Assembly (NCBI GenBank): GCA_020426345.1
Contig: JAGQQE010000008.1
Location: 1-47,281 of the forward strand
Source: Planctomycetaceae bacterium
GTDB taxonomy: Bacteria > Planctomycetota > Planctomycetia > Planctomycetales > Planctomycetaceae
DNA length: 47,281 nucleotides
Direction: 5' to 3'
Each line of letters starts with the position of its first letter. Position 1 is the stretch's first letter. This document shows positions 1-47,281 of the stretch, in pieces. Both the position numbers and the translations under genes were made by a program. The notes under the pieces were generated by a model. That model did not search any database. It was not told the origin of the DNA and saw only the letters and a list, made by a program, of their open reading frames with translations.

Positions 1-445
1 GAGCATGCATCACCAGACCGCTGATCTGCAGGGAAACAGCCCCCGGCCTTGGCCCGAGGTACTGCCCGTCGATTGTCACTGTCTGACCAGTTTCCAATTG
101 TGGCAACTGGACGGGGGCAGGTGCTGGAGGAGCAAGTTCGTGCCGTTGCACCGGGCGAATGGAACATGCTGGTTGCGAACTCTGAACCGGTGGAGGACTG
201 ATGGGACGCCATTCGGGCTGATGAATCGGCTGGTGAATTGGCTGGTGAATTGGCTGATGAATCGGCTGGTGAATTGGCTGGTGAATTGGCTGGTGAATCG
301 GTCGGCAGACAGGCTCTTTCACCTTGTATACGGGTGCCGGAATTCCCACGTGACCTGCTCCTGGTCGGCCGCAGTTACCGGCGAAAGTGACGTTCTGAAG
401 AAGGGAGACGACAACCATCGTGACTGAAAGAATGACGTTTTTCAT
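1..445 (-). CDS. Secreted Pro/Gln-repeat protein with IPT/TIG-like C-terminal domain (partial, cut by window start)
   Basis: The reading frame starts at an ATG at 445-443 on the minus strand and is open to the window edge, so the C-terminus is missing. It begins with a typical signal peptide (MKNVILSVTM..., cleavage near VTFAGN). Next comes a low-complexity stretch of IHQP units encoded by seven 12-bp repeats (219-302), then a Pro-rich linker containing ACSIRPVQ. The visible end reads GQTVTIDGQYLGPRPGAV, which aligns with GQEVTIDGSAFGFQPGRV in the neighbouring gene at 796-1560. That pattern resembles the start of an IPT/TIG immunoglobulin-like fold (weak match by eye). The two genes are tandem paralogues on the same strand. 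The protein is probably exported and structural or surface associated. Its function is not known to me. The coding call rests on the paralogy and the signal peptide. Confidence 0.72.
   Translation of the reverse strand, partial: MKNVILSVTMVVVSLLQNVTFAGNCGRPGAGHVGIPAPVYKVKEPVCRPIHQPIHQPIHQPIHQPIHQPIHQPIHQPEWRPISPPPVQSSQPACSIRPVQRHELAPPAPAPVQLPQLETGQTVTIDGQYLGPRPGAVSLQISGLVMHA
219..302 (-). repeat. Seven 12-bp tandem repeats inside a coding region
   Basis: On the plus strand the unit is TGRTGAATYGGC, present seven times without interruption and with only C/T and A/G changes between copies. On the minus strand it encodes IHQP units of the secreted protein. Exact 12-bp periodicity keeps the frame, so copy number could change by slippage without breaking the gene. 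Confidence 0.9.
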
Positions 446-795
446 TGCTCTGGCCTTATCTGAATTTCGCAGAAAGCTGGACTTCACACCTCCTCATTTG
501 CGCCAGATCGAATGTGTTACAGATGGAGAAAAGAAATTCGGAGAATTCCCCGGAGGTTTTTTCGTTGTGATGGGCTGGTCCCCCAAAAACCGGGTGTTTT
601 TCGAGGCAGAATTCGATCGTCCGAGATGTAAAAGAGGATCGCTGCACTTTGGTTGGGCGTTGCAGAGTGCGATCCGTGGCGTGTTTGAAGAGTAAAAAAA
701 ATCCGCCCGGTGATTCACCGGGCGGACTTTGCAGTCACAACGCGAACTTGCTTCAGTTGTCGGCGGACTTTTATCGGGAATCCTCTGAAGGATGT
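446..795. other. Intergenic region between the two paralogues
   Basis: About 350 bp separate the upstream gene's stop (796) from the next start (445) on the minus strand. I see the strong terminator at 702-726, and then about 250 bp that should hold the promoter of the partial gene. No promoter is clear enough to call. A plus-strand reading frame across 420-695 has no recognisable content and is antisense to the promoter region, so I do not regard it as a gene. Confidence 0.6.
702..726 (-). terminator. Rho-independent terminator after the 796-1560 gene
   Basis: TCCGCCCGGTGA and TCACCGGGCGGA form a perfect 12-bp GC-rich inverted repeat around a single central base, so the real loop takes in a few stem bases. 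On the minus strand it is followed at once by a run of eight T (plus-strand A at 693-701). It lies about 70 bp past the stop codon at 796 and would separate the two paralogous secreted-protein genes. Confidence 0.85.
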
Positions 796-1560
796 CTATC
801 GAGAAGCCAGGGCCTGAAACGCGGGTTGTACTGATGGAACGAGTTGAGCTGTCAATTGATTGGCAACATTTCCATCGGCTCGCAGCACAACAACTGTCGC
901 ATTGGCTGCTGCCGCGATCGGGAGTTGCGGTATGACGGCCCGAACCTGCTCGTTCGTCCAGTTGGTCACCTGGGCGTCCAGTTGCATTCCACCGACCGCC
1001 ACAATCACTCGACCAGGCTGGAAACCGAAAGCTGAGCCGTCGATCGTGACTTCCTGTCCGGCTGGAATTTCTACAGAAGGGGCAGGTGGTTCCACAGGAT
1101 AAACAGGCTGTGGTGGAACGCAGGTGATCCTGCAGGTTTTCTGGCAGTGGCATTCGCCATGGCAGTGGCACGTGGGCTGATAGACGGGTTCACAGGGTCG
1201 AATTGTGCAAACAGGCCGATAGACCGGTTCACAGGGTCGAATGACGCAGACTGGCGGATGCACCGGCTCACAAGGGCGAATGACGCAAACCGGAGGACGA
1301 ACTGGTTCACAGGGTCGAATATGGCACACCGGCGGTGACGGAAGAGAGACTTCGCAGTGAATCGGTCGGTGAAAGGGTTCGCAGGGACGGATGTGACAAA
1401 CAGGTGGTGGTGGAAGTTCACAGTGAATGGGTGGGAAAACAGGGCGAACATAGCAATCCGTCGGCGGGTGAACCGGTCGAATGCGGCAGTCTCCTGCAGA
1501 ACTTTCAACAGCGGAGAAAGCGGACAGAGCGATCGTGGCAGCAAGTATGAGTTTCTTCAT
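796..1560 (-). CDS. Secreted Cys/Pro-repeat protein with IPT/TIG-like C-terminal domain
   Basis: I start this 254-residue protein at the ATG at 1560, which gives a clean signal peptide (MKKLILAATIALSAFS..., cleavage near ESSAG). A start at 1620 would add a non-signal leader. Residues about 24-130 carry five copies of a (C)xIRPCEP unit spaced 12-20 residues apart, followed by a Cys/His-rich patch (CHCHGECHCQKTC). The last ~95 residues begin VEIPAGQEVTIDG and look like a small beta-sandwich of IPT/TIG type, by pattern only. The regular cysteines suggest an extracellular disulfide-linked or metal-binding rod presenting a globular tip. It is followed by a terminator and by a paralogue at 1-445. 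Function unknown. Confidence 0.8.
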   Translation of the reverse strand: MKKLILAATIALSAFSAVESSAGDCRIRPVHPPTDCYVRPVFPPIHCELPPPPVCHIRPCEPFHRPIHCEVSLPSPPVCHIRPCEPVRPPVCVIRPCEPVHPPVCVIRPCEPVYRPVCTIRPCEPVYQPTCHCHGECHCQKTCRITCVPPQPVYPVEPPAPSVEIPAGQEVTIDGSAFGFQPGRVIVAVGGMQLDAQVTNWTNEQVRAVIPQLPIAAAANATVVVLRADGNVANQLTAQLVPSVQPAFQALASR

Positions 1561-1930
1561 TGTTCTGATTCCTTGATACTTGTGAGAGTGAGTTTGAGAA
1601 GGTCTTGTCTTCACACACACTCATTTGCCTTGTTCGTGAAGTGTTACAACGATTTTTGGAATAGATCTCCAAAAGGCTTTCCCTGAACAAAATACCGCTT
1701 CAGCCACAGTGTGCTGAGGATTCTGCCTCGCCACTTCCATCACCAGGCATGCCAGCGGACAAATGCGGATCGGGATATCTTGAGCCCGGCTGTTGCGAAT
1801 GAATGGCCATCTGGCGATGCACTGTTGGTGCGATGCGACAAGACGCCAGCAAACCGCGTCCTGCTCCACAGTCGTACCGTCATCGAAACCGAGGAATCCT
1901 GCTCGACAAGGCCGAAGGTCCACCGATAGG
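1561..1930. other. Intergenic region without a supported gene
   Basis: This ~370 bp stretch lies between the divergent start of the Cys/Pro-repeat gene and the cadherin-like remnant. Long frames are open on both strands (for example 1621-2055 minus), but none shows a recognisable domain, a signal peptide or a good ribosome binding site. It should contain the promoter of the 796-1560 gene, which I cannot pinpoint. It may be decayed upstream coding sequence of the remnant that follows. Confidence 0.45.
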
Positions 1931-2443
1931 GTGACCGGGCCAAAAACAACCGTTGCCGCCTCACTGGATTTCGAGTCCCGGGCATCACATTCATTGGTGG
2001 TTCGCGTTTCCGATCGCGACGATGCAACGTTGACGGACGAAGCCATCGTTGCCATTTATGTCAATGATGTTGCAGAACCGGGTCTGATGATAACGACACC
2101 CATCAAAGCTGGTGCGACATCCGTTTCCCTTGCCATCCTGTCGGATAGTTTGTTCGATGCAACGACCGACCTGAATATCGCCGATCTTCAACTTCGCATG
2201 GGTGACGTGCAACTGAGCCCAAAGTCTCGCGGAAAGAAAGGCCCGGTTGTCAGCTACACTGATGTCAACGGGGATGGTCGACTCGATCTTGTGGTCACCT
2301 TTGAAGTCACGAGTGGATCGTTTGCAGAACAGACGGATGCAGAGATCACGCTGCAGGGAAGCCTGACGAACGGTTCGTTGTTCTCTTCTTATTCTTCCGT
2401 TGACATTTTGCCCGGGAAAGGAAACGGGAGAGGAAAGAAGTAG
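1931..2443 (+). pseudogene. Truncated remnant of a large cadherin/VCBS-type surface protein
   Basis: The frame holds the end of a cadherin repeat (LDFES...HSLVVRVSDRDD...VAIYVNDVAEP, ending in the usual NDVxEP signature) followed by a ~125-residue C-terminal module with a VCBS-like calcium motif (YTDVNGDGRLDLVV) and a basic Gly/Lys tail. Such modules normally end extracellular proteins of a thousand residues or more. Here the upstream part of the cadherin repeat, any earlier repeats and a signal peptide are absent: in-frame sequence before 1931 is unrelated. A GTG at 1931 or a TTG at 1793 could start it, but the product would lack an export signal. I read it as a broken gene whose 5' part was lost. 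An assembly error or a distant 5' exchange is less likely. Confidence 0.6.
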
Positions 2444-2448
2444 AAAAT

Positions 2449-2484
2449 CCAGCCCCGGGGCAGTCAAGGCAGCCTTGGGGCCGG
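2449..2484. terminator. GC-rich hairpin between convergent genes
   Basis: CCAGCCCC and GGGGCCGG bracket a GC-rich inner segment with further pairing. On the minus strand the hairpin is followed by GGATTTTC. It lies between the stop of the cadherin remnant (2443, plus) and the stop of the ATPase gene (2580, minus), so it may serve both directions. The stem has one mismatch. Confidence 0.5.
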
Positions 2485-2579
2485 ATGGGTTTACTGACTG
2501 CATGGCCAGCGACATGGAACTCGCACACGCGACAGGTCGGTGGGTACCCATGTCGAACGGAGCAGTGCGCATGACCCGA

Positions 2580-4100
2580 TCAGCCTGTTCCCAGCCCGCG
2601 ATCGAAAGCGTCAAGCTCGCGGGAGTAGGCCTCCATCGTAGTTTCAAGGGTTGATCGACCGATCTTCCATGATGGTTCGTCTTCGGTAAATCGATTGCAG
2701 TGCTCGGTCAGTAATCGATAAAGAAAACGAAACAGGTGTCTTGGAACACGAAGTCGGCCAAATCGTGAAATCAAATCTTCCCGCGTGACATCATCGGCGA
2801 ACAGCGACGCAATCGTGACGCCGTTGTTGTGGTCCTGACGCTCCGCATCACCCTTCATGCACGCTCGGATGCGATTGGTGGCCATGTCGAACAGAGATTC
2901 GCCAGTCCATTCCAGTGACTTAATCAGGTTTTGTTTATCCAGTCGGGATCGCTCGTAGAATTCACGTTCCTCGCGGTTCAGAAAGTACACAACATCGCGT
3001 GGCAGCAACATCTTGAAGCCAATGCCGGGATGCTTGAGGAACTTATTGTCGAACATAGACCAAAGAAAATCCCGCATTCGCTGAGCGGAACCATTGATCA
3101 GGTGCGGTTCGTCAACGCGGTCAACCAGGACAAATATACTGGTAAATCCAAGGGGCTTCAGGATCCTCTGAAGTTTGGACATCAGTTCATACCGGTCATC
3201 ACTTCGGTCTCGCGAGGGCATGGGCTGCCCGTCAATTTCTCCTGCGGGGAAGCTACTTAGTATCTGATGAAGTGATGCGGTTCCATGCTCCAGAATACGT
3301 ACCTGTTTTGCAATCTGGCGGGCCTTCCACCAGAGTGAAGCCGATCTTTTCAGCCAGGGAAACCACCCGGCAAAGAGTGCCAGCAGGAACCATGGTGAAA
3401 CAAAATTTTCGACCACAGATATACCGTCACGTGAAATGTTTCGCAGGGCGAACGCCAGCACAAGAAGTGAAACGAAGATGCCGACGGCGAATCTCCATCG
3501 AGCTGTGATATTCAGGAATCCGATGTTCTTACGGATACGCGACCAGCGGCTCCAGTGAGATTGATCTGACGACTGATCATAGAACGCGGCCAGCATCAGC
3601 AGATCACGTTTTCGCATTCGTGGCAGCTCACATAGCTGCTTCAGGTGGATGTCCGGATCTGAGGCATTTGGATCGGCGATTACGTTGCAAAGCCGCCGCG
3701 TACTGAGGGCCAGTAAGGCGTCCATATGATCCCAGAGACGCCATTCCTGCAGAGCATGATCCGGATGACGGCGCCGGCCCCGAAGGCGGTCCTGAAAATT
3801 GTCCAGAAACGGATTCAGGTCATCGTAGCTGATGATAAACGCACGCTCTTCCGGATGCCGCCTGTTGTGTTCGCGCAGGGAATTAATCAGCTGCAGCCGA
3901 ATGGCGGTCTTACCTGCGCCTTTTTCACCAAACACAATTGAGGTGCTGGGATTGCTGCAGTCTCCCAGGATCTTGTCCCATGCTGCATGGTAAAGAGACT
4001 CAGAACAATGCTGCCGGAAGATGTGATCCGACTGAGCATCCTCCTGGCTGAAAGGATTGATTCCGATGCCGTAGTGTTCAAGAAACTGCTGAATCTTCAT
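2580..4100 (-). CDS. Membrane-anchored P-loop ATPase (KAP/STAND-like)
   Basis: This 506-residue protein opens with a GINPFS motif, as in several AAA-type ATPases, and a Walker A (GEKGAGKT, residues 58-65). Two hydrophobic segments follow at about 203-220 and 233-250, as a hairpin that would leave both flanks in the cytoplasm. A Walker B-like strand (IFVLVDRVDE) lies at about 322-331. The insertion of a two-helix membrane hairpin between Walker A and Walker B is the KAP NTPase layout, though I cannot assign the family firmly. The C-terminal third (FGRLRVPRHLFRFL) resembles the lid and winged-helix region of such ATPases. Its ATG overlaps the stop of the FG-GAP gene (ATGA at 4097-4100), so the two are translationally coupled. 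Substrate and role are unknown. Confidence 0.75.
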   Translation of the reverse strand: MKIQQFLEHYGIGINPFSQEDAQSDHIFRQHCSESLYHAAWDKILGDCSNPSTSIVFGEKGAGKTAIRLQLINSLREHNRRHPEERAFIISYDDLNPFLDNFQDRLRGRRRHPDHALQEWRLWDHMDALLALSTRRLCNVIADPNASDPDIHLKQLCELPRMRKRDLLMLAAFYDQSSDQSHWSRWSRIRKNIGFLNITARWRFAVGIFVSLLVLAFALRNISRDGISVVENFVSPWFLLALFAGWFPWLKRSASLWWKARQIAKQVRILEHGTASLHQILSSFPAGEIDGQPMPSRDRSDDRYELMSKLQRILKPLGFTSIFVLVDRVDEPHLINGSAQRMRDFLWSMFDNKFLKHPGIGFKMLLPRDVVYFLNREEREFYERSRLDKQNLIKSLEWTGESLFDMATNRIRACMKGDAERQDHNNGVTIASLFADDVTREDLISRFGRLRVPRHLFRFLYRLLTEHCNRFTEDEPSWKIGRSTLETTMEAYSRELDAFDRGLGTG

Positions 4101-5392
4101 CGCGTATTTACGTAGAGTTTGACGTTATGGGTCGCTCGTCCACCAGCCACGATGTCGGGGCGTCCATCTCCCGTCAAATCGGCAACGACCAGATCTTCGG
4201 TTGCCATACCACCTGCGTCGACGACGTACTTCGTCCAGGACGTTAAAATATTCTGCGAACAATCATACACAATGACCCCGAACGTATCCGGCGTATCACT
4301 GTGCCCAAATACGATCTCATCAGACCCATCGCCATCCATGTCTTCAGTCCATAGTGCATGACCTCGCTGAAAACCCGTATCGATCACATTTCTCTGCCAT
4401 AAGTCTGTGAATTTGCCCGATTCAGGCAGCTGGTAGAGCACCAGACTATGTCCATGCATAGGTTCGACCGTGACAATAAATGGTGTCCCGTCGAGCAGAT
4501 GCCCGATTTTAATCTCCCCTGCGCCCTGATCTGTGTTCGCGTCGCCTGATGCACCGTGGCCGAGTCGAGTGGCCTTCCATTCCTCATGAATTCTCTGAAC
4601 GAGCGTGATTCCTTCCTGGCTGGCCGTCAGCGTGTCCATCTTCTGATCCTGATCAAGATCCAGATGCCAGTGATTGTGCATCCTGTTGAATTCGCTGTTC
4701 AACTCCGTGGACATCCATCGGTCGTTTACAGGGTCCGTCGGTACCTCAAACGCGAGTAGTCGAGCACCGTTTTCAGCAGAGCCGTTCAGAGCAGATATAA
4801 CTAACTGCGATTGCCCGCTGCCAAGCACGTCGGACCACCTTGCGCGATGCAGCCAAAGCTCTTTGCCAATGGAGTGAACTTTCCAGGGTTGTTCCAGCGA
4901 ATCTGCTCGTTCGATCCAATGCAGTGTGCCGGACTTTGTCCAGCCCGCTCCCACTGCAAAATCGATGTGGCCGTCACCATTGATATCCCGGGGCGCGATG
5001 CAAACGTTGTCGCGCGGAGTCTGATCTTCAATCATCACATGCGATTGCCAGGATGGGTTCTCGTACCACAGTACCCGATTCTCGCTCACAGCGACAATAT
5101 CCTGCTGCCCATCTTCATTGATATCTGCCAGTGTGACCGCGTAACAGACTTTGCCAATTTGTGAGTCGATGATGCGCTCTGTGAACTGCGGGAATGGCTT
5201 CGTTCCGGCCGGGAGTCGCTTTGCTAAAGGTTCGTCTGCGAGAACGCAGTTTCCAAAGAACAGGCAGATAATCACGAAGCAGAATCGGCATGACGCGGGA
5301 ACCCCTCTTCGACGATACAGGTTGGATTCTTGATGCACTGGGGACCTCCGGTTCGTTGCACGCCTGCAGATTCGGGTGTGATTTCGAAACAT
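4097..5392 (-). CDS. Secreted FG-GAP/VCBS-repeat (beta-propeller) protein
   Basis: The protein has 431 residues. An unusually long basic N-terminal region precedes the hydrophobic core (FVIICLFFGNCVLA), with likely cleavage near residue 52. The mature part carries at least four calcium-binding FG-GAP loops (DINEDGQQDI, DINGDGHIDF, DMDGDGSDEI, DLTGDGRPDI), consistent with an integrin-like beta-propeller of six or seven blades. It is probably extracytoplasmic, binding calcium and a protein or glycan partner. The ATG at 5392 has only a weak ribosome binding site, and a downstream start just before the hydrophobic segment is possible. The 4-bp overlap with the membrane ATPase gene suggests the two products work together. 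Planctomycetes have many such propellers, so no substrate can be inferred. Confidence 0.8.
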   Translation of the reverse strand: MFRNHTRICRRATNRRSPVHQESNLYRRRGVPASCRFCFVIICLFFGNCVLADEPLAKRLPAGTKPFPQFTERIIDSQIGKVCYAVTLADINEDGQQDIVAVSENRVLWYENPSWQSHVMIEDQTPRDNVCIAPRDINGDGHIDFAVGAGWTKSGTLHWIERADSLEQPWKVHSIGKELWLHRARWSDVLGSGQSQLVISALNGSAENGARLLAFEVPTDPVNDRWMSTELNSEFNRMHNHWHLDLDQDQKMDTLTASQEGITLVQRIHEEWKATRLGHGASGDANTDQGAGEIKIGHLLDGTPFIVTVEPMHGHSLVLYQLPESGKFTDLWQRNVIDTGFQRGHALWTEDMDGDGSDEIVFGHSDTPDTFGVIVYDCSQNILTSWTKYVVDAGGMATEDLVVADLTGDGRPDIVAGGRATHNVKLYVNTR

Positions 5393-5480
5393 TGATTATC
5401 GAGCGAACTAACCTGATGGTAGTGATGCGACCCCGGACTTCAAAACCATACGTCCGGCAACTGCATCAGGCCGAATGAAA

Positions 5481-5521
5481 CAGCCCTGATCGACCGGGGG
5501 TCACCCGATGAATCAGGGCTG
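5481..5521 (-). terminator. Terminator of the ABC/DUF4340 operon
   Basis: CAGCCCTGAT and ATCAGGGCTG form a perfect 10-bp stem around a 21-nt loop that itself can pair weakly (ACCGGGGGT). It lies 30 bp past the DUF4340 stop codon on the minus strand and is followed there by TTTCATT. It also precedes the FG-GAP gene, which therefore has its own promoter in the ~90 bp left. Confidence 0.75.
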
Positions 5522-5551
5522 TATTATGTGTCAGTTGACGGAAACGGCAGA

Positions 5552-7639
5552 TCAGTTCTGGCCTGGAATCGAGGACGCATCTGCCGGCGTGGCAGCATCT
5601 TCGGTCGCATCAGCTGCTTTCAGGCTTACGACATCCTTCCGCTCAATCCGAAACTTTTCCAGGCTGTCGGAAGTAATCACGTAATACCAGCGAGAGAAAC
5701 GCTGAGACAATTCGTCTGCCTTCTTCTTTCCATCTTCGACTTTGGTCGCTCTGGTTTTGACGTCTCTTTCCCAGGCTGTCTTTTTCGACTGGTATTCGGC
5801 CATGGCCTTGTCGAACTCCTGCTGAGCTGCGGCTTTAGGATCAACGGGCTCGGCAGCAGGAGCTTCGCCCTCTTTCGGAGCAATGACCGGGTCCGGAGTG
5901 TTGTCACCCGCGGGCGGTGTCGAAGGCTTCGACTCGTCTATGGTTTCAGGTTCTGGGGAGCTCTTTTCATCCTCAACCACAGCCGACTTCGCGGGCTCAT
6001 CCTTTGCTGTCTCATCGGCAGCGGTTTCGGAGCTGGCGGGAGGATCGGCAGGCTGTTGTGTGTTTTCATCCTGGCCCGGTCCGCATTCACTTTCGTCTGC
6101 TGGCTCAGAAGGAGATTCTTCCTTCGCGTCATTTGCCTCTTCGCTGCCGCTCGCTTCGGTGTCAGACTTGGGTGCTGACTCGTTGGCCCCAGCCTCTTTG
6201 GCGGGCTCTTCCCCGGACGGAGGATCTGATTTCTGAGCGTTTCCCTGGTCTGCGTCTGCATCGTCCTTAGGGGAACCGTCTGCACCTTCGGCTGCTGGCT
6301 TCGCGTCGGCGGCTGGCTTCGCATCAGCTGCTGGCTTCGCGTCGGCTGCAGCAGGTTCGTTCAGGATCGCGGGTTTCTCGGGTGCAACAGGCTCTTCCGG
6401 GGCTGGCCCAAGGAGCTCTTCATTAAATTCAACCTTGACCAGCAGGTAGCGTCGAGGCCCGGCTTCTTCACCCGCCTGATTCTCGTCTTGCTCCTCCGGT
6501 TTGGCGGATGCTTCGTTATCCTTTTCGTCGCCCTCACCGTCACCCGCCGCGTCGTTCGCGAATCCGATTTCGATATCTTTTTCCGAACCACGAGCGACTT
6601 CGCCGAAGTAAAGCGTGTACTGCACGCCGGCACTTGTGCCTGCCTGCAACTCGCCTTCGTTGGAAACAAGACGCATGCCTTCATCGCCGACACGAGCAAT
6701 GTAGAAGCCCTGCTTCTGCATATCCCGCTGCAGGTATTCCTGCAGCAAAGGGTTTTGTGCGACTTCTCGAGACACGGTCAGATCCGCGTTCAGACCTTCT
6801 GGTTTCGGTCGGACACCCACGATCTTCAGCTGATCGAGGTTTGAGGCAATGGAAGTCACGGGGCTTTCGTCGAGCTTTTCAATCGCATCGTCCAGATCGG
6901 TCAGTTGCCACTTTCCAGTTGTCTTGAGATCTTCCTTGCGGAAAGTCAGTTTTTCACCTTCTTTGATTCGCCCTTCCTGCTCGTCGATGGAGTAGTTATC
7001 GACGACGATATTGACGAGGTCCGTCTGATTGATCTTGAGCAAATCAGGCTCAATCCAGTCGCTGAACTTCACAGACAAGTCAGGCTGAAGCTGAGCGATA
7101 TAAGTTGTCGACTTTTCGGGTTCCCGGACGTAGTAGTGATTTTCGCGGCCTTCAACGGCTTTACCTACGATCAGGTCCACCAGGGCATTTCCGCTTCCAT
7201 CTCGAAGTGTGACTCGTGTTCCTCGTTCATCGACTGTTGCAGACCCTTCTGCGGCCGGATCAACAACTGAATAGTTCTTCCAGTCGTCTTTGGAACGACT
7301 CTGCACGGCCGTCTTCTTGACACCGATCATCGACGCAGCCGTCTTTGCAAGTCGGTCCTGTGCCTCTGCAGGGTAGTTGTGGTGTGACGGAATCACCCAT
7401 TGTCCATCGTCATTCTGCTGAACCGAAAACGTTTGCGCTTCAGACGTCTTGTCGTTGAACCGTGAGACAGTCAACGATTTCGCTGTCAGCGGATCATTGA
7501 ATTCAGCAAAGAATGCCTGGCCGACGTCGGCGTATCCATCGATCGATGCAGGACGAGATCCGTACCATGCTGAGACGGCCGCCAATGCGGAAACACCGGC
7601 AATCGCGGTGAAAGTCAGAGTGCGTTTTGTCGCATTCAT
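5552..7639 (-). CDS. DUF4340 protein with long acidic Ala/Pro/Glu-rich insert (ABC cassette partner)
   Basis: I place the start at the ATG at 7639 (MNATKRTLTF...), giving 695 residues with an N-terminal membrane anchor. An upstream start at 7738 would put 33 extra residues before it. Residues about 35-390 match the DUF4340 pattern: a repeating beta module with 'WVIPSHHNYPAEAQDRL' and 'VDLIVGK..GRENHYYVR' blocks. Then comes about 230 residues of low complexity, including PAADAK repeats, rich in Glu, Asp, Ala and Ser. A final conserved block (FSRWYYVITSDSLEKF) closes the protein. DUF4340 proteins commonly sit beside GldG-type ABC components, as here. The role is presumed extracytoplasmic and linked to that transporter. 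The disordered insert is lineage-specific in length. Confidence 0.85.
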   Translation of the reverse strand: MNATKRTLTFTAIAGVSALAAVSAWYGSRPASIDGYADVGQAFFAEFNDPLTAKSLTVSRFNDKTSEAQTFSVQQNDDGQWVIPSHHNYPAEAQDRLAKTAASMIGVKKTAVQSRSKDDWKNYSVVDPAAEGSATVDERGTRVTLRDGSGNALVDLIVGKAVEGRENHYYVREPEKSTTYIAQLQPDLSVKFSDWIEPDLLKINQTDLVNIVVDNYSIDEQEGRIKEGEKLTFRKEDLKTTGKWQLTDLDDAIEKLDESPVTSIASNLDQLKIVGVRPKPEGLNADLTVSREVAQNPLLQEYLQRDMQKQGFYIARVGDEGMRLVSNEGELQAGTSAGVQYTLYFGEVARGSEKDIEIGFANDAAGDGEGDEKDNEASAKPEEQDENQAGEEAGPRRYLLVKVEFNEELLGPAPEEPVAPEKPAILNEPAAADAKPAADAKPAADAKPAAEGADGSPKDDADADQGNAQKSDPPSGEEPAKEAGANESAPKSDTEASGSEEANDAKEESPSEPADESECGPGQDENTQQPADPPASSETAADETAKDEPAKSAVVEDEKSSPEPETIDESKPSTPPAGDNTPDPVIAPKEGEAPAAEPVDPKAAAQQEFDKAMAEYQSKKTAWERDVKTRATKVEDGKKKADELSQRFSRWYYVITSDSLEKFRIERKDVVSLKAADATEDAATPADASSIPGQN

Positions 7640-7749
7640 GGGTTGACCTGAATTATCTGTGAGGAAGGACCTTTGAGATTCTGTGAGTGCGGTGGCATTG
7701 CGTCCGCCACCAGCAATTCTAATCCGAAGAACCAGCAACCGTTTCGAAA

Positions 7750-10470
7750 CTACCGACGACGGTTAGGTGAGATCGTTTGTTGTTCAGCGAGGTTTCTCAT
7801 GCCCAGAAACAGCAAACCGAAACACATCGGCAACAACGCAGGAACAGAATAGGCAAACAGTCGCACTCCGTTTTCGACGCGACGAATCTGTCGTTTCATT
7901 TCCAGACCCGCCTTCCGGATGCGAGCATTCTTTTCTCGTTCCAGTTCCTGCTCATCCAGTTCCAGCTTGCGATTCAGCTCTTCGGTTTTTTGCCGAAGCT
8001 GAACCTGCTTGCTGTTTTCGTCCAGTTCGTCGTTATCTCGAACTTCATCAATCTTCGCCTGCAGTTCTTCTCTTGCTGCGTCCAGACGGGAGTCCTTCAT
8101 TTCCTCGGCTTCTTTTTCTTCGGTTGCCAGCTTCTTTCGCAAATCGCGAGTCTGCTGTTCAACGTAACGAAGTGTTCGCAGAGTCTCTCTTCTGGAACGC
8201 AGTGAAATAAACGCATCGTCTCCTGCAAGCTGATCCACCGCGTTCAGGACGAACGTCACATTGTCGAAGGCGATATCCAGATTGCCCCGATTACGCTCGA
8301 AAAAGAACCAGTCACTAATCATGTCAATGTCGGAACAGAAGATGACGTTCAGAGGTTCTTCTTTGGATTTGCTCGTGATATGAGCCGCAATAATGTGTGC
8401 ATACTGATCGTCGGCACGTCGCGGGTTGGGTTTGGGCACCGCGGTTTGTGACATCGTGAAGGGGCTGAAAGAAGACGTAATGTAATCTTCCCATTTCAGC
8501 AGTCCCGATTCACCGCTGGTCTGCAGCAGTGATACAAACTCCTGATCACTCTTGCGATCCCGATCCACCATCGTGCCGGTATACAGGGCCACGATGTCAT
8601 GCAGATCGCGAGTCACAGGGCTTTCTTCGTTGAAAGCGTTTTTCGAGTTTCCGGATCGTGAAATGAAAACATACTCCGGCGGAAGCGACGCGAACTGCCC
8701 ATGAGGGTTCATCCGATCATAGACAATCTGGCCATTATCCCAGGAAATGTCGAGCAGGTTCATGAGTGATCGGAGTTCGCCATTGTCTGCTTTCTGTTCA
8801 GGAGGTGCGCCGCCGAACATAGGATTTCCCTGGCTGGGCTTAGCCAGCCTGGGAGCCATCGAAATGCCTCCCTGACCCTGAAAATTAATCGGGCAGGGAT
8901 CGTCGAAGATGAGGGCTGGCTTGCCAGCCCGCACATATGCAAGCAGATTGTCCATCTGAGGCTGAGTCAATGCAGAGGGCATAATGGCCAGCAGAACATC
9001 GAAGGGTTCTGCGGCTTCTCCATCACTCTCCGCCGACTTCTCTGCAAGAATTGGCCGCGATGGATTCACGGAGATGACCTGATACTGCTTTCGGAGTTCG
9101 CGAACGATTTCCCAGTCGCGGCCTGAACCTGCATCACCGATGACATTGGCATCCGTCTGAAGGACGCCTACAGTCAAACGTTCTTTCTGCGATACTGTTC
9201 GAAGAGACCGAGTCAATTCATATTCAATGGGCAGGCCTTTGCCGAAGAACGGAATCTCAACGTTGTCAGTGATGCTCTGGACCACCGCACCCAGAAAGAC
9301 TTCCGCTTCTTCAAACTTGCCGTCCTGCTCATACTGGATACGAACAGGGCTTACTCCCAGCGCGCGGGCTTCTTCCGCTTCTTCACTAAATGGCTCCACG
9401 TCAACAATTCGCACATCCAGCTGACCACCACCCTGCAGATCAAATGTCCGCAGCAAACCAAGAAGCTGGCGTCGAGTTTCGCTGTATTCCCTTGGCACTT
9501 CGGGACTTACAAAAGCCTGAATCGTGATCTGCTGGTCACTCGGAATTTCATCCAGTGTCGCCTTCGTTGCAGGGGTGAGTGTGAACAGATTTTCCGAAGT
9601 CAGATCCGCTCGAGCAGGGAACAAATTGAAGATGACCAGCAAACTGACAAACGTGACCAGCAAACTGACGGATCGCACAGCGAACTGGAACTCCATGTTG
9701 GTCTTCTGGCCCGCAGACCAGCGGCGCCGTGAAATCACGACCATGTTCAGGTAGAGCATGAACGCGGTCAGAAAGCTGAAATAGCAGACGCTGGAAAATG
9801 GCACGACGCCGATACTGAAGTCCTGCATCTGCTGAGGAAGGCTCAAGCTCTGAAGCGCTGTTCGAACGGTGTACAGACTGCCCTCGTAGCCCAGCATTCG
9901 GCTGCACCATTCAATCGCATCCACAGCACTTCCGATAAAGACCGGAACACAGCAGAAGACGACTCCGAGAACAAATGCCACCGTCGAGCTGTTCGTCAGC
10001 GCAGATGCCAGCATCCCGACGCTCAGTAATGCCGCTCCGGAAATCCAGTATCCAACATAACTGCTGACGATCAGTCCCTGATCCGGCTCTCCCAGTGTGT
10101 ACAGGATGAAAACATTCACGAGTGAGAACAGAATCGCAACCGTGTACACGCCAAGAACTGCCAGGTATTTGCCCAGCAGAATCTCGAATTCACTGGCTGG
10201 TAAGGTGAACAACAGCTCGTCCGTGCCCAGCTTCCTTTCATCTGACCATGTGGTCATGGTGATGGCAGGAACCAGGAACAACAGCAGAATATGAAACTGC
10301 TGACTCAGCTGATCCAGATTTGCCTGATTGGCAGTAAAGAAACGTGGGCTGAAGGCAAATACAGAGCCTGCCACACAGAACACAATGATGAACAGATACC
10401 CGAGGATACCTGAGAAGTAGCTGCGAAAATTTCGCCTGGCAACTGCAAATACAACGTTTCCGCGAACCAT
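7750..10470 (-). CDS. GldF-GldG fusion: ABC-2 permease joined to ABC auxiliary (GldG-type) protein
   Basis: This 906-residue protein joins two normally separate parts. Residues 1 to about 260 are an ABC-2 type permease with six predicted membrane segments and the characteristic SDERKLGTDELLFTLP loop of GldF-like permeases. A further TM at about 270-290 begins a GldG-type extracytoplasmic region (N-terminal domain plus the PF09822-like 'ABC_transp_aux' part, including LLAIMPSALTQPQMDNL). A long charged coiled coil (about 770-855) and a C-terminal TM (VRLFAYSVPALLPMCFGLLFLG) follow. The order ATPase, permease-GldG, DUF4340 on one strand is an operon of a kind common in Planctomycetes. In Bacteroidota the homologues serve gliding, but nothing here shows motility. 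ATG start with AGGG-type ribosome binding site. Confidence 0.88.
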   Translation of the reverse strand: MVRGNVVFAVARRNFRSYFSGILGYLFIIVFCVAGSVFAFSPRFFTANQANLDQLSQQFHILLLFLVPAITMTTWSDERKLGTDELLFTLPASEFEILLGKYLAVLGVYTVAILFSLVNVFILYTLGEPDQGLIVSSYVGYWISGAALLSVGMLASALTNSSTVAFVLGVVFCCVPVFIGSAVDAIEWCSRMLGYEGSLYTVRTALQSLSLPQQMQDFSIGVVPFSSVCYFSFLTAFMLYLNMVVISRRRWSAGQKTNMEFQFAVRSVSLLVTFVSLLVIFNLFPARADLTSENLFTLTPATKATLDEIPSDQQITIQAFVSPEVPREYSETRRQLLGLLRTFDLQGGGQLDVRIVDVEPFSEEAEEARALGVSPVRIQYEQDGKFEEAEVFLGAVVQSITDNVEIPFFGKGLPIEYELTRSLRTVSQKERLTVGVLQTDANVIGDAGSGRDWEIVRELRKQYQVISVNPSRPILAEKSAESDGEAAEPFDVLLAIMPSALTQPQMDNLLAYVRAGKPALIFDDPCPINFQGQGGISMAPRLAKPSQGNPMFGGAPPEQKADNGELRSLMNLLDISWDNGQIVYDRMNPHGQFASLPPEYVFISRSGNSKNAFNEESPVTRDLHDIVALYTGTMVDRDRKSDQEFVSLLQTSGESGLLKWEDYITSSFSPFTMSQTAVPKPNPRRADDQYAHIIAAHITSKSKEEPLNVIFCSDIDMISDWFFFERNRGNLDIAFDNVTFVLNAVDQLAGDDAFISLRSRRETLRTLRYVEQQTRDLRKKLATEEKEAEEMKDSRLDAAREELQAKIDEVRDNDELDENSKQVQLRQKTEELNRKLELDEQELEREKNARIRKAGLEMKRQIRRVENGVRLFAYSVPALLPMCFGLLFLGMRNLAEQQTISPNRRR

Positions 10471-10562
10471 GGTGACCCTTCACCTTTATCGTTGAAACAA
10501 CGTGAGATGTCTGAATTCGGAAAGCCGAAGAAACACGCCGACTGACACGCCGGGACCAATAT

Positions 10563-11324
10563 CTATGCGGCAGTTAACTCTCGGAACTGCTTTTCCATTT
10601 CAACCTCGCTGCTACCGAGATCAGAGGTCGGTCCATCGAAAACGATCCGACCCGCACTGATCAGAATAATCCGATCGCAGACTGCCCGAACCTCCTGCAG
10701 GATGTGCGTGCTGAGCAGGATCGTCTTGGTTTTTGCCAGCTCTGTGATCAATTCCCGCACTCCATGGACCTGGTTTGGGTCGAGTCCACTGGTGGGCTCA
10801 TCAAGAATCAGCACATCAGGATCATGCAGCATCGCATGGGCCATTCCCACACGCTGACGAAATCCGCGCGACAGTTTCGAAATCGGCTTTCGCCAGACTT
10901 CATTCAGCGAACACTTATCCGCAACCCAATTCAAACGTGCGGCCAGTTTTTCACCGCTGAGGCCTCGCACTGCACCAATGTACTCCAGCAGCGATTTTGG
11001 CGTCATTTCCACGTACAGCGGACCATTTTCAGGCAGGTAGCCCAACTGACCGCTCGCTGCAATTCGATCCGTCGCTATGTTCTTGCCAGCGATGAACGCT
11101 TCTCCCGCACTCGGCGAAAGGAAACCCGTCAGCATTTTCATTGTCGTGCTTTTTCCGGCGCCGTTCGGGCCAAGAAAAGCGCACACCTGACCGGCTGGTA
11201 CCGAAAACGTCACATCACGCGTGGCTGCAAAATCAGCGTAAAATTTTGAAAGTCCCCGAGCTTCAATCATGGCGCTGCCCGTTGATGCATCGCCAGACAC
11301 TTCTTTCTCCAAAGACACACTCAT
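10563..11324 (-). CDS. ABC transporter ATP-binding protein (GldA/CcmA type)
   Basis: The protein is a 253-residue ABC ATPase with Walker A (GPNGAGKS, residues 52-59), signature (LSRGFRQRVG, 151-160) and Walker B followed by the catalytic Glu (VLILDEPTSGLD, 171-182), plus a switch His (LLSTHILQE). All key residues are present. I prefer the ATG at 11324 (MSVSLEKE) over an in-frame TTG eight codons upstream. It is first of three genes on the minus strand, 92 bp before the permease-GldG fusion, and must energise it. The substrate is unknown. The family includes GldA and Nos/Ccm-type exporters. Confidence 0.9.
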   Translation of the reverse strand: MSVSLEKEVSGDASTGSAMIEARGLSKFYADFAATRDVTFSVPAGQVCAFLGPNGAGKSTTMKMLTGFLSPSAGEAFIAGKNIATDRIAASGQLGYLPENGPLYVEMTPKSLLEYIGAVRGLSGEKLAARLNWVADKCSLNEVWRKPISKLSRGFRQRVGMAHAMLHDPDVLILDEPTSGLDPNQVHGVRELITELAKTKTILLSTHILQEVRAVCDRIILISAGRIVFDGPTSDLGSSEVEMEKQFRELTAA

Positions 11325-11730
11325 AGCAATAGTCTCTGTCTTCTTCAAAAATCTGTCTTTTTGAAAACACTGCCAACTTGTGGTCGACAGCTGCCTTTCG
11401 AAGATTCAGGCACCTGTTCTCCCATTCTGAAAAGGGAAATCCATCAACTTCCCTCGCGGGAACGCTTCCAGGCAAACCCAACGCGCGCAAACGCTGCCAC
11501 AACGGCAGTTGCGTGTCGCTTCACGCGTGGTGGAAGCAAACAGTGTTCCAATTTCTCCCGACCGCGCATCATACGTTCGCTGGTAATCGGTTACCCAGTC
11601 AAAATCAGAGTGAAATGCAGATTCGACTCAACACCATGTCGTTCCGAAAATGATTCGTTCCCGCATGAGAGCGCTGAGGGGGGAGCGCTTTGCTGCGAAG
11701 CACGCGGACCGGCGTACTGACGGGGAAATC
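11325..11730. other. Long intergenic region upstream of the ABC operon
   Basis: About 400 bp lie between the stop of the YggS-family gene (11731) and the start of the ABC operon (11324), both on the minus strand. I see a short AGCGCT / AGCGCT inverted repeat at 11670-11689 that may be a weak terminator for the upstream gene. The remainder should hold the operon promoter. No reading frame in it shows recognisable protein character. Confidence 0.5.
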
Positions 11731-12450
11731 TCACTCAAGCCCCTGAAAGAGTCGACTGCCAATGCGGACCAGAGTTGCACCTTCTTCGACGGCGGGAACG
11801 AAATCCCCACTCATTCCCATCGAAAGGTGTGGCAGTGGGAGTGCGGTGCCGGAGCTGTTGGAGCGTTCGGCCAATTCATCTCGCAGCAGTCTCAATGCGG
11901 TGAACGCGGGCCGGGCTTCGCCGGGGTCGTCGGTGTCTTCGGCCATCGTCATGAGTCCGACGATCGGGACGCTTCCGGAAAACGCCAGGATTTCATCCCA
12001 TGTGGATCGCAATTCATCAGGCGAGAAACCCGATTTGCTGGCTTCGCCGGTAACATTCACCTGCAGCAGTAACGACGGACACGATTCCGACCTGTTTTCG
12101 GACGCGATTTCAACGATACGCGCCAGAAGCCGGATGGAATCAATGGAATGAATCACGGATGCATGGCTCACCGCAAGTCGAGCCTTGTTGCGCTGCAACT
12201 GACCGATCAGATGCCACTGCATGCGCGGCATGAGATTCTGTCGTTCGGCCAGTTGTTGAGGTCGGTTTTCGCCAAAGACATCATGAAGAGACGAAAGGGC
12301 CTGCACCCAATCCCAGTTCGCGTACTTGGTCACAGCCACCACCTGAACGACGTCGGCTGCGTTCTCGCTGCGGGCTTGGGCAGCCGCGATCTGACCTCGA
12401 ACATCACGAAGGTTGGTTTCAATTACGCTTCTTATCGTCTCGGGCGTCAT
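11731..12450 (-). CDS. yggS: YggS/PROSC family pyridoxal-phosphate homeostasis protein
   Basis: The 239 residues fit the alanine-racemase-like TIM barrel of the PLPBP family. The PLP lysine lies in VVAVTKYA (K42). Further family blocks are FGENRPQQL, WHLIGQLQRNK, LLLQVNVTGEASKSGF, GLMTMAED and LSMGMSGDF..AVEEGATLVRIGS. These cytosolic proteins bind and buffer pyridoxal 5'-phosphate and have no known enzymatic activity. The family's usual length is 220-240. It is monocistronic here, with a 400-bp gap on its 3' side and 260 bp to the divergent secreted-protein gene. Confidence 0.93.
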   Translation of the reverse strand: MTPETIRSVIETNLRDVRGQIAAAQARSENAADVVQVVAVTKYANWDWVQALSSLHDVFGENRPQQLAERQNLMPRMQWHLIGQLQRNKARLAVSHASVIHSIDSIRLLARIVEIASENRSESCPSLLLQVNVTGEASKSGFSPDELRSTWDEILAFSGSVPIVGLMTMAEDTDDPGEARPAFTALRLLRDELAERSNSSGTALPLPHLSMGMSGDFVPAVEEGATLVRIGSRLFQGLE

Positions 12451-12709
12451 GATGCGACTTTCCGCCGGGCAAGTTGCGGCACGAAAATGATGCAGGACCT
12501 GTCACTGAAGTCGGCAAATAAAACTCAGAATATACGTCCCGGAGCGAATTCCGGCAGGAGGTCGTGTGGAACCGACCTCAGAAATTCTCTCAAACGAATC
12601 CCCGGCAATCGGCGGATCCAGGCAAACTCAGTACAACTCACGACTCAAACTTCGGGAATTAAGTTCTGGATCGTGCAGTCGATTTGCTTTGAACGGAAGG
12701 CATTGAAGC

Positions 12710-14704
12710 ATGAATTACATCCATCACACCGCGGGACTGCTGTTGCTGGCCGTCATTTCCACTGCCAGCACCGGTGCTGCACAGGATGCAACTGCAGCAC
12801 GAAAGCTTGCGGCAAAGCCAATCGTGGTGATCCGTTCGGGGCGACTCAACGCCAGAGGGATGAGAGATTACCTGATTGAACTCAACCAGGAGTTGAACAT
12901 CGGCGAACGGCTTCTCGAAGCATTCAAAACTGAAGAAGCTGAACTTGCGATTTCGAAACATCCGAATCCCGTCACCGGCCAGATGGTCTTCATGGTCCAG
13001 GGGCTGGTTCCGGGTGTGGAATCCATTCAGTTCTCACAGGTGCTGGACGAAGCCGACTTCGAACGGCTGGTCCGGGCAGGGACTCGATCTCAGGAGGCCG
13101 GCAATGTCTCGCTGGAAGGGGCGAAAGGTAAATACAGGAAAACGATCAAAACCAGCTGGCGTGAAGATATCACAGATGCAGCAGAGGATTCAGAAACAGA
13201 ATCAACGCAGGTCACAATTGGATTTGGAACCAAAGGAGCGGCTGTCGAAGTCAGGGATCTCGATGATGAAGGAGAAATCATCGAAGAGGGCGGCCGGCGT
13301 TTTCGTGAACGCAAATTTACGGTGACTCAATACATGCGTTACCATGACGGATTCATGTTCACCAGCAGTTATGAGGATCTGTTCAATACAGAGTTGCCAT
13401 CCGCCGAAGCTTTGATTGGTGCAGCAGCAGAAGGTATGGATGGTGAAGTAGATTTCTATGTCGATCGAATTCCGGTTGGCTTCAAACACCTGTTCTGGAG
13501 CACCATTGGCGGCGCTGCTTCCGCCGGACTGCAACAACGGGACGAGGAAGATCCGATTGATTATGCCCTGCGGCGATCTGCCGGAGATATCGGACTCGAA
13601 GCGATTCACACGATGATTTTCGATGTGGAACATTTGTCCGGCCGACTTACCCTGGCCGATACGAATCAGCCGCTTCTCGGAGAACTTCGACTACAGGCAC
13701 GCAACAACAGCAATTTTTCGAAGCGACTGGACGATTACACTTCCGGCCGGAGTCGTTTCGCGCCGATTCTCTCTGACGATGCTGCTTTCACGTTCCACAC
13801 ATGCGTACATTTTCCGGAAGAGACAGAAAAGGTCATCAATGCTGCCGCTGTCTGGCTGAAGAACCGCATCATTGAGGCATCGCAGGGTAACGTTGATGTT
13901 GCGATTGCAGGCAGTGAGTTTGGCGAATCCATGGAATCGCTGGCGACGCGTCGCGACCTCGAACTGCTGATGAAAGTGGGTTGGAATGCGTCCGCCGGGG
14001 CAGTGGTTTATGGTGGGCTGCAGGTCGACGACAATCCGGAGATGCTGAAGTCTCTGTTTGACCTGCTGACCAGTCCGCAATTACCACCAGACTTCATCGA
14101 TCGCATCGCCATGTCAAAGTTGGGGGAGCATTCCATGATTGTGCTGCGACTCCCCGATTCAAAACCCGCATCACCGATTCACCTGACGCACCTCTACATC
14201 ACACACGTCAATTCCAGCCTGTGGTTCGCGGCCGGCGGCGAAACCTCACATGAGATTCTCCGGCAATCGATCGAAAAATGCGGTGGATCGTCGCTCCGCA
14301 CGAAAACACCACTTCTGACAGGAAAACTGGATCTGCAGAAATGGACCGCATGGCCACAAGACGAACCAACAGGGCTCGCCAGTCTGCCGATGTGGCTCGA
14401 TGGGCAATTCGGTCGTGCTTTGAGCAACTCCGCGCGAGCCAGCGTCAATGGTCAAACAGTACCGGCGGCCAGTACGAGTGATCAACCCAGTCCGGATCTC
14501 ATGAAGAGAGTCATCGACCTGGGAGGCAGTCAGGACGCCGAACTCTACGTGGACGCCGATTCCTCCGGCATACAGATGAGCGGAAAGCTTGGAGCGGCGA
14601 CAGCCCGGTATTTTGCAGCACGCTGGCTTATGACCATGGAAGCACTCGTATCGAATGTGACACTGCCAGGAGAATCGCCGACAGTTGAAGCTGTCACTGA
14701 GTAG
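12710..14704 (+). CDS. Large secreted protein of unknown function
   Basis: The 664-residue product begins with a signal peptide (HTAGLLLLAVISTASTGAAQ, cleavage near residue 24), so it is exported. I do not recognise a named domain. It is mixed alpha/beta, acidic, with an internal Glu/Asp-rich stretch at about 160-200. The phrases FTVTQYMRYHDGFMF and VDFYVDRIPVGFKHLFW suggest a compact fold rather than a repeat protein. Cysteines are few. Its size, signal peptide and isolated position fit a lineage-specific planctomycete periplasmic or surface protein. The ATG at 12710 has GGAAGG about 11 bp upstream. No neighbour hints at a role. Confidence 0.85.
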   Translation: MNYIHHTAGLLLLAVISTASTGAAQDATAARKLAAKPIVVIRSGRLNARGMRDYLIELNQELNIGERLLEAFKTEEAELAISKHPNPVTGQMVFMVQGLVPGVESIQFSQVLDEADFERLVRAGTRSQEAGNVSLEGAKGKYRKTIKTSWREDITDAAEDSETESTQVTIGFGTKGAAVEVRDLDDEGEIIEEGGRRFRERKFTVTQYMRYHDGFMFTSSYEDLFNTELPSAEALIGAAAEGMDGEVDFYVDRIPVGFKHLFWSTIGGAASAGLQQRDEEDPIDYALRRSAGDIGLEAIHTMIFDVEHLSGRLTLADTNQPLLGELRLQARNNSNFSKRLDDYTSGRSRFAPILSDDAAFTFHTCVHFPEETEKVINAAAVWLKNRIIEASQGNVDVAIAGSEFGESMESLATRRDLELLMKVGWNASAGAVVYGGLQVDDNPEMLKSLFDLLTSPQLPPDFIDRIAMSKLGEHSMIVLRLPDSKPASPIHLTHLYITHVNSSLWFAAGGETSHEILRQSIEKCGGSSLRTKTPLLTGKLDLQKWTAWPQDEPTGLASLPMWLDGQFGRALSNSARASVNGQTVPAASTSDQPSPDLMKRVIDLGGSQDAELYVDADSSGIQMSGKLGAATARYFAARWLMTMEALVSNVTLPGESPTVEAVTE

Positions 14705-14730
14705 TCAGCCAACACAAAGCTGATAACAAT

Positions 14731-14751
14731 CCAGTGGTCATGTGACCGCTG
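14731..14751 (+). terminator. Possible terminator between the secreted-protein and Nudix genes
   Basis: CAGTGGTCA and TGACCGCTG form an imperfect stem around a two-base loop, 27 bp past the stop at 14704 and followed by TTTACCCCTT. It covers a GTG at 14742 that could otherwise start the Nudix gene, which supports the ATG at 14781. Confidence 0.45.
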
Positions 14752-14780
14752 TTTACCCCTTATTTCATTCGAACAAAATC

Positions 14781-15332
14781 ATGGCACCATCTAAAGCTGA
14801 TCAACCTCTTTTCAAGACCTGGACCTGTTGCCCAAAATGTGGTGCGAAGGCAAAGAAGCGCGGGACAAATCCTTTCCGCTGTTCCGAATGCCATTACACA
14901 CACTTCTTCAGCCCCTGTTCGGCCGTTGGCGCAATTATTACGGATGTCGATGGACAGGTGCTTTTGCTGGTGCGAGCGAAAGATCCCGGCAAAGGGATGT
15001 ATGGGCTGCCCGGCGGATTCGTCGATCCGGGTGAAACAGCAGAAGAAGCCCTCATCCGGGAAGTTCGGGAGGAAACGCAGCTTAAAGTGATGGACTATCA
15101 CTATCTGGTGTCGTACCCCAATCAGTATGCCTACGGCGGTGCGATTCTGCCTGTCACGGATCTGTTCTTTGCTGTGACCGTCCGATCATTCGATAAAATG
15201 AAACTTCAGGAAGGTGAGATCGAAGCGTGGCACTTTTGTCACCCCACCTCGAAAGAACTGAAGAACATGGCCTTCGAATCCAACCGCAAAGCACTGCAAA
15301 TGTTTCTCAAACTGCGAAAGCAGAAAAAATAG
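14781..15332 (+). CDS. Nudix hydrolase with N-terminal zinc ribbon
   Basis: The 183-residue protein starts at an ATG at 14781 (a GTG at 14742 is possible). A zinc ribbon made by C17, C20, C34 and C37 (CCPKCG...CSECH) precedes the Nudix fold. The Nudix box spans about residues 78-100: GGFVDPGETAEEA...REVREE, with all glutamates needed for metal binding. The final Gly of the consensus is Thr, a tolerated change. The ribbon plus Nudix layout resembles NudC-like NAD(H) pyrophosphatases, but the SQPWPFPxS hallmark of NudC is absent. The substrate is therefore uncertain, probably a nucleotide diphosphate derivative. Cytosolic. Confidence 0.9.
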   Translation: MAPSKADQPLFKTWTCCPKCGAKAKKRGTNPFRCSECHYTHFFSPCSAVGAIITDVDGQVLLLVRAKDPGKGMYGLPGGFVDPGETAEEALIREVREETQLKVMDYHYLVSYPNQYAYGGAILPVTDLFFAVTVRSFDKMKLQEGEIEAWHFCHPTSKELKNMAFESNRKALQMFLKLRKQKK

Positions 15333-15517
15333 ACGACGATCGTTACAGTGCCCGATGATCCGGATGTCGCAACGTACCGGGATCGCCAGCACGGATTTTC
15401 TAATGCCAGGAGCGATGATCGTCTTCCGGAGCAACCGGGGCCTGAAAGTCCGGTGCTGCGGAGAATCAGGTCAATCCTCCCTCCAGCTTTAACCTCTGAC
15501 AAATCAAACTTTCCCCA

Positions 15518-16243
15518 ATGAACTATACCTACGAAGACATCTCACGCATGATTGACCATTCACTGTTGAAACCAACAATGACGGTCGATGATTTTGAAAT
15601 TGGTTGCCAGCTTGCCGTGGCATACAAAGCGGGCAGCGTTTGTATTCAGCCGTATTACCTGAAACGCTGCGCTGAAATTCTCGCTGGCAGCGGCTGCAAA
15701 GCGAGTACGGTGATTGGTTTTCCACATGGCGGTCACACGACATCCATCAAAGAGGCGGAAGCCATCCGGGCTCTGAATGACGGTGGCGAAGAACTCGACA
15801 TGGTCGTCAACATCAGCAAGGTTCTGAGCGGTGACTGGGACTACGTCCGGACTGATATCAAAGCAGTCATCGATGTCGCACATGCCGCAGGTCAAAAGGT
15901 CAAAGTGATCTTTGAGAACTGTTATCTGAGTGAAAATCACAAGATTCGGCTTTGTGAAATCTGCAGCGAATTGAGCGCAGACTGGGTCAAGACATCGACG
16001 GGCTATGGCACTGGCGGAGCGACCATCGACGACCTCAAACTGATGCGGAAGCATTCCGCTCCGGCAGTTCAGGTCAAGGCGGCGGGTGGCGTCAGAGACA
16101 TGGACACACTGCTGCAGTGTCGCGAGATCGGCGTGAGTCGCATCGGCGCCAGCGCTACCCAGGCCATGCTGGACGACTGCCGCCAGCGTCTCGGACTGGA
16201 ACCCATTGTGTTCGACTTCAAGGCTGACTCCAGTGGCTATTAA
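15518..16243 (+). CDS. deoC: Deoxyribose-phosphate aldolase
   Basis: This 241-residue class I aldolase cleaves 2-deoxyribose 5-phosphate to glyceraldehyde 3-phosphate and acetaldehyde in deoxynucleoside breakdown. The Schiff-base lysine is K158 in ADWVKTSTGYG, the second active-site lysine is K187 in VQVKAAGGVR, and the acid D94 sits in ELDMVVN. The N-terminal IDHSLLKP block is diagnostic. Length agrees with the bacterial family (220-260). It stands alone, without deoA/deoD or a regulator nearby. The 185-bp gap before it leaves room for its own promoter. Confidence 0.95.
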   Translation: MNYTYEDISRMIDHSLLKPTMTVDDFEIGCQLAVAYKAGSVCIQPYYLKRCAEILAGSGCKASTVIGFPHGGHTTSIKEAEAIRALNDGGEELDMVVNISKVLSGDWDYVRTDIKAVIDVAHAAGQKVKVIFENCYLSENHKIRLCEICSELSADWVKTSTGYGTGGATIDDLKLMRKHSAPAVQVKAAGGVRDMDTLLQCREIGVSRIGASATQAMLDDCRQRLGLEPIVFDFKADSSGY

Positions 16244-16261
16244 CTCGTCTGGACTGACCGT

Positions 16262-16308
16262 AGGCAGGTAGCGAGAGCAATTGGGTTCTCTTCGGATAAT
16301 TGTCCTGC
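16262..16308 (+). other. Hairpin-forming region after deoC
   Basis: GGCAGG pairs with CCTGCC at the outer ends and GCAATT pairs with AATTG inside, giving an interrupted stem around a ~15-base loop. It begins 19 bp past the deoC stop. There is no T-tract, so it may be an RNA-stabilising structure or Rho-type 3' end rather than an intrinsic terminator. Confidence 0.4.
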
Positions 16309-16526
16309 CCCGACGCATTGATTGAGCATTTGTAACACGTTGACACTGCGGTCCGGCCTTTGACGGAATACACGGCGGGAGAGGTTATCCGTCGTTTTGA
16401 CCCAATCGAAATCGTAAGAGGAAAATCGAAGAACGCCATGTTCTCTACCCAACCGATTTTATTTGCCTTGCTCAGGCGATAACCTTTGCAACCTGGTTTG
16501 ATCCACTTTGAACAGGGAACGTGTGA

Positions 16527-18008
16527 ATGAATCGTCGACTCTGGATTTGCAGATTGGTGTTGATGGTCTCCGCCCAGCTTGCATGCCTCGGCAATGCAGA
16601 GGCCGACACTCGCCCGGGTATCATCATGATCTTGTGTGATGATCTTGGCTATGGCGATCTGGGTGTCCATGGGCATCCCCACATCCAGACTCCCAATATC
16701 GACGCCCTCGCAAATGAGGGGATTCGATTCACGAATTTTTACTCAGCCGCACCGGTTTGTTCGCCTTCGCGCGTGGGCCTGATGACCGGCCGCAGCCCGA
16801 ATCGGGCCGGAGTCTATGACTGGATCCCTGAAGTACGGGGCAATAAACCACCGCAGAAAGAGGATGCTCGCGAACTTGTCCATATGCGTCGAGAAGAAGT
16901 CACCGTGCCACAACTTCTCAGGAGGGCAGGGTATGCAACCTGCATGGCAGGCAAGTGGCACTGCAACAGTCGATTCAATCACGCTGCTCAGCCTCAACCC
17001 GGGGATGCTGGTTTCGATCACTGGCTGGCGACCCAGAACAACGCCGGACCGTCGCACGAGAACCCGGCCAACTACGTGCGAAATGGTGAATGGATTGGCA
17101 AACAGGAGGGCTTTAGTTGCCAGATTGCAACCACAGAGGCGATGACATGGCTGGAGAAACAAAACAAAGATCACTCAGATCAACCGTTCTTCATTTACCT
17201 CGCATTTCACGAACCGCACGAACCGGTGGCGTCACCTCGGGATCTGGTGGAAAAATATCTTCCCGTCTCACAAAACGAAGATCAGGCCCAGTATTACGCC
17301 AACGTTCATAACATCGACCTGGCGGTGGGGCGAGTCATCGAAACGCTCGACAGGCTCAGGCTTCGGGAAAATACACTGGTTGTTTTCAGTGCGGACAATG
17401 GCCCCGAGACGCTCAACAGGTACCGAACGGCCAATCGGAGCTGGGGAACGACGGCACATCTTCGCGGAATGAAACTGCATACGCACGACGGTGGATTTCA
17501 CGTTGCCGGAATTATGAGCTGGCCGGCTGCGATCAGGTCCGGACGAGTCATCGACGCTCCTGCTTCCGCACTGGATATGCTTCCGACATTTTGTGAGCTG
17601 GCCGGCCAGCCACTGCCAGCAGGTCGAAATTTTGATGGCGTCAGTCTGGCATCGCTCATTTCTGACGACAAGTTGCCGGAACGCCCTCGACCACTTCTCT
17701 GGGCCTACTACAACGCCATCAACGACGCCCGAGTGGCAATGCGACACGGACCCTGGAAAGTGCTGGCTCGCCTGGATGGCGGCAGCGTACCCAAAATGGA
17801 AAACCTGACTCCCGAAGGCCTGAAGACCGTACGCGAAGCCCAGTTGACCGACTTCGAAATCTACAACGTCGAAAACGATCCCGGCGAGACGCGAAACCTC
17901 TACCACCGCGATCTGGCGGAACAAAATCATCTGATCGAGCTTTTCGAAAGCCACTATCGTGAACTCGTCGCTGATTCGCCCGCGTGGAAAAATCAGCAGG
18001 AACAATAG
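16527..18008 (+). CDS. Secreted type I sulfatase
   Basis: The 493-residue protein has a signal peptide (cleavage near NAEA, residue 26) and then the sulfatase core: IIMILCDDLGYGDLG supplies the metal aspartates D38/D39. CSPSR at 78-82 holds the cysteine that is converted to formylglycine, so it is a Cys-type enzyme needing a maturase encoded elsewhere. GKWHC and SADNGPE are the further conserved blocks. Planctomycetes use such enzymes to desulfate algal and animal polysaccharides in the periplasm. The substrate cannot be read from the sequence. It is followed after 4 bp by moxR, so the two may share a transcript without an obvious functional link. Confidence 0.93.
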   Translation: MNRRLWICRLVLMVSAQLACLGNAEADTRPGIIMILCDDLGYGDLGVHGHPHIQTPNIDALANEGIRFTNFYSAAPVCSPSRVGLMTGRSPNRAGVYDWIPEVRGNKPPQKEDARELVHMRREEVTVPQLLRRAGYATCMAGKWHCNSRFNHAAQPQPGDAGFDHWLATQNNAGPSHENPANYVRNGEWIGKQEGFSCQIATTEAMTWLEKQNKDHSDQPFFIYLAFHEPHEPVASPRDLVEKYLPVSQNEDQAQYYANVHNIDLAVGRVIETLDRLRLRENTLVVFSADNGPETLNRYRTANRSWGTTAHLRGMKLHTHDGGFHVAGIMSWPAAIRSGRVIDAPASALDMLPTFCELAGQPLPAGRNFDGVSLASLISDDKLPERPRPLLWAYYNAINDARVAMRHGPWKVLARLDGGSVPKMENLTPEGLKTVREAQLTDFEIYNVENDPGETRNLYHRDLAEQNHLIELFESHYRELVADSPAWKNQQEQ

Positions 18009-18012
18009 ACTC

Positions 18013-18981
18013 GTGTCATTCGCTAATACATCAGAGTTGGCTCGCCGTGTCAGCGACCTTCGAAGTCGGACTCGCAAAGCTGTCGATCAGGTTGTTGTCG
18101 GGCTCGATGACGTCACCGACCAGATGCTGATGGCATTGCTTGCCGGTGGTCATGTACTGCTGGAAGGCGTGCCCGGTACGGCAAAAACAACGCTTTGTCG
18201 AACGTTTTCAGCCGTCCTTGGTCTGCACTACGAACGTGTTCAGTTCACACCGGATTTACTGCCGTCAGACGTGACCGGAACACAGGTGCTGGATCGGCAG
18301 ACAAGCGACTTTGTCTTGCGGAAAGGGCCCGTGTTTTGCCAACTGCTGCTCGCAGACGAATTGAACCGCGCGCCGGCGCGGACGCAGTCGTCGCTTCTGG
18401 AGGCCATGCAGGAACGACAGGTGACCATCGAAGGTCATACATTGCCGTTGCCCCATCCGTTCATGGTCCTTGCCACTCAGAACCCAATCGAACAGGAAGG
18501 CGTCTATCGGCTACCAGAAGCACAACTGGACCGTTTTCTTTTCCGCATCCACGTTGGCTATCCCGCGAGGGAACAGGAAGTCAACATGCTGGAGCTGCAT
18601 AGCCATCAGATTTCGATACCGTCTGCGGTCACGAATGCCGAAGAAATCAGCGGTATTCAGCATCAGATAGACACGGTCTACGGAACTCGCGAGCTCCAGG
18701 AATACATTGTCGATCTGGCTCGAAAAAGTCGCGAGCATCCGGACCTGGTTCTGGGAGCCAGCCCGAGGGCGGCGATCAGTCTGATGAAGGCATCGCGAGT
18801 TCATGCGCTCATGTGCGGTCGGGAATATCTGACCCACGAAGATATTCAGCGAGTCTGTTTGCCCGTACTGGCCCACCGCCTGATCATGAGACCTGAAGCT
18901 GAAATGGACGGACGTTCTGTTGACGAGGTCATTCAGCAGGTCATCCAGTCCGTCCCGGTACTGAAGAGCAGTTTGCAATGA
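18013..18981 (+). CDS. MoxR family AAA+ ATPase
   Basis: I choose the GTG at 18013, four bases past the sulfatase stop and preceded by CAGGAA. An ATG at 17959 would overlap the sulfatase. The 322-residue protein has Walker A (GVPGTAKT, 52-59), Walker B (LLLADELNRA, 111-120), the sensor segment (LATQNPIEQEG) and the MoxR-typical YRLPEAQLDRF. MoxR ATPases act as chaperone-like activators of VWA/DUF58 partners. Here the gene overlaps the following DUF58 gene by ATGA, so the two are coupled. This is the classic MoxR-DUF58 core, as in aerotolerance (Bat) clusters, though no VWA protein is seen. Confidence 0.93.
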   Translation: MSFANTSELARRVSDLRSRTRKAVDQVVVGLDDVTDQMLMALLAGGHVLLEGVPGTAKTTLCRTFSAVLGLHYERVQFTPDLLPSDVTGTQVLDRQTSDFVLRKGPVFCQLLLADELNRAPARTQSSLLEAMQERQVTIEGHTLPLPHPFMVLATQNPIEQEGVYRLPEAQLDRFLFRIHVGYPAREQEVNMLELHSHQISIPSAVTNAEEISGIQHQIDTVYGTRELQEYIVDLARKSREHPDLVLGASPRAAISLMKASRVHALMCGREYLTHEDIQRVCLPVLAHRLIMRPEAEMDGRSVDEVIQQVIQSVPVLKSSLQ

Positions 18982-20792
18982 TGACCGCACGGGCCAGGTG
19001 GTTGGTGCTGCCGGGGGCTGTAGGGCTGTTTCTCGGCATGTTGCGGGGACAGATGGGGCTCGCCACACTTTCACTGTCAGTCCTGATCTGGATTATCACG
19101 GAATGGGCCGTCTTCTGCTGGCGCGTCTGGTACCAGTTGCCCGGGCTGCGTGTGAGTCGGACCGTCAACGGTCGATCCGGGACCGGCGGCGTACTCTGGT
19201 GTGGACGCCCGGTGCATGTGACTGTTAAGCTGGAATCCGCTTCGGGCTTCATTCATCCCATTCTGCGCATCAAAGATGTCCTTCCCGAAAATGTCGAGCT
19301 GCTCAGCGAAAGTCCCCGGGATCCTCAGGTATTCATTGAGTCTGCGGCTGCAGGCCGCGAAATGTCCGCTGCGAATTCAGCGATCGAGGCACGAACGGGT
19401 AATCAGCTTTCAGTCATTGTTGGCGTGCCCGAGATTTCGTGGTCGTACACGGTACGAATGCGTGGCGCTGGTAAAATGCTGCTGCCGGGTCTTCGTCTGA
19501 CTATACAGGATGCACTTGGGTTTTTTCGGGTTGAACGGTTCATCGATCTGCGGCAGGAATTTCGCGTTCTTCCGAATTACGCCGAAACCGATTCACCCCA
19601 GTCGATGATCAAACGCACCAACGCCCTGTCGCAGCATGGTATTCACCGACTCCAGCGATCGGGTATGGGTTCAGAATTGCTGGAATTGCGGGAATATGTA
19701 CCGGGGGATCCGCCAAAGTCCATTGCCTGGAAAGTCTCCGCCCGCAGAGACAAACTGATGACTCGACAGTACGAATCAGAAGTTCCCGTCCGGGTTCAGC
19801 TGATACTTGATGGAACCATCGGAACCCGTTTGGGAGGTTTCGGCCGACGGCTGATCGACCAAATGAACTTTGTGGCCTGCAGCGTCGCGAAGTCGGCGAT
19901 CTCTGCAGGCGACCCGGTCGGGGCCGTTTTGTTTGACGAACGTGGTCAACGCCGGATCAAACCAGGGAATGGCGATAAGGGCTTCTACAGTCTGGTGGAA
20001 GCATTTTCTGAGTTCAGTGTTCCGCCACCAGCACCTCCCATCAAACTGACCCCCGAACTGCTGAACACGGCCACCAATGTTTGTGGAGAACGGTTTCCGG
20101 AATTGATGGATGATCGTTTCAACCAGGTGCCTTTTGCCTTGTTTCCCATTTCACCGTGGAAACGTCGGATCCATCACGTTCGCAGCATGCTGGCCGGAGC
20201 GTTTGCAGAAATCTTTGCGCTCGGGCCTGCAACCCAGGTGAGGCTGATTTATGACGACGCGATGATGGGCCTTTATATGCAGCATTTTCTGGTGCTGACC
20301 GGTATGTCGTGGATGGAACCTGTGATCCCGCCGCGTGAACGAGGATTTCATGACGGCATGGCTCGCATGGAACTCCTGAGCGACGCCGTGCGAACAACGG
20401 TTGCCCACGCTCGCGACAATGAAGTCCTTGTCATACTTTCGGATCTGCTCGATTGTGCTCCTGCAATCTCACATCTGTTGCCAGCCCTTCGCATGGCGCG
20501 AGGGCGGCATCATCGGGTCGCAGTCGTCTGCCCATCGCCCACTTTTGTTCGTCCCGGTCCTGCGAATACCACCCCCCGCAGAGATGATGTGGCAGATTTG
20601 CTGTTTGCGGCCGAACAAATTCGAAACCGTGAATTAAAGCAGCGAATGAACCGCGAACTTCGACGGTTGGGAATTGCCGTATCGATGTCCGGCGAATCGA
20701 ACGCCATTCGAATGGTGATGGCCGAAACAGAACTCGCTCGATCAGGACGAACTGCTGGTTCAAGCGTCCGTGCTGCCGGAGTTCGAACATGA
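18978..20792 (+). CDS. Membrane-anchored DUF58 protein
   Basis: This 604-residue protein starts with two close membrane helices (about 8-25 and 30-50), followed by an extracytoplasmic-type beta domain (about 60-190). The DUF58 core sits at about 230-270 with ELREYVPGDPPKSIAWK and RQYESE. The C-terminal part continues as a VWA-like fold (VQLILDG...; VILSDLLDC). Its start overlaps moxR and its stop overlaps the next gene, so all three are coupled. DUF58 proteins are MoxR clients of unclear biochemical role in envelope or stress functions. At 604 residues it is longer than most DUF58 proteins (300-450), owing to a ~100-residue insert rich in Pro and Met after residue 350. Confidence 0.88.
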   Translation: MMTARARWLVLPGAVGLFLGMLRGQMGLATLSLSVLIWIITEWAVFCWRVWYQLPGLRVSRTVNGRSGTGGVLWCGRPVHVTVKLESASGFIHPILRIKDVLPENVELLSESPRDPQVFIESAAAGREMSAANSAIEARTGNQLSVIVGVPEISWSYTVRMRGAGKMLLPGLRLTIQDALGFFRVERFIDLRQEFRVLPNYAETDSPQSMIKRTNALSQHGIHRLQRSGMGSELLELREYVPGDPPKSIAWKVSARRDKLMTRQYESEVPVRVQLILDGTIGTRLGGFGRRLIDQMNFVACSVAKSAISAGDPVGAVLFDERGQRRIKPGNGDKGFYSLVEAFSEFSVPPPAPPIKLTPELLNTATNVCGERFPELMDDRFNQVPFALFPISPWKRRIHHVRSMLAGAFAEIFALGPATQVRLIYDDAMMGLYMQHFLVLTGMSWMEPVIPPRERGFHDGMARMELLSDAVRTTVAHARDNEVLVILSDLLDCAPAISHLLPALRMARGRHHRVAVVCPSPTFVRPGPANTTPRRDDVADLLFAAEQIRNRELKQRMNRELRRLGIAVSMSGESNAIRMVMAETELARSGRTAGSSVRAAGVRT

Positions 20793-21625
20793 CACAAACC
20801 CGTACTTCCTCACGCAGCTGTTCGTCCTATGCTGTCAACAAGAGCGGTCTGATGTTTCAACTGATCGCATACGTCCTGCTGACGCTCGGCACAGGAGTTC
20901 TGGTTGGAACGTCCAGCTTCGAGGCTTCACGCATTGCTGTGTCGCTGCGACTGATCTTTGCCGCCGTACTGCTGCTTTCGGTGAAGCGATGGACGGGCAC
21001 AATACTGCTGGTCTTCATTCAAATCGATCTTTTCTCCAGTGAATCGCGTCAACTTGGCGGCGGCATGGGCTACCTCGTGTCCGACATGCTGGTGTTGAGC
21101 CTTATCCTGTTTGTCAGCCGGTATCGATTACTGCGTCAAACAACAAGTTCGGGTTTGATGGCGATGCTCCGAAGCCTCTGGTTCGACGAACCTGAACCTT
21201 CAAACAGTCCGAGAGCCTCAAACACCAGTGCCAGCGAACAGTCGGCTGCTGCTTCCGCCATTGGCAGGTCGGCGTTGTCCGCAGGGTTTGGCCTGACAAG
21301 GTTGCTGGTGGCATGTGTTGCAGCAGTGGTCATCCTGATGATCCTGCCGCCTTCGGCAGGGAGAGACGAATGGCTGGTCAATTCGTCCGGGAATTCCGTT
21401 TTTCTCTGGCCGGGCCCTTTCCTCCTGACCTGCCTGCTGGGCCTGCTCATTTTATTGACCGAAATCACCTGGCGGCAGCAAACAGAATCGCAGTCCAGCC
21501 AGTATGCGCGTTCTGCATTTCTTAAGGCTCACAACCCAGACCTGCGCCGAATTGTTGTCCGACGACTGAAACTCCTGACAAAACGTCGGCCAAAAGCCAA
21601 AGTTTCAGACAACGCCGAAAGCTAA
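20789..21625 (+). CDS. Membrane protein of the MoxR-DUF58 operon, function unknown
   Basis: The 278-residue protein overlaps the DUF58 gene by ATGA. I see at least five hydrophobic segments (about 22-45, 50-62, 64-80, 95-110, 172-190 and 205-225), split by a Ser/Pro/Ala-rich cytoplasmic linker near 130-160. The C-terminus is a strongly basic tail ([14 protein letters not shown]). No catalytic motif is evident. In comparable clusters this slot is often filled by a membrane subunit placed before a transglutaminase-like protein, which is absent here. Operon position suggests a structural partner of the DUF58 protein. Confidence 0.8.
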
Positions 21626-21753
21626 TGCCAGGAAAGTATCCCTGGATGGCATCGCACGAATTCCTGCGTCGATATAAGATGGCAGGAAAACTCACAGGGA
21701 ACGGCTGTTTGAAGGTGCGAAACCTCCCGATTCTCTGCCCCAGGCAAAAAATC

Positions 21754-23022
21754 ATGCGAAGCGAATCCGAAGTCCTTTTCGAAGACAACCCGTTCAACAT
21801 CCCAGTCGCAGAACGTGTCAAACGCCTGCCACCGTATCTGTTTGGAGCGATCAATAAACGCAAATACCAGCTTCGCGTGGCCGGTGTCGATGTTATCGAT
21901 CTGGGGATGGGAAATCCTACTGATCCGCCAGACCCGCTGATCGTTCAGAAGATTGAGGAAGCTCTTGTTGATCCTCGCAACCATCGGTATTCGGTATCGA
22001 ATGGTATTGGCAACCTTCGCAAAGAAGTGTCGGCGAGATACTGGAAACGCTACGGTGTTCGGCTCGACCCCAATGACGAAGTGCTCGCCTGTCTGGGCTC
22101 GAAAGAAGGCTTCAGCCATATGTGCCTGGCGCTGATGGGTCCAGGCGATACAGCAATTGTCCCCGCACCTTCATTTCCGATTCACGTCTATGCCGTCATG
22201 CTGGCTTCCGGCAACGTGATCGCTCTCGACGTGCGTGATCCGGAGAAATTCCTCCGGAATATCGCTTACACCTGCGAACATCTGGTACCTAAACCCAAAG
22301 TGGTGGTGGTCAACTTTCCTCACAATCCATCGTCCACGATCATTGAACAGGATTTTTACGTCGAACTTGTGAGACTAGCAAAGAAGCACAATTTCCTTGT
22401 GATCAGCGACTTTGCCTATGCAGACATTTGCTATGACGGCTATGTCGCACCGAGTTTTCTTGCGACTCCCGGCGCCCTGGATGTGGGTGTGGAAATGACC
22501 TCGATGAGCAAGAGTTACAGCATGGCTGGCTGGCGCATCGGCTTTTGCTGTGGTAATCCTGAAATGGTCCGCGCGCTGGCCACCATTAAAGGCTACTACG
22601 ACTACGGAATCTTTCAGCCCATCCAGATCGCCGCCATCGTTGCCATGCGACACTGCGACGCCGCCATCGAAAGTCTGGCCACTGAATACCAAAGTCGCAG
22701 AGATGTGCTTTGCGAAGGACTGTCTCGCCTGGGCTGGAATGTGACAGTCCCCAAAGCCGGAATGTTCGTTTGGGCGGAGATTCCGGAACCATGGCGGAAG
22801 ATGGGGTCGATCGAATTCGCGATGAAGCTTTTGAATGAAGGCGGAGTGGCTGTCAGCCCGGGGCGTGGTTTCGGACCCGAAGGTGAGGGCTGTCTGCGAC
22901 TGGCGATTGTGGAAAATTCACAACGACTTCGTCAGGCCGTCCGCCAGATCGATAAATGTCTTTCAGCCACGAATGTCGACGGCACTACGGCAACGGATGC
23001 ATCCAGCGATGCGGCGGAATAG
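21754..23022 (+). CDS. Class I/II aminotransferase (AlaC-like alanine-synthesising type)
   Basis: The start at the ATG at 21754 gives 422 residues beginning close to the family-typical [14 protein letters not shown]. An upstream ATG at 21625, overlapping the previous stop, would add 43 unrelated residues. The fold-type I motifs are all present: [11 protein letters not shown], the asparagine in FPHNPSS (N191 region), ISDFAYAD with the pyridine-nitrogen Asp, the PLP lysine K253 in [15 protein letters not shown], and the substrate-carboxylate Arg in [10 protein letters not shown]. This arrangement matches AlaC/YfdZ-type transaminases, which form alanine from pyruvate and glutamate; LL-DAP aminotransferase-like activity cannot be excluded. 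Its presence inside a DUF58 cluster appears incidental. Confidence 0.9.
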
Positions 23023-23168
23023 ACTGTATGGACAACCAGTCCGTTTGTCGGGCGTGCGGCCACTGAAGTTCTGCAAGTCCCGCCCATACTTCGATGCAAC
23101 TGCCGGTGCGAACAGCGGTTGTCGAAGTCCTGACGAAGCGTGAACAGGTTTGTCCGAACAGGAATCTC

Positions 23169-24062
<894 letters not shown>

Positions 24063-24133
24063 AGGACAGGCACAATCTCTGTCGAATACCTGCTCCGCCG
24101 TTACGGCGAGATTGAGTATCGGAACGAGACGTT

Positions 24134-27100
24134 CTAGGAAATTCGGTATTTCTTGCACTTGCTGTAAAACGTACTGCGAGGCAGATTCAGGTGGCGGGCA
24201 GCAAGCGCTTTGTTGCCAGCTGCATCTCGAAGTGCTTTCTTCAGCAGTGCCGCCTCACCCGCCGGATCAATGTCATCGGGAATGATGACTTTGGCCGAGT
24301 ACACTTCGTTTACTCGCTCTTTCCCTGATATCGTTTCAGACTGTTCTCGACCAATGACCATCGGTATCGGCTGTTCGTAAACAATACGCTTCCGAGTCGA
24401 TTTCCGAATCTCCAGTGGAAGATCAGCAAGCGTGACGACGTCACTGTCGGCCATCACCACGGCTCGCTCCATCACGTTTTCCAGTTCGCGGACGTTTCCC
24501 GGCCATGTGTGCTGTTCTAAAGCTTCCAGTGCGTCGGGCTCGATCTGTCGAATTTGTTTTCGTGCCTTCTGTGATGACCGGCTGAGGAAAAAGAAGACCA
24601 GTTCGATCAGATCTTCTCTGCGTTCGCGAAGTGGCGGCAAAGTGACAGAAACCACGTTGAGCCGATAAAACAGGTCTTCGCGGAAATCCCCCTTCGCAAT
24701 CATGGCCTCCAGATCTCGATTCGTCGCAGCGATCAGGCGAACGTCAACATGAACAGTCTTGTCGCTTCCCACTGGCTCAAAACAGCGTTCCTGCAATACC
24801 CGGAGTAATTTGACCTGTGTTTCGTGCGAAACATCCCCGATTTCATCCAGAAACAACGTTCCTCCGTTCGCAGCCTGAAATCGCCCTTCCTTGTCAGCAT
24901 GCGCCCCCGTAAATGCGCCCTTCACGTGACCAAAAAGTTCGCTTTCGAGCAATGAACTCGACAACGCCGCACAATTGACACAGATCAGTGGCTTGTCGCG
25001 ACGATCGCTGTTGCGGTGAATGACTCTCGCCAGAAGTTCTTTACCGGTACCACTTTCTCCCCTCACCAGAACGGTTGAAAGGCTACGTGAAACCTTGCGT
25101 ACCTGAGTCAGCACTTCTGCCAGCGAGGTGCTGTTTCCGCGAATTCCTTCGCGATCGAAATCTTCGTCACTCGATGTGATCAGTGTTTGGCCTGCATCAC
25201 GCTGCAACGACGTCAGTTCTGCGCGCAGCATCGCCACCTGGCGCTGCTGTTCTGCAATGCGATCAACCTTGACCTTGAGCTCAGCATCCAGGCGTGCCAT
25301 CGTTTGATTCGCACGCGAACTATGCAATGCCAGCACGCTCATCTGCCCAATGGCATGAAGAAAAGCAATATCTTCAGCCGTGTACTGCGTACCGCTCTTG
25401 CGACGACCAACCAGAATCAAACCATGCAGTCCGCCTTCATCCTCCAGAAAACAGGCCAGCTCAGCCTTCAGTTCATGCAGTAGCTGCTGAACGGGTGACA
25501 TCGATACGCGGGAGATAGACGGTATCCGCTGTACAACCATTTCGTCAGCGCGAGTGATCGGAAGTCGCTCTGCCTTTAAGGTCGACGGCGCGCCGGGGGC
25601 TGATCGCACACCAATCAGCCGGTAGGCTCCTGATCCGTCACGCACATACATACATGCGGACGAAGCATCGATGACTTCCTGACAGGTGCGCAACGTGATT
25701 TCCGACATCACAGACGGGTCTGCAAGGTAACCAGCCGCGCGGTTGAGTTGCTGAAGGGTTCGGTCCAGCTGATACTTCTCACTGAAGAATCGGCGGTCTA
25801 CCACGGACTGCAATCGATCGCGTACCCACAGGCTCAGCGAAGCAGCCAACAGCAGGATCAGGAACAGGGAAATCTGCTGAGCCGTCGATGAGTTCAGCGG
25901 CAGGTTGTAGGCGTGAGCGGCAACACCACCTATCGCAAGGCAGGTACAGAATCCTCCGGATACAAGAAGAGACATCATGGAGTACCGTCGGCTTTTCTCC
26001 AGGGTGTCGTCTGCCAGAATTAACCGATGCCGTAACATCCCGTTCGCATAGGCTGCCATAAAGATCATGCTGGCAGCGAACATTGGTTTATGTGCAGCTC
26101 CCAATGCAAAGGCGACGGATTCGAACATCGCCAGGAACAGCGTGTAACCAATGGGGATGGAAGCAATGGCCGCCGCGGCCAGAATGGTCAGTACCTGGCT
26201 TCGTTCCCGAGGAGCGTTGATTCGGAACAAACTTGTTGCCAGCACGGCTACCGTCAACATGAAGTAGATTGCAGCAATGCCGATTGCAATATGTACCAGG
26301 CATCTCAGGGCGTACAGAAGCCAGGTGGACAGAGTGACCAGGTCAAGGTCGGCTGTACCACCCCACGCAAGATACCTCGCCAGAAGAGTTGTCTTCTGAA
26401 GGGCGTTGAGCGTTCCGTCGACACCGGTGGTTCCGTTCAGACACCAGGCTGACCAGTAGACGATCACAAGAGCGACGGTCATGAAGACCGCAGGCCCGAA
26501 CAAGATCCACTGAAAAGTACGACGACGTTCCCGGATGAATTCCGGTTCCACCGGAAACACCAGAAAGAAATTCAACACCATCGCGGGCAACAACATGGCA
26601 CAGATAATGAAAGGAATGTTCAGCAACGGTGAACCTGTGAGGATCCACCAGTGGAATCCCCCGACGAATGCGCCCATTGATGCACAGGACATCAGACAGA
26701 AGTTCTGTGCCACCCGGTCAAACGGACGATGCCAGTAAGCCGCCAGCGCAACTCCCAGAATGGCCAGCTGACAAACAAACCAGAATATCGTCATCGAAAT
26801 ATCAACAATCTCGACTGGGTGCACCGGCAGATAGATACGGTTCGCGAGGGCCATTCCCCCTTTGTTCACACTATCCTGACGGTGGAAGCGGATCTCGACC
26901 ATCCGCTCCGCTGCTGCATCCGGCTCTGTTCCAAATACCTCGACGATAGGAGGCACTGGCAATTCGCTGGGGTCAGAACCCGGGGAAAGTTGCCCACCCG
27001 GGGCAATCTTTGCAGATCGAATTGCGATGAGCTGATCGACAAAGTCCAGAAACGTCGTAACGCGTTTACCGTTCACTTCCACCAACCGATCACCAGGTGA

Positions 27101-27328
27101 CGGCTGGGGTGATACCTCGTCTGGTAACCGCTGTTGTTGGATGGTCACTCCACCCAGACGGTGCTCTGTCGGCAGGGTTGGCAACAAACAACGCAGGCCA
27201 ATGTCAGGAAATGTTGCGACGTACCACAGCACAACGACACTAAACGTCACAACAGCTCCGGTTGAAATGGCAACTATTGGACGCAGGTCGACTGCGTTCT
27301 CAGACAGTCTTGCAGACTTCCAGAGCAA
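24134..27328 (-). CDS. Membrane-embedded sigma-54 enhancer-binding protein with PDZ and GAF domains
   Basis: The 1064-residue protein begins with a TM helix (17-39) and a PDZ-like domain (about 56-110; GDRLVEVNGKRV). Then come about nine TM helices (176-500) ending in VVDRRFFSEKYQLDRTL, a linker typical of ComP-like sensor kinases. A GAF domain (about 530-670), a coiled coil (675-715), the sigma-54 AAA+ domain and a Fis-type HTH (1024-1064) follow. The AAA+ part is complete: Walker A GESGTGKE (757-764), GAFTGA (804-809), Walker B TLFLDEIGD, sensor II region WPGNVRELENVMERA. So it should contact sigma-54 and drive open-complex formation, while its input is extracytoplasmic or in the membrane. 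There is no receiver or kinase domain. The start is a TTG at 27328 with a weak ribosome binding site; no ATG lies upstream before an in-frame stop. Confidence 0.92.
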   Translation of the reverse strand: MLWKSARLSENAVDLRPIVAISTGAVVTFSVVVLWYVATFPDIGLRCLLPTLPTEHRLGGVTIQQQRLPDEVSPQPSPGDRLVEVNGKRVTTFLDFVDQLIAIRSAKIAPGGQLSPGSDPSELPVPPIVEVFGTEPDAAAERMVEIRFHRQDSVNKGGMALANRIYLPVHPVEIVDISMTIFWFVCQLAILGVALAAYWHRPFDRVAQNFCLMSCASMGAFVGGFHWWILTGSPLLNIPFIICAMLLPAMVLNFFLVFPVEPEFIRERRRTFQWILFGPAVFMTVALVIVYWSAWCLNGTTGVDGTLNALQKTTLLARYLAWGGTADLDLVTLSTWLLYALRCLVHIAIGIAAIYFMLTVAVLATSLFRINAPRERSQVLTILAAAAIASIPIGYTLFLAMFESVAFALGAAHKPMFAASMIFMAAYANGMLRHRLILADDTLEKSRRYSMMSLLVSGGFCTCLAIGGVAAHAYNLPLNSSTAQQISLFLILLLAASLSLWVRDRLQSVVDRRFFSEKYQLDRTLQQLNRAAGYLADPSVMSEITLRTCQEVIDASSACMYVRDGSGAYRLIGVRSAPGAPSTLKAERLPITRADEMVVQRIPSISRVSMSPVQQLLHELKAELACFLEDEGGLHGLILVGRRKSGTQYTAEDIAFLHAIGQMSVLALHSSRANQTMARLDAELKVKVDRIAEQQRQVAMLRAELTSLQRDAGQTLITSSDEDFDREGIRGNSTSLAEVLTQVRKVSRSLSTVLVRGESGTGKELLARVIHRNSDRRDKPLICVNCAALSSSLLESELFGHVKGAFTGAHADKEGRFQAANGGTLFLDEIGDVSHETQVKLLRVLQERCFEPVGSDKTVHVDVRLIAATNRDLEAMIAKGDFREDLFYRLNVVSVTLPPLRERREDLIELVFFFLSRSSQKARKQIRQIEPDALEALEQHTWPGNVRELENVMERAVVMADSDVVTLADLPLEIRKSTRKRIVYEQPIPMVIGREQSETISGKERVNEVYSAKVIIPDDIDPAGEAALLKKALRDAAGNKALAARHLNLPRSTFYSKCKKYRIS

Positions 27329-27362
27329 TGCAAAATACCCAAATTAGGCGTTTCCCGTCCAT

Positions 27363-27447
27363 TTCGGCGCTCGGCGCCGACAGATTTCAGCGCAATCTTA
27401 TCCGTTCAGCGCCGACAATTCAATAAATGAGATGTTCGGCGCCGTGA
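27363..27447. promoter_or_regulatory. Cluster of five TTCRGCGC motifs (putative activator-binding sites)
   Basis: TTCGGCGC at 27363, CTCGGCGCCGACA at 27370, TTCAGCGC at 27386, TTCAGCGCCGACA at 27405 and TTCGGCGCCGTGA at 27435. Three extend to the half-palindromic form YTCRGCGCCGWSA with a GGCGCC centre. They lie 110-190 bp upstream of the sigma-54-type promoter at 27555, the usual distance for enhancer sites, and straddle the predicted promoter of the activator gene itself. That they bind this activator is inference. Confidence 0.6.
27395..27423 (-). promoter_or_regulatory. Possible sigma-70 promoter of the sigma-54 activator gene
   Basis: On the minus strand TTGAAT (plus 27418-27423) and TAAGAT (27395-27400) are separated by exactly 17 bp, each matching four of six consensus bases. 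Transcription would start about 60 bp upstream of the TTG at 27328. One TTCRGCGC site fills the spacer and others follow the -10 box, so the bound activator could repress its own gene. Confidence 0.45.
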
Positions 27448-27554
27448 TATTCCGCATGAACAACTGGTGGGTTTTCGACAAAAGCTGAGGCCCACAGGAG
27501 ATCCAGCGGGCGTTTCGGTAATTCTTGCAGAAAAGCCTGGTAGATTGGCATTAA

Positions 27555-27570
27555 TGGCACAATGAATGCA
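27555..27570 (+). promoter_or_regulatory. Sigma-54 (-24/-12) promoter
   Basis: TGGCAC, five bases, then ATGCA. The -24 GG and -12 GC dinucleotides have the exact spacing of the consensus, and the only departure in TGGCAC-N5-TTGCA is A for the first T. It lies in non-coding DNA divergent from a sigma-54 activator gene, about 110 bp beyond its putative enhancer sites. Predicted start of transcription about 27581 on plus. Confidence 0.6.
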
Positions 27571-27580
27571 GTGTCCAGAG

Positions 27581-27775
27581 ATACCCAGCTAGCCCTTCGG
27601 TCAAGCTGAGCTTAGTGTTGAACGAAGAATACACTTGCGAAGACGGTTGACCCATCCGTTTGAGCTTTCCCCAATTCCTTTCATCGTTCAGTCCCCGCGC
27701 TTTGCTCACTAACGAAGGGCTTTCTTTATGCGCATAAGGAAGCCCCTGAGGTTCAATACCGCAGGGGCTTTCTTC
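27581..27775 (+). ncRNA. Candidate sigma-54-dependent small RNA
   Basis: The interval runs from the predicted sigma-54 start site to the end of a Rho-independent terminator. I find no reading frame with a credible start. The longest ATG frame begins at 27728 inside the terminal hairpins and has 27 codons. The 3' end can form two mutually exclusive hairpins. No known RNA family is recognised. This is a positional prediction from promoter, terminator and lack of coding, with no expression evidence. Confidence 0.4.
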
Positions 27776-27795
27776 GCCGCAGGGGCTTTCTTCGG
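27717..27795 (+). terminator. Overlapping alternative hairpins and Rho-independent terminator
   Basis: Hairpin 1 pairs GGGCTTTCTTTATG (from 27717) with CATAAGGAAGCCC (to 27745), with one bulge. Hairpin 2 pairs AGCCCCTG (27741-27748) with CAGGGGCT (27762-27769) and is followed by TTCTT. They share 27741-27745, so they exclude each other, as in attenuators. The 3' half of the terminator, CCGCAGGGGCTTTCTTCG, is repeated immediately downstream (to about 27795). Confidence 0.65.
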
Positions 27796-27804
27796 CTTAG
27801 CTAT

Positions 27805-27891
27805 CCATTGAAAAACCGGGACATGCACGCAGGACTGGAAACCATCGTGTCTTCAGGTCTCCTGCTCGAGCCAGTCCCAATTTTTCAACGG
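27805..27891. repeat. Dispersed palindromic repeat element, copy 1
   Basis: The 87-bp element has inverted termini (CATTGAAAAACCGGGAC and GTCCCAATTTTTCAACG) and inner complementary segments (GCAGGA... and ...TCTCCTGC), so the whole folds into one imperfect hairpin. A second copy is at 44502-44591. The core TCAGGTCTCCTGCTYGAGCC is shared with one difference. No transposase is linked. It has the form of a REP or MITE-type element. Confidence 0.8.
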
Positions 27892-27915
27892 ACAGTTGGG
27901 TTAGGCCAGGCCCGG

Positions 27916-28041
27916 TTAGTATTCAATCTCACCAAAACACACTTCGAGCAATCGAGCGAATTCCTGAAGCTCCGATCGAATTTCGCTCTGTTCTCGCTGA
28001 CTATCGTTCTGGCTACTGTTGCTGGTTTGATTCTGAGACAT
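27916..28041 (-). CDS. Small ORF, 41-residue acidic Ser/Gln-rich protein
   Basis: An ATG at 28041 is preceded by a strong ribosome binding site (GGGAGAG, six bases upstream). It opens a 41-codon frame beginning MSQNQTSNSSQNDSQREQSE and continuing into an amphipathic helix (SELQEFARLLEVCFGEIEY), ending in TAA at 27916. The hydrophilic, low-complexity head followed by a regular helix, and the good ribosome binding site, favour a real small protein. It lies downstream of a terminator after the DUF1501 gene and just before the palindromic repeat, which could end its transcript. I know no family for it. Confidence 0.55.
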   Translation of the reverse strand: MSQNQTSNSSQNDSQREQSEIRSELQEFARLLEVCFGEIEY

Positions 28042-28075
28042 CGTAACTCTCCCGAGGCTTCAAACACCGAACCAA

Positions 28076-28096
28076 AAAACGGTTTCAACCGTTGAC
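28076..28096 (-). terminator. Rho-independent terminator after the DUF1501 gene
   Basis: On the minus strand AACGGT and ACCGTT flank a four-base loop (TGAA) and are followed by a T-run (TTTTTTGG). It lies about 135 bp past the DUF1501 stop and about 35 bp before the small ORF's start, so the small ORF would need its own promoter or readthrough. Confidence 0.7.
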
Positions 28097-28228
28097 ATTG
28101 GTTTCCAGGCGTCGTGTTTTCGGTTTTGTTACAGAATGGCGTTGATGCCGTACAGAAATGCTCAGTGCAAAGCCGGGTTGCGGTCGTCAACCATGCCCCC
28201 AAACCTCAGATCTGATCAGCTCTGTCGG

Positions 28229-29572
28229 CTAAATCAGTTCTCTGATCGGATTCGGATCGCTGACCAGGTGTGCCGGGCGACCTTGAGGTGTGTAAAGGAC
28301 CATATTGGGATCGATCCCCAACTTCCAGTAGACGGTCGAAACAAAGTTCTCCGGCGCAAGGACGTTCTCGAGAGCTGAGTGACCTTTGCGATCGGTTGAG
28401 CCGACTACTGTACCTCCGGGAGTTCCACCGCCGGCCATCAGAACGCTCATCGCATTTGCCCAGTGGTCTCGCCCGGGTGTGTTCTGGCCCGACAATGTTG
28501 AGATCGTCGGGGTGCGGCCAAACTCACCTAGTGCGACAACCAGTGTCGAATCGAGCAGCCCTCGTTCTTTCAAATCCTGAATCAAAGTGGCAACACTGTT
28601 GTCCCAGTCGGGCAGACGTTTTCGCAATGCCCCAAAGATGTTGGAATGGTGATCCCATCCGCCGTCGTAAACAGTAATGAATGGAACGCCGGCTTCGACG
28701 AGTCGTCTTGCCAGAAGGCATCGCTGTCCCAGACCGTTTCGCCCGTATCGATCACGGACTTCATCCGGTTCCTGGCTGATGTCGAAGGCCCGCTGTGCTT
28801 CGGGACTGGTGACGAGGTCGTAGCCCTGCTGAAAATAGTCGTCAAAGGATACTGCAGGATCCCCCGATGCTTCGTCGTTGAGACGAACCATTCGATCAAT
28901 CTTCGATCTTAAATCGGTTCGTGTGGAGAACCGTGCTTCGGCCAGATCACGAGGCAGAGCCACATCTCGAACACGAAACTTGTCTCGGTTCGGATCGTCG
29001 CTCACCACGAATGGTGCGTACTTTGCTCCCAGAAAATTCGGTCCGCCTGACCGGCTCATTTGTGGCATGCTGAAGTAGTTTGGAAGTCCGTTGTCTCGGC
29101 CCAGTTCTCTGGCGACCACTGAGCCCATACTGGGATGGAAACTGACGAATGCGCCGCATCCAACCGGAATCCGTGGCGGAGCTCCTGTCATCATGTAATG
29201 ATTGCCAGCGCCGTGGTTGCCCTGATTATGCCGGATCGAACGAATCATTGCGTAGTCATCCAGCGTTGCAGCCAGCCTGACCATGTGTTCGGAATAGTTG
29301 ACCCCCGAAACCGCTGTTTGAATGTGTGTGAATTCGCCGCGATATTCCACCGGCGCGTCGGGCTTGGGGTCGAAGGTTTCGAAATGCGTCGGGCCACCAT
29401 CCATCCAGATCAGAATACAACTGGTGGCTTTGGCTTTGGGTCCGCCGCCCTTCCGCGTGGCTTCTCCGCGTGCCCTCAGGCTGCCCACCAACCCAGTGCC
29501 CAGCAACGCGCCAACGCCAAATTGAAGGCAGTCGCGACGCGTTGCTCCTTCGCAGTTCTTGTGCAAACTCAT
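28229..29572 (-). CDS. DUF1501 protein with Tat signal
   Basis: Starting at the ATG at 29572 gives 447 residues; a TTG at 29593 would overlap the upstream gene more. The N-terminus has a Tat motif (ATRRDCLQFG) and hydrophobic stretch (VGALLGTGLVGSL), so the folded protein is exported. The core follows the DUF1501 pattern, related to alkaline phosphatase/sulfatase-like folds: ILIWMDGGPTHFETFDPKP, SIRHNQGNHGAGNHYM, VYDGGWDHHSN and LGEFGRTP, with conserved Asp/His metal-type residues. The gene follows the DUF1549/DUF1553 gene with a 4-bp gap, the standard planctomycete pair. The biochemical role is not established; the pair is thought to act in the periplasm, perhaps in polysaccharide degradation. 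Confidence 0.92.
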   Translation of the reverse strand: MSLHKNCEGATRRDCLQFGVGALLGTGLVGSLRARGEATRKGGGPKAKATSCILIWMDGGPTHFETFDPKPDAPVEYRGEFTHIQTAVSGVNYSEHMVRLAATLDDYAMIRSIRHNQGNHGAGNHYMMTGAPPRIPVGCGAFVSFHPSMGSVVARELGRDNGLPNYFSMPQMSRSGGPNFLGAKYAPFVVSDDPNRDKFRVRDVALPRDLAEARFSTRTDLRSKIDRMVRLNDEASGDPAVSFDDYFQQGYDLVTSPEAQRAFDISQEPDEVRDRYGRNGLGQRCLLARRLVEAGVPFITVYDGGWDHHSNIFGALRKRLPDWDNSVATLIQDLKERGLLDSTLVVALGEFGRTPTISTLSGQNTPGRDHWANAMSVLMAGGGTPGGTVVGSTDRKGHSALENVLAPENFVSTVYWKLGIDPNMVLYTPQGRPAHLVSDPNPIRELI

Positions 29573-29576
29573 CAGA

Positions 29577-31811
29577 TCAATCCTGCAGGACAAATTCAGG
29601 AGAATTCAACATAGACCACATCACATCTTCGATCACCTGACGTCGGTTGGCTCCCTCAGCTTCCAGCAAAGATCGAATGAACTCGATTTCCTCTGCCGAA
29701 GGGTTCCGTCCAAAGACGAGACGATAGATTTCAGTGGTGACTTCTTCCGGCGTTTTCTCGCTGGCAGCGAGTTTCGCGGCATTACTCTGATCGTTCGTCA
29801 AATCCCGATGCAGCTCTTCGTTGTTCATCAGGTGCAGGCTTTGGACAACGGTTTGCTCGGTGATTCGCTCACAGGGAGGGTCCTGATTCGGGTCGGGTCG
29901 ACCGAACGTATCCAGAAACAGGGACGCCGTCCGATGTGTCCAGATTTGTCGGGCGTTCGTGCCCGGCGGCATCGCGGGGAAATCCTGGGGCATTCCCGTA
30001 ATCTGCGCGAAGGCATCCAGCAGAACTTCAGCTCTCAGTCGCTGTCGGTAATGCCGCGAATAGTACCGCGTGTCCGTGATGTTGCGATCCGAAGGCAGAG
30101 AGCTCAGCTGGTACACATGCGAATTGGCGATGGTTCGAACCAGTTCGGCGATCGAGTATCCGGAGTCGCGAAAGTGGTCTCCCAGTGCGGCGATGAGTTC
30201 GGGGTTTGACGGAGGATTTGTCGCGCGGAAGTCATCCACCGGTTCAACAATTCCCCGCCCCATCAGGTCTGCCCAGATTCGATTTGCCATCACCTGAGCA
30301 AACAAATGATTTTCGGGAGAGGTAATCCATCTGGCCAGCACCGCTCTGGGGTCAGATTCGTCCTCGTTCACTACCGCATTGCCAAAGAGGGGTTTGGGGG
30401 TCATCACTTCGCCGGTGATGGGATGTTTGACAGCCCCTTTGGTACCGGGAAAGAAGTATTCTTCGGAACCGGAGATCGGTGCAGAGATGCCTGTTCCCTT
30501 GCGACCGATTTTCGCGAAGTATGCGGCAAAACTGTAGAAATCGTCTTGTCCCCAGACTTCAAACGGATGGTGATGACACTTTGCGCATTCCAGTCGAACA
30601 CCGATAAACAACTGGCTAACCAGAGTTGTCTGTTCTTCGGGGGTTCGACGGTCGCGATACATCGTTGGCGCTCCGTCTCGCCAGGTGCTGCCGGTGGATG
30701 CGATCAGGTCACGTGCGAACTGATCCCAGGGACGTCGCTCGCGAAACGCCTGTCGAATCCAGTTATCGTAGTTCAAGACTGTCTTGATGCCGACGTGATA
30801 CGGATTGGGGCGAAGCAGGTCCATCCATTTGTTGGCCCAGTGGTCCGCGAAGTCTGGTTCCTGAAGCAACCGATCGATCAGTTGCGAACGCTTGTCCGTC
30901 GATGTGTCGGCCAGAAAGTCTGCAACTTCACTGGACGTAGGCACCCGTCCGCAGATATCCGTGGTGGCTCGCCGCAGAAACGTATGATCATCACAGATTT
31001 CTGAGGGCGTAATGTGCAGTCGCTGAAGTTTCTGCCAGACGAGTCCATCGATGAAATTGCGCTGAGGAAGGCTGGCGTATCGCTCTGCATCGACTTCACC
31101 CGGCATAGGTACCGCAGCCATGCAAACGGCAAACTGGCCCAGAAACCGCGCCATCAATGCCGCTTCTCCGGTGATTTGGCCAGCTTCGAAATTCCCGTTG
31201 TCGTCCACGCTGACGATGGGTGATTCATTGGACTGGAATTGACTCAGTGATGTAACGTCGCGGCTTGTTCCGTCATTGTAATGAGCAGTGACGGTCAGTG
31301 TGCCGGTTTCGCCGTTCTTCAGGACGACGGACTCGGGAGAGACCGTAACTCTTTCGAGCGTCGGTGCGTCGGGAGCCCTGCGGGGCATGCCCTGCCGAAT
31401 CCAGTTGACCAGTACTTCGTGCTCTTTGCCGGAACGATCCAGTCGCCGGCCACCACCGTGGGGAACTTCCCCTGTTGGCTTTTGCAGAAACAAGCTGGAA
31501 GCTGGCGACGCCGCAAAGATACGACGCCCTCGCCCTTCTTTTACAATGGCGTCAAAATCGAATTGAGGATCGAAACCCAGAAGCGAAAGCTGCAATCCTC
31601 CCTGGCCTCGCGACTTTCCATGGCAGGGGCCGCTATTGCATCCGAATCGCGTCAGTATCGGCACCACTTCATTCTCAAAATCGACCGTTTCAGCAGGCGG
31701 ATTCTGGAGCGACGGAGTCTCTGCCCCGAAAGATGGTTGAACTGCCACACAGGACATCGCAATGACGACCGCGGCACGGAATGATGAGATGATGGCTGGG
31801 TTTGGCTTCAT
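29577..31811 (-). CDS. DUF1549/DUF1553 protein with Big-like and cytochrome-type domain
   Basis: The ATG at 31811 gives 744 residues with a clean signal peptide (MKPNPAIISSFRAAVVIAMS...FGAE). A 30-residue extension upstream lacks signal character. A cytochrome-like motif CNSGPCHG (about residues 60-67) is a C-x4-CH variant and not the canonical CxxCH. A bacterial Ig-like domain (VTVSPESVVLKNGE...) follows near 155-230, then DUF1549 (about 255-460, with CAKCHHHPF) and DUF1553 (about 480-730). CAKCHHHP is a proper CxxCH haem site. This architecture is diagnostic for Planctomycetota. It forms an operon with the DUF1501 gene. Role unproven; electron transfer in the periplasm is plausible. Confidence 0.92.
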   Translation of the reverse strand: MKPNPAIISSFRAAVVIAMSCVAVQPSFGAETPSLQNPPAETVDFENEVVPILTRFGCNSGPCHGKSRGQGGLQLSLLGFDPQFDFDAIVKEGRGRRIFAASPASSLFLQKPTGEVPHGGGRRLDRSGKEHEVLVNWIRQGMPRRAPDAPTLERVTVSPESVVLKNGETGTLTVTAHYNDGTSRDVTSLSQFQSNESPIVSVDDNGNFEAGQITGEAALMARFLGQFAVCMAAVPMPGEVDAERYASLPQRNFIDGLVWQKLQRLHITPSEICDDHTFLRRATTDICGRVPTSSEVADFLADTSTDKRSQLIDRLLQEPDFADHWANKWMDLLRPNPYHVGIKTVLNYDNWIRQAFRERRPWDQFARDLIASTGSTWRDGAPTMYRDRRTPEEQTTLVSQLFIGVRLECAKCHHHPFEVWGQDDFYSFAAYFAKIGRKGTGISAPISGSEEYFFPGTKGAVKHPITGEVMTPKPLFGNAVVNEDESDPRAVLARWITSPENHLFAQVMANRIWADLMGRGIVEPVDDFRATNPPSNPELIAALGDHFRDSGYSIAELVRTIANSHVYQLSSLPSDRNITDTRYYSRHYRQRLRAEVLLDAFAQITGMPQDFPAMPPGTNARQIWTHRTASLFLDTFGRPDPNQDPPCERITEQTVVQSLHLMNNEELHRDLTNDQSNAAKLAASEKTPEEVTTEIYRLVFGRNPSAEEIEFIRSLLEAEGANRRQVIEDVMWSMLNSPEFVLQD

Positions 31812-32178
31812 CGGGCAGACACCCTTGCCTGCAGTTGAGGGATGGGCCAGCAACTGCCAAAAGGCGAACGCTATGGTGGGAGAGATCGGCGGGCGCGACA
31901 CTTTACCGGTGAAACCAGATTCCTGACCGGGGCCGGATTCCTGGCGGAGACCAGATTCGTGAACGCAGAGTGACTATACACCCTTTAGTCGGCACTTGCA
32001 CGTCCTGAGTCTCCTGGAATGGGTGATCCGCGGCCGATTCAGAGACTCGTCCTTGACATAACACACGCCGTTTGGCACGATTCCCGCTTCCCGCGCGGGG
32101 TAGATGCACATTTGTCAACTAAACTTGTCGGTGTCTGCGACTTTTTTCTTTCTGGTGGAAAGTGAGAGGTCGAAAGCT
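31812..32178. other. Divergent intergenic region between DUF1549 and rpmF
   Basis: About 370 bp hold the promoters for the minus-strand DUF1549/DUF1501 operon and, presumably, for rpmF-plsX. Visible are three 18-bp-spaced repeats at 31915-31961 and a weak sigma-54-like sequence at 32073-32087. A GTTTGCTACGATG segment (about 32227) may hold a -10 box for rpmF. No gene is seen. Confidence 0.55.
31915..31961. repeat. Three direct repeats at exact 18-bp spacing
   Basis: CCAGATTCCTG at 31915, CCGGATTCCTG at 31933 and CCAGATTCGTG at 31951. The 18-bp period and the position 104-150 bp upstream of the DUF1549 start suggest operator sites or a decaying tandem repeat. Confidence 0.7.
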
Positions 32179-32280
32179 GTGATTCTGATGAGGAAGTCGG
32201 TCGACGGACGATTGTGTGTTTTCGACGTTTGCTACGATGACAGTCGTCTGGCGAATGAAGGCTGGTTGGTTAACAAGTAA
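32179..32280 (+). CDS. Possible 33-codon leader ORF before rpmF
   Basis: A GTG at 32179 (or an ATG at 32188) opens a frame ending with TAA at 32280, 21 bp before rpmF. GAGAGG lies about 12 bases upstream of the GTG. The product (VILMRKSVDGRLCVFDVCYD...) has no recognisable family. The slot before rpmF is often held by the YceD/DUF177 gene; this is far too short and not similar. It may be a leader peptide or chance. Confidence 0.25.
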   Translation: MILMRKSVDGRLCVFDVCYDDSRLANEGWLVNK

Positions 32281-32301
32281 ATCAGATCTGGTGAGGCAGT
32301 C

Positions 32302-32484
32302 ATGGCCGTTCCCAAGAGAAGGCAGTCAAAGTCACGATCGCGTAAGCGAAACAGCCACAACGCAGTAAAACCGCGGCAGTTGGCGAAATGTCCACAGTGT
32401 GCAACCATGGTTCCGACTCATGTTGTGTGCCCAACCTGCGGCTACTACCAGGGCCGAACCATGGTTGAGGACGCTGAGGATTAG
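32302..32484 (+). CDS. rpmF: 50S ribosomal protein L32
   Basis: The 60-residue protein has the L32 start MAVPKRRQSKSRSRKR, which binds rRNA, and a zinc ribbon of four cysteines (CPQC at about 30-33, CPTC at about 43-46), so it is the zinc-binding C+ form. The acidic tail MVEDAED is normal. It precedes plsX by 5 bp, the order rpmF-plsX found in many bacteria, which couples ribosome and membrane lipid synthesis. Confidence 0.96.
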   Translation: MAVPKRRQSKSRSRKRNSHNAVKPRQLAKCPQCATMVPTHVVCPTCGYYQGRTMVEDAED

Positions 32485-32489
32485 AATTC

Positions 32490-33503
32490 ATGCGAATCGC
32501 GTTGGATGCGATGGGGGGCGACTTCGCCCCGGCTCCCAACATCATTGGTGCGATTGACGCTGTTGGAAAGATCCCAGGTCTTGAGATCCTTCTGGTGGGC
32601 GATCGCGCGCCCCTGGAGCAGGAGATTGCATCCGCTGGTGGCGTACCCGATTCTGTGAAAATCGTAGAATCTGAGGGCGTCGTCGGGATGGAGGAAAAGC
32701 CGACCGTCGCGCTCCGGGAAAAACCGAATTGCTCCATCGCACGATGCTGGCAATTGATGGCCTCCGGAGATGCCGATGCAGTCGTCAGTGCCGGAAACAC
32801 GGGGGCAGTTGTCGCTGCCGGGCTGAGAACCCGTTTGTTTTTGAAAGGAATCAAACGCCCCGGCATCGCCGTCACGCTGCCAACGTTGAGCGGGCCCTGT
32901 GTGCTGATGGATGTCGGTGCTAACCCGGCTGCCAGGCCGGAACATCTGTATCAGTACGGCATGATGGGCTCGATTTATGCCCGGGAAATGCTGGGGATAG
33001 CGTCGCCGCGCGTTGGTCTGATGAATATTGGAAGCGAAGACGGCAAAGGAAACGAACTTTACCGTGAAACGCACTCCTTCCTGTGCAGTTCTCCTTTGCG
33101 TCATCTTTACGTGGGGAACGTAGAAGGTCGAGGCCTTTACCATGGTGAGGCCGATGTGCTGATCTGTGAGGGTTTCGTAGGCAACGTGGTCTTGAAGGTC
33201 AGCGAAGGGATGGCTGAGTTTCTGTTGCGGACTGTTGGCGGCGCGCTTTTGAAGACGTTGACCACGGAACGCGACCTTGCCGCCAGAACGCTCAGCGAAC
33301 TGACGCAACAGTTTCGGTATCAGGAATCCGGCGGCGCGCCTTTGCTTGGCATTGATGGGGTCTGCATCATTTGTCACGGGTCCAGTGATGGCGATTCGAT
33401 CAGCAACGCTCTGAAGATGGCGACGCAGATCAACGAGAATCATATCAACGCTCAGATCATGGATCATATAGCGGCCCATCCTTTGAAATCTGATCAGGCC
33501 TGA
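32490..33503 (+). CDS. plsX: Phosphate acyltransferase PlsX
   Basis: PlsX makes acyl-phosphate from acyl-ACP for the first glycerol acylation of phospholipid synthesis; it is a peripheral membrane enzyme. The 337 residues match the family (320-350) with MRIALDAMGGDFAP at the start, DADAVVSAGNTGAVVA, DVGANPAARPEHLYQ, NIGSEDGKGNEL and CEGFVGNVVLK. It sits directly after rpmF. FabH, which often follows plsX, is not here. Confidence 0.96.
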   Translation: MRIALDAMGGDFAPAPNIIGAIDAVGKIPGLEILLVGDRAPLEQEIASAGGVPDSVKIVESEGVVGMEEKPTVALREKPNCSIARCWQLMASGDADAVVSAGNTGAVVAAGLRTRLFLKGIKRPGIAVTLPTLSGPCVLMDVGANPAARPEHLYQYGMMGSIYAREMLGIASPRVGLMNIGSEDGKGNELYRETHSFLCSSPLRHLYVGNVEGRGLYHGEADVLICEGFVGNVVLKVSEGMAEFLLRTVGGALLKTLTTERDLAARTLSELTQQFRYQESGGAPLLGIDGVCIICHGSSDGDSISNALKMATQINENHINAQIMDHIAAHPLKSDQA

Positions 33504-33604
33504 TCTCTACGGGCCTCATTTGAATCCGGCCACGGATCTGCCAACCGCCATTTAGTCGGCCAGCAACTGCCTGCGGTAACCCGTTCATTGAAAGGTGATT
33601 TGTG

Positions 33605-34534
33605 ATGTCTCGCACCGCACTTCTTTTTCCGGGCCAGGGGGCACAGCACGTGGGCATGGGACGCCGAATGGCCGAACAGTACCCGCGGGTCCGGGAAATG
33701 TACGAACAGGCCGGGCAAATTCTGGGCTTCGATCTTGCCCGGTTATGCTTCGATGGCCCTGCCGAGAAACTGGATTCGACGGATATCAGTCAGCCGGCAC
33801 TCTTTGTGACCAGCCTGGCGGCTCTGGAAAAGTTGAGGACCGACAGTCCTGGTGTGGCCGAAAGCTGCGAAATGACCGCCGGCTTGAGTCTGGGAGAATA
33901 CACCGCCCTGGTGTTTGCCGATGCGATGTCATTCGAAGATGGACTTCGAGTGGTCCAGCGACGCGGTCAGGCGATGCAGGCGGCCGCAGAGGCAACGCCT
34001 TCCGGCATGGTGAGTATTCTCCTGCTGGATCGCGAAAAGGTGGAGGAAATCTGCGAGCAGGCTTCTGAAACGGGCCGGGTTCGGATCGCGAATTATCTGT
34101 GTCCAGGTAATCTGGTTGTCAGCGGTGAAAAGGCTGGTTGCGAACGGGCTGCCGAGCTCGCAGGGGAGGCTGGAGGCCGAGCGATTCCTCTGGCCGTGGC
34201 CGGTGCTTTTCATACCGAGATTATGAGTCCCGCTGACCAGTCACTGGCCGACGCGCTTGCTGGGGTTCGCATTTCATCGCCACGCATTCCTGTGATATCG
34301 AATGTCGATGCCCGGCCGCATTCGGACCCGGAGGAAATTCGGCAACTGCTGGTGCAGCAGGTTATCAACCCTGTTCGCTGGGAAGATTCGATGAATTACC
34401 TGCTGGCGGAAGGTTGTTCAGACTTTTACGAAGTTGGCCCGGGCAAAGTGCTTAAGGGGCTGCTGAAGCGCATCAGCCGGAAGACTGCCTGTAACACGGT
34501 CAATGATTCGTTTGACGACACCGCTGGAATCTGA
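33605..34534 (+). CDS. fabD: Malonyl-CoA:ACP transacylase
   Basis: FabD transfers malonyl from CoA to ACP. The nucleophile serine is S95 in GLSLGEY and the catalytic histidine is H203 in GAFHTEIM; LLFPGQGAQHVGMG opens the protein. The ATG at 33605 is preceded by AAGGTGA. The adjacent GTG at 33602 is the alternative. At 309 residues it has the usual length. The usual NSPGQ block reads LCPGN, a small departure outside the active site. It follows plsX after 100 bp. Confidence 0.95.
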   Translation: MSRTALLFPGQGAQHVGMGRRMAEQYPRVREMYEQAGQILGFDLARLCFDGPAEKLDSTDISQPALFVTSLAALEKLRTDSPGVAESCEMTAGLSLGEYTALVFADAMSFEDGLRVVQRRGQAMQAAAEATPSGMVSILLLDREKVEEICEQASETGRVRIANYLCPGNLVVSGEKAGCERAAELAGEAGGRAIPLAVAGAFHTEIMSPADQSLADALAGVRISSPRIPVISNVDARPHSDPEEIRQLLVQQVINPVRWEDSMNYLLAEGCSDFYEVGPGKVLKGLLKRISRKTACNTVNDSFDDTAGI

Positions 34535-34609
34535 CGGGCAGGACTTTGCCTCCGGGCTCCAAACGTCCTCTCCTGCTGAGATTTGGAATTGGAGACCGGG
34601 GTGTGAATG

Positions 34610-34639
34610 ATCGGGTTTACATCATTTCGCAAACCCGAT
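34610..34639 (+). terminator. Hairpin after fabD
   Basis: ATCGGGTTT and AAACCCGAT form a perfect 9-bp stem with a 12-nt loop, about 75 bp past the fabD stop. It is followed by ATATCTTCC without a strong T-run. It may end the rpmF-plsX-fabD transcript, or act as an acpP leader structure. Confidence 0.5.
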
Positions 34640-34680
34640 ATATCTTCCGCTCAATTCGTGGCTTAGCAAAGGCGTTGCCG

Positions 34681-34708
34681 TTGCAGTCACAGTTGTTAAT
34701 GACTGCAA
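34681..34708. promoter_or_regulatory. Perfect inverted repeat upstream of acpP
   Basis: TTGCAGTCA and TGACTGCAA, a perfect 9-bp repeat with a 10-bp AT-rich spacer, 73 bp upstream of the acpP GTG. The symmetry and spacing fit an operator for a dimeric regulator. The bound factor is unknown. A hairpin in the mRNA leader is the alternative. Confidence 0.5.
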
Positions 34709-34780
34709 GCATCTATTTGCCCCCGATTATTGCCCCGATGATGGCATCGAAACAGGCGTTCGGGATGGAGGAAGTGATCA

Positions 34781-35011
34781 GTGTCTATTGAAGAAAAAGT
34801 CATCGATATCGTCAGCGATCAGCTGAACGTTCCCAAAGAAGAAATCGCCCGCCCCAGCTCATTCGTTGACGATCTGAAGGCTGATTCGCTGGACATCGTC
34901 GAACTGGTGATGGCTCTGGAAGACGAATTTGACGTCAAGATTCCGGACGAAGACTACGACAAAATTAAGACCGTCGGTGACGCAATCACCTACATCGAAG
35001 GCAAATCGTAA
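34781..35011 (+). CDS. acpP: Acyl carrier protein
   Basis: The 76-residue acidic protein carries the growing fatty acid on phosphopantetheine attached to S36 in the [11 protein letters not shown] motif. It starts with a GTG at 34781 preceded by GGAGG about 10 bases upstream. Helix boundaries and length match E. coli AcpP. It lies alone between fabD and fabF, with fabG absent from the usual place, and is closed by a strong terminator. Confidence 0.97.
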
Positions 35012-35049
35012 GCGGTTTGCTCTGGTCAGATCGATAGATACCAGAAGAC

Positions 35050-35100
35050 AGGCGGATGTCGCTGTGACCGTGTTTTGACGGCGCGGCATTCGCCTTTTTT
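35050..35100 (+). terminator. Strong Rho-independent terminator of acpP
   Basis: AGGCGGATGTCGC pairs with GCGGCATTCGCCT (13 bp, two G-U pairs) across a 20-nt loop, and is followed by TTTTTT. It lies 38 bp past the acpP stop and separates acpP from fabF, so abundant acpP mRNA need not run into fabF. Confidence 0.9.
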
Positions 35101-35203
35101 GTTGAGTCTCTCCCGGCAGATGTTGATTTGACCTCGTACCCAGTCTGATTTGATGTGCATGTCCATTCTCTGTCAGTCCTCCTGAACCGCGGCGAACACC
35201 ATC

Positions 35204-36451
35204 ATGTCACGACGTAGAGTTGTAGTGACAGGGCTTGGCGTTGTTACGCCGCTTGGTTGCTGCGTCGAAAGAGTCTGGAAAGCTGTCTGCGAAGGTCAGA
35301 GCGGAGTCTCGCCCATTCAGCGGTTCGATTGTCGCGACTTCAAAGTGCGGTTTGGCGGCGAAATCAAGCAGTTCAACGCGGCGGACTATCTGGACTTTGA
35401 TTCCCGCGATGTGAGACGCATCGACCGTTTCGCTCAGTTTTCACTTGTCGCCGCCCATTTTGCGATTCAACACTCAGGGATTGATTTCTCTCTGGGCGAC
35501 CCCTACCGATACGGCGTTTTGGTCGGTAGCGGGATTGGTGGTTTGGATGAGATTGAAGATCAGCATTCTCGACTCTTCGATCGCGGCCCGGAACGAATTT
35601 CCGCATTCATGATTCCGAAGCTCATTATCAACGCGGCCAGTGGTAATATCTCCGTGCGCTGGGGTCTGCGCGGTCCAAATACCGCAGTCTGTACGGCATG
35701 TGCATCGGGAACGAATGCGATTGGCGACGCGTTCCGACTGATTCAACACGGTGTTGCTGATGTAATGGTCAGCGGAGGAACTGAAGCCGGGTTGACACCG
35801 ATGGGCATTGCCGGGTTTGCCAGAATGCAGGCGCTGTCAACTCGTAATGAAGCCCCGCAGGAAGCCAGTCGCCCATTCGACCAGGATCGCGATGGGTTCG
35901 TTTTGTCGGAAGGAGCCGGCATTCTGGTTCTGGAAGAATTGGAGTTTGCCCGCAAACGCGGTGCGAACATACTGGCAGAAATCATCGGATACGGAATGTC
36001 TTCCGATGCCACGCACCTGACGGCACCAGATCCGCGTGGAATCGGCGCGGCGTACGCCATGAACGCGGCTATTTGCGATGCCGGAATCAATCCTGACGCA
36101 ATCGATTACATCAATGCGCACGGCACCAGCACGCCGCTGGGCGATGTGGCAGAATCAAATGCGATCCGATCTGTCTTCGGGAGCCACGCGGATGGCCTGG
36201 CAATTTCGAGCACAAAAGGTCAAACGGGGCATCTGCTGGGGGCTTCGGGTGGCGTCGAGTCAGCGTTTTGTGTAAAGGCAATTGGTGAACAAAAAGTTCC
36301 GCCAACGGGGAATCTTGAGACTCCCGACGAAGCGTGTGACCTGGACTATGTGCCGCACAGTGCCAGAAACATGCGAGTTGGCAAGGTGATGAAAAACAGT
36401 TTCGGTTTTGGGGGCCATAATGCCTGCATAGTCTTTTCCGCCCTCGAATAG
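35204..36451 (+). CDS. fabF: 3-oxoacyl-ACP synthase II
   Basis: The 415-residue enzyme elongates acyl-ACP with malonyl-ACP. The catalytic triad is intact: C166 (TACASGTNAI), H306 (INAHGTSTPLGD) and H343 (KGQTGHLLGASGG), with K338 also present. N-terminal VVVTGLGVVTPLG and C-terminal NSFGFGGHNACI blocks are typical. It is transcribed separately from acpP because a terminator intervenes. A degenerate homologue follows at 36715. Confidence 0.96.
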   Translation: MSRRRVVVTGLGVVTPLGCCVERVWKAVCEGQSGVSPIQRFDCRDFKVRFGGEIKQFNAADYLDFDSRDVRRIDRFAQFSLVAAHFAIQHSGIDFSLGDPYRYGVLVGSGIGGLDEIEDQHSRLFDRGPERISAFMIPKLIINAASGNISVRWGLRGPNTAVCTACASGTNAIGDAFRLIQHGVADVMVSGGTEAGLTPMGIAGFARMQALSTRNEAPQEASRPFDQDRDGFVLSEGAGILVLEELEFARKRGANILAEIIGYGMSSDATHLTAPDPRGIGAAYAMNAAICDAGINPDAIDYINAHGTSTPLGDVAESNAIRSVFGSHADGLAISSTKGQTGHLLGASGGVESAFCVKAIGEQKVPPTGNLETPDEACDLDYVPHSARNMRVGKVMKNSFGFGGHNACIVFSALE

Positions 36452-36562
36452 CTGCAACGCCGTGAATCGGCACGAACTGGCGTCTGTTGGCGTAATTTGC
36501 GGTAATCGCGATGAATCAAACTCTGTCGGTTGCTAAACTGCGTCGCGTTTTGCGGAGGTTTT

Positions 36563-36592
36563 AGGTTTGGCGAATGGGGATTCACCAAACCT
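36563..36592 (+). terminator. Hairpin between fabF and its paralogue
   Basis: AGGTTTGG pairs with CCAAACCT, and the inner GAAT pairs with ATTC around GGGG, giving a long stem with one mismatch. It lies 110 bp past the fabF stop. No T-run follows, so it may be a terminator of modest strength or a leader structure of the next gene. Confidence 0.5.
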
Positions 36593-36714
36593 GATCACTC
36601 AGAATGATCGAAATACAGAGTGATTAAAAACGGTCGCACGACTGCCATCAGCCGTTGGCATCTGCTGGGGATGCCACCTGGGTCAACGAATCTGTTTTGG
36701 GCTGAGCTATCTTC

Positions 36715-38019
36715 ATGTCGAATTCGTCAGCACGAGAAGTTGTTATCACCGGAATCGGAGTTGTCTCTCCGCTCGGCATTGGTCGAGATGCCTTTTGGTC
36801 GAGCATATCGGAAGGCCGTTCCGGCATCTCCAAAGTTCAGCTGCTGCCATACGTTGGAACTCCTGACCTCGTCGGTGGAGAAGTCGCCGACTTCAATGAT
36901 GAATCCACACGGAAGATTCACCTGAAGGCGCTCCGCAAGAACCTGAAGGTGATGTGCCGCGATATCCAACTGGGCGTCGCGTCGGCAATTCAGGCAGTGG
37001 CTGATGCTGGCATCGCCGAAGGATCCATCGCCCCGGAACGAATGGGCGTCGACTTCGGGGCAAATCTGATGTCCAGCCCTCCGGAAGTGCTGGTCGGTGC
37101 AGCTGTGAAATCGTTGTCTGAACGAAACGGCCGCATGTGTTTTGACTTCGATAAATGGGGCGAAGTCGGCATCACTGGAATGGAACCCCTTTGGTTACTG
37201 CGATACCTGCCTAACATGCCAGGGTGCCACATCGGAATCGCCGTTGATGCGCGTGGCCCCAATAATTCCATCACGCACGACGAAGCTTCGGGTTGTCTCG
37301 CAATTGCAGAGGCTGCCAACATCATTCGACGCAATCGTGCAGATGTGATGATCACCGGAACAACCGGGACCCGGTTGCAGGTTGCGAAAGCGGCACAGTA
37401 CGCAAACTGGGATCCGTTGGCCACAGGTCCAGCTGAATCTCGATGTCGCCCCTTCGATCGAGACAGAACCGGAGAAGTTCTTGCAGAAGCTTCCTGCACC
37501 CTGATCCTTGAAGATCGCGCTCATGCAGAAGCCAGAGGCGCAAAGATTCTCGGGACTTTGCTGGGATGTGGCGCAAGTACCGTTATCTCAAAAGACGGAA
37601 CAATTGATGAAGCAACGGCTGTGTATCAGGCTGCGTCTGCCGCACTCCGCAACGCGGGTGTCGAAGCTTCCGGACTTGGCCATATCTCTGCGTGTGCCTC
37701 CGGACATCCTCAGCGCGACAAGATGGAGGCCGCAGGTCTGCGTCGACTGCTGGGCAGTGCCGCAGACAGCATGCCGGTAACAGCACTCAAGAGTTACATG
37801 GGAAGCTCCGGCAGTGGAGCCGGGCTCTGTGAAGTTGCATCTTCTCTCCTTGCTTTGAAGAATGGTGTTGTCCCACGCACACTCAACTTTGAAAATTCCG
37901 ATCCGGATGCTGCCCTGAACATCGTTCATGGTCAGCATCTGGCCAGCTCAAACAAACTGTTTCTGAAGACGAGCGTCACACGGATGGGCCAGGCGAGTGC
38001 CGTTGTGATTCAGGCGTAG
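36715..38019 (+). CDS. Ketosynthase-fold protein lacking the catalytic triad (KS-beta-like pseudoenzyme)
   Basis: This 434-residue protein is clearly a thiolase-fold ketosynthase (EVVITGIGVVSPLGIGRDAFW; CRPFDRDRTGEVLAEASC), yet the active-site elements have changed. Where FabF has C166 in CTACASG this protein reads HDEASG, putting Glu190 at the Cys position. The first catalytic His (AHGTS) is replaced by C326 (ACASG), and the second (TGHLLG) by S363 (MGSSGS). K358 and the surrounding glycines remain. The long frame and conserved fold argue against a pseudogene. By analogy with KS-beta/chain length factors and KSQ domains, it could form a heterodimer with FabF and set chain length, or decarboxylate malonyl-ACP. 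It lies 260 bp downstream of fabF with its own strong terminator. Confidence 0.88.
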   Translation: MSNSSAREVVITGIGVVSPLGIGRDAFWSSISEGRSGISKVQLLPYVGTPDLVGGEVADFNDESTRKIHLKALRKNLKVMCRDIQLGVASAIQAVADAGIAEGSIAPERMGVDFGANLMSSPPEVLVGAAVKSLSERNGRMCFDFDKWGEVGITGMEPLWLLRYLPNMPGCHIGIAVDARGPNNSITHDEASGCLAIAEAANIIRRNRADVMITGTTGTRLQVAKAAQYANWDPLATGPAESRCRPFDRDRTGEVLAEASCTLILEDRAHAEARGAKILGTLLGCGASTVISKDGTIDEATAVYQAASAALRNAGVEASGLGHISACASGHPQRDKMEAAGLRRLLGSAADSMPVTALKSYMGSSGSGAGLCEVASSLLALKNGVVPRTLNFENSDPDAALNIVHGQHLASSNKLFLKTSVTRMGQASAVVIQA

Positions 38020-38045
38020 TCAGGGCAAAGACTTAAACGATCGCG

Positions 38046-38080
38046 AACCCTCCATGGCAAATGCACTGGAGGGTTTATTT
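38046..38080 (+). terminator. Rho-independent terminator of the ketosynthase-like gene
   Basis: AACCCTCCA and TGGAGGGTT form a perfect 9-bp stem with a 12-nt loop, followed by TATTTTG, 26 bp past the stop at 38019. Confidence 0.9.
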
Positions 38081-38175
38081 TGCCATCCCTCCGAGTTCAG
38101 GCGGGTCGTCCGCTAACCGCTCGACTGTCTTCCGGAGGTTCATATTTGTGACTGGGCGTGTGCAAAGGGATTGCA

Positions 38176-39039
38176 GTGTCGGTGTTTCCGGATACGAAAC
38201 CACGTTTGAGTCTGCTGCAGATTTCCGATCTCCATTTTGGCCCCCCGTTTCGAGTCGAAGTCGCCGAAGCAGTGCTGCGACTGGCCCCCACGATCGCTGC
38301 AGACGCTGTTATAATCAGCGGAGATCTGACCCAGCGAGCCAGGCGAGAGCAGTTTGAACAGGCGAAAGTATTTTTGAGTCGGCTTCCCGCTGTTCCCCGG
38401 ATGGTTATACCGGGCAACCACGATGTGCCGCTGTATCGATTCGTGGAACGTATGGTCGATCCTTATCGAAACTATCGAGCGATCATTTCAACGGATTTGA
38501 ATCCAGTACTCGTTTTGCCGTCTGCGATTCTTGCGGGACTGAATTCTTCAGCACCCCATACTGCGATCAGTAATGGCTGGGTATCCAGTCAACAACTGGA
38601 TGCCTGCGAAGCGGTCTTTCAGAATTCCCCCGAATCGTTGCTGCGCGTGGTCGTTTGCCATCACCCGTTCATTCCGGCTCCTGACCGTCTGCGCGACAAG
38701 GTGATGTGGGGGGCTGGACAGGCATTACGACGTCTCCAGTCGATGGGGGTGCGATTGATTCTTGGTGGCCATCTGCATCGCGCATACACAGGTCGGTCTC
38801 AGGACTTTTATTTCCACGAAGAAACTGGTGGCAGTGGAATCCTGATTGTTCATTCCGGAACGACGACTTCGAGCCGTGGACGTGGTCGCGAACGCCAGGC
38901 GAACTCGTTGAATCACATCGAGATATTCGAGGGGCATTTTTGCGTAACCACCTATCTGCACAGTGGCACCACGGGTGAATTCGAACCGGTCAGCCAGCAA
39001 AAATTTGCGACTGCAGACCCCGGAATGGAAGCGTCATAG
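38176..39039 (+). CDS. Calcineurin-like metallophosphoesterase
   Basis: The protein has the full binuclear-metal phosphoesterase set: ISDLHFG (D, H), SGDLTQ (D), GNHD (N, H), CHHPF (H) and GGHLHRAY (H, H), so it is a cytosolic enzyme of the CpdA/ICC subfamily. These cleave cyclic nucleotides or phosphodiesters; the substrate is not fixed by sequence. I take the GTG at 38176, preceded by AAAGGGA, giving 287 residues. A GTG at 38158 would add six. It is transcribed away from the fatty acid cluster after a terminator, and converges with the next gene. Confidence 0.88.
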   Translation: MSVFPDTKPRLSLLQISDLHFGPPFRVEVAEAVLRLAPTIAADAVIISGDLTQRARREQFEQAKVFLSRLPAVPRMVIPGNHDVPLYRFVERMVDPYRNYRAIISTDLNPVLVLPSAILAGLNSSAPHTAISNGWVSSQQLDACEAVFQNSPESLLRVVVCHHPFIPAPDRLRDKVMWGAGQALRRLQSMGVRLILGGHLHRAYTGRSQDFYFHEETGGSGILIVHSGTTTSSRGRGRERQANSLNHIEIFEGHFCVTTYLHSGTTGEFEPVSQQKFATADPGMEAS

Positions 39040-39064
39040 TCTGCCGTCGATTCTTACTATGTGT

Positions 39065-40366
39065 TCATCCCGTTTCTTCAGATTCGTTCGAATCAGGCCG
39101 GACAACCACACCGAGTGAATCTGCATCAATAACCAGAATTCGCGTCTTATTCCCCAGCCAGAATCCACCTTCCGATCTCGCCGGAATCCTGGTTTCCTCA
39201 ACCATCACGAATCCTTCTGGCGAAAGATCTCCATAGGTCAGTCCGTGTTTGCCCCGGAACCTTTCATAAGCGCATTCTCTTGTCGAAGTGGCTTTGTTCT
39301 CTCCGGCAGCGCCTGGCTTAGGCGATTCATAACAGCATGGATCGCATCCGCTGCCAGCCCAGCAACAGAAGCCGTCCGAGCAGCAATCACATCCAACACA
39401 TGCTGCGCCCTCCGCAGCGCCTTCGGCCCCGGCACAGGCGCATTCGCCGCATTCTCCCACTGCACAAAAAGCTTCGCAGCAATCGCATCGCGCATACTGA
39501 TAACGTTTGGCTCGGACCAAACCCCATCGTTCGAGCCGTGTGGTCCGACAGATGTGATCGGGATGATGCAGGCGATGGTTGACTCGTCGTGTCAAATCCT
39601 CAAGGACCTGGCGACACACAGAATCTTGCGATGGTAAGGCCCATCCGGCACGGGCGAGTTCCAGTAAACAAGTGCGCAGGGAGTTCTCAACCTCCAGCGC
39701 ATTTCTCAACGGATTGAATTCACCATAAATCTGATCGTGATGAAAGTCAGCTGCGCAATCCCATGCAATCAGCGCACGTCCTGTACTTCGACCGATCTTT
39801 TCGAAATCGTCTGCAATGTCATCGGTTGCGTTCAGTGCCATCGCAATGGATCTGAACAACAATGCGAATCCATCTCCTGTTGGCCGTATATAATCAGACA
39901 ACTCTACTCGTCTGCCGGATTCAAGCTGATGATGTTCCATCAGGATGTTCTGAATCTGACGCTTGATCCCCGGGTTGGCAACTTCGAGGATTTCCGAAGC
40001 CATCCTGATTTGTCTTTGGTATTTGAACAGCAGCAAACGGTTGTGCCATCGTCCGTGATCTGCGACATCGTCGTTCAGTTTGATTCCGGCCAGCAGCATG
40101 CCGAATGCTGCTGACAGCGAAGCCGCTGCGTAATCGGGCCGCTGTTCCGGATTCTTCAGCCGCTTCAGGCGACAGCATTCCGGAGACGCCGAGGGCAGTT
40201 CCGGAATCAGTTGTTTTTCAATGGCCAGTCTGTAAACAAATGTTGCTTCGTAGCTAAGAAATGGCAAAGACATCATGCCAAACAGGCGGCGCTGTGTCTG
40301 GCAAATGCGGGCGTAGCTTTGCCGCCAAAGCGGCAACTTTGCTGCTGGTTTAAGAAAGCCAAACAT
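39065..40366 (-). CDS. DUF5685-type protein fused to a Cys-rich segment and NfeD-like OB fold
   Basis: The 433-residue protein reads in one frame. Residues 1 to about 290 fit DUF5685 (MFGFLKPAA..., YAAASLSAAFGMLLAGIKLNDD, AWDCAADFHHDQIYGEFNPL). It then has 16 cysteines between 294 and 345, mostly as CxC, CC and CxxC pairs. A C-terminal ~55 residues (GKHGLTYGDLSPEGFVMVEE...GNKTRILVIDADSLGVVVRP) match the NfeD C-terminal OB fold by pattern. DUF5685 proteins have unknown function. The cysteine cluster could bind several metal ions or an Fe-S cluster. No signal peptide is seen, so it is probably cytosolic. The fusion of these three parts is unusual. The ATG at 40366 follows GGTGGCAGACG. Confidence 0.82.
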   Translation of the reverse strand: MFGFLKPAAKLPLWRQSYARICQTQRRLFGMMSLPFLSYEATFVYRLAIEKQLIPELPSASPECCRLKRLKNPEQRPDYAAASLSAAFGMLLAGIKLNDDVADHGRWHNRLLLFKYQRQIRMASEILEVANPGIKRQIQNILMEHHQLESGRRVELSDYIRPTGDGFALLFRSIAMALNATDDIADDFEKIGRSTGRALIAWDCAADFHHDQIYGEFNPLRNALEVENSLRTCLLELARAGWALPSQDSVCRQVLEDLTRRVNHRLHHPDHICRTTRLERWGLVRAKRYQYARCDCCEAFCAVGECGECACAGAEGAAEGAACVGCDCCSDGFCCWAGSGCDPCCYESPKPGAAGENKATSTRECAYERFRGKHGLTYGDLSPEGFVMVEETRIPARSEGGFWLGNKTRILVIDADSLGVVVRPDSNESEETG

Positions 40367-40599
40367 CGTCTGCCACCTGAATGGTTCTCCTGGAAAATTC
40401 GGATGATCACATCGGAGTCGTCAATGCCCGGAAGCGTAGTGAAAGGCAATCGTCAAGAACAGCCATGATCCGTTCGGGGACGAATTCAAAAAACAGCTTC
40501 TGCTTCACGCTGGCTTAAGGTTGTTGTGTTAGAGTGGCTGGAGTCGCCTGAGCATTGGTTGTTCAGCCGAGTTCAAAGAAGATTGTGGAGAGATCGAAT

Positions 40600-41238
40600 A
40601 TGAAAAGAATCCTATACACGTCGGCCTTTGCTGGTTTACTCAGTGTCGCAACAGTTGTTCTGGCACAACCACCAGAAGGTGGACGGCCGGATGGACCACC
40701 TCCCGGCGAGCGTGGACCGCGGGAGCGAAATCCACCGCCACCCAATCCATTTATGGAAGCGCTGGATACGAATGGCGATCACGTAATTTCAGCCGAGGAA
40801 CTTGAGAACGCGAAGGCGTCCCTGTTGACTCTTGATACGAATGGCGACGGAAAGCTGAGTGACGAAGAGACTCGGCCACCTGCCCCCGAAGGAAGAGGTC
40901 CTCGAGACGGTGGTCCTCGAGACGGTGGTCCTCGAGACGGTGGTCCTCGAGATGGTGGTCCTCGAGACGGTGGTCCTCGAGACGGTGGTCCTCGAGATGG
41001 TGGTCCTCCAAGCCCCGAGCGACTCGTCGCGGAGGCAATGCGTTTTGACGCGGATGGTGATGGGAAACTGGGCCGGGACGAGTTGCTGGAATTCGCCCGG
41101 GACTTCATCACCCGCCGACCCCCTCAGGGAGCAGGTCGACCTCCAGGACCGGATGATGCGCCGGGTGGTCGGGATGGTCGAGGCCGCCCTCCTCGCGATG
41201 GCCGTCCTTCAGGGGAAAATCGACCTCCTTCCGAATAG
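40600..41238 (+). CDS. Secreted EF-hand protein with GPRDG tandem repeats
   Basis: I start at the ATG at 40600, preceded by GGAGAG, giving 212 residues with a signal peptide (MKRILYTSAFAGLLSVATVVLAQ). It has three canonical EF-hand loops: DTNGDHVISAEE (about 56-67), DTNGDGKLSDEE (79-90) and DADGDGKLGRDE (about 150-161). Between the second and third lie seven perfect GPRDG repeats. The rest is Pro/Gly/Arg-rich and disordered. It should be an extracytoplasmic calcium-binding protein. Related EF-hand, Pro-rich proteins are frequent in Planctomycetes. Divergent from the DUF5685 gene. Confidence 0.85.
   Translation: MKRILYTSAFAGLLSVATVVLAQPPEGGRPDGPPPGERGPRERNPPPPNPFMEALDTNGDHVISAEELENAKASLLTLDTNGDGKLSDEETRPPAPEGRGPRDGGPRDGGPRDGGPRDGGPRDGGPRDGGPRDGGPPSPERLVAEAMRFDADGDGKLGRDELLEFARDFITRRPPQGAGRPPGPDDAPGGRDGRGRPPRDGRPSGENRPPSE
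40897..41001 (+). repeat. Seven 15-bp tandem repeats (GPRDG units)
   Basis: The unit GGTCCTCGAGAYGGT occurs seven times without gaps; copies 4 and 7 differ only by T for C. Near-identity at the DNA level, with silent changes only, points to recent expansion or ongoing slippage within the EF-hand gene. The period is a multiple of three and keeps the frame. Confidence 0.95.
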
Positions 41239-41260
41239 CCCGCCGCCGTTTTGATTTTCA

Positions 41261-41360
41261 GAGCCAGGCAGCCGGAGCCAAGTCAGTCAGGGTTCGCGCG
41301 AACGATACTCTATAGATAGCAAACAGTATCCCGCGCGAATCATGGCTCTCCGGTTGCTCA
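41261..41360. repeat. Large nested palindrome between convergent genes
   Basis: An inner core TTCGCGCG...CGCGCGAA (41293-41300 and 41332-41339) encloses GATACT...AGTATC (41304-41309 and 41325-41330). An outer pair, GAGCCAGGCAGCCGGAGCCA (41261) and TGGCTCTCCGGTTGCTC (41343), also base-pairs imperfectly. The whole spans about 100 bp. It lies between the EF-hand gene and the FAD oxidoreductase gene, which end towards each other. It may be a bidirectional terminator or a short mobile palindrome. A second small hairpin (41368-41389) follows. Confidence 0.7.
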
Positions 41361-41393
41361 GACCGGCCCCGATAAAGAAATACCGGGGAAGTT

Positions 41394-43538
41394 TCATCTT
41401 GCGATCCACTGCACTGCATCGACGACGACGTAGCCATCGGTTCCGCTGTTGCTGATCGTCACCTGTGCTGGTTTGTCGGATGAAAACGGAAAGGTCCCCA
41501 GCAGCTGAAAATGATCATTGCCCTCAGGAGGCTTTCTCTGATCGATGGTAATCGTCCTTGTGCCGGATACCGTTGAGACTTCAATCCTGACACTGGAAGA
41601 TCGATTGGAATTAGGCGGCCAGCAGATACGCACATCGTACATCCCGGTCTTTTCCAGCGATGTTTGAAACGTTACGGATGCCTTGCCGTCTTTTGCGGCG
41701 TTATCATGTCGGTATCCATTCGCCACGTAGTAGTTCGATGCACTGCTCACCCTCCATTCGCCGGTGAAGATCGCGTCATCGTCATCGACGACGATGCCTG
41801 GCAGGCTCGACGGTTCAACAAAGGCTTTTTGAGAATGCGGATGTCCACCTGATGATGCGCTCGCATATGTCAGTACCTGGCCATCCATCAGCAACTTCTC
41901 TCGCAGTTCTTCATAAGCAACGTTCTGCACCGGAACCCTGTTTTCAATAGCCATTACCGCGGCGGTTGCTGCGCTCTGGCCGAGAATCATGAAGACCGGC
42001 TCCATTCGGATACTGCCAAATGCGATATGTGAGCTGCTGACGCATACGCTGACAAGTAGGTTCTCGGCCTGTTCCTGCCTGGGGATCAACGCTCCATAAG
42101 CAATTGCATACGGGCTGATTCCCACGCCGATGTCACCTTCATTCTGCACGTAACCATCTGGCGTGATGTAACGCTGCACGTTATGCGAATCGATCGTGTA
42201 GCTGCCCATACCAACGGAGTCCGGTGTTGGCTTCTTCTTCGTCAATTCATTTTCTGTCATGACGAAATGTCCAATCATACGCCGCGCTTCGCGAACGTAG
42301 ATCTGGTGAGGCCAGTGACCATTGTCTTTGAATTCGTCCGATGGCAGTCCCCAGTTCTGCATTTGTTCCCGGACTTCAGCCGGAACCCGCGGATCATTTG
42401 CCACAAAGTAGAGCCATCCCTGCTGGTACTGCCGATGTTCGTCCAGAATTTCCTGCCGACGTTCGTAAGATGCATCGGGATAGTCATAGTTCATCCCGAT
42501 GTTATCGGTACTGAAGGGGCCATGGTTGTTTGTGTCAGTCTTGTGATTCGGCAGTGGATCAAACTTATTGAAAGTCTCACGCCACCCCGCCTCATAAATG
42601 CGCAGAAGCAACTCGTATTGAGCGGGGTCGTAGCCTTCCGGTTTGGGGAAGGGAATGCGGTTCTCCGGATGGTCCGTCGCGCAATATCGATAGCAGTAGG
42701 CCTGGACGCGATGATCTGCTTCGCCATAGTTTCCCGGCGGTTCTGTGCTGATTCGGGGCAGGACTCCGGAGGTCGGGTCGCCGGGAATAACATAGGGACT
42801 GATTTTTTGCTTCACGGCTCCGAAATGATGACGATGATGCAGAACACCCACCTGAACGCCATTCCAGTTTTCACCGTAGACCGAATTGGCTTCCCGACCA
42901 ACGTGGTAATCCACACCAGCGGCTGCCATCAGGTCCCCTTCGTAGGTCGCATCGATAAACATGCGACCCGAATAGGTATTACCGGATAACATCGTGATGC
43001 TGGTAATTCTCGCTCCTTTCTTTTTTACGCCGTCGTTTCGATCGAGCCATTCGTTGCGATGAACGGGAATCCGGAACTCGCTTACAAAATCTTCAAAGAC
43101 CTGTTCCGCGACGTGTGGTTCGAAGATCCACATCGTGCGATTCTCGCCATCAATGGCCGGTGTCCCCTGCCCTTTGTTGCCATATTCCGATTGGTCCTGC
43201 CACTTCCATGCGTCCGGCTTTTGATAGGCCTTCCAGATGCGATGATAAAAGTCGCGAGACAATCCACCGATGACGGCTTTGTTACCTGTGTCCGTAAAGC
43301 CAAGCCCCCCTGCGGTCAGGCCGCCCAGATGTTGATCCGGGCCGACAATGATCACGCTCTTACCCATCTTCTTTGCCTGCACAGCGGCAATGACGCCCGA
43401 CGATGTGCCACCGTAGACAATCAGATCTGCTTCAAAAAACTCGGCGCGGGCGGCCGGATAAAATGATGCATGAAGGACGAAGAAGAGCGTCAGTAAGGCA
43501 ATCTGAGAGAATCGAGTCAGATGGAGCGACGGAAGCAT
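41394..43538 (-). CDS. Secreted FAD-dependent oxidoreductase with golvesin-like C-terminal domain
   Basis: The ATG at 43538 gives a 714-residue protein with a signal peptide (IALLTLFFVLHASFYPAARAEF). The Rossmann motif reads ADLIVYGGTSSGVIAAVQAKKMG, and LGGLTAGGLGFTD marks the FAD-binding oxidoreductase family (PF12831-like). FIDATYEGDLMAAAGVDYHVGRE is a second conserved block. The last ~130 residues form a beta domain resembling the golvesin/xanthan lyase C-terminal module (AIFTGEWRVSSAS, DVRICWPPNSNRS), often found at the end of carbohydrate-active secreted enzymes. A longer frame reaching 43739 includes non-signal sequence. Substrate unknown, perhaps a polysaccharide fragment. Confidence 0.88.
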   Translation of the reverse strand: MLPSLHLTRFSQIALLTLFFVLHASFYPAARAEFFEADLIVYGGTSSGVIAAVQAKKMGKSVIIVGPDQHLGGLTAGGLGFTDTGNKAVIGGLSRDFYHRIWKAYQKPDAWKWQDQSEYGNKGQGTPAIDGENRTMWIFEPHVAEQVFEDFVSEFRIPVHRNEWLDRNDGVKKKGARITSITMLSGNTYSGRMFIDATYEGDLMAAAGVDYHVGREANSVYGENWNGVQVGVLHHRHHFGAVKQKISPYVIPGDPTSGVLPRISTEPPGNYGEADHRVQAYCYRYCATDHPENRIPFPKPEGYDPAQYELLLRIYEAGWRETFNKFDPLPNHKTDTNNHGPFSTDNIGMNYDYPDASYERRQEILDEHRQYQQGWLYFVANDPRVPAEVREQMQNWGLPSDEFKDNGHWPHQIYVREARRMIGHFVMTENELTKKKPTPDSVGMGSYTIDSHNVQRYITPDGYVQNEGDIGVGISPYAIAYGALIPRQEQAENLLVSVCVSSSHIAFGSIRMEPVFMILGQSAATAAVMAIENRVPVQNVAYEELREKLLMDGQVLTYASASSGGHPHSQKAFVEPSSLPGIVVDDDDAIFTGEWRVSSASNYYVANGYRHDNAAKDGKASVTFQTSLEKTGMYDVRICWPPNSNRSSSVRIEVSTVSGTRTITIDQRKPPEGNDHFQLLGTFPFSSDKPAQVTISNSGTDGYVVVDAVQWIAR

Positions 43539-43681
43539 GTGGGTGGGTCTCTGCTGATGTTGAGTTGCAGGCCAAAATAATCGTGAATCCTGGCCGAAGC
43601 GAATGATTGTGAATCCCTGGAGGAAAGGCAACCAGCGTCGACCCATGGTCGGCGTAACGCGCCCGTACACCAACAAAAGAA

Positions 43682-43715
43682 GGCTCAGAATGCATTGCGA
43701 GAATGCTTCTGAGCC
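43682..43715 (-). terminator. Rho-independent terminator of the DinB-family gene
   Basis: GGCTCAGAA and TTCTGAGCC, with GCATT/AATGC inside, form an interrupted stem around a short GCGAG loop. On the minus strand it is followed by TTCTTTTTG, 58 bp past the stop at 43773. Confidence 0.8.
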
Positions 43716-43772
43716 GTTCGGAGAATGGCTCAAACACACAGCTGGTAAAGCAACGCAGCTGCCGATTTCGGA

Positions 43773-44273
43773 TTACGCGTTGATGGGAGCGCGGCCTGCC
43801 ATTCGTCGCGCATCTGCGACCTGACCATAGTGCATCATGGTGTGCATGGACATCGTCACAAGGCAGGCTCCGACGGTGCCGAACATGGCCTCACGACCAG
43901 GTGGTGGATTCCGGGTCGGTTTCGCCAGATCTTCATCACTCAGGCCATCCAGGAATCTCAGAGTTGCCTCTCGAATCTCATCAGATTGTTTTCGTACGTC
44001 ATCCCATGCCGGGTAATCTTCAGGATTTGCGGACGGCTCAGTCTGCGCACCAAAGACCTTCTTCCATTCCAGCAGCGGATTGTCGTTACCTCTGATTATG
44101 TGTTCGATAATATTTGACTCGGCATAAGCAAGATGGCCGAGAATCCAGAGCGGTGGATTTCCACCGTTCGCGGTCGGCATTTGTAGTGGTGCATCTTTCA
44201 TGTCGTCGATCAGTTTCATGATCAACATGCGGCCTGCTTCCAGGCCGTGACGCAGATAATCAACAGTGCTCAT
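43773..44273 (-). CDS. DinB-family protein (DinB_2)
   Basis: The 166-residue protein is a four-helix bundle of the DinB/YfiT superfamily. Metal-binding histidines fit H47 (WILGHLAYAE) and the pair in MSMHTMMHYGQ. These proteins resemble metal-dependent thiol transferases or DNA-damage-induced proteins; the substrate is unknown. The ATG at 44273 has a good ribosome binding site (GGGAG, seven bases upstream). Its 5' side carries a 17-bp tandem duplication, and it is closed by a strong terminator. Confidence 0.88.
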   Translation of the reverse strand: MSTVDYLRHGLEAGRMLIMKLIDDMKDAPLQMPTANGGNPPLWILGHLAYAESNIIEHIIRGNDNPLLEWKKVFGAQTEPSANPEDYPAWDDVRKQSDEIREATLRFLDGLSDEDLAKPTRNPPPGREAMFGTVGACLVTMSMHTMMHYGQVADARRMAGRAPINA

Positions 44274-44301
44274 CGTTTTCTCCCAAACAAATCAGTTCAG
44301 T

Positions 44302-44335
44302 GTGACAGAACAATCGACGTGACAGAACAATCGAC
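44302..44335. repeat. Perfect 17-bp tandem duplication upstream of the DinB gene
   Basis: GTGACAGAACAATCGAC occurs twice in direct succession (44302-44318 and 44319-44335), 28-62 bp upstream of the DinB start codon. This is promoter-proximal and might be operator or slippage. Confidence 0.9.
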
Positions 44336-44501
44336 CAGATCGGATAACGCCGACGGCCAGTTGACAAACCATACGGAGGGCCCCCTGCCGCGTAAGCGAG
44401 TGACGTTTTCAAAGGCTTTCAATGGCCATCAATCGCTTGCTGACGCATCGGACTCATTTCTTCAACGGGTCGTACGACAGGCGTACGGCGATGCTAACTG
44501 A

Positions 44502-44591
44502 CCGTTGAAAAACCGGGACAGCGATGCAGGACGACCGGAAACCGTCATGTTTTCAGGTCTCCTGCTTGAGCCAGTCCGGTTTTCCAACAGG
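44502..44591. repeat. Dispersed palindromic repeat element, copy 2, with 8-bp flanking duplications
   Basis: This 90-bp element is homologous to 27805-27891. Its inverted ends are CCGTTGAAAAACCGGGAC and AGTCCGGTTTTCCAACAGG. It is flanked by perfect 8-bp direct repeats TGCTAACT at 44492-44499 and 44593-44600, as left by a transposition target-site duplication. It ends 8 bp before the TetR stop codon. The two copies have the same orientation relative to the window. Confidence 0.8.
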
Positions 44592-44598
44592 CTGCTAA

Positions 44599-45222
44599 CT
44601 AAGAATCTTCACGTTCCACTGAGAGCTCCGATGGTCCTGCCCCCGGAATCATCCCAAGAACGTAGTCACGAAAATGATGGACACTCTTCCGAACCAGTGA
44701 AGGTTCCTGGCGAGTTCTGGCCAGCAGGATGGATCCTTCGAGTGAGGCGATGAAGTAGTCGGCCAGCGCCCGAGGTTTCGGGCACCCGTCGTTGGCAGCC
44801 AGTGCATCAGCAATGAGGCTTTCAAGCATGCCGCTCCACTGCTCGAAGTAATGAGCCGCTCGTTCTCGCACTTGTGGATGCGTATCAGAAAGCTCAAGAG
44901 CAAGTGTTCCCAACAGACACCCTTTCGGAGATGTTGGTGACTCCAACAGGCTCGCCATGAGATTGAGGTATGTCAGTAGTCGGTCGACCGCAGAGGCTTG
45001 CTCCATAAAGCCGCTCGCGCGAGCACGCTCCACCATCGCCGTCATCCAGTGGTCAAGTGTTTCGCAGGCCGCAGCCTCCTTGGAGGGGAAATGATGAAAG
45101 AAGCTTCCTTTTGAAACATTCGCTCGCTCGCAAATGGCGTCGACGGAAGTTCCACCGTACCCGCGTTCAAGCACAAGATCGCAAATGGCGTCGAATAGCT
45201 TTAGCCTCGCATTTTCTGACAT
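44599..45222 (-). CDS. TetR/AcrR-family transcriptional regulator
   Basis: The 207-residue protein opens with the TetR HTH: ARLKLFDAICDLVLERGY followed by TSVDAICERANVSKGSFFHHF and the PSKEAA turn. The C-terminal ligand domain is variable, as usual (TetR_C type). Its ATG has an ideal ribosome binding site (GGAGG, five bases upstream) which abuts one arm of the operator at 45230-45274, so it likely represses itself and the divergent genes. Its 3' end lies at a palindromic repeat element, whose flanking duplication overlaps the TAG stop. Confidence 0.93.
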   Translation of the reverse strand: MSENARLKLFDAICDLVLERGYGGTSVDAICERANVSKGSFFHHFPSKEAAACETLDHWMTAMVERARASGFMEQASAVDRLLTYLNLMASLLESPTSPKGCLLGTLALELSDTHPQVRERAAHYFEQWSGMLESLIADALAANDGCPKPRALADYFIASLEGSILLARTRQEPSLVRKSVHHFRDYVLGMIPGAGPSELSVEREDS

Positions 45223-45229
45223 TTCACCT

Positions 45230-45274
45230 CCATACCAACCAGTCGGCTTGGAAGGTACCGACTGGTTGGTATGG
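45230..45274. promoter_or_regulatory. Double TetR operator
   Basis: CCATACCAACCAGTCGG and CCGACTGGTTGGTATGG are a perfect 17-bp inverted repeat with an 11-bp spacer. Each arm also holds the pseudo-palindrome ACCRACYRGTYGG, so the region can hold two dimers. It lies between the divergent TetR gene (start 45222) and the gene at 45415, and covers the TetR ribosome binding site region. Binding by this TetR is inferred. Confidence 0.85.
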
Positions 45275-45414
45275 AGTCAAGTGGCAATCGGGAGGTTAAT
45301 CCACAGACACCGAATCCGGATTCATTGTCCGAAACCGCTGCGGTTTGCGTTCGAGTCATTGATTGCCCAACAACATCTCGGTGAGGCTCGTGTAAAACCA
45401 CAGCAGAGTTTGCC

Positions 45415-45921
45415 ATGAAAAAGATCACTTCGGATTTGCACCCTATTCCGCACAAGTTGCTCGAAACCTATCCGACCCTCAACAGACTTCGAACGCCGGG
45501 CCGGATCCATCTGATTCTCGCGCTGGTGCTGGTCTCAACCGGCCTTTGGTTGCTGGCATTGCCGGTGATTGTCCCGCTCATTCTGCTGTCGTTGTTACGG
45601 TCGTCCTGGGAATATTTTCTGCCGGGATTGTGCACGGAAGTCTGGATGGACGACGACAGACTGATGTGCAAACGCAACGGCCTGGAGATCTGCGTCCCGC
45701 TGGCGCAGATCGAATCGATTCGGTTCAGGAAACGGAACAACCCTCCGTATGCCACAATCCAGCTTCGAAAGGCGAGTCCTTTCGGGCCGACACTTTCATT
45801 TGTTCCGGATGTCAGCCGAGGGCGATTCTGCGCACAGTTGATCGTTGATGAACTTCATCGTCGATGTGGTATTGAGTCGACCGGTGGCATGGATCCGATG
45901 GCAATGTCCGTTCATTCGTAA
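45415..45921 (+). CDS. Membrane protein of unknown function, TetR-divergent
   Basis: The 168-residue protein has a hydrophobic double helix at about 31-62 (IHLILALVLVSTGLWLLALPVIVPLIL...) and a cytoplasmic C-terminal domain. This domain has alternating beta strands (EVWMDDDRLMCKRNGLEICVPLAQIESIRF) that look PH-like, as in bacterial PH domain membrane proteins. No family can be fixed. It faces the TetR operator, so it is probably the principal target of that regulator. The following gene lies 32 bp downstream on the same strand. Confidence 0.75.
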   Translation: MKKITSDLHPIPHKLLETYPTLNRLRTPGRIHLILALVLVSTGLWLLALPVIVPLILLSLLRSSWEYFLPGLCTEVWMDDDRLMCKRNGLEICVPLAQIESIRFRKRNNPPYATIQLRKASPFGPTLSFVPDVSRGRFCAQLIVDELHRRCGIESTGGMDPMAMSVHS

Positions 45922-45953
45922 GATGCCCGGTGATCATTTCAGAGAGGATGATA

Positions 45954-46790
45954 ATGCAGACGCAAGAGCTTCGAGCCGAATACGAGTTACGCAAGTCGCA
46001 GGCAGAATTGCTGGCTGGTGGCCTTCTCGATATTCCGCGGCGGGTCATTATGCTGACAAACATGTACCTGGATTCCGGGCGCAATCATGCTTTCTGCCAA
46101 ATGGCGGCCCACGGCGCGCTCTGGGGACTTTCATACTTCGAGTCCGGAGGAAGTCTTGGCCGATTGATTGCCAGGAGATACTTCTACAATTCAAAAGAGA
46201 AGGCCTTTCGGCTGGGCATTTTGCGGGAGTTCGCGGAATCATTTCGAAGAATCAATCGCCAGGTTTGCATCGACACCTATGCAGCGTACGAGTTTACGCG
46301 TGAATACGGTCAATTGTCGGCGGCCTCCGACATAGTTCCTGCCGATCTGCTGGAGGCCCTGAATCAAATTCATCACGCAAGTCGGACAAAGAAATCTCTC
46401 CCCGGAGATCAGAAACGCCGGATCTTCGAGACTTCATTCCGAAACGAACAGGAGCTGACGGTCGCCCCAGGTGTTCAGAGTGCAATTGCCGCGTTCGATT
46501 GCCGCATCATGCGGTGGTTATGTCTGCATCCCGTTGTTCGCTTTTCGTATTTTCCGTCAATGAGATATATGTTCTTTCGAGACTTTGGTTGCACAGAAGA
46601 GCGAATTCAACGAGGGATTGAGGCCTATGAAGTAGCAGAGCGTGTTGGGTGGGATCATGTGTTTGACAGTATGGAATTCTATGGTCATATGCCCCGGCCC
46701 TTCTTTTCACAACCACTGCATTACTTCGAAGACCTGAAATCTGATGCGCTTCGCAACGCGGGTGTTGCAGCCACATTCTCCAGACCATGA
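45954..46790 (+). CDS. Protein of unknown function, co-directional with the TetR-divergent gene
   Basis: I start at the ATG at 45954, preceded by AGAGAGG; earlier frame starts at 45930 and 45948 have poorer spacing. The 278-residue protein lacks a signal peptide or TM segments and is helical, with many aromatic residues (YFPSMRYMFFRDFG; WDHVFDSMEFYGHMP). I do not recognise it. The pairing with the membrane gene, 32 bp apart, and the TetR operator suggest one regulated operon. Its stop codon is inside the first of three 17-bp tandem repeats. Confidence 0.75.
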   Translation: MQTQELRAEYELRKSQAELLAGGLLDIPRRVIMLTNMYLDSGRNHAFCQMAAHGALWGLSYFESGGSLGRLIARRYFYNSKEKAFRLGILREFAESFRRINRQVCIDTYAAYEFTREYGQLSAASDIVPADLLEALNQIHHASRTKKSLPGDQKRRIFETSFRNEQELTVAPGVQSAIAAFDCRIMRWLCLHPVVRFSYFPSMRYMFFRDFGCTEERIQRGIEAYEVAERVGWDHVFDSMEFYGHMPRPFFSQPLHYFEDLKSDALRNAGVAATFSRP

Positions 46791-46837
46791 GACTGTTCAG
46801 GGCATGAGACTGTTCAGGGCATGAGACTGTTCAGGGC
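46787..46837. repeat. Three perfect 17-bp tandem repeats at a gene end
   Basis: CATGAGACTGTTCAGGG three times (46787, 46804, 46821) with no mismatch, then CATGA. The TGA of the upstream gene lies in the first unit; every unit holds an ATGA. Not a hairpin. Confidence 0.95.
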
Positions 46838-46895
46838 ATGACCGAGCGCAGGCAGAGTCCGTTTGAGGGCGTGCGTTCGATGCTGGAGAGGTTTT

Positions 46896-47281
46896 TCAAT
46901 TGGACGCTCCTCGCTTGCCTCGGGGTGCATCTTCCGCACCGACGGTTGCTTTCCAGTCGTGCAGTTTTTTGAGCAGCCGGTCCCGATCTGCAGGCTGTGA
47001 ATCCGCCAGGTTTTGTGCCTCCTGAATGTCGGAGGAAAGATCATAGAGCTCAATACGCTGCTCTGTGGGGAACTCCAGTAGTTTCAGATGGCCTTCGCGA
47101 ATCGCGGACGAAAACCAGTCACCGGTACTTGTGGGTCGGGGAGCCGGGTTGTGCCAGTAGAATGTTCGATCCGGTAAAGCTGCGTTGCTGATAAGACGAG
47201 ATGCAAGGCTTAAGCCGTCGCGATGATCGCCCGTGCGAAGATCCAGTCCTTCCAACTGCAGCATGGTTGGAAACAGATCTG
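46896..47281 (-). CDS. Sulfatase, C-terminal part (cut by window end)
   Basis: The frame is open to the window edge on the minus strand, so only ~128 C-terminal residues are visible. DLFPTMLQLEGL is the sulfatase late motif (DLFPTLLELAG), and YDLSSDIQEAQNLAD is the typical C-terminal block (ELYDLxxDPxExxNLA) with PRGKRGASN at the end. The formylglycine site lies outside the window. With the sulfatase at 16527 this makes two in 47 kb, in keeping with Planctomycetes. Likely secreted, but the signal peptide is not visible. Confidence 0.9.
   Translation of the reverse strand, partial: DLFPTMLQLEGLDLRTGDHRDGLSLASRLISNAALPDRTFYWHNPAPRPTSTGDWFSSAIREGHLKLLEFPTEQRIELYDLSSDIQEAQNLADSQPADRDRLLKKLHDWKATVGAEDAPRGKRGASN

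Follow-up and report, generated by a model that had tools for sequence, protein, structure and literature searches.

Gene content around KSA

The window, which is the whole analysed stretch of 47,281 nucleotides from a Planctomycetaceae bacterium, contains plsX, fabD, acpP and fabF in the same orientation (Table 1). On the FabF equivalog model, which has a cut-off of 494, the fabF product reaches 612 bits. A second ketosynthase gene, here called KSA, begins 263 bases after fabF on the same strand. No conserved element was seen in the stretch between the two genes (mean identity 44%), a promoter and terminator scan gave no more matches than expected, and the window has no match in Rfam.

A calcineurin-like phosphoesterase is encoded directly downstream of KSA (38158-39039). 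It partially matches an anti-phage phosphoesterase model, but with 64.5 bits, where the cut-off is 420, it does not belong to that family by score. Farther along are a DUF5685 protein on the minus strand (39065-40366), whose C-terminal half contains a stretch rich in Cys and Ala, and an EF-hand protein that carries GGPRD repeats in a row (40555-41238).

Table 1. Genes and KSA sites located in the window
Feature	Position	Strand	Basis or remark
plsX	32490..33503	+	Pfam search
fabD	33602..34534	+	Pfam and equivalog model searches
acpP	34781..35011	+	Pfam and equivalog model searches
fabF (canonical beta-ketoacyl-ACP synthase II; triad intact, ACP patch basic)	35204..36451	+	Alignment, equivalog model
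KSA, KSbeta-type ketosynthase pseudoenzyme, 434 aa	36715..38019	+	ORF, Pfam, PDB relatives, alignment, AlphaFold2
R74-K75-N-L-K78, corresponding to the ACP-docking patch R64/K65/R68 of FabF	36934..36948	+	Alignment; patch role from PMC7138838
PLWLLRYLPNM segment, aligned with FabF 131-141	37186..37218	+	Near-identical to the KSbeta adjoining KSalpha
Glu190 codon at the catalytic Cys163 position	37282..37284	+	Alignment to E. coli FabF
Cys327 codon at the His303 position	37693..37695	+	Alignment to E. coli FabF; clade usually His
Ser364 codon at the His340 position	37804..37806	+	Alignment to E. coli FabF; clade usually Asn
TRMGQ replacing GFGG of gating loop 1, Phe400 to Arg	37978..37992	+	Alignment

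Active site and fold of KSA

KSA matches both Pfam ketoacyl-synthase domains (1.2e-29 and 1.3e-18), and its best PDB relatives are FabF proteins. Its AlphaFold2 monomer model, built with 31 sequences, has a mean pLDDT of 89.4 and a TM score of 0.82 to FabF structures, which bears out a prior sequence-only reading that the fold and length of a ketosynthase are kept. On the FabF equivalog TIGR03150 it scores 224.1 bits, below the cut-off of 493.75. That reading had also recognized the replacement of all three catalytic residues, as E190, C326 and S363. The replacements hold, but the last two numbers are one too low and correspond to C327 and S364. Lys335 and Glu349 of E. coli FabF are both kept, as K359 and E373, and the pantetheine-binding Thr305 and Thr307 positions carry Ser and His. 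The sole cysteine near the elbow, C194, lies four residues past E190. The three congeners lack it, and it therefore does not qualify as a conserved substitute for the nucleophile. Another Cys in the nucleophile elbow would have spoken against the sequence-only reading, and the KSA alignment contains no conserved one.

KSA is a maintained protein under purifying selection like fabF, not a pseudogene. Of 40 relatives, 39 encode a strong homologue. Comparisons inside the genus give pN/pS values of 0.18-0.24 for KSA and 0.16-0.21 for fabF (raw ratios, quoted because synonymous sites are near saturation). The catalytic residues drift further in KSA's genus than in the rest of its clade, which is what a functionless, decaying duplicate would do. 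Such decay is nevertheless scarcely credible for a gene with a full-length, well-folded model, a conserved ACP patch, near-universal retention and selection of this kind.

The KSbeta clade

KSA falls inside a supported planctomycete clade of Cys-less ketosynthases of the RB4527 type (KSbeta; SH-aLRT 99-100) and has the acidic residue at the Cys site. Among 60 class-level sequences, 37 have Glu and 20 have Asp at this site, making it acidic in 57, and none has Cys; some clade members carry Gly, Ser, Ala or Asn there. The His303 position remains His in 42 of the sequences, and the His340 position is Asn in 36. The four members of KSA's genus instead have Cys, Cys, Ser and Asn at the former and Ser throughout at the latter. 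The genome of KSA encodes a second KSbeta, the paralogue KSB (C167; Asp/Gln/His; 42% identity), and most genomes of the window's family (f1) likewise carry two non-identical copies.

Ketosynthases with an intact triad make up the sister group of the KSbeta clade. The upstream member of an f19 tandem pair is among them, f19 being a family outside the class; the clade together with f19 has a support of 95. Orthologues retaining the triad had been named as evidence against the sequence-only reading. None with the Cys exists within the KSbeta clade, but the f19 upstream gene in the sister group does have the full triad. One clade member (L067, G028) has a Ser-His-Lys-His signature that keeps both His residues and has Ser as nucleophile, possibly a regained or alternative active site. 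A contig in a MAG titled Candidatus Kuenenia stuttgartiensis (L112) encodes a KSbeta that is 41% identical to KSA; since KSB copies from Planctomycetaceae MAGs are similar in this respect, either the contig or its label may be misassigned.

That FabF paralogues of planctomycetes can lack the Cys was already known: Rattray et al. (2009, PMC2649909) reported two such Rhodopirellula baltica proteins, RB4527 (NP_866153) and RB3714 (NP_865682), one with Asp and the other with Glu at Cys163. They were a side result of work on ladderanes, and no partner, cluster or role was given for them. Like KSA, both are planctomycete FabF paralogues in which Glu or Asp replaces the active-site Cys. RB4527, compared through the published table, has Glu/His/Lys/Asn, the commonest signature of the KSbeta clade. 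KSA differs from it in having lost His303 as well and in adjoining fabF.

Tandem pairing with KSalpha

At all 12 loci of the sister families f2, f3, f4 and f6, the gene immediately after KSbeta on the same strand is a second ketosynthase gene, KSalpha, with gaps of 32-80 bp at the six loci measured. KSalpha is an intact ketosynthase with the motif TACAASSQ. The surrounding cluster encodes a FabA-like dehydratase, FabG, an ACP, a second FabA-like dehydratase, KSbeta, KSalpha and an alpha/beta hydrolase. A GH3-type gene is often present, and at some loci part of the cluster genes went undetected. KSbeta/KSalpha pairs were also found in additional families of the phylum.

The window's family, f5 and f7 have the same cluster without KSbeta, and their KSbeta copies are located elsewhere. 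One type lies beside fatty-acid synthesis genes or nusA-infB (named from their sequences, without a family search), and the other type stands alone. In KSA's own genome the cluster (contig C6, L140:1297-6402) runs FabA-like, FabG, ACP, FabA-like, KSalpha, alpha/beta hydrolase, and the tandem neighbour of KSA is fabF rather than the KSalpha found in all 12 sister-family loci. Genes of the KSalpha type are present in every one of the 40 relatives searched, so the cluster product may be a core lipid of the class. This arrangement suggests that the KSalpha of the conserved second fatty-acid/polyketide-type cluster was the ancestral partner of KSbeta. Four genomes of the window's family (L091-L094; G023, G015, G002, G018) carry a second KSbeta/KSalpha tandem pair of a distinct kind, and behind it stands one more conserved gene.

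Contrasting retention of active site and docking patch

In structures of FabF with AcpP, Lys65, Arg68 and Lys69 contact the carrier protein, and most contacts come from the monomer that is not cross-linked to that ACP (PMC7138838). The net charge at FabF positions 64/65/68/69 averages +2.7 to +3.0 across KSbeta groups (cluster KSbeta +2.67, KSA +2.88, KSB +2.86) and +2.74 in planctomycete FabF. KSalpha is instead negative over 37 sequences, at -0.75 where the cluster contains KSbeta and -0.72 where it does not. The difference between KSbeta and KSalpha has a Mann-Whitney p of 1e-17, a value uncorrected for relatedness that overstates the number of independent observations because the sequences are related. 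It recurs in every examined family that has a pair, and it persists in a register-free count over the ten residues before position 72, although FabF reaches only +0.35 by that count.

Conservation of individual columns follows the same division. The K65 column of KSA exceeds 89% of columns in conservation, whereas its His303, Thr305 and Thr307 positions drift. In KSalpha none of the catalytic columns varies, and those of the patch rank among the most variable. KSbeta has thus kept the patch and lost the active site and KSalpha shows the mirror-image losses, which, judged from these alignments, suggests a heterodimer with one live site. If ACP contacts come mainly from the opposite monomer, then a patchless KSalpha would need a partner that has the patch.

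The tandem pairs of f19 were found in four genomes (G095, G076, G051 and G153; L157, L158, L159 and L161), with Cys-His-His in both genes. Only the upstream gene keeps a basic patch (+2.75), the downstream one being at -1.75. These pairs possibly represent an intermediate state, which suggests that docking asymmetry came first and loss of the active site afterwards.

In the KSalpha proteins of the relatives, Glu never varies at FabF positions 108, 134 and 136, and it is almost invariant at 138. Salt bridges between these acids and the basic KSbeta residues at 193 and 198 were considered and rejected; the arrangement is suggestive, but the f19 pairs keep a basic 193 without the acids.

Probable partner and role of KSA

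KSA is probably a non-condensing docking subunit, similar to a chain-length factor (CLF), that dimerizes with an active ketosynthase. In this mechanism KSbeta would pair with the active subunit, ACP would land on the KSbeta surface, as placed from the E. coli FabF structure, and it would reach from there the single live active site of KSalpha. KSbeta may also form one wall of the acyl tunnel. Its own site would face no landing patch on the partner, and it has decayed. A precedent for docking on KSbeta comes from the aryl-polyene KS-CLF, for which conserved Arg30 and Arg31 on the CLF (ApeC) are proposed to bind ACP (PMC8358021). The heterodimeric synthase proposed by the sequence-only reading is supported in kind by the tandem pairing with an active ketosynthase elsewhere and by the complementary losses, and FabF, its specific partner there, is possible.

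For KSA itself, the sequence comparisons make KSalpha a somewhat likelier partner than the neighbouring FabF: KSalpha stands near an even chance, FabF distinctly below it, and the rest falls to neither. Pairing with FabF would mean that KSA left the secondary cluster for primary fatty-acid synthesis, where it biases chain length or ACP recognition, while KSB serves KSalpha. We regard this as rather unlikely, although KSbeta is co-directional with fabF within about 0.4 kb at nine loci and adjoins it in a tenth genome (L213), and the two copies in most f1 genomes would permit such a division. Distance correlations also offer a weak signal for both pairs (partial r 0.35 for KSA-FabF and 0.36 for KSB-KSalpha, p about 0.025), but they are not robust and are lost once the genus is removed. 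In many relatives KSA lies near nusA-infB with the fatty-acid synthesis genes elsewhere, so adjacency to fabF looks like an old, loosely kept gene order. FabF moreover keeps its own patch and so appears self-sufficient by sequence. The segment of KSA aligned with FabF 131-141, which we take from general knowledge of KAS II structures to lie beside the dimer interface and acyl pocket, matches the cluster KSbeta that neighbours KSalpha; in LWLLRYLPNM and the basic residue at 193, KSA is closer to that KSbeta than KSB is. The ancestry of KSA and the missing patch of KSalpha favour KSalpha too. The monomer model has low pLDDT at 158-166, within this region, and a single-sequence model of FabF (pLDDT 32) was unusable. 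It is a doubtful proposition that the elongating ketosynthase of primary fatty-acid synthesis in these planctomycetes is, at least partly, a FabF:KSbeta heterodimer whose docking subunit was recruited into the core cluster from a secondary polyketide-like system.

Other roles for the protein assign chemistry to its altered site. The conserved carboxylate there (57 of 60 sequences across families) has lasted longer than neutral drift suggests, and a purely structural role leaves it unexplained. A new reaction catalysed by the elbow Glu or Asp is nonetheless improbable. The two acids exchange freely among close relatives, which argues against precise catalysis; His303, Thr305 and Thr307 drift, the GFGG loop is lost, and some members have Gly, Ser, Ala or Asn instead. 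The sequence-only reading had also offered a malonyl-ACP decarboxylase, which in KSQ fashion would make an acetyl-ACP primer. A polar residue in place of Cys is what KSQ proteins show, and in most clade members His303 is accompanied by Asn at 340, which recalls the His-Asn combination of KAS III. We consider this role very improbable and do not retain it for KSA, which has Cys and Ser at the two decarboxylation His positions; its congeners have Cys, Ser or Asn at the first and Ser at the second, so the clade's His/Asn pair is gone in the genus. An ACP serving the KSbeta site would also have to dock on the patchless KSalpha. Loss of fabH as a motive is ruled out, since each of the 40 relatives has a FabH (in 38 of them above the curated cut-off) and no alternative primer source is needed.

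Comparison with known ketosynthase systems

The docking-subunit reading sets KSbeta beside the CLFs of type II polyketide synthases, such as the actinorhodin CLF and ApeC. Both have the ketosynthase fold without the catalytic Cys, the sister-family KSbeta genes lie next to an active ketosynthase with ACP, ketoreductase and dehydratase genes, and contact with ACP is proposed for CLF as it is here for KSbeta. KSbeta differs in having Glu or Asp instead of Gln, the residue at the Cys site of the two Streptomyces CLFs aligned, and KSA lies apart from its putative ancestral partner. A common clade of KSbeta with actinobacterial CLFs was rejected (AU p = 0.0066) in a tree with two CLFs on long branches that did not include ApeC or Iga12. 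KSA resembles FabF (KAS II) in fold, length, the Lys335 and Glu349 positions and the ACP patch, but it has lost the triad, the GFGG loop and the pantetheine-binding Thr positions. It shares replacement of the Cys by a polar residue with the KSQ loading decarboxylases, but that residue is Glu rather than Gln and both catalytic His residues are lost.

The tandem pairing of KSbeta with KSalpha in sister families, the orphan KSbeta copies of f1, and a patch kept in KSbeta but lost from KSalpha appear to be new here. The open-licence literature searched contained no mention of the class-wide clade, of its separation from the KSalpha cluster in f1, or of active site and patch going opposite ways. 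These observations could turn the FabF-paralogue curiosity of 2009 into a testable split ketosynthase, with the active site on one subunit and the carrier-protein landing patch on the other. If this is true, chain-length-factor-like subunits would have arisen a second time, independently. Two distinct KS chains are also present in PDB entry 9s5h, as chains B and C.
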